Below, piece by piece: positions 1 to 31,307 of a stretch of 31,307 nt of DNA. Position 1 is the first letter of the stretch. Every line of letters starts with the position of its first letter. The DNA is taken from IMG/VR virus record IMGVR_UViG_3300030202_001835, positions 1 to 31,307 of that record; one strand, 5' to 3'. Under the pieces are notes generated by a model. It did no database searches and was not told the DNA's origin. It saw nothing but the letters and a program-made list of their open reading frames with translations. The position numbers were made by a program, and so were the translations under genes. The DNA comes from a virus.

Positions 1-260
1 TTTTGGTTTTTGTCATTTACATTAACTAAGGTTTTGACTTGATCAGAGAAATCTCTTATATCTAAATAGGATCTAACAAATTGATCCAGGGAAATATCTT
101 CATCCCCAAATTTTTCAAATAATATTTCTATTAATAGATCAAATTCTGTTTTGGTTAATTTGCCAACAAATTCAAATTCCTCATCTTCATGCTGTTCTTT
201 GTATGTTGTGCATCTCACTTTTTGTTTGGTTTCGCTGTAAAAAATAAAGTTATAAAACAT
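1..260 (-). CDS. Hypothetical acidic protein, 3' end outside the window
   Basis: An open frame starts at an ATG at 258-260 and runs off the left edge, giving at least 86 residues that begin MFYNFIFYSETKQKVRC. The visible part is rich in Glu and Asp (for example EQHEDEEFEF) and has no motif I recognise. The start overlaps the end of the VRR-NUC gene by 11 bases, the same tight packing seen between its neighbours, which supports a real gene in the same operon. Six GATC sites fall inside it, consistent with the phage's coding style. Function unknown; the C-terminus must be read from sequence to the left. Confidence 0.7.
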   Translation of the reverse strand, partial: MFYNFIFYSETKQKVRCTTYKEQHEDEEFEFVGKLTKTEFDLLIEILFEKFGDEDISLDQFVRSYLDIRDFSDQVKTLVNVNDKNQ

Positions 261-621
261 TCTTAAAATATTTATCAATTAATTCAACTCCATCCTCATA
301 GCTATATATTACATAGCTAGCCCATTTTCTGGTTTTAAGCTCTTTTAACCAACGATCTTGATTTTCTGTTGGTTTATTATATTTAATTTTAAATTCAATG
401 GCTAAGCCATTATATTTATCATTTGGATCAAAGATCATAAGATCTGGAACTCCTGGAGATACTCCTAAATATTTGATCAAAAATTGCTCCCATCTGGATC
501 TTTTACCCTCATTTGGAACATGAGTAAATAATTTACCAGGATAATTAAATTTTAAATAAGTGATCACAGCATGCTGGAGCTTATGTTCTTTTGTCAGATA
601 TTTTTGATAGGGATTGCTCAT
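250..621 (-). CDS. VRR-NUC domain nuclease
   Basis: This 123-residue protein is nearly all one VRR-NUC domain, a PD-(D/E)XK fold nuclease found in phages as a stand-alone protein and in FAN1-type structure-specific nucleases. Visible motifs are the N-terminal helix with E12, the HVPNEGKRS segment (residues 34-42), GVSPGVPDLMIF (53-64) carrying the catalytic Asp60, and the E-x-K pair at Glu76 and Lys78, followed by NKPTENQ and a final strand. Family members of this size are often proposed to cut branched DNA or Holliday junctions. It sits at the end of the recombination gene block, behind a RecE-like exonuclease, so a role in processing replication or recombination intermediates is a reasonable inference. 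The start overlaps the upstream gene by about 41 bases. Confidence 0.85.
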   Translation of the reverse strand: MSNPYQKYLTKEHKLQHAVITYLKFNYPGKLFTHVPNEGKRSRWEQFLIKYLGVSPGVPDLMIFDPNDKYNGLAIEFKIKYNKPTENQDRWLKELKTRKWASYVIYSYEDGVELIDKYFKNVL

Positions 622-940
622 CTATTTCTTTGCCTAAATTAATTTTAACAAAGAGAGCCTCCAATTTTGTTAGTTTATCTCTACAATTTACAACATTGTT
701 TTCAATACTTAACAATTTCTGGATCCCATTATCATTAAACAAATAAAATTCATTCTCTTTTGTGCATGCTGGAGCAATACATAAATGATAATAATTAATC
801 ATATCTGTTTCATATTTATTAATTATACTGGATGCATATGCCTCAGAGCAATCTGCAAAGAATGCAATTTTTTCAATTGCCATTGATGGATCATCAGCAT
901 ATAGATCCAGTATTTTTTGTTTTTTGTTTTTTACAGCCAT
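581..940 (-). CDS. Small putative DNA-binding protein
   Basis: The frame is open from 985, but I choose the ATG at 938-940, giving 119 residues starting MAVKNKKQKILDLYADD. The longer form would overlap the exonuclease gene and has an unlikely N-terminus. Residues 1-45 look like a helix-turn-helix: a basic start, then a run where IAFFADCSEAYASSIINKY resembles the turn and recognition helix of HTH proteins that scan a tail for segment-by-segment DNA contacts. The remainder is charged and probably helical, with a predicted coiled-coil-like end. It lies between the exonuclease and the VRR-NUC nuclease. The HTH call is by eye only; no family is recognised. Confidence 0.65.
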   Translation of the reverse strand: MAVKNKKQKILDLYADDPSMAIEKIAFFADCSEAYASSIINKYETDMINYYHLCIAPACTKENEFYLFNDNGIQKLLSIENNVVNCRDKLTKLEALFVKINLGKEIDEQSLSKISDKRT

Positions 941-945
941 TATGA

Positions 946-1752
946 TCATAATATTTTGCATCCCCAGGCATTTTCTTTGTGCCATAAATGGCCATGAGGT
1001 TTACCAGTTTCTAAATACTTTTTATACTGGCTTACAGCATTTTTCCATAACATCTCCCCCTCCTCTAATAGATCATCAGATAATGTAAAAACATCAACCT
1101 TATATGGATGAACATTCTCTATTGCAATGATCCTAAATGCTTTTGGATAAAATCCTAGCATTGCAGAATAAAAATGAGCCTGGATATGATACCCTAATTT
1201 TTTACATTCATATTTAAATGCCTGGGGCTTTATGTTCCTGGTTGTTTTAATATCTGCAATAAATCTCCCTCCATCAGATTCATGAATAATATCTGGCCTT
1301 ACTTTGATCTTAACTCCATCATATTCACCAAAATAACTCTGTTCAATTTTACCAATACAGCTATTTCTGGCCAGCTGGATCTTATCTCTATTATATTCCA
1401 TTTTCTGGAGGATCTGATATTCATCATCATCTATGATCATTTTCCCCTCAGCTCTTTTATTATGCCAGGCAAATTCATCCTTGCCAGCCTTAGATCTTTT
1501 ATCAATCTTTGGCATTATATAAAATTCAGTTAAGAATTTATCTTTTTCTAATAAAAAGGAATGAGTTGCTGATCCCATGATCATAGCCTTAGATGGCTCT
1601 CTATTTGGATCTGGATTTAAATAATTATATAATGAATCATTAACTATTGTTTTGATCCCAGAGCATGAAAGAGCATCATTTTCATGATAATCTTTATTGC
1701 TCATGTTTTTCTTAAGTTTAAGATTTTTTAATTCTACTGGTATTTTTTCCAT
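946..1752 (-). CDS. RecE-like PD-(D/E)XK exonuclease (DUF3799 type)
   Basis: At 268 residues this has the pattern of the phage lambda-exonuclease/RecE-like family. An N-terminal segment LSCSGIK (28-34) is followed by GSATHSFLLE with His64, then Asp154 in VRPDII, Asp167-x-Lys169 in IADIKTT, and Tyr188-x-x-Gln191 in GYHIQAHFYS, which together form the metal site of this nuclease fold. Such enzymes resect one strand of a DNA end and hand the 3' tail to an annealing protein. The ERF-like protein encoded at 4567-5151 is the obvious partner. The start overlaps the upstream MazG-like gene by 35 bases; all seven genes from 3259 down to 1 appear to be one transcription unit. Function is inferred from motifs and context. 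Confidence 0.85.
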   Translation of the reverse strand: MEKIPVELKNLKLKKNMSNKDYHENDALSCSGIKTIVNDSLYNYLNPDPNREPSKAMIMGSATHSFLLEKDKFLTEFYIMPKIDKRSKAGKDEFAWHNKRAEGKMIIDDDEYQILQKMEYNRDKIQLARNSCIGKIEQSYFGEYDGVKIKVRPDIIHESDGGRFIADIKTTRNIKPQAFKYECKKLGYHIQAHFYSAMLGFYPKAFRIIAIENVHPYKVDVFTLSDDLLEEGEMLWKNAVSQYKKYLETGKPHGHLWHKENAWGCKIL

Positions 1753-2026
1753 TTTTTTTATTGGTTTTAATTAATTCTATTTTTAATAATATGAGATACC
1801 CTATGAGATCAGAAACGGAATCCTCTGTTTGATCATTGATCCCTCTATTTTTTATCCTGGATAATTTATCATCTATCCTGGCTCTAATCCCCTCAATAGA
1901 ATCTAGTTTACTAAATATTTTTGGGGGATTATTTGCTGTATCTCCATAGGCTTCATTCTTTTCCAGGAGGAGCTTAATAATATCTCCTCCTATTTTTCTG
2001 ATCAGATCTGATGTTGATTTTGCCAT
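1718..2026 (-). CDS. MazG-like / DUF1599-type protein
   Basis: This 102-residue helical protein carries the signature of the DUF1599 group, which resembles all-alpha NTP pyrophosphohydrolases (MazG/dUTPase-like). Visible motifs are Glu22 followed by AYGDTANNP (26-34), RARIDDKLSRI (48-58) and DLIGYLILL (73-81). In that fold the conserved acidic residues bind magnesium and hydrolyse nucleoside triphosphates. A phage could use this to clean or skew the nucleotide pool, or the protein could be a non-enzymatic relative; the sequence does not decide. The stop of the preceding membrane-protein gene overlaps its start by one base, and its own end overlaps the exonuclease start, indicating translational coupling. 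Confidence 0.65.
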   Translation of the reverse strand: MAKSTSDLIRKIGGDIIKLLLEKNEAYGDTANNPPKIFSKLDSIEGIRARIDDKLSRIKNRGINDQTEDSVSDLIGYLILLKIELIKTNKKNGKNTSRIKKS

Positions 2027-2286
2027 TAGTGTTGAGTAACTTTAATTAGAATGAACATAATAGCTGGAATTGCAGTAAATACAGCATCCCAGATATTAAA
2101 CTTTGTTACCCCTCGATCTACATCCCAGAGCTCTTTGCCAACAGCAATGAATACCAGGATGAACCAGGCAGATATAACATGCATAAACATAACCAGAGGC
2201 CATGCAATAACAGCTCCCCAGAAAAAATGTTTGAGCTTATCCTGGGGAATTAAATTTGATAAATATTTATATATTTTTTCCATCAT
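2026..2286 (-). CDS. Small membrane protein with DKxxHFxxG and GKExxD motifs
   Basis: This 86-residue protein has three hydrophobic segments (about 21-38, 40-50 and 68-84). Conserved-looking polar motifs are DKLKHFFWG (16-24), GKELWD (50-55) and a later Asp67. The same arrangement of motifs occurs in the protein encoded at 15252-15698, so the phage has two diverged relatives. It is reminiscent of the YfiM/VanZ-like small membrane proteins, whose role is not clear. Genes on both sides overlap it by one to four bases. I infer an inner-membrane location; whether it acts in lysis, exclusion or envelope change cannot be told. Confidence 0.7.
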   Translation of the reverse strand: MMEKIYKYLSNLIPQDKLKHFFWGAVIAWPLVMFMHVISAWFILVFIAVGKELWDVDRGVTKFNIWDAVFTAIPAIMFILIKVTQH

Positions 2287-2483
2287 ATTTTAGGGTTTAA
2301 TTTATAATATTGATCCTCAACATCTTGATAATCTATTTCTAAAATTTTAAGGATCTCTCTTAGATCTTGGAGTTTTTCTTTAACTTCTGGAGATAACCCA
2401 TAATATGAGATCTCAGTTAAAACTCCCTTATATAAAGTCATATATAAGATTTTTAATTCATGCAATTTATTTGGTAATGCCAT
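2283..2483 (-). CDS. Hypothetical helical protein
   Basis: A 66-residue charged protein, mostly helical in appearance (heptad-like Leu/Ile spacing through EVKEKLQDLREILKILEID), with no Cys and no signal peptide. Its end overlaps the downstream membrane-protein start by four bases, and its start follows the preceding small membrane-protein stop by three bases, so it is part of the tightly packed early operon. No family recognised. Confidence 0.6.
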   Translation of the reverse strand: MALPNKLHELKILYMTLYKGVLTEISYYGLSPEVKEKLQDLREILKILEIDYQDVEDQYYKLNPKI

Positions 2484-2486
2484 AGT

Positions 2487-2648
2487 TTAAAATAATTGGT
2501 TAATAAATTTTTCTAAGTTTAAAAATAGTATAGTTAAAACAAAACAACAAATGCTCAATCCAGCATAAGTTGCATACCATTCAAAATTTTTGATTTTTGG
2601 TTTTTCATCTTTTAAGATGCTTTTTATATTTCTTTTTATTTCTTCCAT
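2487..2648 (-). CDS. Small single-span membrane protein
   Basis: A 53-residue ORF starting at the ATG at 2646-2648 (MEEIKRNIKSILKDEKPKIK). A charged N-terminal half is followed by one hydrophobic span (about residues 25-44, AGLSICCFVLTILFLN) and a short tail ending NQLF. It ends three bases before the next gene and starts just after a strong GC hairpin (2663-2682), exactly as the 187-residue gene upstream does. The spacing and the hydrophobic span support a real gene. Function unknown; the N-in/C-out topology is inferred from the positive charges. Confidence 0.65.
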   Translation of the reverse strand: MEEIKRNIKSILKDEKPKIKNFEWYATYAGLSICCFVLTILFLNLEKFINQLF

Positions 2649-2662
2649 TTTATAAAATTATA

Positions 2663-2682
2663 AAGGGGCATTCCAGCCCCTT
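2663..2682 (-). terminator. GC hairpin, twin of the one at 3275-3294
   Basis: On the minus strand AAGGGGC pairs with GCCCCTT around a six-base loop (TGGAAT), followed by TTATAATTTTA and, 14 bases after the stem, the ATG of the small membrane protein. It could be a partial terminator, a processing site or a leader hairpin. An almost identical element precedes the gene that ends just upstream. Confidence 0.6.
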
Positions 2683-2695
2683 AGTTATTATTGTA

Positions 2696-3259
2696 TTAAT
2701 TAAATTTTAGAATTAGATCTGGATCATTATTTTCAACAACATCATTAACAATCTTCTGCTCCATTTGTAATTCTAATGATCTGAATTTTTTTCTGTAAAT
2801 CTGATTCAATTTTTTAGTTGCTGGATCCAATGATCCTGGATCTGCAATCTCTTTTAATTCTTGATCAAAAAGAAAATGATTCATTTTCATGATCTGATTA
2901 TATTCAGCTTTTAATCTTATTAGATCCCAATCTGATTTTGGATCTTTTACATTATCATCAGCATTTGAATAGATCCTAACAAATTCAGTTTCTGAAACTC
3001 TTATCCAGGATCCAGATGAACTCCAGTTGTGTAATTTTCTGAAATCAATACTGAATGTATTTTCATCATTAAATAAAATCCAGGCATCCATATATTGAGT
3101 TTTTTTGCCTCTGTTTAGAGTTAATTCAACTCCAACTCTTACTGGCCTATTTGCAACATCTGCATTTTTTAATTTATTAAGATCTGTAATTCTAGCTCTT
3201 AAAAAATTCTCATTAAATTTTTCGATTTGTGTTTTTGTTTTTGTGTTTAGTATTTCCAT
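2696..3259 (-). CDS. Hypothetical cytoplasmic phage protein
   Basis: A 187-residue protein without signal peptide or membrane span. The N-terminus has a Thr/Lys alternation (NTKTKTQ) that mirrors the NTNTNT repeat at the start of the preceding gene. The middle (about 40-95) alternates hydrophobic and polar residues, as in a small beta domain, and the C-terminal third is helical. It is flanked on both sides by near-identical GC hairpins, which suggests that it is an individually regulated or processed cistron. No family recognised. Confidence 0.65.
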   Translation of the reverse strand: MEILNTKTKTQIEKFNENFLRARITDLNKLKNADVANRPVRVGVELTLNRGKKTQYMDAWILFNDENTFSIDFRKLHNWSSSGSWIRVSETEFVRIYSNADDNVKDPKSDWDLIRLKAEYNQIMKMNHFLFDQELKEIADPGSLDPATKKLNQIYRKKFRSLELQMEQKIVNDVVENNDPDLILKFN

Positions 3260-3274
3260 AGTTTAAAAATTATA

Positions 3275-3294
3275 GAGGGGCATCTCAGCCCCTC
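3275..3294 (-). terminator. GC hairpin, twin of the one at 2663-2682
   Basis: Minus-strand GAGGGGC pairs perfectly with GCCCCTC around the loop TGAGAT, then TATAATTTTTAAAC leads to the ATG at 3259. The stem core, the start of the loop and the following TATAATTTT match the copy at 2663-2682. Preceded by a run of ATA/ATT triplets after the stop of the 132-residue gene. Confidence 0.6.
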
Positions 3295-3308
3295 AATTAT
3301 TATTATTA

Positions 3309-3707
3309 TTATTTTATATCTCCGTTTGCTTTTAAAACATTAGTATAATCAACATTATCTATTCTAACAACATTGTTTGTTACTCCTCCATCTAATCCTT
3401 TGTGAGATCCATTCTGAGTAACCCATACTCTCTCTCCTCCAGTAAATACCTCAACTCCAGAAAATATTTTTCTGTAAGTTCTGAATGATATAAAGTTTTT
3501 TGCATTTGGGTTTAAAGGGAATCCTCCAACTTGATCAACTACTCCCTCAACAAAGCAGTTATCTGAATTTTCAAAATCGTAAGATCTTACGAAATCTCCA
3601 ACTTTAAATTTTTCAGTTGATGTTCTTGCAACTTTTAATGCTGGATCTAGTGGATTATTTAATATTGAATTTGTGTTTGTGTTTGTGTTTGTGTTTAAGT
3701 TTTTCAT
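3309..3707 (-). CDS. Hypothetical protein with N-terminal NT repeat and SH3-like segment
   Basis: A 132-residue protein. It begins MKNLNTNTNTNTNSILNN, where the Asn-Thr alternation is encoded by four perfect copies of a hexamer. Residues 34-60 (KFKVGDFVRSYDF...FVEGVVDQVGG) look like a small SH3-like barrel of the kind that starts with a VGD turn, and the rest is beta-rich. Its translation start region is a 21-base exact copy of that of the preceding 60-residue gene. It lies in the early region between a promoter and two GC hairpins. Function unknown. Confidence 0.65.
   Translation of the reverse strand: MKNLNTNTNTNTNSILNNPLDPALKVARTSTEKFKVGDFVRSYDFENSDNCFVEGVVDQVGGFPLNPNAKNFISFRTYRKIFSGVEVFTGGERVWVTQNGSHKGLDGGVTNNVVRIDNVDYTNVLKANGDIK
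3670..3696 (-). repeat. Hexanucleotide tandem repeat inside a coding region
   Basis: Four perfect TTTGTG units (plus-strand reading) followed by TTT, encoding alternating Asn and Thr near the start of the 132-residue protein. Because the unit is six bases, copy-number change would keep the frame. Confidence 0.9.
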
Positions 3708-3740
3708 TTTGTGTTTATTTAAATTAGTATTAAGTTTTTA

Positions 3741-3923
3741 TTATTGATTTGCTATCATTATTTTTTTTACCATGCTTTTGTAATGAGCTCTAACTGCTTT
3801 TGCTTTTTTTATTTCGTTTTCAGTTTTTACTATTTCAGCATTGATTGCATCCAGCTCATTTATATCCCAGCAGTTTCTTGCTTTTGCTTTTAAAGATCTA
3901 AGTTTGTTAATTAAGTTTTTCAT
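3741..3923 (-). CDS. Small basic helical protein
   Basis: A 60-residue Lys-rich protein (MKNLINKLRSLKAKARN...), probably two helices, with no Cys pair or membrane span. It is the first gene after the best promoter match in the window, with a leader of about 36 bases. The leader end and first codons are duplicated at the next gene. No family recognised; size and charge would suit a nucleic-acid-binding or host-takeover factor, but that is a guess. Confidence 0.6.
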   Translation of the reverse strand: MKNLINKLRSLKAKARNCWDINELDAINAEIVKTENEIKKAKAVRAHYKSMVKKIMIANQ

Positions 3924-3965
3924 TTTGTGTTTTTTAAATTAATATATTTCGTTTTGTTTGATATT

Positions 3966-3995
3966 CAAATATAATAATAGATTTTCATTCTACAA
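3966..3995 (-). promoter_or_regulatory. Bacteroidetes-type promoter for the early operon
   Basis: On the minus strand TTG (plus 3993-3995) is separated by exactly 19 bases from TATATTTG (plus 3966-3973), which matches the Bacteroidetes consensus TTG-N17 to N23-TAnnTTTG. Transcription would start near 3958, upstream of the 60-residue gene. This is the only candidate in the window where both boxes are present at the right distance. Confidence 0.7.
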
Positions 3996-4140
3996 TACAA
4001 AATTAAAATATTTTTTTATTTTTTATTTTTCTTCTCTGGTGAATTTCGTTTAATAAACTTTCTAAGATTTTTGATATACTGATACCATAAAGGGGTGAAA
4101 GTCGCTTAAATCGCATGTTTTAGGCCTCTAAATGGATATT

Positions 4141-4171
4141 AAAAAAGCCCAAAAAACTTAATTTCTGGGCT
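4141..4171 (-). terminator. Rho-independent terminator after the SSB-like gene
   Basis: Minus-strand AGCCCA pairs with TGGGCT around a 14-base loop and is followed by six T. It lies about 60 bases beyond the stop of the SSB-like gene and would end the 5363-4228 transcript. Confidence 0.7.
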
Positions 4172-4227
4172 CTTAAAATGAAAAAACTAAACTAAACTAA
4201 TTGAAAACACTCAATTATATTGTCGCT

Positions 4228-4548
4228 TTACCATGGCAGATCATCATTGTTTTCAACCATTGGCTCAGTATCTGGTGGAGAATCAGCCTTTGGTTTTGCC
4301 TTGTAAGTATTAAATTTAAATGTCAATGATCCATAATCATTTGTTGTTACTTGGAACTTAAATTGTACATCTCCATTATAAACTTGCCTGGCATCTGCCA
4401 ATAAATCAGCATGCTCTTTTAAATGATCCATCAAATGTTTTGGGGTTAATACACCATCACAAACAACAAAATCTGGAGCATTATCATTCTTTTTAAATGT
4501 TTTAATCCCTTTTATAACTAGGGGATTTTCTTTTTTTACTTCACTCAT
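4228..4548 (-). CDS. SSB-like protein with acidic aromatic C-terminal tip
   Basis: This 106-residue protein has a beta-rich body (about 8-84) and a Pro/Asp/Glu-rich linker that ends NNDDLPW. Bacterial and phage single-strand DNA-binding proteins typically end in an acidic tip such as DDLPF, which docks replication and repair partners, and this tail is a close imitation with Trp in place of Phe. The gene follows the ERF-like annealing protein by 18 bases, the usual setting for a phage SSB. I do not see the canonical OB-fold signature in the body, so the call rests on the tail and context. It is the last gene before the terminator at 4141-4171. Confidence 0.55.
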   Translation of the reverse strand: MSEVKKENPLVIKGIKTFKKNDNAPDFVVCDGVLTPKHLMDHLKEHADLLADARQVYNGDVQFKFQVTTNDYGSLTFKFNTYKAKPKADSPPDTEPMVENNDDLPW

Positions 4549-4566
4549 AATTTTTAAAATTTAAAT

Positions 4567-5151
4567 TTATTTGGTTAATATTTGTAATCTTTGATCCAGC
4601 TCTTGTTTATAGAGCTTTTTCATTTTATATCCAGATTCTGGATCTGAATATTTTGTTATAACTGCCTCAACTTGTTTTGGATTCTCGCAGATCATAGTTG
4701 CATTAAATTGATCTTCTGATAACCAAATTGATTTTCTTGTTTTAGTAGTTGATGGCTGTATTTGAATTTCCTGGGATTGATTCTGATCTATTTTTTTAGA
4801 TCCAACAGCTCCGAGCATTTCATCAACAGATGCAAATTCTGTATCAATGCCAATACCCAAATAACCTAGGGCTCTACCTAGAGCTGAGGTTGAACAATTT
4901 TCCAGGAAACTTGTTTTGTTAATATTTGAATTATCTCTATACTCATGAGCATGAGCTCTAGAAATAACCCTGTTATTATGATCTTTAATTGTAACCTCCA
5001 TGATCACCTCCTTATCATTACAATGAACAACTCTATCCTCAATGGAGATCATTTGATCAGTTTTTTCATTCATTTTTTTTGAGGCTCTGAATGATTTAAG
5101 CCTTTCATTTACTGGGGTATAACTTTTCCCCTTGATTTTAATGGTTTTCAT
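4567..5151 (-). CDS. ERF-like single-strand annealing protein
   Basis: A 194-residue protein whose central block NKTSFLENCSTSALGRALGYLGIG (78-101), followed by FASVDEMLGA (106-115), is the pattern seen in phage ERF-type proteins and related annealing proteins, where a similar Ser-Ala-(L/I)-G-R-A-L helix is most conserved. Residues 33-70 form a run of alternating beta-type residues around VTIKDHNNRVISRAHA. These proteins anneal complementary single strands made by an exonuclease such as the one at 946-1752. Its start overlaps the stop of the preceding HTH gene by four bases. Annotation as a recombinase is family-based; some members of this group are only called hypothetical. Confidence 0.6.
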   Translation of the reverse strand: MKTIKIKGKSYTPVNERLKSFRASKKMNEKTDQMISIEDRVVHCNDKEVIMEVTIKDHNNRVISRAHAHEYRDNSNINKTSFLENCSTSALGRALGYLGIGIDTEFASVDEMLGAVGSKKIDQNQSQEIQIQPSTTKTRKSIWLSEDQFNATMICENPKQVEAVITKYSDPESGYKMKKLYKQELDQRLQILTK

Positions 5152-5363
5152 ATTCTAAATAAAATTACATTATACATGGTTTCAATATCAAATCCCAATT
5201 CTCTCATGAGTTTTACCTCTTGAATTTTAAAAGTATTAGGATCCTCAACTCTGCCCTTTAGTGTTGGCATAGTTAAATTCAGATGTTTTGCAACATCTTT
5301 TTTTCTGAGCTTCAGCCTTTTTAATTCAGCTTTAAATAAGAGCTCAAATACATTATATTCCAT
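5148..5363 (-). CDS. Small HTH protein
   Basis: I take the ATG at 5361-5363, giving 71 residues from MEYNVFELLFKAELKRLKL. The frame is open to 5387, but the extra start would lie on top of the promoter box. Residues 12-45 read as a Cro/CI-type helix-turn-helix: KLRKKDVAKHLNLTMPTLKGRVEDP, with the usual AKxLNLT turn. It is the first gene of a three-gene unit (HTH, annealing protein, SSB-like protein) directly behind a TATATTTG box, so it may regulate this unit. The DNA target is unknown. Confidence 0.65.
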   Translation of the reverse strand: MEYNVFELLFKAELKRLKLRKKDVAKHLNLTMPTLKGRVEDPNTFKIQEVKLMRELGFDIETMYNVILFRI

Positions 5364-5384
5364 ATTCTTGGTTTTGTGTAATTG

Positions 5385-5392
5385 CAAATATA
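5385..5392 (-). promoter_or_regulatory. TATATTTG promoter box before the HTH gene
   Basis: The Bacteroidetes -7 type box TATATTTG sits in an AT-rich intergenic gap about 22 bases ahead of the chosen ATG. At the expected distance upstream there is TTT rather than TTG, so the match is partial. Confidence 0.45.
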
Positions 5393-5437
5393 ATGAAAAA
5401 ATATTTAAATAAAAGATGTATTAATTAAAATAGATTT

Positions 5438-7828
5438 TTAATCATCACCAACTTTAACATCCTCAGTGATATCTGTATCTCCGTTCCCTACCTGGGAAAT
5501 TACATTTAAATTTCCAGATAATTTATATTCATTTTCTTTTGGATTAAATACCATTTTATTAATTGTAACAAGATTATCATCACATTCAGAAAAATCATTA
5601 TTGCCTGGGGTATTGAAATCAGTGATCCCCCATCCCATCCAGATCCGATCACTAAAAAACATTGGCCTTTTATTAGGATCCATTAGCTTGAAAGTTCCCT
5701 CATAATACTTCTGCCTATCTTGGTGATTGTTTGCTAGATCTTGATTGATCAGCTGTGGCAGTTGTTTTGCTTTTTCCCTTTTTTCATCCAGAGTTGTTCC
5801 ATAAATTGATTGAGGCCTGGCAAAAACTCTAGTTGTAAAATTATCAATTGTTGGATCTGCTGTTCCAACATAATTTCCAATTCCCCTGGCTTTTATTTTT
5901 ATTTTCTCTGAATCATCAGCTGTATTATCATTTATATCAGCAACAAATGTTTTTGGAGAATCTACCGAATCATCAACATAAAGCTGAACATTATCGTAAT
6001 ATGTTCCCTTGTATTCTGGAAAAACATCATCATTTAAGTTGCTAGCATTAGATTGAAAAGCATCTCCAAAATATAAAAATGCTGGATAAAATAATATTCT
6101 TATGGCAAAATTTGTATCAGCTTCAGAATCAAATTCTCCATATGGGCTGGATATTTCTCCAGAAAAACTCAACCATTTATTATAATCCTCTTTTCTTACT
6201 CTTAATTGGCCTCCCCCTCTATATGTTGAGATGCTATTTTGCCATCCAGATCTGCTCTCAAAACTGAAATCAACATTCCCATCATTAGATCTCCAATATT
6301 TTTTTGGATTGTTTATATCTATATTCCCAGATGAATCTAGCTCATATAATATGATCCTATATGGGAGCCTAACCTCATTATAATCAATATTTGAAAAAGC
6401 ACTTAATGGCTGAGGAATTGGATCCATATGCACATAAACATTTGCCTCAACTCTTAAATTTTCTGTGAATCCTTTTACATTCCTAATGTTGGATCCCTGG
6501 CCTGTCATTATAGCAATAGGTGTTTGTGATGGTGTGTGCTGAGTTCCAGCTCTGATCCCATTATGATAAACTGATGTCATTGGGGTAATTGCCTTTGTAA
6601 AAAATGAGGATCCTCCTTGTTTTCTAAAATTTGCTCCATGAGTAGGACTATTGTTTGCTGAATAACATCTAATCCATTGGCTGGTATATGCAACCTGGGC
6701 TGTTGTTGGATAGCCTCCAAAACTCCATCCCTCATGGAATCCAACTTGTACAGGATTTCCATTGCCAACATATTCCATTCCAGAATTGCTCCAGATTTGA
6801 TCTTTTTTAAATTGATTAATATCAACCTCATTCTCAATGCTTTTTACTCTTGGCCTGTAAAATTCTTTGAGATCAATTGGCTTTAATTTTTCTGGGGCAA
6901 TATATAGCCTGGATTCAATTTGATTAGCAAAAAAGTTCCCAGATCCAGATCCGTATTTATGCCATAATGTATTATAATTTAATGTATTTCTTAATCTATT
7001 TCTGACAAAATTAAAAGTGTTAGAAACTGCAACTCCAGAAACATTATCCCTGGCTCTCTCTCTATATTCATTTTGAATATAAGAATCAAATTGCCCCTGG
7101 TTTTGATCAATCATCCAATATCCCTGGGATTGATATATTCTAGCTCCTATGGCTTGCATAATATAAGTTAATTGCTCTTTAGCATTTAATCTGCCATATC
7201 CATTTTTAAATTGATAGGGAGTTGTAACATATAAGAAAGTTAAAATCCTGTCAGATAAAACAGAGTTGTTTAATAAATATTCTATATGATAATAGTTAGT
7301 GGCATTCCAAAACTGCAATGTTGTAGTTTCATTATCATCATTAATATTTATCATCTTTAAAATATGATATAAAATTTTGTTAAACTGATTTCCAGTTTCC
7401 CTGGGAACTAAATATGAATCCCTACCTTTTAATAATGATAGCCCATCAAATGCTTTAAATTTTAACAGATTTGGCAATGGATTTATATCTCTGGCCATAT
7501 CATCAGCAACCAAAAATCCGATCCAATAATTTTTATAAGTTGAGGATCCAGGATCTAAATATTTTAATATAATTCTATGCTCTTTTTCAGAGGTAAAAAC
7601 TAGATCATCAAATTGCTTTAAAGATTCCTCCCAAATTTGAATAGTGGCTGATGATCCGTATATAGATCCATATTCATTATCCTCCCCATCATATCTAATA
7701 ACAATTGGGGATTTTCCACCTTTTACCTGGGATGATGTTCCAGTATATCCTCTCTCTTGAATTATTAATCTATAAGAATGCCCCTCAACATCTCCAAAAT
7801 CTAGGGTGTATTTATTATTATAAGCCAT
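5438..7828 (-). CDS. Large tail-tip (distal tail/hub) protein
   Basis: A 796-residue protein directly after the tape measure gene (3 bases between them), the standard place for the distal tail and hub proteins of siphoviruses. The N-terminal part (1-160: YTLDFGDVEGHSYRLIIQERGY, later YWIGFLVADDM and LLKFKAFDGLSLLKG) resembles the tail-tip proteins common in Bacteroidetes phages. The rest is beta-rich with many Asn, Gly and aromatic residues, and the C-terminus ends in an acidic run. No enzymatic motif is visible. I infer that it caps the tail tube and attaches the fibres. Function by position and composition, not by a diagnostic motif. Confidence 0.7.
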   Translation of the reverse strand: MAYNNKYTLDFGDVEGHSYRLIIQERGYTGTSSQVKGGKSPIVIRYDGEDNEYGSIYGSSATIQIWEESLKQFDDLVFTSEKEHRIILKYLDPGSSTYKNYWIGFLVADDMARDINPLPNLLKFKAFDGLSLLKGRDSYLVPRETGNQFNKILYHILKMININDDNETTTLQFWNATNYYHIEYLLNNSVLSDRILTFLYVTTPYQFKNGYGRLNAKEQLTYIMQAIGARIYQSQGYWMIDQNQGQFDSYIQNEYRERARDNVSGVAVSNTFNFVRNRLRNTLNYNTLWHKYGSGSGNFFANQIESRLYIAPEKLKPIDLKEFYRPRVKSIENEVDINQFKKDQIWSNSGMEYVGNGNPVQVGFHEGWSFGGYPTTAQVAYTSQWIRCYSANNSPTHGANFRKQGGSSFFTKAITPMTSVYHNGIRAGTQHTPSQTPIAIMTGQGSNIRNVKGFTENLRVEANVYVHMDPIPQPLSAFSNIDYNEVRLPYRIILYELDSSGNIDINNPKKYWRSNDGNVDFSFESRSGWQNSISTYRGGGQLRVRKEDYNKWLSFSGEISSPYGEFDSEADTNFAIRILFYPAFLYFGDAFQSNASNLNDDVFPEYKGTYYDNVQLYVDDSVDSPKTFVADINDNTADDSEKIKIKARGIGNYVGTADPTIDNFTTRVFARPQSIYGTTLDEKREKAKQLPQLINQDLANNHQDRQKYYEGTFKLMDPNKRPMFFSDRIWMGWGITDFNTPGNNDFSECDDNLVTINKMVFNPKENEYKLSGNLNVISQVGNGDTDITEDVKVGDD

Positions 7829-7831
7829 TTT

Positions 7832-10240
7832 TTATTGTGTATATCTTGTTCTAGTTTTTTGTGTACGATCTAAAGCAAGAACTAAATTTTCTCCAGAGAT
7901 CTCAAACTGGCCTCCAACTTCAACATGCTGAGATCCACGATCTGAAAGCATGCCATTTAATTTACTTAATGGAGCAATAACTTCTGGATTAGATCTAGCT
8001 CCAGCATATTCACCCATTATCCCCATGGTTGCTCCACTAACAATACCACCCTTTGCGAATGCTGGCACTTTTGCAAATGATTTTGAAACTATTGCCATTA
8101 ATCCAGCAATAAGAGCTGGCATAATAAATGCCCCAAATGGAGTTTTAGATGCAGTTTCTGTTCCAGATTGAACTGCATTGGCTGTTGATACTGCTTTTGA
8201 TACTGCAATTTGTTTTAGAGCTGTTTGCATAAGAGCTCCAGCAAAAGCCTTTAAGGGGTTTGTTGAGTTTGCCATACTGCTGGCAAAATTATCAGCCATG
8301 CCTAGCATGTTACTCTGTAAAGCCTCCCCAGATTCCTGGAGAAATTGTTGAAAGCCATTATTTTTTTCTTCTAGATCAGTAATGATTCCATCTGGATCTG
8401 TTCCAGGATCATCATCATCAGTTCCATCATCTCCTGGGCTAGGAGGTGATTTAAATTCTGGAGCTGGGATCTCAATTGTTTTACCAGAAAAAACTCCTTT
8501 GATCTGCTCTAGCAATCCATTGGCCATGTCAGCCCCTTTGCCTGTAAATTCATCAATATCATCAGTAGTAATTAGCTCAATTTTTTCTCTGCCTAATGCA
8601 TCTCCAGTAGCTTTAACAAAATTCTGTATTGCTGAATCTCCAGCCTTTTCAAAAACCCCATTAACATCATCCATCATGCCAGTAAAATTATCATAAACAG
8701 CATCTCCTACTCTGCCCATTCCCTCCTCAATTAGATCATAATCAAATGTTAAAGCTCCTTTAATTATATTTCCTAGGCCTCCAAATAAATCTCCTAATAA
8801 GCCAAATCCTCTCTGGAATGATGATACTAATGCCTCAATAACTGCAACAGCTATATCATACATAGTTTTAAAAAATGCCCCTATTCCATGAATGATCATG
8901 GCAAAAGCTGTTGATTCATTATATAGATCAATAAAATAATTTGCTATATCAACCAGGATCTGTTTGATCCCATCCCATTCACTATAAACAACATATGCAA
9001 CAGCACTAAGCCCAGCAACTATTAAACCAATTGGAGATAATATTGCCCCAATAATCGAAAGTAAAGTTCCGAATAATGATATGATCATTGGCAATGCCAA
9101 AGTAACTCCAGCTAATGATCCAATTAACAATTGAGTTTCAGAATCTAAGCTCTGAAAGGATGATACTGCATTTTGAAAAAAGTTTGAAATTGTTGCTATT
9201 GCTGATGCAACCATTGGCATTATTACAGCTCCCAGCTCATTCATACTGGATGAGATGCCATTCATTGCTTGCTTTAATTTGAAACTAGATGATTTTTCAG
9301 TTTCTTCAAATGCTTCATCTAAAGCATTATGAGAATTTTTTATCTCAGCCAGTACCTCCTTATATGCATCTCCCTGGGATCCAGCTGTACCTAGAACAGC
9401 TGTAAGGGCTCTAATATTAGGGAATAAAGCTGATAAGGAATCAATATTTCCACCAGTAGCCTCCATTAACATTTCAAGAGTTCCAGCTAGGCCATCAGTT
9501 GAAAGTTTATCTCTTAATCCCTCAGCTGATAAATCAAATTTTGCAAGTTCATCCCTAGCCTCTTGTGTTGGTGATGCTAACCCAGCCATTATAGATCTCA
9601 ATCCAGTAACAGCTGAGGCACTATCAACCCCTAATCTTGTAAATGTTGCAATAGATGCTCCGACTTCTTCAAATGAGATTCCCATTGTTTGAGCCATACC
9701 AACAACCCTCCCCAGAGTTGGAGCTAATTCTGATGCCTCTAGGTTACCCTGTTCAACAACTTTCTTAAAAACATTCATTGCATGAGTTGCACTCATGTTC
9801 TCCTTTTTATAGGCATTCATGATCCCTGTTGTAGCTCTCGCAATATCTTTTACATCACCCATTCCAACAGCTGATGCTTTTGATGCCATGCCCAATAGCT
9901 CCAGGGCTTTCTCACCCTCTACCCCAGCTGATGTAACTGCAAATAATGCATCAGATACAGCATTCATTGATTGCCCTGTTCTTACTGCAATTCCCTTGAT
10001 GTTTTGCTCATATAATTTGAAATCTGATTCTGATGCTCCAACTAAGGTTTTTATCTTAGTCATATTTTCATCAAAAGTTTTAGCCATCATTGTTGAGGCT
10101 CCTCCGAAAATTGTAAGTGGCAAAGTAACGGATCTGATTGATCCAGCGAATGATTTAAGGGATTTTCCAGCTGATTTTAAGCCAGCTGATAATTTAGAGG
10201 AATTAACCCCTATATTAACCATCAATTGTTTTGTAGCCAT
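7832..10240 (-). CDS. Tape measure protein
   Basis: This 802-residue protein sets tail length and is ejected with the DNA. The N-terminal half (about 55-300) is a TP901-type tape measure domain: FDENMTKIKTLVGAS, ALFAVTSAGVEGEKALELLGMASKASAVGM and LAPTLGRVVGMAQTMGISFEEVGA are typical. A long hydrophobic stretch follows (about 365-420, including LPMIISLFGTLLSIIGAILS), then a Pro/Asp-rich linker and a C-terminal region with AFAKGGIVSGATMGIMGEYA, the usual tape measure ending. At roughly 1.5 angstrom per residue the tail would be about 120 nm, which is an estimate. It follows the G-T chaperone genes as expected. Confidence 0.92.
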   Translation of the reverse strand: MATKQLMVNIGVNSSKLSAGLKSAGKSLKSFAGSIRSVTLPLTIFGGASTMMAKTFDENMTKIKTLVGASESDFKLYEQNIKGIAVRTGQSMNAVSDALFAVTSAGVEGEKALELLGMASKASAVGMGDVKDIARATTGIMNAYKKENMSATHAMNVFKKVVEQGNLEASELAPTLGRVVGMAQTMGISFEEVGASIATFTRLGVDSASAVTGLRSIMAGLASPTQEARDELAKFDLSAEGLRDKLSTDGLAGTLEMLMEATGGNIDSLSALFPNIRALTAVLGTAGSQGDAYKEVLAEIKNSHNALDEAFEETEKSSSFKLKQAMNGISSSMNELGAVIMPMVASAIATISNFFQNAVSSFQSLDSETQLLIGSLAGVTLALPMIISLFGTLLSIIGAILSPIGLIVAGLSAVAYVVYSEWDGIKQILVDIANYFIDLYNESTAFAMIIHGIGAFFKTMYDIAVAVIEALVSSFQRGFGLLGDLFGGLGNIIKGALTFDYDLIEEGMGRVGDAVYDNFTGMMDDVNGVFEKAGDSAIQNFVKATGDALGREKIELITTDDIDEFTGKGADMANGLLEQIKGVFSGKTIEIPAPEFKSPPSPGDDGTDDDDPGTDPDGIITDLEEKNNGFQQFLQESGEALQSNMLGMADNFASSMANSTNPLKAFAGALMQTALKQIAVSKAVSTANAVQSGTETASKTPFGAFIMPALIAGLMAIVSKSFAKVPAFAKGGIVSGATMGIMGEYAGARSNPEVIAPLSKLNGMLSDRGSQHVEVGGQFEISGENLVLALDRTQKTRTRYTQ

Positions 10241-10257
10241 AGGATATAGAGTTTAGG

Positions 10258-10265
10258 CAAATTTA
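10258..10265 (-). promoter_or_regulatory. TAAATTTG box before the tape measure gene
   Basis: A TAnnTTTG match in the 39-base gap between the chaperone T frame and the tape measure ATG, 18 bases ahead of the start. No TTG lies at the usual distance. Such boxes occur by chance in AT-rich DNA, so confidence is low. Confidence 0.35.
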
Positions 10266-10279
10266 CGAAAAATAAAAGT

Positions 10280-10612
10280 TTATTTTTTCCTAAGCTGATC
10301 CAGGGGATTTTTTACTGGCTTGTTAAAATTTTTTACTCTTTGTAAAAATGCCTCATATTCTTTTGGTGTTGATTTTGGTTTTCCTATATCCAGATAAGTA
10401 TCTTGGGGGAGTTTAAACATTTGATGGGGCTTGATCATTTGCCCCTTTTTAATTCCAGAGGTATTATATAGCATAGTTGCATTAAACCTCACTAACTCCC
10501 AGGAAAAATATTTTTGTAATAAATGATGCTCAGCCATGAGCTCATTTTCTTTCCATGTAGATCTCCAAAATTGATCTGGATTTATACCACATTCTGAGAT
10601 ATAAAAATCCAT
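10280..10612 (-). CDS. Tail assembly chaperone, T part (made by frameshift)
   Basis: This 110-residue frame begins MDFYISECGINPDQFWRSTWKENEL, the usual start of the T domain of G-T tail chaperones. Reading upstream in the same frame there is no stop back to the A-run at 10633-10642. A -1 slip there joins the G protein through the residues IITIDDL to this frame, so the natural product is most likely the fusion G-T (10280-11010) rather than a protein started at this ATG. The T part of such fusions recruits tail-tube subunits to the tape measure protein during assembly and is absent from virions. The next gene is the tape measure, as in lambda. Confidence 0.8.
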   Translation of the reverse strand: MDFYISECGINPDQFWRSTWKENELMAEHHLLQKYFSWELVRFNATMLYNTSGIKKGQMIKPHQMFKLPQDTYLDIGKPKSTPKEYEAFLQRVKNFNKPVKNPLDQLRKK

Positions 10613-10626
10613 GAGATCATCAATGG

Positions 10627-11010
10627 TTATGATTTTTTTTTTGCCTTGGTTGTTTGTTTAACATTCCTCTTGATCCCAGCATTCATATCATTCCCCAGGA
10701 TCCTGGATTCCATCATTGCCTCCATGATCTTAGAAATTTCCTGGGCATCAACATCCTCCATCCACATTCCAACCTGGAATTTATTAAAGGTTATTTCTTT
10801 CCCAGTTTCTTGATGATCAGCTAAGATAGCTGAGTAAACAAGATCTCTGATTGCTCCAATGTTTGCAGATCCATCATTAAAAAGATCCCCAATTTTATCA
10901 ATGGGGATCCCCAGGGCTTCAGTAAAGTTTGCCCAAAAATTCATAGAAAAATGCATTGTATATTTTTTACCATTTAATTCAATGATATAATATCCTCGCC
11001 TTTTATTCAT
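10627..11010 (-). CDS. Tail assembly chaperone, G part
   Basis: A 127-residue protein that begins with a beta hairpin (YYIIELNGKKYTMHFSMNFWANF) and continues with helices, the layout of G-type tail chaperones. It ends with TTKAKKKS, where the Lys run is coded by ten A residues that form a slippery site. G coats the tape measure protein during tail assembly and is made in excess over the frameshifted G-T form. It lies between the tail-tube genes and the tape measure gene. The call rests on position, frameshift site and the T partner more than on sequence similarity. Confidence 0.8.
   Translation of the reverse strand: MNKRRGYYIIELNGKKYTMHFSMNFWANFTEALGIPIDKIGDLFNDGSANIGAIRDLVYSAILADHQETGKEITFNKFQVGMWMEDVDAQEISKIMEAMMESRILGNDMNAGIKRNVKQTTKAKKKS
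10633..10642 (-). promoter_or_regulatory. Programmed -1 frameshift slippery site
   Basis: Ten consecutive A on the minus strand at the end of the G gene contain the canonical A-AAA-AAN heptamer read as GCA AAA AAA AAA TCA TAA. Shifting back one base gives AAA ATC ATA ACC ATT GAT GAT CTC ATG, which runs straight into the T frame. Confidence 0.75.
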
Positions 11011-11035
11011 TCGCTAAAATTTAATTTATAATCTA

Positions 11036-11443
11036 TTAGTTAGTTGATTTTACAATATCTCCAGTTAGAGTTATAGATCCAGAATAAGATACAGGAGATT
11101 CCATCTCTGCACTCATTTCAACTGAATCTAGAAAACCCTCAGCTGTATATATAGCATCACCTGTTACTGCTGTTCCAAATACACAAGTTATTTGAGTTCT
11201 AGCTAATACAAAATCAGCCAGCTCAATAGCATTTGTAGTATCAGAATAATCAACTAAACCATCAAAAGAAATAGATCCAGAGATAACACCAGCAATATGT
11301 TCAGCAAATCCGTTTGAATCTTTTGTTGTAGCTTCTGGCAGATCATTAGATAGTGATAATGAGCATGATGTTGTGTGCCCTAAAGTATTTCCCTCAACTT
11401 TTAGAATTAGATTAGTTCCATTAAAAACATTTGTTGTTGGCAT
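11036..11443 (-). CDS. Major tail tube protein, copy 2
   Basis: A 135-residue beta-rich protein related to the one encoded immediately upstream. Shared signatures are GTNLILKVEGNTLGHTTSC, SNDLPEATTKDSNGF and ELADFVLARTQ. The fold implied (a TP901-1/SPP1-type tail tube barrel) forms hexameric rings stacked along the tape measure. This shorter copy lacks the C-terminal extension of copy 1. It has its own promoter-like element (11476-11499), so it may be the more strongly expressed of the two. Which copy builds the tube and which caps or decorates it cannot be told here. Confidence 0.75.
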   Translation of the reverse strand: MPTTNVFNGTNLILKVEGNTLGHTTSCSLSLSNDLPEATTKDSNGFAEHIAGVISGSISFDGLVDYSDTTNAIELADFVLARTQITCVFGTAVTGDAIYTAEGFLDSVEMSAEMESPVSYSGSITLTGDIVKSTN

Positions 11444-11475
11444 ATCTAAAAAAATTTATTTGTTAATATTAATGC

Positions 11476-11499
11476 CAAAGATACAAAATAAATTATTAA
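11476..11499 (-). promoter_or_regulatory. Phage promoter element, copy A
   Basis: A TATCTTTG box preceded by AATTTATTTTG. The 24-base element matches 23 of 24 positions at 19103-19126 and shares its 13-base core with 21353-21365. It overlaps the stop codon of tail-tube copy 1 and lies about 33 bases ahead of copy 2. Confidence 0.55.
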
Positions 11500-11966
11500 G
11501 CTGAATCCCAATCCAGGGCAGTAGTTTGCCATGTATTGTAATCATTAACAGCCCAAACATTCCCAAGATCTGGATCTATAACTCTATATAAATTTGTTAT
11601 ATCAATTTCAATGCTGAAATTTACAGCCTCCTCTAGATTTGCAGTTTCTGAGGCATTGGTAACAAAGGCATCTCCCCTAAATGTATATCCTGTATCTGAT
11701 TGAATATAAATATCAACTGGAGTTCTAAGTAAAACAAGATCTGAAAGCTCCTCATAATTTAAGGGATCCCCATATCTTGTTAAACCACCAACTGAGATCT
11801 GGGCTGATCTTAATCCACAAATAACCTCCTGGAATCCATTTGAATCTTTGTTTGTTGATTCTGGCAGATCTGCCTGGATCGTTAAATTGCAAGTGTTTGA
11901 ATGGCCGATTATTTGATTATCTGATGATCTAAAAATTGCAAAATTAGTTCCGTTAATTACAGCCAT
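11496..11966 (-). CDS. Major tail tube protein, copy 1 (with C-terminal extension)
   Basis: A 156-residue paralogue of the next gene. The two share the same order of motifs: GTNFAIFRSSDNQIIGHSNTC, QADLPESTNKDSNGFQEVICG and ELSDLVLLRTPVDI. Copy 1 has about 20 extra residues at the C-terminus (YRVIDPDLGNVWAVNDYNTW), which could form a surface decoration or a receptor-contacting tip. The start overlaps the stop of the fibre-like gene by one base. The two-gene arrangement suggests a tandem duplication followed by divergence; identity between the copies is low overall. Confidence 0.7.
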   Translation of the reverse strand: MAVINGTNFAIFRSSDNQIIGHSNTCNLTIQADLPESTNKDSNGFQEVICGLRSAQISVGGLTRYGDPLNYEELSDLVLLRTPVDIYIQSDTGYTFRGDAFVTNASETANLEEAVNFSIEIDITNLYRVIDPDLGNVWAVNDYNTWQTTALDWDSA

Positions 11967-13129
11967 TATGAGATGGTTTGATCTGTGTTAAATATCCAGC
12001 TGAAATCATCATTTAAAATTTGGTATTTAATTCTGCAATAAACTTCTGGAGATCCATTATAATGTTTTGTAAAACTCTTAATTGAAACTCCCTTATTTTT
12101 AAAATTAAAAACCTGGGGATTTGCTGATCCTGGAATTGTATTTGTTACCTCAGAATTAAAATAGAAATCATCTCCAAAATGATTAACAATAGCTCTCCTG
12201 GGAAATTCAGCAATAACCCTCATAGGCTGATTTCCAGAATATGCAGAATACTCTAATTCAAATGCATTTTTAAGAGTTCCATTAAATAGGATCTCACCTC
12301 CATTGTTATCATAAAACCAAAGGCACTCCTCAACAAAAATGAAACTCCCTTGCCCTGGAGCTGGTATAACTTCAACCCCCTCAATATCTATAAATCTAAC
12401 CTCGATTCCAGAGTTCATTGATGTTGATTGATTTGTTGTCAATGTATTAGTTGCTGGATCCCAGCTCTGAACTTCTAATCCAGCAATAATATTTCCATTT
12501 AATTGAATTGAATTTCCAGCAACAGGAGTTCCAAAATTCAAACTGATTTGATAGGTTGTTCCTGTTGTAAATGATCCTGTATGAGTTCCCCTTGCAGTAA
12601 GGCCATCAGTAGTATTAAAATTTGTGATCTTTATTGTTTTATATCTGGAGCTCTCAACAAATTTTCCATTCTTACCAAATCCTGGTAAATATTTTGGCTG
12701 GTTAACAGCCTGGGCAGTACCAAAAAAATCTCCCTGGCCATATGTTCCAAGTACAACATAATCAAAGTTATCTGAGATGAATAAATTTTTAGAATCAATA
12801 TTTAACCCCTTAGCTTTAAAAGCTCCATTAACTTCAAAGGCTGATGTTGGATTTGTTGTTCTAATTCCAACCTTTGCATTTGATGCAGAAAATAAATGAG
12901 TTTGCCCTATAAATTCAGATTCACCTCCAACCTCTAGATCATTGGTAACATCTAGATCTCCAGAGATCTCAGCTCCTTGGCCAGATCTGCCTAATTTTAA
13001 TGCTGTTGTATTTCCCTCACCATCTTCAATTGGAGTTGTTCCAGATGCTGGAATTGGCTGAGTTGAATCCTCAGCTTTTAATAACCCATTGTAAGTATCT
13101 TTGATCTGTTGATTTCCTAAATCTGCCAT
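11966..13129 (-). CDS. Tail fibre-like structural protein
   Basis: A 387-residue protein. Residues 42-75 are a repeat-like beta run (ALKLGRSGQGAEISGDLDVTNDLEVGG), and KVGIRTTNPTSAFEVNG (86-102) is the signature of many phage fibre and spike stems (GIGTT-P-LEVNG type). The rest is beta-rich without a recognised enzymatic site and probably forms a trimeric head that touches the cell surface. It sits between the holin and the tail-tube genes rather than behind the tail-tip gene, which is unusual but does not change the call. Receptor-binding function is inferred. Confidence 0.7.
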   Translation of the reverse strand: MADLGNQQIKDTYNGLLKAEDSTQPIPASGTTPIEDGEGNTTALKLGRSGQGAEISGDLDVTNDLEVGGESEFIGQTHLFSASNAKVGIRTTNPTSAFEVNGAFKAKGLNIDSKNLFISDNFDYVVLGTYGQGDFFGTAQAVNQPKYLPGFGKNGKFVESSRYKTIKITNFNTTDGLTARGTHTGSFTTGTTYQISLNFGTPVAGNSIQLNGNIIAGLEVQSWDPATNTLTTNQSTSMNSGIEVRFIDIEGVEVIPAPGQGSFIFVEECLWFYDNNGGEILFNGTLKNAFELEYSAYSGNQPMRVIAEFPRRAIVNHFGDDFYFNSEVTNTIPGSANPQVFNFKNKGVSIKSFTKHYNGSPEVYCRIKYQILNDDFSWIFNTDQTIS

Positions 13130-13131
13130 AA

Positions 13132-13575
13132 TTATTTTTTAAATATTTTTTCAGCTGATCTCATTCCAAAATATGAGGCATAGGTTGTAGTTAAAAGGAT
13201 CTTATATAATTCGATCCATTCATTATTTATATTAAATGCAATCTCTAAAGAATCAGCAACAATGAATAGAAATAATGATATTGTTAAAAATATCAGAGTT
13301 AATGGCCTAACAGATTTGGATAATTTATTATCTGATTTCATATCATAACCCCATCTATTTGAGATCTCATTCATCTCTTTCATCTCTTGATCCAGGATCA
13401 TCTTAGCCTGTTCTTTGTCAGCTGGAGGCATCTCTGGATCCTTATCAATTAAGTTTTTTACAATTCCGAGAACTCCAGAATCTGGCATCAGATCTCCAAC
13501 AACATTTAAGATCTTAGAATTTTTGCCTAATAAAAATTGCCCCAGTTTAGTTTCTTTAAATGCTTTTTTTGCCAT
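13132..13575 (-). CDS. Holin, 3TM type
   Basis: A 147-residue protein whose C-terminal half matches the phage and gene-transfer-agent holins with up to three membrane segments: RWGYDMKSDNKLSKSVRPLTLI (74-95) is the family signature, followed by spans at about 91-112 and 120-138 and a basic tail. The N-terminal half is soluble and charged. It would form the membrane lesion that lets the amidase encoded four bases upstream reach the peptidoglycan. The amidase-holin order with tight spacing supports a lysis pair. Confidence 0.85.
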   Translation of the reverse strand: MAKKAFKETKLGQFLLGKNSKILNVVGDLMPDSGVLGIVKNLIDKDPEMPPADKEQAKMILDQEMKEMNEISNRWGYDMKSDNKLSKSVRPLTLIFLTISLFLFIVADSLEIAFNINNEWIELYKILLTTTYASYFGMRSAEKIFKK

Positions 13576-13579
13576 GATA

Positions 13580-14056
13580 TTAAATTTGTGAATATTCTAT
13601 TTTACAATCAAAACAAGGGCATGCCTTGCTACTCCATTGATTATGCCCAGAGATCTCAGCCTCTGGATATATTTTTCTAAGATCTTTTAATAATGATCTT
13701 AACTGATGTTTTTGAATATCAGTTCTTGTATCTTTTGGATCTCCATTTTGATCTAAGCCTCCAATATAACAAATCCCCAGGGAGGATCTGTTTATGCCTT
13801 TTACATGAGCTGGGATCCTGTCAACATCTCTGCCAGTTTCTATTGTTCCCCTGGCATCATTACGGACTACCCAATTATAGCCTATGCCACTCCAGCCCCT
13901 ATTTTTATGCCATCTATCAATATCCTCAGCTGAGAAATCCATTCCCTCCTTTGTAGCTGAACAATGAACAACAATATGCTTTATTATTCTTTTACTTTTT
14001 TTTACCCCTGGTATTGGGTTTTCTTTTTTTGGTTGCTTTTTTTCTTCTACTTGCAT
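13580..14056 (-). CDS. N-acetylmuramoyl-L-alanine amidase (endolysin)
   Basis: A 158-residue amidase of the T7 lysozyme/PGRP (amidase_2) fold that cuts the bond between MurNAc and L-Ala in peptidoglycan. Zinc ligands His31 (VVHCSAT), His138 (GHNQW) and Cys146, and catalytic Tyr60 and Lys144, have the same mutual spacing as His17, Tyr46, His122, Lys128 and Cys130 of T7 lysozyme. There is no signal peptide; the N-terminal Lys/Glu-rich arm (1-22) is an extension. Export therefore depends on the holin encoded next to it. No cell-wall binding domain is present, as usual for phages of Gram-negative hosts. Confidence 0.93.
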   Translation of the reverse strand: MQVEEKKQPKKENPIPGVKKSKRIIKHIVVHCSATKEGMDFSAEDIDRWHKNRGWSGIGYNWVVRNDARGTIETGRDVDRIPAHVKGINRSSLGICYIGGLDQNGDPKDTRTDIQKHQLRSLLKDLRKIYPEAEISGHNQWSSKACPCFDCKIEYSQI

Positions 14057-14225
14057 AATAATATTTCTTTGTTCCTTTTATAAGTTTTGGATCAATACAA
14101 TCATCTTTTTTACAATCATCTGGATCATTACAGCACTCAGCCAGATCCTTAGCATTATAAACAAAAAACTTTTTGATCCATGCCCATATTTTTTTTAATG
14201 TCATCATAATAATTAAAGTTGCCAA
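13992..14225 (-). CDS. Small Cys-rich protein with basic tail
   Basis: A 77-residue protein that may start at the ATG at 14225, or at 14207 or 14204 (MTLKKIWAWIKKFF). An amphipathic Trp-rich N-terminal helix is followed by an Asp/Cys cluster with CC, C and C (AECCNDPDDCKKDDCIDP) and a strongly basic tail (KKATKKRKPNTRGKKK). It overlaps both neighbours: the outer-membrane protein gene by up to 13 bases and the amidase start by 65 bases. It lies in the lysis cassette. The four Cys could form a metal site or disulfides; function unknown. Confidence 0.55.
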   Translation of the reverse strand: MATLIIMMTLKKIWAWIKKFFVYNAKDLAECCNDPDDCKKDDCIDPKLIKGTKKYYYASRRKKATKKRKPNTRGKKK

Positions 14226-15322
14226 TTTATACCTAGTTTTAAATATTTTAAATTCTTATCCCAAAATTTTGTTTTTTCGAGCTCAGCAAATATGCCAAAT
14301 GATTTGCTTAAATACCATCCAGCAACTACTCCATAATTGTAATCAATCCAATTATTTTTATCTACATGGAGCTCATATGAAAAATCCTCATTGCCATAAA
14401 TATGCTCATGAATTGGATATATTGAAGCCCATGCATGCATATAAAAATTATCTTTGAAAGTATAATAATCAGCTCCAAAAACTCCAGATAATGTTGCTAA
14501 TGTTCCGATCTTATCCAGCTCCTCAGCATTATAAGCATTAACTATTTTCCAATAATGATTTGCTCTAAAATCTTGATCTGTATCAGCAATTCTATCTCCA
14601 TTTGGATTAGTCCACCACCAATCAGCATTATCTATAACTCCATCATTATCATAATCAATGCTATAATAATGATCTGTAAATCCTCGATCATAGGCTAGAT
14701 CCCACCAGGGATTATTTTCTAAATAATCATCAATTGGTAAATAACCAAATGGCAAATGAGTTCTAACTACTGATCCCAGGCTTAATGATAGTTTTTTGTT
14801 TTTACCTATTGGCAATCTGAATCTCAGATCTAATGCCTGGTAATCTAAATTGATCAATCCGTTTTGTTGATACTCACCTTTGATCATCCAGTAGTTGGCC
14901 ATATATCTCATAAAATATTTTTGAGATGTATATTCTCTGCCTTGTTGTTTTCCTTTGCTATATTGAGCCTGGTATTCCCATCCAGAAACTGCCCCAATAT
15001 TTGATGATAATCCATAAGATTGCTCAGATCCATCATACCATTTTCTGGCCTTATTTTCATAATCATATCTGGCAATTTTTCTGATCCCAAAATTCATGAT
15101 ATAATCATTTTCAACTTCTGGAGATACATTTATAACCTCTCCTCCCTGTGTTACAAAATATCTCTCTGGTTGAAATAATGGGCTATTCTCTGAATGGCTT
15201 GCATAAAGAGTTGAATATTTAAAAAAGTTTGTAACCCATTTAAATTTTTTCTTATTGTTTTCTTGGGCTGTTATATTGAACACCAGGAACAAAGTAAACA
15301 GCATTGTTATTATTTTTTTCAT
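14213..15322 (-). CDS. Secreted outer-membrane barrel-like protein
   Basis: A 369-residue protein with an N-terminal signal peptide (MKKIITMLFTLFLVFNITAQ) cleaved before or after Gln20, the Bacteroidetes pattern. The mature part is dense in aromatic residues and alternating beta strands, and ends LKLGINWQL, like an outer-membrane barrel. Residues 223-234 (DYDNDGVIDNAD) form an EF-hand-like calcium loop, followed by NGDRIADTDQD at 241-251, as in thrombospondin-type repeats. It is encoded within the lysis cassette. Possible roles are outer-membrane disruption at lysis, superinfection exclusion or alteration of the infected cell surface; sequence alone does not choose. Confidence 0.65.
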   Translation of the reverse strand: MKKIITMLFTLFLVFNITAQENNKKKFKWVTNFFKYSTLYASHSENSPLFQPERYFVTQGGEVINVSPEVENDYIMNFGIRKIARYDYENKARKWYDGSEQSYGLSSNIGAVSGWEYQAQYSKGKQQGREYTSQKYFMRYMANYWMIKGEYQQNGLINLDYQALDLRFRLPIGKNKKLSLSLGSVVRTHLPFGYLPIDDYLENNPWWDLAYDRGFTDHYYSIDYDNDGVIDNADWWWTNPNGDRIADTDQDFRANHYWKIVNAYNAEELDKIGTLATLSGVFGADYYTFKDNFYMHAWASIYPIHEHIYGNEDFSYELHVDKNNWIDYNYGVVAGWYLSKSFGIFAELEKTKFWDKNLKYLKLGINWQL

Positions 15323-15698
15323 ATCCTCCTAAATTTAAATCTAATTTTTTATAATGTTTTTTTTTCTCAAATAATGGGATGGTTAAACTTATGCTCAACC
15401 CTCCCAATGTTGTTGCTAATATATCATCATGATCAACATAACCATCAAAATATTTTGCATCAATTAATTCCTTGCCAACTCCAGCCATAAATGATGTACA
15501 TAATCCACTCCAAAAAGCTAATTTTTTATCTCCTGTTTTATAATATGCATAAGTATAGGCAGATCCTCCAATTATAAATCCTCCAAGATAATGGAGCTCA
15601 TGATCTTTTTTTATTTGAGCATTAGCATCCATGATCATTAGAATTAAAATTTGGAAGATAATAATCCATCTATTTCTTTTTGCATTATTCCAATACAT
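15252..15698 (-). CDS. Secreted or membrane protein of the DxxxH / GKExxD type
   Basis: A 148-residue protein with an N-terminal hydrophobic signal (11-27) that ends DANAQ, consistent with cleavage before Gln28. The mature part carries DHELHYLGGFIIGG (32-45), GVGKELIDAK (73-82) and DHDDILATTLGG (89-100), the same ordered motifs as the small membrane protein at 2026-2286. It resembles the YfiM-like group of small envelope proteins of uncertain function. The start overlaps the end of the thioredoxin-like gene by 55 bases, and its end overlaps the barrel-like protein gene by 71 bases. An internal ATG at 15636-15638 would leave an incomplete signal. Confidence 0.65.
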   Translation of the reverse strand: MYWNNAKRNRWIIIFQILILMIMDANAQIKKDHELHYLGGFIIGGSAYTYAYYKTGDKKLAFWSGLCTSFMAGVGKELIDAKYFDGYVDHDDILATTLGGLSISLTIPLFEKKKHYKKLDLNLGGYEKNNNNAVYFVPGVQYNSPRKQ

Positions 15699-15985
15699 TC
15701 ATCATCCAGTTTTAAGCTGATTCCAGCCTCAATTCTTTTTATCTCTTTGCCATTTTGATATAAAATCAGAGTTGGCAAATACTCAATATTTTCCTTTGCA
15801 AATATTTCCCCATGTTTTTCTAGATCAAACTCATGAATATTATATGATCTAAAACTTTTTAGATCTATTTCACCATCAGAACAAAATTCAGCTGAAAATT
15901 GAACAATGCTGATTCCATCCTTATAGTTTTGCCCAGTAATATTTAGGGTAAATAAAAAAAATGCAATTATGAATAAGTTTCTCAT
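15644..15985 (-). CDS. Secreted thioredoxin-like protein without a CxxC site
   Basis: A 113-residue protein. A signal peptide (1-18, ending NITGQ) precedes a thioredoxin-like domain: IVQFSAEF (27-34) corresponds to the strand before the active site and YLPTLILYQNGKEIKRIEAG (69-88) to the cis-Pro turn (Pro71) and last strands. Only Cys35 remains where CxxC would be, so a redox role is unlikely. Similar proteins without the active site exist in flavobacteria. It would lie in the periplasm or at the outer membrane. It is the first of three consecutive secreted proteins of this cassette. Confidence 0.7.
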   Translation of the reverse strand: MRNLFIIAFFLFTLNITGQNYKDGISIVQFSAEFCSDGEIDLKSFRSYNIHEFDLEKHGEIFAKENIEYLPTLILYQNGKEIKRIEAGISLKLDDECIGIMQKEIDGLLSSKF

Positions 15986-16290
15986 TTTACTTTTTTAGAG
16001 ATCTCATATAGCCTCTCATCAATCTTATTGAGAGATTCTTTAACCTCAACAACATCAGCCTTGATCCCATTTACATCTACCTCTAATTTCTCAATAATTT
16101 TTCTGGTGAGCTGATCCTTAAAACCAAACTCAACCTCAGTAACCTCTGGAACTGGCAATTCTTTTGCTTCAGCAATATCTGCCTTTAAAGTGAAATAAGT
16201 TGTTGCCAGGGAAATAGTAAATCCAATAATGATCCCAATTGTTTTTAGATCCAGGGTTACCTTTGATTCTTCTGAAATTTCTGTTGCCAT
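15982..16290 (-). CDS. Membrane-anchored coiled-coil protein
   Basis: A 102-residue protein with an acidic N-terminus, one hydrophobic span (about 17-35, IGIIIGFTISLATTYFTL), a Pro/Glu hinge and a long heptad-type helix to the C-terminus (ending LYEISKKVK). It overlaps both neighbours by one to four bases. In flavobacterial phages such proteins often sit in lysis cassettes; the layout recalls an inner-membrane spanin or an XhlA-like helper, but the family is not recognisable. Confidence 0.6.
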   Translation of the reverse strand: MATEISEESKVTLDLKTIGIIIGFTISLATTYFTLKADIAEAKELPVPEVTEVEFGFKDQLTRKIIEKLEVDVNGIKADVVEVKESLNKIDERLYEISKKVK

Positions 16291-16742
16291 TAGTTCTCCA
16301 TTGTTTTAAAATTAATATCAATTACAGATCTAACATAAAAACCATCAGATCTCTGTTCTTGGAAGAAATTAATATTATCTAGTTCAACAGAGTAAATTTT
16401 AAATCCTGTTGTTCCAGAAAACCATGGAGCATTTCCCCTGGCTATAATTACATCCATTAAATTATCTGAGATTAAATTGCATTGCTTATCTCCTCCAGAT
16501 GTTTTTGCTGATCTTGTATGAACTTCAAATGTTATAATATTATCAGTTCCATATGCATCCCTATTAACAGCTGAGGATTTTGATTGGTTAGATCTTATGT
16601 AAATATACGGATAACTTTGATTAGGGAGGATCTTGTTTGTAAATTGAATTGTTTGCCCTCCAATAGCATTATCAAGAGTATCTCTAACAAGAAAACTCTG
16701 ATCAAATATTTTTTTGCGAATTTGTGCCTGTAAATTTCTCAT
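16290..16742 (-). CDS. Tail terminator / DUF3168-like protein
   Basis: A 150-residue protein with the beta-alpha pattern of the DUF3168 tail-completion family: an N-terminal helix (MRNLQAQIRKKIFDQSF), then IQFTNKILPNQSYPYIYIRSNQS, a strand IITFEVHTRSAK and a helix ISDNLMDVI, ending with a strand YVRSVIDINFK. These proteins cap the end of the tail tube to stop growth and join it to the head. It overlaps the preceding gp10-like gene by four bases. The location, one gene after the gp10-like gene, is the standard one. Confidence 0.7.
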   Translation of the reverse strand: MRNLQAQIRKKIFDQSFLVRDTLDNAIGGQTIQFTNKILPNQSYPYIYIRSNQSKSSAVNRDAYGTDNIITFEVHTRSAKTSGGDKQCNLISDNLMDVIIARGNAPWFSGTTGFKIYSVELDNINFFQEQRSDGFYVRSVIDINFKTMEN

Positions 16743-17239
16743 TTTCTCCAGATGTTTTTAATTCTTGTTTGAATGTTTTTAAATAGAATATCAAAATTCT
16801 TGCTCGCTGAGGGGAATAGATGGGGCTTAGCTGGGATATTTATTGGCAAGGTTATAGTTCTCCATTCTCCATCAATTTGAACTCTCCTGGAGCCTGTTTT
16901 TCCTTGCCCTTTAAATTGCATTGCATAGGATTCTGGGATCCCTAATTTTGTGAGCTCGCTTGTATCAACAAATGCTCCAGTTCCAAATTCAATAAATGGA
17001 GCATATAATTTTGTATTATAAACTCTAGCTGTATTTCCATCTCTTTCTGGAAAATAACTTTGAGATAATTTACCAGTTTTTTTTGGGGCTAATGCTGAGG
17101 CATCTTTTGCTGTATGCATTGCCCAGGCTCCAACTTCTGAGGATAGCCCTCCCTTATCCAGTTTCTCTAGTTTCTTCATGGATGATGTTAGATTTGCCAT
17201 ATCCTGGGGATTAATTCTTATGTATGTATCTTTAGCCAT
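16739..17239 (-). CDS. HK97 gp10-like tail component
   Basis: A 166-residue protein that contains the family pattern of HK97 gp10: APKKTGKLSQSYFPERDG in the middle and YAPFIEFGTGAFVDT, followed by IPAKPHLFPSASKNFDILF towards the C-terminus. Family members act at the head-tail junction or as tail completion proteins during assembly. The start overlaps the head closure gene stop by one base, and its stop overlaps the next gene by four bases, forming a coupled connector block. Confidence 0.85.
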   Translation of the reverse strand: MAKDTYIRINPQDMANLTSSMKKLEKLDKGGLSSEVGAWAMHTAKDASALAPKKTGKLSQSYFPERDGNTARVYNTKLYAPFIEFGTGAFVDTSELTKLGIPESYAMQFKGQGKTGSRRVQIDGEWRTITLPINIPAKPHLFPSASKNFDILFKNIQTRIKNIWRK

Positions 17240-17592
17240 TATGGATTAATCATTGTTATTAATTTAGCCTCAACAAAATACTTATATTTTGATTCGTATA
17301 TAGATTCAATTTGATACTTTTGCCCATCTTTTAAAACAAAACAATCACTAGAAAAATTTGTACTCATTAAGGGATATATATCATTTTTCCTAAATGTAGC
17401 TGTAACAGATTCGTATTGAATAGATCTGCCCTCATCATCATTAACATCTCCTCCAGTTGGATCCCATTTACACCAAACAAATTTTGCATTTTGCCCTCCA
17501 GTTTCTTCATTATATCCACCATAGCCACCATCCCCAAAATTTTCAAATTGAGCAACCTTAACTCTTTCATTTAGATCCCCAGGCTGTAACAT
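17239..17592 (-). CDS. Head closure (head-tail adaptor) protein
   Basis: A 117-residue small barrel of the SPP1 gp16/HK97 gp7 type. Signs are the N-terminal LNERVKV, the Gly-rich loop DGGYGGYNEETGG, the FVWCKWDPTGGDVNDDEGR segment and the final YKYFVEAKLI strand. Such adaptors bind under the connector and close the DNA channel. The start overlaps the connector stop by one base. Confidence 0.8.
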   Translation of the reverse strand: MLQPGDLNERVKVAQFENFGDGGYGGYNEETGGQNAKFVWCKWDPTGGDVNDDEGRSIQYESVTATFRKNDIYPLMSTNFSSDCFVLKDGQKYQIESIYESKYKYFVEAKLITMINP

Positions 17593-18140
17593 TATATAAA
17601 AGGAGTTTTATATTTATCCAGCAATTGCATAGTATTCCCAGGTAAAATATTTACAGCTTTTCCAGCAATAAAATCAGATCTGTAATCATAAAGATTTGCA
17701 ATCATTTTAAATAGGATCATTTTAAATTGTTGAGTAACAGCTCCAGTTGTTTGATAATCAATCAGAATATCTGTTAAATTAGGATCATTGAATTTGATCT
17801 GGCTTTTTCTTGTGCCTAAAAATTCATAATCATCAATTGTGTTATTATCCATATCTTTTACTGAATGAATTGTCATATCCAAAGATCCAATATTTTCATT
17901 TGCAAATGGTAAAATAACAACTCCATCATATGGCAAAGAGCTTAAAAAAAGTTTTCTCCTTTTAGCTATAAAATCAATGCCAGCATAATTCTCAGCACAA
18001 TCTGAGGCATATTGCCTAATGTCCTCTAACAATGTATCATCAGTTGTATTTTCTATTCTTAAATAGTTTTTAATCTCACTTATTGGGCAAATAGATCCAA
18101 TGCTCCCAATGATAGAATGTACCTCCATTTGATCCATCAT
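17592..18140 (-). CDS. gp6-like head-tail connector
   Basis: A 182-residue helical protein. The N-terminal LRIENTTDDTLLEDIRQYASDCAENYAG (27-54) is the hallmark of the HK97 gp6/phage connector family, with a beta insertion (GVVILPF...IGSLD) and a C-terminal helical part with LFKMIANLYDYRSD. It forms the ring below the portal. The start overlaps the EF-hand gene stop by four bases. Confidence 0.85.
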   Translation of the reverse strand: MMDQMEVHSIIGSIGSICPISEIKNYLRIENTTDDTLLEDIRQYASDCAENYAGIDFIAKRRKLFLSSLPYDGVVILPFANENIGSLDMTIHSVKDMDNNTIDDYEFLGTRKSQIKFNDPNLTDILIDYQTTGAVTQQFKMILFKMIANLYDYRSDFIAGKAVNILPGNTMQLLDKYKTPFI

Positions 18141-18355
18141 AGCTCATCAGTATTTATTGATGCATTAAATTCCTCCTCACTTATAACCCCATCATTATTA
18201 GCATCTATTTTAGCAAAACCTTTTTTCTTTTGAACTTTTGATGCCCATCCTTTTGAACACCATTTTTCAGCAACCTTTTTTGGAACATCATATTCCTCTC
18301 CCTCTTTATATACTTTTTTGGAGCTGATGATGTCCGATTCGATTATAATTTTCAT
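18137..18355 (-). CDS. Small head protein with an EF-hand loop
   Basis: A 72-residue protein. The N-terminal part (MKIIIESDIISSKKVYKEGEEYDVP and KWCSKGWASKV) is the small domain often found just before gp6-type connectors. The C-terminus holds a complete EF-hand calcium loop, DANNDGVISEEE (51-62), with Asp51, Asn53, Asp55, Gly56 and Glu62 in canonical positions. It overlaps the connector gene by four bases, so expression is coupled. A structural calcium site at the head-tail junction is a reasonable inference; a single EF-hand may need a partner to bind calcium well. Confidence 0.7.
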   Translation of the reverse strand: MKIIIESDIISSKKVYKEGEEYDVPKKVAEKWCSKGWASKVQKKKGFAKIDANNDGVISEEEFNASINTDEL

Positions 18356-18381
18356 GATATTTAAATTTATTGTAAAAATAC

Positions 18382-18414
18382 AAAAAAAGAGCCAGATGAA
18401 ATTCCAGCTCTTTT
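18382..18414 (-). terminator. Rho-independent terminator after the nuclease gene
   Basis: Minus-strand AAAAGAGCTGG pairs with CTGGCTCTTTT around AATTTCAT and is followed by seven T. It stands 33 bases after the nuclease stop and just before the connector gene block, which then needs its own promoter or read-through. Confidence 0.8.
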
Positions 18415-18446
18415 AAACCAATACAAAATAAACCAATTATGAAAAC

Positions 18447-18824
18447 TCAGTTAATTGATGCAAAGTTATTAAAATTTTTTTTGTACTTCCCCCCTGGAGT
18501 TATTTTAACGGATTTCATTTTGCCATCATTTTTAACAATATAAAATCCTCCATGATCATGAACTAATATTGCAAAATAATCAACTTCATTTAGATCATAA
18601 GGCCTATGCCTATCTAACATCATTTGGATCCCAGTTCTATTTTCCTGGGTATAAGCATTTGGTTTTTTTGATTTTACCTGGATCTTTACAATCCTGGATC
18701 CTGTATCAACCAGGAGATCATATCTGCATGAATCAATCATGGGTTTTGATACAATATATCCCAGCTCCATGAATTTAAGAGCAACAGAATATTCAGCATG
18801 GCATCCCTGGAGATTGCAATTCAT
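18447..18824 (-). CDS. Stand-alone PD-(D/E)XK nuclease
   Basis: A 125-residue protein with the pattern of the small PD-(D/E)XK family related to intron-homing endonucleases: Glu11 in the first helix (GCHAEYSVALKFMELGY), SCRYDLLV with Asp36, and the strand IVKIQVKSK with the Q-x-K pair Gln49-Lys51. The gene stands alone between the capsid transcript and the connector genes, with a palindrome ahead and a terminator behind, so it looks like an inserted cassette. It could act as a free-standing homing nuclease or a DNA-processing enzyme. No intron is seen next to it and the capsid gene is intact. Confidence 0.75.
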   Translation of the reverse strand: MNCNLQGCHAEYSVALKFMELGYIVSKPMIDSCRYDLLVDTGSRIVKIQVKSKKPNAYTQENRTGIQMMLDRHRPYDLNEVDYFAILVHDHGGFYIVKNDGKMKSVKITPGGKYKKNFNNFASIN

Positions 18825-18837
18825 TTGGCTAGTTTTC

Positions 18838-18858
18838 TAAGATCTTGAATAGATCTTA
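18838..18858 (-). promoter_or_regulatory. Inverted repeat in front of the nuclease gene
   Basis: TAAGATCT, five bases, AGATCTTA: a perfect 8-bp inverted repeat that ends 13 bases before the nuclease ATG. It could be an operator or an RNA hairpin near the start site. Confidence 0.5.
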
Positions 18859-18905
18859 AAGTTAAGAATTTTAAAACTAACCTCTATAAAATTGAAAAGA
18901 GCTTG

Positions 18906-18924
18906 AAAAAACTCTCTTAGAGTT
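18906..18924 (-). terminator. Terminator of the putative structured RNA
   Basis: Minus-strand AACTCT-AAG-AGAGTT is a perfect 6-bp hairpin with a 3-base loop that runs into TTTTTT. It would end a transcript from the box at 19103-19110. Confidence 0.65.
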
Positions 18925-19097
18925 GGCCGATTTTAGTAATATCAGATCTTTGATACCCCGAAGGGCTCAAAGAAAAGAGGGAAAACCAAAAACTTCCAAC
19001 ACGCCCAGAGTTGATTCTTGCTCTTTTCTAGTTCACTAAGGAATTGGGAGTTCCCCACGATCAATTAACTCTCCCACCGAATTAGAGGATCAATGAA
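18906..19097 (-). ncRNA. Putative structured RNA behind the major capsid gene
   Basis: About 190 bases without a credible ORF but with nested complementary segments on the minus strand: 19090-19098 with 19031-19039 (9 bp, two wobble pairs); TGGGAG/CTCCCA inside it (19071-19076 with 19045-19050); 19021-19029 with 18971-18979 (9 bp, perfect); a hairpin at 18948-18972 with CTTTGA/TCAAAG and an inner CCC-TTCG-GGG, the extra-stable cUUCGg type; and a terminator at 18906-18924. A TATATTTG box lies just upstream. It does not match a group I intron, tRNA or riboswitch that I know. Function unknown. Confidence 0.55.
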
Positions 19098-19102
19098 CAT
19101 CA

Positions 19103-19126
19103 CAAATATACAAAATAAATTATTAA
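19103..19126 (-). promoter_or_regulatory. Phage promoter element, copy B
   Basis: TATATTTG preceded by AATTTATTTTG, matching 23 of 24 bases with the element ahead of tail-tube copy 2. It would drive the structured RNA and perhaps the nuclease. Confidence 0.55.
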
Positions 19127-19136
19127 TGAAAACAGG

Positions 19137-19160
19137 GATGGCTAGTATAAACCAGCCATC
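19137..19160 (-). other. Strong 9-bp hairpin in the untranslated region
   Basis: Minus-strand GATGGCTGG pairs with CTAGCCATC (one wobble) around TTTATA, followed by CCTGTTTTC. It separates the two halves of the untranslated region and may be a weak terminator or the last element of a longer RNA. Confidence 0.55.
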
Positions 19161-19164
19161 TCCA

Positions 19165-19370
19165 ACATAAAAAAAAATAAGTACAGATCAAGTAGTTCTC
19201 CGAACATTAAATTCCCTTAGCATGGATCCCTAGAGATCCCAGGAGTTTAACTCAATTAGATCAGTTAGATCTGATTGATTTTATTTACTGATCAGAATGG
19301 TTTTTTTGCCATCCCCTTTACTGGAATCTAGCCTGTAAACAAACTCAATGCTAAGCAATCAAATTCCATT
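19165..19370 (-). ncRNA. Second putative RNA segment
   Basis: About 200 untranslated bases behind a TATCTTTG box. The minus strand starts with a perfect CTCAATG/CATTGAG hairpin (19367-19373 with 19344-19350), then GGATGG/CCATTC around an A-run, a TTTAC/GTAAA helix, and several GATC-containing inverted repeats, ending in a run of nine T (about 19171-19179). It may be a separate RNA or the first half of one molecule of about 470 bases that ends at 18906. Evidence is weaker than for the second half. Confidence 0.35.
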
Positions 19371-19374
19371 GAGG

Positions 19375-19382
19375 CAAAGATA
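19375..19382 (-). promoter_or_regulatory. TATCTTTG box after the capsid terminator
   Basis: A TAnnTTTG match directly after the capsid-gene terminator, with no TTG at the usual distance. It would start the first RNA segment at its perfect hairpin. Confidence 0.35.
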
Positions 19383-19383
19383 T

Positions 19384-19411
19384 AAAAAAAAGCCCATTTT
19401 AAAAATGAGCT
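19384..19411 (-). terminator. Rho-independent terminator of the capsid transcript
   Basis: Minus-strand AGCTCATTTT pairs with AAAATGGGCT (one wobble), followed by eight T. It lies about 27 bases after the major capsid stop and isolates the highly expressed head genes from what follows. Confidence 0.85.
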
Positions 19412-19437
19412 TTTTCTTAAAAATAATTAGTGATTAA

Positions 19438-20616
19438 TTATACAGAAATTGCAGTTATTGCTGTACTGAAAGTACCTTGAACAAATGCATTTGGATTATA
19501 GTTAGTTAATGCAACTCTTTCCTTAACTCTGATTGTAACAAATCCCTCTCTAACATTGATTCCATCCTCTCTATAAATGCCAAGGCTTATGCCCTCTCTC
19601 ACCCATAGCTGAGATCCCATTGCAAAGTTACCTACTAAGAATTTTCCAGCAGTACATGCAGTATTTAAGATCACAGGAACACCCATGAAATTAGGCTGTA
19701 AGCCAGCATATACTTGATCTTTTAAATATTGATTAGTAGTATCTTTTAATAATAGGATTTTATGAAAATCTGTTGGATTTAATACAATGTAATCAGCTTG
19801 ATAGTTAGCTAATGCTAGCTGATTCATTGATGCAACTAATACATCAAATTCATTAGCATTAGATACAGCTCCAGCAAATGATCCAGCTGAGAAAGCTGTA
19901 CCATCAGTAAATAATCCAGATAGATTTGGGTTTGATCCGTTACCATTTAAGATCTGAGTATCTTCTACTGCCATGATCTTAGATGGAACTCTTGCAGATA
20001 AATAAGAAACTAATTGCTTATAATCATCCATCATCTCCTCAGAAACTCTCAAATAAGTTCCTAATTTTCTAACATTTGCATCCTTTGCCTCTAATTCAAA
20101 ATCAGTTTGGCCAAGAGTTGCTCCCTCTTGCTTAAATGATGCTCCATCAGAATATGCAGTTTCTTTTACATATCTAACAACATCAGAATCAGTTGATCCA
20201 ATAGGTAAGATCTCTCTAATGTGAGATGGCTTAGCTGGATCAAATTTTACTCCATCAACTCTAGTTGGAGCAATAACATCTCCTGTAAAATCTGAGCTGA
20301 TTTTCATATCAGCCTTTAATATTAATTCTGCATTCCCATTCTTTTTATAAGAATCTAATCCACCATCTTCAATAGCTTTTTCTAATGCAGATTTGAAGCT
20401 CATAGGAGCCTCAGCTTTAGCCTCAAATGCTTTTTTATTGATCATTTCAGCATCATCTAATCTCTTAGCCATAGCCTCGATTTTAGTTTCAACCTCTTGA
20501 ACTTTGTTTGCATTATCAGCCTTAATAGTTTCAACTACTTCCATAGATTTTGTTTCAATTTTAGAATCTATTTCACCAGCTAAACTATCTAACGAATTTT
20601 TTAATTCTTCATTCAT
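19438..20616 (-). CDS. Major capsid protein, HK97 fold
   Basis: A 392-residue major capsid protein. Residues 1-75 form a charged coiled coil, the scaffolding delta domain that the prohead protease removes. The mature part starts about residue 100 and shows the HK97 pattern: HIREILPIGSTDSDVVRYVKET, then SFKQEGATLGQTDFELEAKDANVRKLGTYLRVSEEM (E-loop and spine helix start), a P-domain, and a C-terminal NVREGFVTIRVKERVALTNYNP. It follows the protease by seven bases and is followed by a strong terminator. The usual protease-capsid order supports the call. No cross-linking Lys-Asn pair can be assigned with certainty. Confidence 0.92.
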   Translation of the reverse strand: MNEELKNSLDSLAGEIDSKIETKSMEVVETIKADNANKVQEVETKIEAMAKRLDDAEMINKKAFEAKAEAPMSFKSALEKAIEDGGLDSYKKNGNAELILKADMKISSDFTGDVIAPTRVDGVKFDPAKPSHIREILPIGSTDSDVVRYVKETAYSDGASFKQEGATLGQTDFELEAKDANVRKLGTYLRVSEEMMDDYKQLVSYLSARVPSKIMAVEDTQILNGNGSNPNLSGLFTDGTAFSAGSFAGAVSNANEFDVLVASMNQLALANYQADYIVLNPTDFHKILLLKDTTNQYLKDQVYAGLQPNFMGVPVILNTACTAGKFLVGNFAMGSQLWVREGISLGIYREDGINVREGFVTIRVKERVALTNYNPNAFVQGTFSTAITAISV

Positions 20617-20623
20617 GATAATT

Positions 20624-21325
20624 TTAATTTTTAGAGTTTTTCACTCTGTTATACAAATAATTTATGATCTCATCATTATTAATTTCTTTTATTATTTCTG
20701 GCTCAGTAACAATTTCAGTTGGCTGAGTAGCTTGTGCAAACAAAGATTTTAATTTTAAGATCTCTGATTCAATGGCATATCCCAGCTCATCTGAGATATT
20801 GCCTTTTCTGATCACCTTACAAAGCTGATCATATCGTTTAAGAGTATCATCCAGGATGATCTGATCTGATTTAACATCCATGATCTTAGCCTCCTCATTA
20901 GATGCTAATGTTACAGCTGAGATCTCAAATAGTTTTACCTCCAGCATCTCTCTGTAACCCTCTTTATTTTCTTTTTGGATAGGTAAAATTCCAACAGAAT
21001 TTTCCGTAATTATGCCCTCTTTCATTAATGTATAAACATCTCTGCCTAATGTAGTATCAGCTAACTTAGCAACAAATACTAATCCCTTTTCATCCTCATA
21101 GAGCTCCTCCATTTTTCCAATGGGTTTATCCATTTTATGTTGATATAAATATTTAACTCTTGATCCGTTTTCCTCAATTGTTTTTTTATATGCTCCTTTT
21201 CTTATTATATCTCCATCAGCATCTTTGTTATCAAAATATGATCCATAACCACTCACGATCATAGATTTATCATCATAATCTTTAACCTCGCCTAGAGGAG
21301 ATCTCTTAAATATTATATCAGCCAT
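20624..21325 (-). CDS. Prohead protease, HK97 family (S78)
   Basis: A 233-residue serine protease that cleaves the capsid delta domain and itself during head maturation. Key residues are His63 in VKYLYQH and Ser110 in GIITENSVG, with Glu134 in KLFEISAV in the position of the third catalytic residue. The N-terminal strand pattern (IVSGYGSYFDNKDADGDII) and SAVTLASNEEA are typical. The C-terminal 80 residues are a helical, partly acidic extension that may act as scaffold. It follows the small basic ORF and precedes the capsid gene by seven bases. A TAAATTTG box is present in front. Confidence 0.92.
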   Translation of the reverse strand: MADIIFKRSPLGEVKDYDDKSMIVSGYGSYFDNKDADGDIIRKGAYKKTIEENGSRVKYLYQHKMDKPIGKMEELYEDEKGLVFVAKLADTTLGRDVYTLMKEGIITENSVGILPIQKENKEGYREMLEVKLFEISAVTLASNEEAKIMDVKSDQIILDDTLKRYDQLCKVIRKGNISDELGYAIESEILKLKSLFAQATQPTEIVTEPEIIKEINNDEIINYLYNRVKNSKN

Positions 21326-21342
21326 AGTATTAAAATTTTATA

Positions 21343-21365
21343 CAAATTTAATCAAAATAAATTAT
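21343..21365 (-). promoter_or_regulatory. Phage promoter element, copy C (variant)
   Basis: TAAATTTG (21343-21350) preceded by the 13-base core ATAATTTATTTTG (21353-21365) that also occurs in the elements at 11484-11496 and 19111-19123, with two extra bases between the core and the box. It lies 18 bases ahead of the prohead protease ATG and would raise expression of protease and capsid. Confidence 0.5.
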
Positions 21366-21508
21366 CTACTTTTCCCCTGGGAATTATAGGGCTTTTTATA
21401 TTGTTTTGAGCCCTTAGATCTACTCAAATTTTTTGAATGAATCCCCTTTCGTTTTTTTCTTTTTGGTTTCTCATATGTTGAGAATTGCCATTTTGTTTTT
21501 TTAGCCAT
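21362..21508 (-). CDS. Small very basic protein
   Basis: A 48-residue ORF: MAKKTKWQFSTYEKPKRKKR then KGIHSKNLSRSKGSKQYKKP and YNSQGKSR. More than a third of its residues are Lys or Arg, with Ser, Gly and Tyr and no acidic run. It starts 8 bases inside the end of the preceding small gene and lies between the MuF-type protein and the protease, where similar short basic ORFs occur in flavobacterial phages. It may bind DNA or RNA inside the head, or act as a capsid accessory protein; neither is shown. Confidence 0.6.
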   Translation of the reverse strand: MAKKTKWQFSTYEKPKRKKRKGIHSKNLSRSKGSKQYKKPYNSQGKSR

Positions 21509-21719
21509 TTTTTAAAATCATTACATCAGATTCTGGATCTTTAGATCCATTCCATTTAAATGCATAATATTTATTTTTTTTATATGCCTCAACAATTAGA
21601 TCCATTGCATCTATTATAGTTATTTGTTTTTCATAATAATCTGGCATTGTAACAAAATCAACTGCATCTGGATATTTTTCATAATACAGATCTAAAATTT
21701 CATTTATATTTTCATCCAT
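21501..21719 (-). CDS. Small acidic protein behind the MuF gene
   Basis: A 72-residue acidic protein (MDENINEILDLYYEKYPDAVD...), probably helical with a C-terminal beta hairpin. The start overlaps the MuF-peptidase gene stop by 8 bases and the stop overlaps the next small gene by 8 bases. A small acidic protein coupled to a possible effector gene could be an immunity or inhibitor protein, but nothing in its sequence proves this. No family recognised. Confidence 0.6.
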   Translation of the reverse strand: MDENINEILDLYYEKYPDAVDFVTMPDYYEKQITIIDAMDLIVEAYKKNKYYAFKWNGSKDPESDVMILKNG

Positions 21720-23628
21720 CTCTTAAAATTTTTGTTAGATAATCAATTGCTAGCCTAATGTTTTTTGGCAAACTTGTAAGCCATTCATCAACTAGATTGA
21801 TCAATGTTTTATAATATTCTGGAAAAAATTTCTCCATGATCTTATTTCCATGATAATATGTTTGAATTGCCTCAGCAATAAATTCCTCCTTGCCCATTGT
21901 TAACATATATCTATATTCATGAGTTCTAATATGGAATGATCTTCCAAATCTATTAGCAATGTTAAAAGCTCCATCCAATGAATCAACTATATAGCCAGCC
22001 TCTTTTTTCATGGCCTGTAATACATTATGAACATCTGTATCATCTCCAGCTCTAAACATTTTTCGCTGGTAAAAATCATAAACATCATCTCCATAATATT
22101 TTCTGGCAGAAATTTCCAATAATCTTTTGGATTCATTAACATCTCCAGTTCTTCTCAAAGTATCATTATAATCATTAAGCAACTTCCTTAATCCATTTGG
22201 GGTTTTGCTAGATCCATAAAGTTCTCCAGCTTTACGATATAATCCTTTCATCTTGGCATCAGTATATGAATTTAAGTTGCTTAAAACTCTTTTGAAAATT
22301 GGATTCTGTACAACATAACCCTTTAAGGATCCTCCCCATTTTGAGATCCCAAAATAATGAGATAAAACATGGCCAAATTCATGAGTAAATGTATTCATTA
22401 AATCAACATTTAATCCCTCTTTTCTCATTTGCAAAATAGGATTCCATCCTGTTGATTTTAACCCCCCAGGCCTAAATTTAGCTCCTTGGCCAAATCTTAA
22501 AAATAATTTTTTAAACTCACCTCCCATTTTTGGAGCTCTTTGGAAAACATTTAAAAACTCAGCATTTAATCCTAATTTCTCAAATTTTTCTATATAGTTT
22601 TTCATTGGAGTTGAAAGATTATCAAATCTGTTTGTTGCAGTAGCAACAGCATCATCAGTAGATCCTACATTAACAGCTGGGGCTGATCCAGATCCCAGGG
22701 CTGTATTTACAGCAACTCCAGCTCCACCTCCTAATGGATTAATTATATTAACTCCAGTTGAAACTAGATCTCCAGCTCCTCCAGGTGTATTGCTTACAAG
22801 TCCAAATCCAACATTAGTTAGATCTCCTCCAGTTACTCTCTCATTGTAAGTTTTAGGCAGATAAAAAACTTTGCATGTACAATTACAAACATTCCCAGCT
22901 GATCCAGATGGATCCCCAGGAAAACTCATTAGATCTGATTTACCATCATCAGCAACCACCAGGAACTGCTCATGCTCAGCAATTTGTTCTCCATCCAATT
23001 CCATATGCCCATCCCTGGATGTTGGCAAAAAAGATGATTGCCATTCTTTCATGAGAGATTCTTTTGGAAATATTGTTGTTGCTGATTCTCTCATAGCCAT
23101 ATTGGATGCTGTTGTTGTTTCTGTTCTTACAATCCTGGTTGCTTGTACTCTTGACAAATAAGCCATCTCATTCCTCAATATCCTGGTTTGTTGAGCAACT
23201 CCCAAGGCCATGAATTTAGGATCTCTCATTTTTTGAGAATAGATCCTATTTAAATTATTTCTTTGAGTTCTGGATAATCCAACAATTCTCTTTGCTGAGA
23301 TCTGAGCCGATACATTAGCAAAAACAGATTGCCATATTGTTTGATATTCTGATACATCATAGCTCTTAGTTTCAACCCATTTATCAAAATATTTTGCATA
23401 CCAATTAGCAAAGGATAAACCAACTCTAACATAAAGATCCTTATAAAAATCTTGCCAATAGTATTTGGTAAATAACTCTGCATATTGAGTTCTATTTGTT
23501 TTCAGAAATATTGGGATGGTTGAATTATATTTTTTCTGCAATGATTTTGCAGATTTCTTGATCATAGCTCTTTCAATGATCTTATATCTCTTATCGTAAT
23601 CCCTGGAAAATATTTGGCTCTTAATCAT
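21712..23628 (-). CDS. MuF head protein fused to a zinc metallopeptidase-like domain
   Basis: A 638-residue two-domain protein. Residues 1-260 are a MuF-type minor head protein: RVQATRIVRTETTTASNMAM (160-179), KEWQSSFLPTSRDGHMELDG and DLMSFPGDPSGSAGNVCNCTC, the last holding the typical Cys pair. A Gly/Asn/Ala-rich linker (265-330) follows. Residues 335-638 carry HEFGH (416-420), the HExxH zinc site, with a later EEFIAEAIQTYY (581-592) that could give the third ligand Glu. MuF proteins are packaged in the head and can deliver C-terminal effector domains into the cell. The start overlaps the portal stop by eight bases. The peptidase substrate is unknown. Confidence 0.85.
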   Translation of the reverse strand: MIKSQIFSRDYDKRYKIIERAMIKKSAKSLQKKYNSTIPIFLKTNRTQYAELFTKYYWQDFYKDLYVRVGLSFANWYAKYFDKWVETKSYDVSEYQTIWQSVFANVSAQISAKRIVGLSRTQRNNLNRIYSQKMRDPKFMALGVAQQTRILRNEMAYLSRVQATRIVRTETTTASNMAMRESATTIFPKESLMKEWQSSFLPTSRDGHMELDGEQIAEHEQFLVVADDGKSDLMSFPGDPSGSAGNVCNCTCKVFYLPKTYNERVTGGDLTNVGFGLVSNTPGGAGDLVSTGVNIINPLGGGAGVAVNTALGSGSAPAVNVGSTDDAVATATNRFDNLSTPMKNYIEKFEKLGLNAEFLNVFQRAPKMGGEFKKLFLRFGQGAKFRPGGLKSTGWNPILQMRKEGLNVDLMNTFTHEFGHVLSHYFGISKWGGSLKGYVVQNPIFKRVLSNLNSYTDAKMKGLYRKAGELYGSSKTPNGLRKLLNDYNDTLRRTGDVNESKRLLEISARKYYGDDVYDFYQRKMFRAGDDTDVHNVLQAMKKEAGYIVDSLDGAFNIANRFGRSFHIRTHEYRYMLTMGKEEFIAEAIQTYYHGNKIMEKFFPEYYKTLINLVDEWLTSLPKNIRLAIDYLTKILRDG

Positions 23629-25873
23629 CTTTGTATTTATTCCTAATTCTTGTTACATATGGGATCATGGATTTACCTCCCCAAAGATTATAGCTTACCC
23701 ATCCAGAATCCCTATATGGCTCATCCTGGTATTTTGGATCTATTTTCTCATTGCCCTTATGCCTCATTAAAAAGGAATAAATATCTAAAACATCCCTAAA
23801 AGTAAGATCCTCCCTGGATGCTAATTGTTTGGCTCTATTCCAGCCTGTTGAGGTGCCCCCTTTTACTTTATCTCCATGCTTTTCTTTAAGCTCCAGCATC
23901 CTCTTTGCATTATTTGTAGCTGATTGAGGATAACCATCAAATCTCATTTTATATGGATCTTCCTCCTCTTTTTTTCTGTATTTTTCTTTGGATGATAATG
24001 GATGGCCAGCTGGTAAAAGATCTGTATCATGTTTACCAGATCTGAATTTTCCATTCCTTAATACATATAGGAATGAGTTAACTCTAGCCATTGCCCATTG
24101 CTCAGGAGATGATACCGATGGCCTAACTGATTCTGGGTTTGTTCGATAAGCTCCAATCCCTCTCTTATATACTGCATACAATGTTCTAACATTTGTTTTT
24201 TTACTTTCAGCGTTATTTACTTTTTCGTTATGATCATCAGCCTTTTTTTTTAAGGCTTTTTCTAGCCTGGCTGTTAGTTCTTTTTTTTCTTCATCATCAT
24301 GATAGTTCTTATCATTTTCAATAGCCTCCTCATATTCCTCATGAGTATCAAATGGCATATATACATCCTCACCATCAAACTGATGAACATGAGATCCAGA
24401 TCCACCTAGTTCCTCAGCTCGATCCTCTGCCTCCTCCTGTGTTGTATATACATCATTCATTCCAGGAACAGCTCTCTTTATATTAAGAGTTTTTCTTACA
24501 GCTTTTAATTCATCAAGTTCAACAGATTCTAGTTCTTCATCAACTTCAATCTCAGATGATTCTATTGGTAATAAATTAGATGGAACATAATATGTGTTCA
24601 TCATTCCATTTTCTTCATCAACTCCATATCCAGTTGCAATCCTTTTTTCATTTGGAGTTAACCACCAGGCAGAGCTCATTTGATTAACTATCTTTTCAGT
24701 TTCTTCCTGGAGTTCTGGAACAGCTGTAAAATCAAAATCTAATTTAAGTTTTTCTCCGAATTGAGGCATTAACCATCTATTCAATTCATCTCTGATCTTT
24801 AACATCTCTGGCAATACAGCATTCTGATATAGAGATTTCTTTGCCTCTTTAACATTGTTGTAAGTTGAGGATTCTGTATTGTTTAATAATACAGATGGAA
24901 CATTATAGATATTACATAGATCTTTGATTGATGCATTGTATTGTTCAATCAAACTCAGATCTGATGCATTTAATCCAAAGTTAACCCAGGATAATTTCTT
25001 AGGAGTTATAATTATATCTCCAGCATTATTGGATCCTCTATATTGTTGTTTAAATTTTTGCTTTAATTGTTTAGCTTGCATCTCATTTATATCTCCCTCA
25101 TCACTCATTAAAACTCCCCTGGCTGTTTGATTCTGTAAATATTTTACTCCAGTTTCTGTTGCTTCATTGTTTGTTTGTAGAGATCTTAATCCAGCCTTTA
25201 ATGGAGATTGCCCATATAGATGGGATCCAGAGGTATTATAATTTGGATTGAAATCTTTTATATGGCATATAACTTCAGCTGGGATCTTATGAGATCCATT
25301 ATATTGTAAGCTATATTCTTTAACAGGTTGCATGATCCCTCCAGAGTTTATTTCAACTAATTGAGATGGCAATACATAAAGCTCCTTATATTGTTTTATA
25401 CCAGTTTCTGGAGCTATTCCATAGATATATCTGTTACCTGTTAATTTTCCAAAAGCAATTAGTTCCTGGATAAATGATCCATATGATTGCATTGGGTTAG
25501 GCCTCTCTAATAATTCATGAATGCTAGTATGCTCTAACTCAACCATATTATTTTTTCTCATGATCTGAGCCTTTAACATAGCCTCTGGTGATAATGCTGA
25601 GGTTAATGCCTTATATCTTTTATAATCTGATTCTGATCTAACTTCATAGATCTGAAAGGGAATTGTTGAACAGGCATTGATAATAATATTTACCAGGGAA
25701 TAGATTGTTGCATTCTGCCTATATCCATTATCAATATATGTTTGATCATTCTCTGCATTCCAAATGATGCTGTTACCTAGATAATTGTATATTGCTTTAT
25801 TATAATCTATGTTAGTTGATTGATCATTCTTGTTAGTTATTAAGTATCTCAATCTATCTATAAATGATGCCAT
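23621..25873 (-). CDS. Portal protein with a long modular C-terminal extension
   Basis: A 750-residue protein, nearly twice the usual portal length. Residues 1-445 are an HK97-type portal: NATIYSLVNIIINACSTIPFQIYE (54-77), HELLERPNPMQSYGSFIQELIAFGKLTGNRYIY (119-151), YGQSPLKAGLRSL (220-232). Then come three further modules: GSHVHQFDGEDVYMPF (493-508), a basic module with KRGIGAYRT, RPSVSSPEQWAMARVNSF (570-601), and a C-terminal domain with YPQSATNNAKRMLELKEKHG, KGGTSTGWNRAKQLASRE and GWVSYNLWGG (648-733). The last two resemble small domains found attached to other phage head proteins. Their role is unknown. Confidence 0.88.
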   Translation of the reverse strand: MASFIDRLRYLITNKNDQSTNIDYNKAIYNYLGNSIIWNAENDQTYIDNGYRQNATIYSLVNIIINACSTIPFQIYEVRSESDYKRYKALTSALSPEAMLKAQIMRKNNMVELEHTSIHELLERPNPMQSYGSFIQELIAFGKLTGNRYIYGIAPETGIKQYKELYVLPSQLVEINSGGIMQPVKEYSLQYNGSHKIPAEVICHIKDFNPNYNTSGSHLYGQSPLKAGLRSLQTNNEATETGVKYLQNQTARGVLMSDEGDINEMQAKQLKQKFKQQYRGSNNAGDIIITPKKLSWVNFGLNASDLSLIEQYNASIKDLCNIYNVPSVLLNNTESSTYNNVKEAKKSLYQNAVLPEMLKIRDELNRWLMPQFGEKLKLDFDFTAVPELQEETEKIVNQMSSAWWLTPNEKRIATGYGVDEENGMMNTYYVPSNLLPIESSEIEVDEELESVELDELKAVRKTLNIKRAVPGMNDVYTTQEEAEDRAEELGGSGSHVHQFDGEDVYMPFDTHEEYEEAIENDKNYHDDEEKKELTARLEKALKKKADDHNEKVNNAESKKTNVRTLYAVYKRGIGAYRTNPESVRPSVSSPEQWAMARVNSFLYVLRNGKFRSGKHDTDLLPAGHPLSSKEKYRKKEEEDPYKMRFDGYPQSATNNAKRMLELKEKHGDKVKGGTSTGWNRAKQLASREDLTFRDVLDIYSFLMRHKGNEKIDPKYQDEPYRDSGWVSYNLWGGKSMIPYVTRIRNKYKDD

Positions 25874-25899
25874 TGTTAAATTTTATATGAAAATATTTA

Positions 25900-25907
25900 C
25901 AAATTTA
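25900..25907 (-). promoter_or_regulatory. TAAATTTG box before the portal gene
   Basis: A TAnnTTTG match in the 50-base gap between terminase and portal, 26 bases ahead of the portal ATG, preceded by TTTTTG as in the other candidates but without a TTG at the usual distance. Confidence 0.35.
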
Positions 25908-25923
25908 CAAAAATTAAAGTTGA

Positions 25924-27111
25924 CTATATTACAAAGAAATTATCCCCTTTTTTCCACCTAGAAAATACCATATATCTCAATGCATCCATAGCATGGTTAT
26001 GTTTATCTCTTGGGGTATTTGTGATCTGCCCATTCTTTGTTTTATCCCACCAGTAGTTATAATATTCATGGATCAGATTCTTTGATTGTTTACTTACTAT
26101 GATCTCATGATCCTTTAATAAGCTGATCCCAGCCATTATAGATCCAGCTCCCTTTGTTGCTGGTTTGATCCAGAGCTCAGTTCCCAGGTAATCAATACTC
26201 TTAGGCTCAGCTGATTCTGCATATATTAGGCATTGATCTTTTCTCAATCTCTTGATATAATCTATGATCATTTGGTTAGTGTATTTAGTAGCATATAATA
26301 ATTCATGAACATAGATCTTATTCCCTTGTTTAGCCACCTCTACAATAGCTGTTGGATCATTAGTATATCCAAAATCTAATCCCAGGTAAGTTTCATCAAA
26401 CTCTGGAAATTCATCATGATCTATAATATTCCAGTTAGTAAAGATCTGCCGATCAGTATAAGTTGCTCTCTGGCCTAGTCCATAGATCTGCCAATAGTTA
26501 GGATTTGTTTTCTGTAATCTCTCAATCTCCTCCTTGATCAACGGATCCAGGAATGCATTATCCATATATGTAGATACAAATACATCTGCATCCTCCCTGG
26601 ATTCTAGATCCTCATAGATCCAGCTGTTAGGATCTGATGGGTTATAGTCGCAAATGAATTTATCTTTAGTCCTCATATTCAACTGCATGAAATCCTCTTT
26701 GGATAATTCATTAACCTCATTGCAATAGCATATAGTTCTGAATGCCCCTCTTAATTTCTGAGGATCATCCAGGCCTCTAAACTCCAGGAGATGATTCTTA
26801 TATCTAAAAGTATTCTCTGATTTATTGTGGATCCCATGATAGTAGATCTCAGTATCTTCTAGGATCTTGATCATATCTCTGAAGATGGATCCCTTTAATG
26901 TTGGCAATGTTTTTCTTATGATCGTTATTACCTGGGGATCTTTATTGGTTAATAATTGATAAGCTATATACTGGCAGATTGCTACTGATTTTCCAGATCT
27001 TGATCCTCCTCTATGTACAATAAATCTCTTTGAGCTGTTGAGGGTTTCGTAGAATTGTTTATTGCATTGTTGTTGGCCTACTCTTTTGGCTGAGGTTTCG
27101 CTGGTACCCAT
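25924..27111 (-). CDS. terL: Terminase large subunit
   Basis: A 395-residue DNA packaging ATPase and nuclease of the PBSX type. Walker A GGSRSGKS (35-42), Walker B region ICYCNEVNE (127-135) and the FICDYNPSDPNSW motif (152-164) form the ATPase. The RNase-H-like nuclease has LDFGYTNDPTA (245-255) with Asp246, IYAESAEPKSIDYL (296-309) and HAMDALRY (373-380) with Asp376. The start overlaps the small-subunit gene by 34 bases. The gene is a clear example of the GATC bias: 30 GATC sites in the 1.2 kb that cover it. Confidence 0.96.
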   Translation of the reverse strand: MGTSETSAKRVGQQQCNKQFYETLNSSKRFIVHRGGSRSGKSVAICQYIAYQLLTNKDPQVITIIRKTLPTLKGSIFRDMIKILEDTEIYYHGIHNKSENTFRYKNHLLEFRGLDDPQKLRGAFRTICYCNEVNELSKEDFMQLNMRTKDKFICDYNPSDPNSWIYEDLESREDADVFVSTYMDNAFLDPLIKEEIERLQKTNPNYWQIYGLGQRATYTDRQIFTNWNIIDHDEFPEFDETYLGLDFGYTNDPTAIVEVAKQGNKIYVHELLYATKYTNQMIIDYIKRLRKDQCLIYAESAEPKSIDYLGTELWIKPATKGAGSIMAGISLLKDHEIIVSKQSKNLIHEYYNYWWDKTKNGQITNTPRDKHNHAMDALRYMVFSRWKKGDNFFVI

Positions 27112-27437
27112 TCAATTAATTTAGATTCTAATTTGGCCTCATGGCTGATCTCTTGCCTCTCTATATAGTTCCTGGATTTACCTTTTGTTTTCAGATAAAA
27201 GATTGTTGCAGTTGTATTACCCTCTGAGATCTGTTCATGCAACTTACTCTCTGCAAAGTCCAGGGCTATCTCTGATATATCATTTACTGCTTTCTTAAAC
27301 TCTTGATCCTTAGCCATGTAATCATAGAATGTAGATCTAGCACAACCTACCTGTTTGCATGCTGTTGTAACTACTCCCAGGGATTTCTCCAGAGCCTCCA
27401 GTAACTTCTTTTTTAATATGTCCGAATGTGTAGCCAT
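27078..27437 (-). CDS. terS: Terminase small subunit
   Basis: A 119-residue DNA-binding protein. An N-terminal helix-turn-helix (about 20-41: SLGVVTTACKQVGCARSTFYDYM) would recognise the packaging site, and a helical middle with IALDFAESKLHEQISEGNTTATIFYLKTKG is the oligomerisation core seen in small terminases. The C-terminus (SKLIEWVPAKPQPKE) probably contacts the large subunit. The 34-base overlap with terL is usual. Confidence 0.88.
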   Translation of the reverse strand: MATHSDILKKKLLEALEKSLGVVTTACKQVGCARSTFYDYMAKDQEFKKAVNDISEIALDFAESKLHEQISEGNTTATIFYLKTKGKSRNYIERQEISHEAKLESKLIEWVPAKPQPKE

Positions 27438-27453
27438 GTAGCAAATTTAATAA

Positions 27454-27852
27454 TTATAAATCAATAGTATCAATAGCTCCCCTGGATGATAATGTTAGAG
27501 ATCCAGAACTTGCTAATGATTTATTATTTTCTGCCATCCAAGTTTCAAAGTAATCCTCCTCAATATAGAATCCATCTGGATTGTGAATCTTTTTACCCAT
27601 TGATAAATATCTATTTTGTTGCATTGCCCCCTCAACCTTTTTTCTGTGCTTAGCTGATAGCTCATTAAAATATTCCTGGTAAATGCTAGAGTTAGTTGTA
27701 TCAGTTCTGATTAACTCCAGGATTTTTAATATATGATTTGAGATAGGAATAAACTTATTTCTTGTTTGTTTATTTAATTGATCCTCAGATGTGGCTGTAT
27801 CTCCTTGCTGGAGATCTTCAACTTGATTATTTGTTTTAAAATTATATGCCAT
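27454..27852 (-). CDS. Hypothetical protein before the terminase genes
   Basis: A 132-residue soluble protein: a Gln/Asp/Thr-rich N-terminus (1-32), a helical middle (ISNHILKILELIRTDTTNS, EYFNELSAKHRKKVEGAMQQ) and a Ser-rich end (SLASSGSLTLSSRG). No recognised motif. It is separated from the small terminase by 16 bases and could be a packaging accessory factor, by position only. Confidence 0.6.
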   Translation of the reverse strand: MAYNFKTNNQVEDLQQGDTATSEDQLNKQTRNKFIPISNHILKILELIRTDTTNSSIYQEYFNELSAKHRKKVEGAMQQNRYLSMGKKIHNPDGFYIEEDYFETWMAENNKSLASSGSLTLSSRGAIDTIDL

Positions 27853-27853
27853 A

Positions 27854-28015
27854 TTAATATTGCCAGGTTATTTTAATGATCAAGAATCCTATCAGTATTT
27901 GGATCCTATGATCTAAAGTATTTAATATAATCCATTCTCTCTGATCATAAGTTATTGCGAAACCAAAGCCCTTGATCAGATCTAAACTTATTGAATATCT
28001 ATTTAATATTTTCAT
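27854..28015 (-). CDS. Small hypothetical protein
   Basis: A 53-residue frame from the ATG at 28013-28015 (MKILNRYSISLDLIKGFGFAI...). The frame is open to an upstream ATG at 28060, which would add a hydrophobic start (MYMFILFYVISFNYY). The body has YDQREWIILNTLDHRIQILIG and ends IKITWQY, with alternating hydrophobic residues that may be beta strands. It precedes the next gene by one base. The start choice is uncertain and no family is recognised. Confidence 0.5.
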   Translation of the reverse strand: MKILNRYSISLDLIKGFGFAITYDQREWIILNTLDHRIQILIGFLIIKITWQY

Positions 28016-28087
28016 ATAATAGTTGAAACTAATAACATAAAACAAAATAAACATATACAAACAATAATGCCATTGATTGCAAAGTTT

Positions 28088-28321
28088 TCAGTTTTCTTTT
28101 TTCTGTTTATCATCTTTATATTTTAAATAGATATGAGTATATAGATCCCATATTTTTTCAGATGCCTCCTTATCAGTTTTATAAAACTTATGGCTTTTAA
28201 TTATAGCCCCAGAATCATTGATAAACAAGGTTTTCATTCCGTTTCTCAAAGGTACAATATAAATTTTTATATTCCTTTTTAAACACCAGCTCATGGCTGT
28301 ATATCTAACTGCTAAGCTCAT
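28088..28321 (-). CDS. Small hypothetical protein coupled to the helicase gene
   Basis: A 77-residue protein (MSLAVRYTAMSWCLKRNIKIYIVPL...) with a beta-rich N-terminal half and a Lys-rich C-terminal helix. Its ATG overlaps the helicase stop by one base (TAATG), so translation is coupled. It ends before a 70-base gap. No family recognised. Confidence 0.6.
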   Translation of the reverse strand: MSLAVRYTAMSWCLKRNIKIYIVPLRNGMKTLFINDSGAIIKSHKFYKTDKEASEKIWDLYTHIYLKYKDDKQKKEN

Positions 28322-30000
28322 TAAAATGGGATATTAGATTTGGTTAATAAAGGAGTTTGCTTTTTGATCTCAGCATAGATCCCTCCATTTTTAAAATCTG
28401 GAGCTAGATCAAATGATCCGAGCATTCCATTATCTTTTCTCTTTACTTTGTCAATATAAACTCTAACTAGATCTGATCCAAATTCAGTTTCAGATCCTAA
28501 CTCTCTAACTACAACCATACCATTGAAACATTTGTTAAAGAAACTGGCTGATCCAGAAATATCATATAGAGTAGCCTTTTTATAAATACCATTCTCTGAT
28601 TCTAATTTTCTAGGGTGAGCTATTAAAAATAAATGAGTATTTGTTTGCTGTACAAACTGAGTTAATAAAGATAGGATCTTATCATGATAGGAATGATCTG
28701 CCTTTGAATGATGATTCAGCATATTGTAAGGATCTATAACAAATATATTTACACCTTTAGAATAAACTAATTCTCTAAAATGTTTTAAAACTTTTTCCAG
28801 GGTTAAATCTTTTAGATCTATTTTGATCCAGGAAAAATGTTCATCAATAAAATCCTTTGTATTATTTAGATCATCAATTGAGCTGGATCTCTTATTTAAT
28901 TTATCCGAGATCCTTTTTATATGAGATTCATATGGATAAGATTCTGGAGCAAACATAGCTGATCTGAATCCATATTTTACTGCCATATTGCAGAGGATCT
29001 GATCACAGAAATCTGATTTGCCAGAATTTGGAACTCCTGTTATTATAGTCCATTCACCCATAGAGATCCTCAGCAAATTTTCTGCATTCTTAAAGCCCAT
29101 GCTAAAGTTTTTAATTCCAGATTTGTTAAAACTTATAACATCATTCCAAATAGAATCTAGTTCTAGGATCCCATCCAGGGGAAAGGATTTTCTGTTATTT
29201 TCCAGGATCTCCTGGAGCTTTAAGATCCCCTCATTACATAGGATCTCATTAGCATCTTTAAATCCATTTGCATCAATATATTTGCATCTAAATTTACCTA
29301 ATCTCCTGGCTAATTCATTCCTTAAAGCTAATCCAGGATCATCATTATCAGTAAATAATATGATCTCTTTCATCTTGTCAAAATACTTATAGCAATTATC
29401 CAGGTATTCTAATCTCTGAGCTCCAGAGCTTGCTCCATTTGGAACAGATATAACATTCTTAATTCCAGCCTCATATAATGATAATGCATCTATTTCACCC
29501 TCAACTATAAAACATTGTTTATGATCTTTAATAGCATCAAGATTATAAAATATAAGCTCAGCATTTTTCTCCATTGCAAAGTTTTTATTTTTATCTCTGA
29601 ACTTTACATTGATCAGCTCATTATCTCTGAAATAATTAAAGTTAATTGCTTTTTGTTTTGATTGAGTTTGAGAAAAATACCTGGTTGATTCTGTTACTTT
29701 AAAATCTTTTAGAGTAGGCTCATAGATCTCCCTGGATCTAAAATATTTAATTATTGGATCTGAGAGATCTGTTAAGCTGATCTCTGGTTTTATATATTCT
29801 GTTTTTTGCTTAAATCTTACTGATCCATGCCAGTTACAATTATGGCAATTAAAATTACCATCTGTAATATTAACAGATAAACAAGGATCATTTTTCTTTT
29901 TTCTCTCATGAGAACATTTTGGGCATCTAGTTTTGATCTGGCCAGCTGATCTATTTCTTAGATCAATTCCCAGATCCTGGAGTTCATTAACATAGTTCAT
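28321..30000 (-). CDS. Primase-helicase (T7 gp4/Twinkle type)
   Basis: A 559-residue fused replication enzyme. A zinc ribbon with Cys26, Cys29, Cys52 and Cys55 is followed by a TOPRIM domain (FIVEGEIDALSLYEAG 164-179 with Glu167; LFTDNDDPG 215-223 with Asp218 and Asp220) and a RecA-fold helicase: Walker A GVPNSGKS (322-329), Walker B NIFVIDPYN (418-426), and HLFLIAHPRK (456-465) as later motif. It primes and unwinds DNA at the phage fork. It overlaps the nuclease gene upstream by four bases. Whether the primase half is still active cannot be judged from sequence. Confidence 0.92.
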   Translation of the reverse strand: MNYVNELQDLGIDLRNRSAGQIKTRCPKCSHERKKKNDPCLSVNITDGNFNCHNCNWHGSVRFKQKTEYIKPEISLTDLSDPIIKYFRSREIYEPTLKDFKVTESTRYFSQTQSKQKAINFNYFRDNELINVKFRDKNKNFAMEKNAELIFYNLDAIKDHKQCFIVEGEIDALSLYEAGIKNVISVPNGASSGAQRLEYLDNCYKYFDKMKEIILFTDNDDPGLALRNELARRLGKFRCKYIDANGFKDANEILCNEGILKLQEILENNRKSFPLDGILELDSIWNDVISFNKSGIKNFSMGFKNAENLLRISMGEWTIITGVPNSGKSDFCDQILCNMAVKYGFRSAMFAPESYPYESHIKRISDKLNKRSSSIDDLNNTKDFIDEHFSWIKIDLKDLTLEKVLKHFRELVYSKGVNIFVIDPYNMLNHHSKADHSYHDKILSLLTQFVQQTNTHLFLIAHPRKLESENGIYKKATLYDISGSASFFNKCFNGMVVVRELGSETEFGSDLVRVYIDKVKRKDNGMLGSFDLAPDFKNGGIYAEIKKQTPLLTKSNIPF

Positions 30001-30518
30001 TCAAATATATTTAATTTAGTTTTTAATTGGTTTAAGTTAATCAGATCATAATCTTTCAATACATAATTATTGAAATATCTATATGATATATTTTTTTCCT
30101 GGAAAAGCATTTGATTTGTTGCAAAGCCTATAAATCTAAAACTTTTATATGGAAATTCAGATCTAAAAAATGCAAAAATATTGCAATCAGATCTAAGATC
30201 TGGAGATACCATCAATGGATAATGTTTAGATGTACATTTAACATCAATTGAAAATCCTTTATAATTAGCATCATATTCATCAGATCCATTCTCTTTGCTT
30301 TTATTATATACTTTAAAATCTGGCATTAGATTCATCTCTCTGCAAAAAATAAACTCAGCTCCAAAACCCATTTTATTTAGCTCTAATCTTGGTTTTTTGG
30401 ATTTTGTTTTTAGTCCATCCCATCCTGTTTTTTCTTTGTGATCCTGTCGCTGTTTAGCTACAAAATTGATTAGATCTATTTCAGATCTCGATAAATTATA
30501 TAGTTTATTTTTTTCCAC
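29997..30518 (-). CDS. PD-(D/E)XK nuclease of the replication module
   Basis: A 173-residue protein. The nuclease pattern is Glu55 in the helix GFGAEFIFCREMNL, Asp83 in SDEYDANY, and Asp92-x-Lys94 in SIDVKCTSKHYPLMVSPDLR. It resembles small phage endonucleases encoded beside the helicase. Its end overlaps the helicase start by four bases and its start overlaps the initiator-type gene by 14 bases. It may trim replication intermediates or degrade host DNA; the substrate is unknown. Confidence 0.75.
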   Translation of the reverse strand: MEKNKLYNLSRSEIDLINFVAKQRQDHKEKTGWDGLKTKSKKPRLELNKMGFGAEFIFCREMNLMPDFKVYNKSKENGSDEYDANYKGFSIDVKCTSKHYPLMVSPDLRSDCNIFAFFRSEFPYKSFRFIGFATNQMLFQEKNISYRYFNNYVLKDYDLINLNQLKTKLNIFE

Positions 30519-31307
30519 TTCTCAAATATTTAGTGATCTCAATTATATCCTTTTGAGATAATAATTGTTTTAAATGAAACTCAGTTAATAATCCAGATTT
30601 TGTTTTAGCAAATAGATTAAAGTTTTCATCCAGGTAAAAGAAATCTAATCCTTTGATCTTATTAAATGATCCTGGTTTTGATTCTTTATTATACAGATCT
30701 GAAAACCTATCAATATATTTTAAGCCATTTTTATCTTTATTTCTCAGCTTTAATAATGTTTGAAAATTATCAGCCCAGAAATCATGAGATCTAAAAAACT
30801 GGCAGATCTTATAAACTTCTCTTAGATCATATTTATCAATCCTCTCAATTTGATCCAGGCATTTGAGCCATTTGTTTTTAGTGGCAGTTGTTCTGGGTTG
30901 ATATTTAGTTGGAAATAATTTGACAAAATGGGGCAAAATATTTTCATACTTATTATCTATTATATTATTTATAGTAGTATTATTAATATTACTTTGTTTA
31001 GGATTTTCAGTAACTGGTTTTCCAGTAACTGGTTTTCCTAAAGTCAAATGCAATTCATAGCCATTATATTTGCCATTAGATCTAATTTCTTTTTTTATGA
31101 TCCAGCCATGATCCTGGAGCTCTTTTAATGCAGTATTAACAGCATCTCTGCCATTTTTAAAATGCCCAGCTATAAATGAAACTGAGATCCCATGCCCAGG
31201 TTTATGTGAAAATAACCAACAATATATGCCAGTTGCTTGCATGGATATTCCTTTAGATCTAAAGATCTGATTTGGAATGGCAGTAAATTTTTCTAGTTCT
31301 TTTGGTT
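30505..31307 (-). CDS. Winged-helix replication initiator-type protein, 5' end outside the window
   Basis: The frame remains open through the right edge, so the ATG at 31242 is internal. The added residues read PKELEKFTAIPNQIFRSKGI, and joined to MQATGIYCWLFSHKPG they give the classic start of phage replication proteins with an N-terminal winged helix. The HTH continues with SFIAGHFKNGRDAVNTALKELQDHGWI. A linker with two VTGKPVTENP-like segments is followed by a helical C-terminal part (LPHFVKLFP...), as in initiators and DnaD-like helicase loaders. It is the first gene of the visible replication block. Origin binding is inferred. Confidence 0.75.
   Translation of the reverse strand, partial: PKELEKFTAIPNQIFRSKGISMQATGIYCWLFSHKPGHGISVSFIAGHFKNGRDAVNTALKELQDHGWIIKKEIRSNGKYNGYELHLTLGKPVTGKPVTENPKQSNINNTTINNIIDNKYENILPHFVKLFPTKYQPRTTATKNKWLKCLDQIERIDKYDLREVYKICQFFRSHDFWADNFQTLLKLRNKDKNGLKYIDRFSDLYNKESKPGSFNKIKGLDFFYLDENFNLFAKTKSGLLTEFHLKQLLSQKDIIEITKYLRSGKK

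Follow-up and report, generated by a model that had tools for sequence, protein, structure and literature searches.

Mu-gpT-DE and other capsid-linked RNA motifs of phages place a structured RNA downstream of the major head gene, and the GOLLD and ROOL RNAs are likewise associated with phages. Both GOLLD and ROOL are structured RNAs of large size, known from bacteria as well as phages (PMC12286853). Smaller RNAs belong to phage-related systems, such as the abiF antitoxin RNA RCd22 (RF03085; PMC12373285) and the ToxI-type RNAs, which fold into pseudoknots to which a partner protein binds. In addition, a Bacteroidota form, 6S-flavo (RF01685; PMC2864571), exists of the autonomous, ~200-nt 6S RNA. 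The RNA described here, RNA B, resembles GOLLD and ROOL in being a structured, phage-associated noncoding RNA, but it is ~210 nt long, matches no Rfam model, and has another fold and another neighbourhood, next to a capsid gene. RNA B is a small RNA of a phage as RCd22 and ToxI are of phage-related systems; in contrast to RCd22 it has no RF03085 match, it is a single unit whereas ToxI is a 36-nt repeat, and, unlike both, it adjoins the gene of a PDDEXK nuclease, which also occurs without the RNA in relatives. With 6S RNA it shares autonomy and size, but there is no match to that class even at E values up to 10, and RNA B has a pseudoknotted 5' domain. Position is the only likeness known to us between RNA B and the Mu-gpT-DE-type motifs, on which a full-text literature search by motif name returned no paper; Rfam gave no match, and membership is not claimed.

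RNA B lies in the IMG/VR virus record IMGVR_UViG_3300030202_001835, whose entire 31,307 bases form the stretch of DNA analysed here (the window). Scanned with the 4227 models of Rfam 15, neither the window nor any of four homologues gave a match at the gathering score, and a relaxed search of 18300-19700, at E values up to 10, gave sub-threshold, chance-like matches only, none of them credible. The initial annotation, made from the letters of the window, had recognised no RNA class and had named a database covariance search as a check; that search returned no known class. The minus strand of the window carries capsid, portal, protease and terminase genes alike, as identified with Pfam. Because matches to relatives wrap round the record ends, the window looks like the complete, circularly permuted genome of an uncultured phage. 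Its promoters read TAnnTTTG, the -7 consensus of Bacteroidota (PMC7366714), so the host is probably a Bacteroidota bacterium. Over positions 1-31307, GATC is strongly enriched (407 sites, 1.74x the trinucleotide expectation, with 82 AGATCT and 30 GGATCC), and ACGT, CCGG, CGCG, GCGC, AAGCTT and GAATTC have zero sites, a bias that restriction or methylation in the host may have left.

The gap between the major capsid and nuclease genes measures 613 bases in the window. After the capsid terminator come two structured RNAs, RNA A and then RNA B, each behind its own TAnnTTTG element:

19438-20616, minus strand: major capsid protein gene (PF05065, E 1.6e-39), the left-hand border of the putative slot
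19383-19419, minus strand: terminator of the capsid gene, from the terminator scan, which parts the RNAs from the capsid transcript
19131-19374, minus strand: RNA A, a second structured noncoding RNA, with promoter TATCTTTG (19382-19375) and its own terminator (stem 19160-19137)
19103-19118, minus strand: putative RNA B promoter, made up of TTTATTTTG and then the -7 element TATATTTG (19110-19103), which matches the TAnnTTTG Bacteroidota consensus
18889-19099, minus strand: RNA B, predicted structured noncoding RNA, from its fold z score, covariation, covariance-model match and lack of a conserved ORF
18447-18824, minus strand: PDDEXK_5 nuclease gene (PF11645, Pfam E 1.9e-17), the constant right-hand neighbour

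RNA B is predicted to be an RNA of ~210 nt, from ~19098 to ~18890; its 5' end (~19100-19097) was placed from the promoter, and its 3' end reaches at least to 18894. The promoter-like element of the initial annotation is borne out. TATATTTG stands upstream of RNA B in every homologue, and its spacing to helix P1 is constant. A 24-base stretch near-identical to this promoter also precedes the tail gene starting at 11443. The statement that the span holds no ORF agrees with the relatives as well: no ORF is conserved across them in RNA B or RNA A, and the longest frames in the RNA B homologues have 17-40 codons and are mostly unrelated. The annotated span of 18906-19126 proved too short and omits the 3' strand of helix P4. 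The fold over 18906-19100 does not exceed chance, with a z score of -1.15 that 26 of 200 shuffles equalled or bettered; over 18889-19099 the score is -3.77, which 0 of 200 shuffles reached. Six RNA B sequences, each taken to its own P4 end, gave z scores of -2.2 to -5.7.

The 5' domain of RNA B is built from three helices:

19093-19098, minus strand: P1 5' strand, GUUCAU, paired with 19036-19031 (5/6 pairs change on both sides; 100% of cells paired)
19031-19036, minus strand: P1 3' strand, GUGAAC, from the covariation count
19071-19076, minus strand: P2 5' strand, UGGGAG, paired with the P3 loop as a pseudoknot (2/6 pairs change on both sides; 87% of cells paired)
19045-19050, minus strand: P2 3' strand, CUCCCA, which is the loop of P3, from the covariation count
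19051-19057, minus strand: P3 5' strand, UGGGGAA, paired with 19043-19037 (3/7 pairs change on both sides)
19037-19043, minus strand: P3 3' strand, UUCCUUA, from the covariation count

Because the 3' strand of P2 forms the loop of P3, these elements make an H-type pseudoknot with P1 enclosing it. P2 (19076-19071 with 19050-19045) was missing from the fold first proposed. The segments run P1 (6 bases), a linker of 15-16, P2 (6), a linker of 13, P3 (7), P2' (6), a single A, P3' (7) and P1' (6), and their lengths are equal in three divergent sequence types, bar one base in one linker. In the alignment of five homologous sequences, whose ends were trimmed by hand beforehand, 95.8% of 95 cells are paired and 10 of the 19 pairs change on both sides; in P2, for example, the relative L004 has CGAGA/UCUCG in place of UGGGA/UCCCA. 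When the partners were slid by 1-3 columns, pairing fell to 31-54%, with 0-1 pairs changed on both sides. Eleven of the ~91 paired cells are G-U, and one G-U pair of P3 occurs in all five sequences. Since such pairs are possible on one strand only, RNA B belongs to the minus strand. A covariance model of this domain, R2, built without the window sequence, found window positions 19098-19031 at an E value of 3.9e-7; the next match was at 1.4.

The remainder of RNA B forms a 3' arm:

19020-19028, minus strand: P4 5' strand, GAAAAGAGC, paired with 18902-18894 (8/9 pairs change on both sides)
18894-18902, minus strand: P4 3' strand, GCUCUUUUC, beyond the span first annotated, changing in step with the 5' strand even in the near relative L003
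19007-19012, minus strand: P5 5' strand, AACUCU, paired with 18915-18910 (4/6 pairs change on both sides)
18910-18915, minus strand: P5 3' strand, AGAGUU, from covariation; this is the 3' half of the hairpin first taken for a terminator
19003-19006, minus strand: GGGN side of an internal loop (here GGGC), facing NAAG; UGGG / AAGA is invariant in all homologues
18916-18919, minus strand: NAAG side of the same loop (here UAAG); the NAAG pattern is kept in all homologues

The GGGN/NAAG loop is located between P5 and a variable tip in every sequence. With its internal loops retained, P4 was misaligned by MAFFT; the strands of P4 and P5 were therefore excised manually and joined through an artificial GAAA linker into composites for counting. 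By this count, which depends on the manual pairing, 92% of cells are paired and both partners differ in 12 of 15 pairs, against 2-5 pairs in slid controls. For the 5' domain and for P4/P5, shuffled and slid controls stay far below the observed two-sided changes. The strong helices and the UUCG hairpin of the initial annotation are present, and its central claim of a structured noncoding RNA, for which covariation among homologues had been suggested as a check, is supported by these changes and by the leave-one-out detection. Its 9-bp long-range helix stands in part. The 5' strand, AGAAAAGAG, is that of P4, but the partner assigned to it, CTCTTTTCT at ~18980-18972 on the minus strand, is not the true one. 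L003 has a capsid protein 100% identical to that of the window, yet three adjacent P4 pairs differ with both sides changed. The 5' strand there reads GAAAAGGAG, the partner first assigned is unchanged, and the strand at 18902-18894 shifts from GCTCTTTTC to CTCCTTTTC. As this last strand changes together with the P4 5' strand, the true partner lies outside the coordinates first given, and pairing of P4 with the other copy of CTCTTTTC is ruled out by the same changes. Likewise, the proposed terminator hairpin AACTCT/AGAGTT-TTTT did not hold: it is lost in L003 and L004, and its 3' half pairs with the P5 5' strand at 19012-19007.

The capsid and nuclease proteins served as queries to collect relatives, which are virus contigs of the same kind. 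Besides the window, seven contigs carry both RNA A and RNA B (L003, L004, L006, L007, L008, L012 and L014). Their RNA B sequences fall into three divergent types, namely window/L003, L004 and L007/L008/L012, with those of L006 and L014 repeating that of L007. No match to the RNA B model was found in L016-L020, in which the nuclease is present, nor was RNA B found in the records of relatives at 43-56% capsid identity. A pattern search for RNA B returned the same clade and one contig without a model match. Phage isolates and plasmids gave no useful match, the short phage matches covering the promoter stretch of the query and being promoter-like, and a search of genome_contigs with the nuclease and capsid proteins yielded no relative of either. 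Judged from these sequences, RNA B is a true family of structured RNAs with no Rfam match; it belongs to a narrow clade of phages and is represented by eight records and three sequence types.

RNA A, just upstream of RNA B, was absent from the initial annotation. Its fold z scores are -2.7 to -4.2 in seven sequences, and among the contigs found it occurs only together with RNA B. In its helix GGAAUUUG/UAGAUUCC, two pairs change on both sides. The 5' end of RNA A may be a pseudoknot too, in which this helix combines with UCAAUG/CAUUGA, a helix that hardly varies among relatives. Outside the known clade, patterns for RNA A matched IMG/VR by chance only, two matches being judged so by their place inside ORFs.

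The interval between the capsid and nuclease genes varies from 613 to ~1480 bases among relatives and differs in content. Relatives at 53-56% capsid identity keep the order capsid, interval, nuclease and connector, and small ORFs occupy their interval, which is up to ~1,480 bases long. The L007-type phages have an extra ORF of ~100 codons ahead of RNA A, and L004 has one of ~40 codons downstream of RNA B. The latter (~3750-3880 of L004) sits between RNA B and the nuclease, starts a few bases past a TATCTTTG promoter, so that it is nearly leaderless, and has a terminator at its end. As in moron cassettes, the content varies while the site, flanked by conserved genes, stays the same, and it has promoters of its own. 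Given the small ORFs in the same interval of other relatives, we read the interval as a probable cargo site, or "moron" slot, a term that is our interpretation of the sequences. Beyond the nuclease, between it and the head-tail connector gene, the window encodes a protein of 72 aa with a calcium-binding loop resembling that of an EF hand (18137-18355, minus strand). In L038, L040, L041 and L044, a conserved AT-rich noncoding block containing TTTAAGGCYATTT and CACCTC lies just past the capsid gene, with no clear fold common to the four.

We lean towards the view that RNA B is an autonomous gene for a trans-acting structural noncoding RNA, carried as cargo between the capsid and nuclease genes. 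This would best explain the covariation of P1-P5, the leave-one-out detection by the covariance model, the significant folding in homologues and the terminators of the capsid gene and RNA A upstream, as well as the promoter at constant spacing, the lack of a conserved ORF, the G-U pairs that fix the strand, and the relatives in which ORFs fill the interval instead. Host RNA polymerase would start at the TAnnTTTG promoter, so that RNA B would begin with P1. The helices persist through changes of sequence, and little of the unpaired sequence is invariant; what counts would therefore be the overall shape plus the internal loop, and neither a guide sequence nor a pocket for a ligand. RNA B would most likely act in trans during infection, as a stable scaffold or decoy for a host or phage protein, with the 5' pseudoknot serving as a binding site or protecting the 5' end. 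A bolder version, which we regard as speculative and unlikely, makes RNA A and RNA B a two-RNA cargo module that would inhibit or divert a protein of the host by RNA shape alone, doing in bacteria what decoy RNAs of viruses, such as adenovirus VA RNA, do elsewhere; in it, the P4 sequence and the arm tip would change quickly and the 5' pseudoknot would stay fixed.

The 3' side of RNA B bears on two other readings. No conserved terminator hairpin with a U-run, which would mark an sRNA ended by an intrinsic terminator, was found at its 3' end, and the terminator scan of the window listed none there or between RNA B and the nuclease. RNA B could thus run into the nuclease mRNA and, lying upstream on the same strand, be a cis-acting 5' leader of that gene (an attenuator or riboswitch-like element). 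We consider this improbable, however, since RNA B is followed, ahead of the start of the nuclease gene, by a further promoter-like element (TAATTTTG in L007, L008 and L012; a degenerate TAACTTTA in the window), L004 places there a separate short ORF that has a promoter and a terminator of its own, and relatives carry the nuclease without RNA B. An autonomous intergenic RNA of this typical size might instead be a regulatory sRNA that base-pairs through its loops with phage or host mRNAs; indeed, Bacteroidota use base-pairing sRNAs such as GibS (PMC7366714). Here, however, loops and linkers vary and the constant unpaired letters lie mostly in the internal loop, which makes this role quite unlikely. 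It is very unlikely that the conserved structure is a DNA element, such as a packaging or replication site: an apparently complete, circularly permuted phage must have cis sites somewhere, but the G-U pairs, one of them invariant, fit one strand only, and the promoter keeps a fixed spacing.

The adjoining nuclease raises two further possibilities. That RNA B is a guide or cofactor RNA of the PDDEXK_5 protein, or part of an RNA-nuclease system, would suit the adjacency of both genes in the RNA-bearing phages; this is highly improbable, as the nuclease also occurs in relatives in whose records RNA B was not found, an ORF separates the two in L004, and the I-Ssp6803I family (PDDEXK_5) is known as one of protein-only DNA endonucleases. 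I-Ssp6803I itself is a group I intron enzyme, which, together with the pseudoknot, speaks for a self-cleaving or splicing ribozyme, for example a group I intron remnant around the nuclease gene. Such an intron, considered because of the PDDEXK_5 match, was rejected: Rfam found no group I core, and the capsid gene is uninterrupted, matching its Pfam profile to the end (2-280/280). More broadly, a self-cleaving or splicing ribozyme is extremely unlikely, given that no Rfam model matches, group I intron and ribozyme models included, that the capsid gene matches the whole capsid profile, and that the unpaired letters lack the constancy expected of a catalytic core; with so few of them kept, a riboswitch is unlikely too.

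Small phages have little room for cargo, and the presence of two conserved autonomous structured RNAs in a 31-kb phage suggests that RNA, besides small proteins, is carried as phage cargo in the capsid-nuclease interval. Moreover, further members of the family can be sought with the fold of RNA B as a model, and RNA B offers a definite bait for a pull-down of host partners. Elsewhere in the window, segment 8400-9150 of the tape-measure gene (7832-10240) is only 53-80% identical to the L003 genome, against a median of 97%, a divergence that reflects a local swap or a fast-changing segment.
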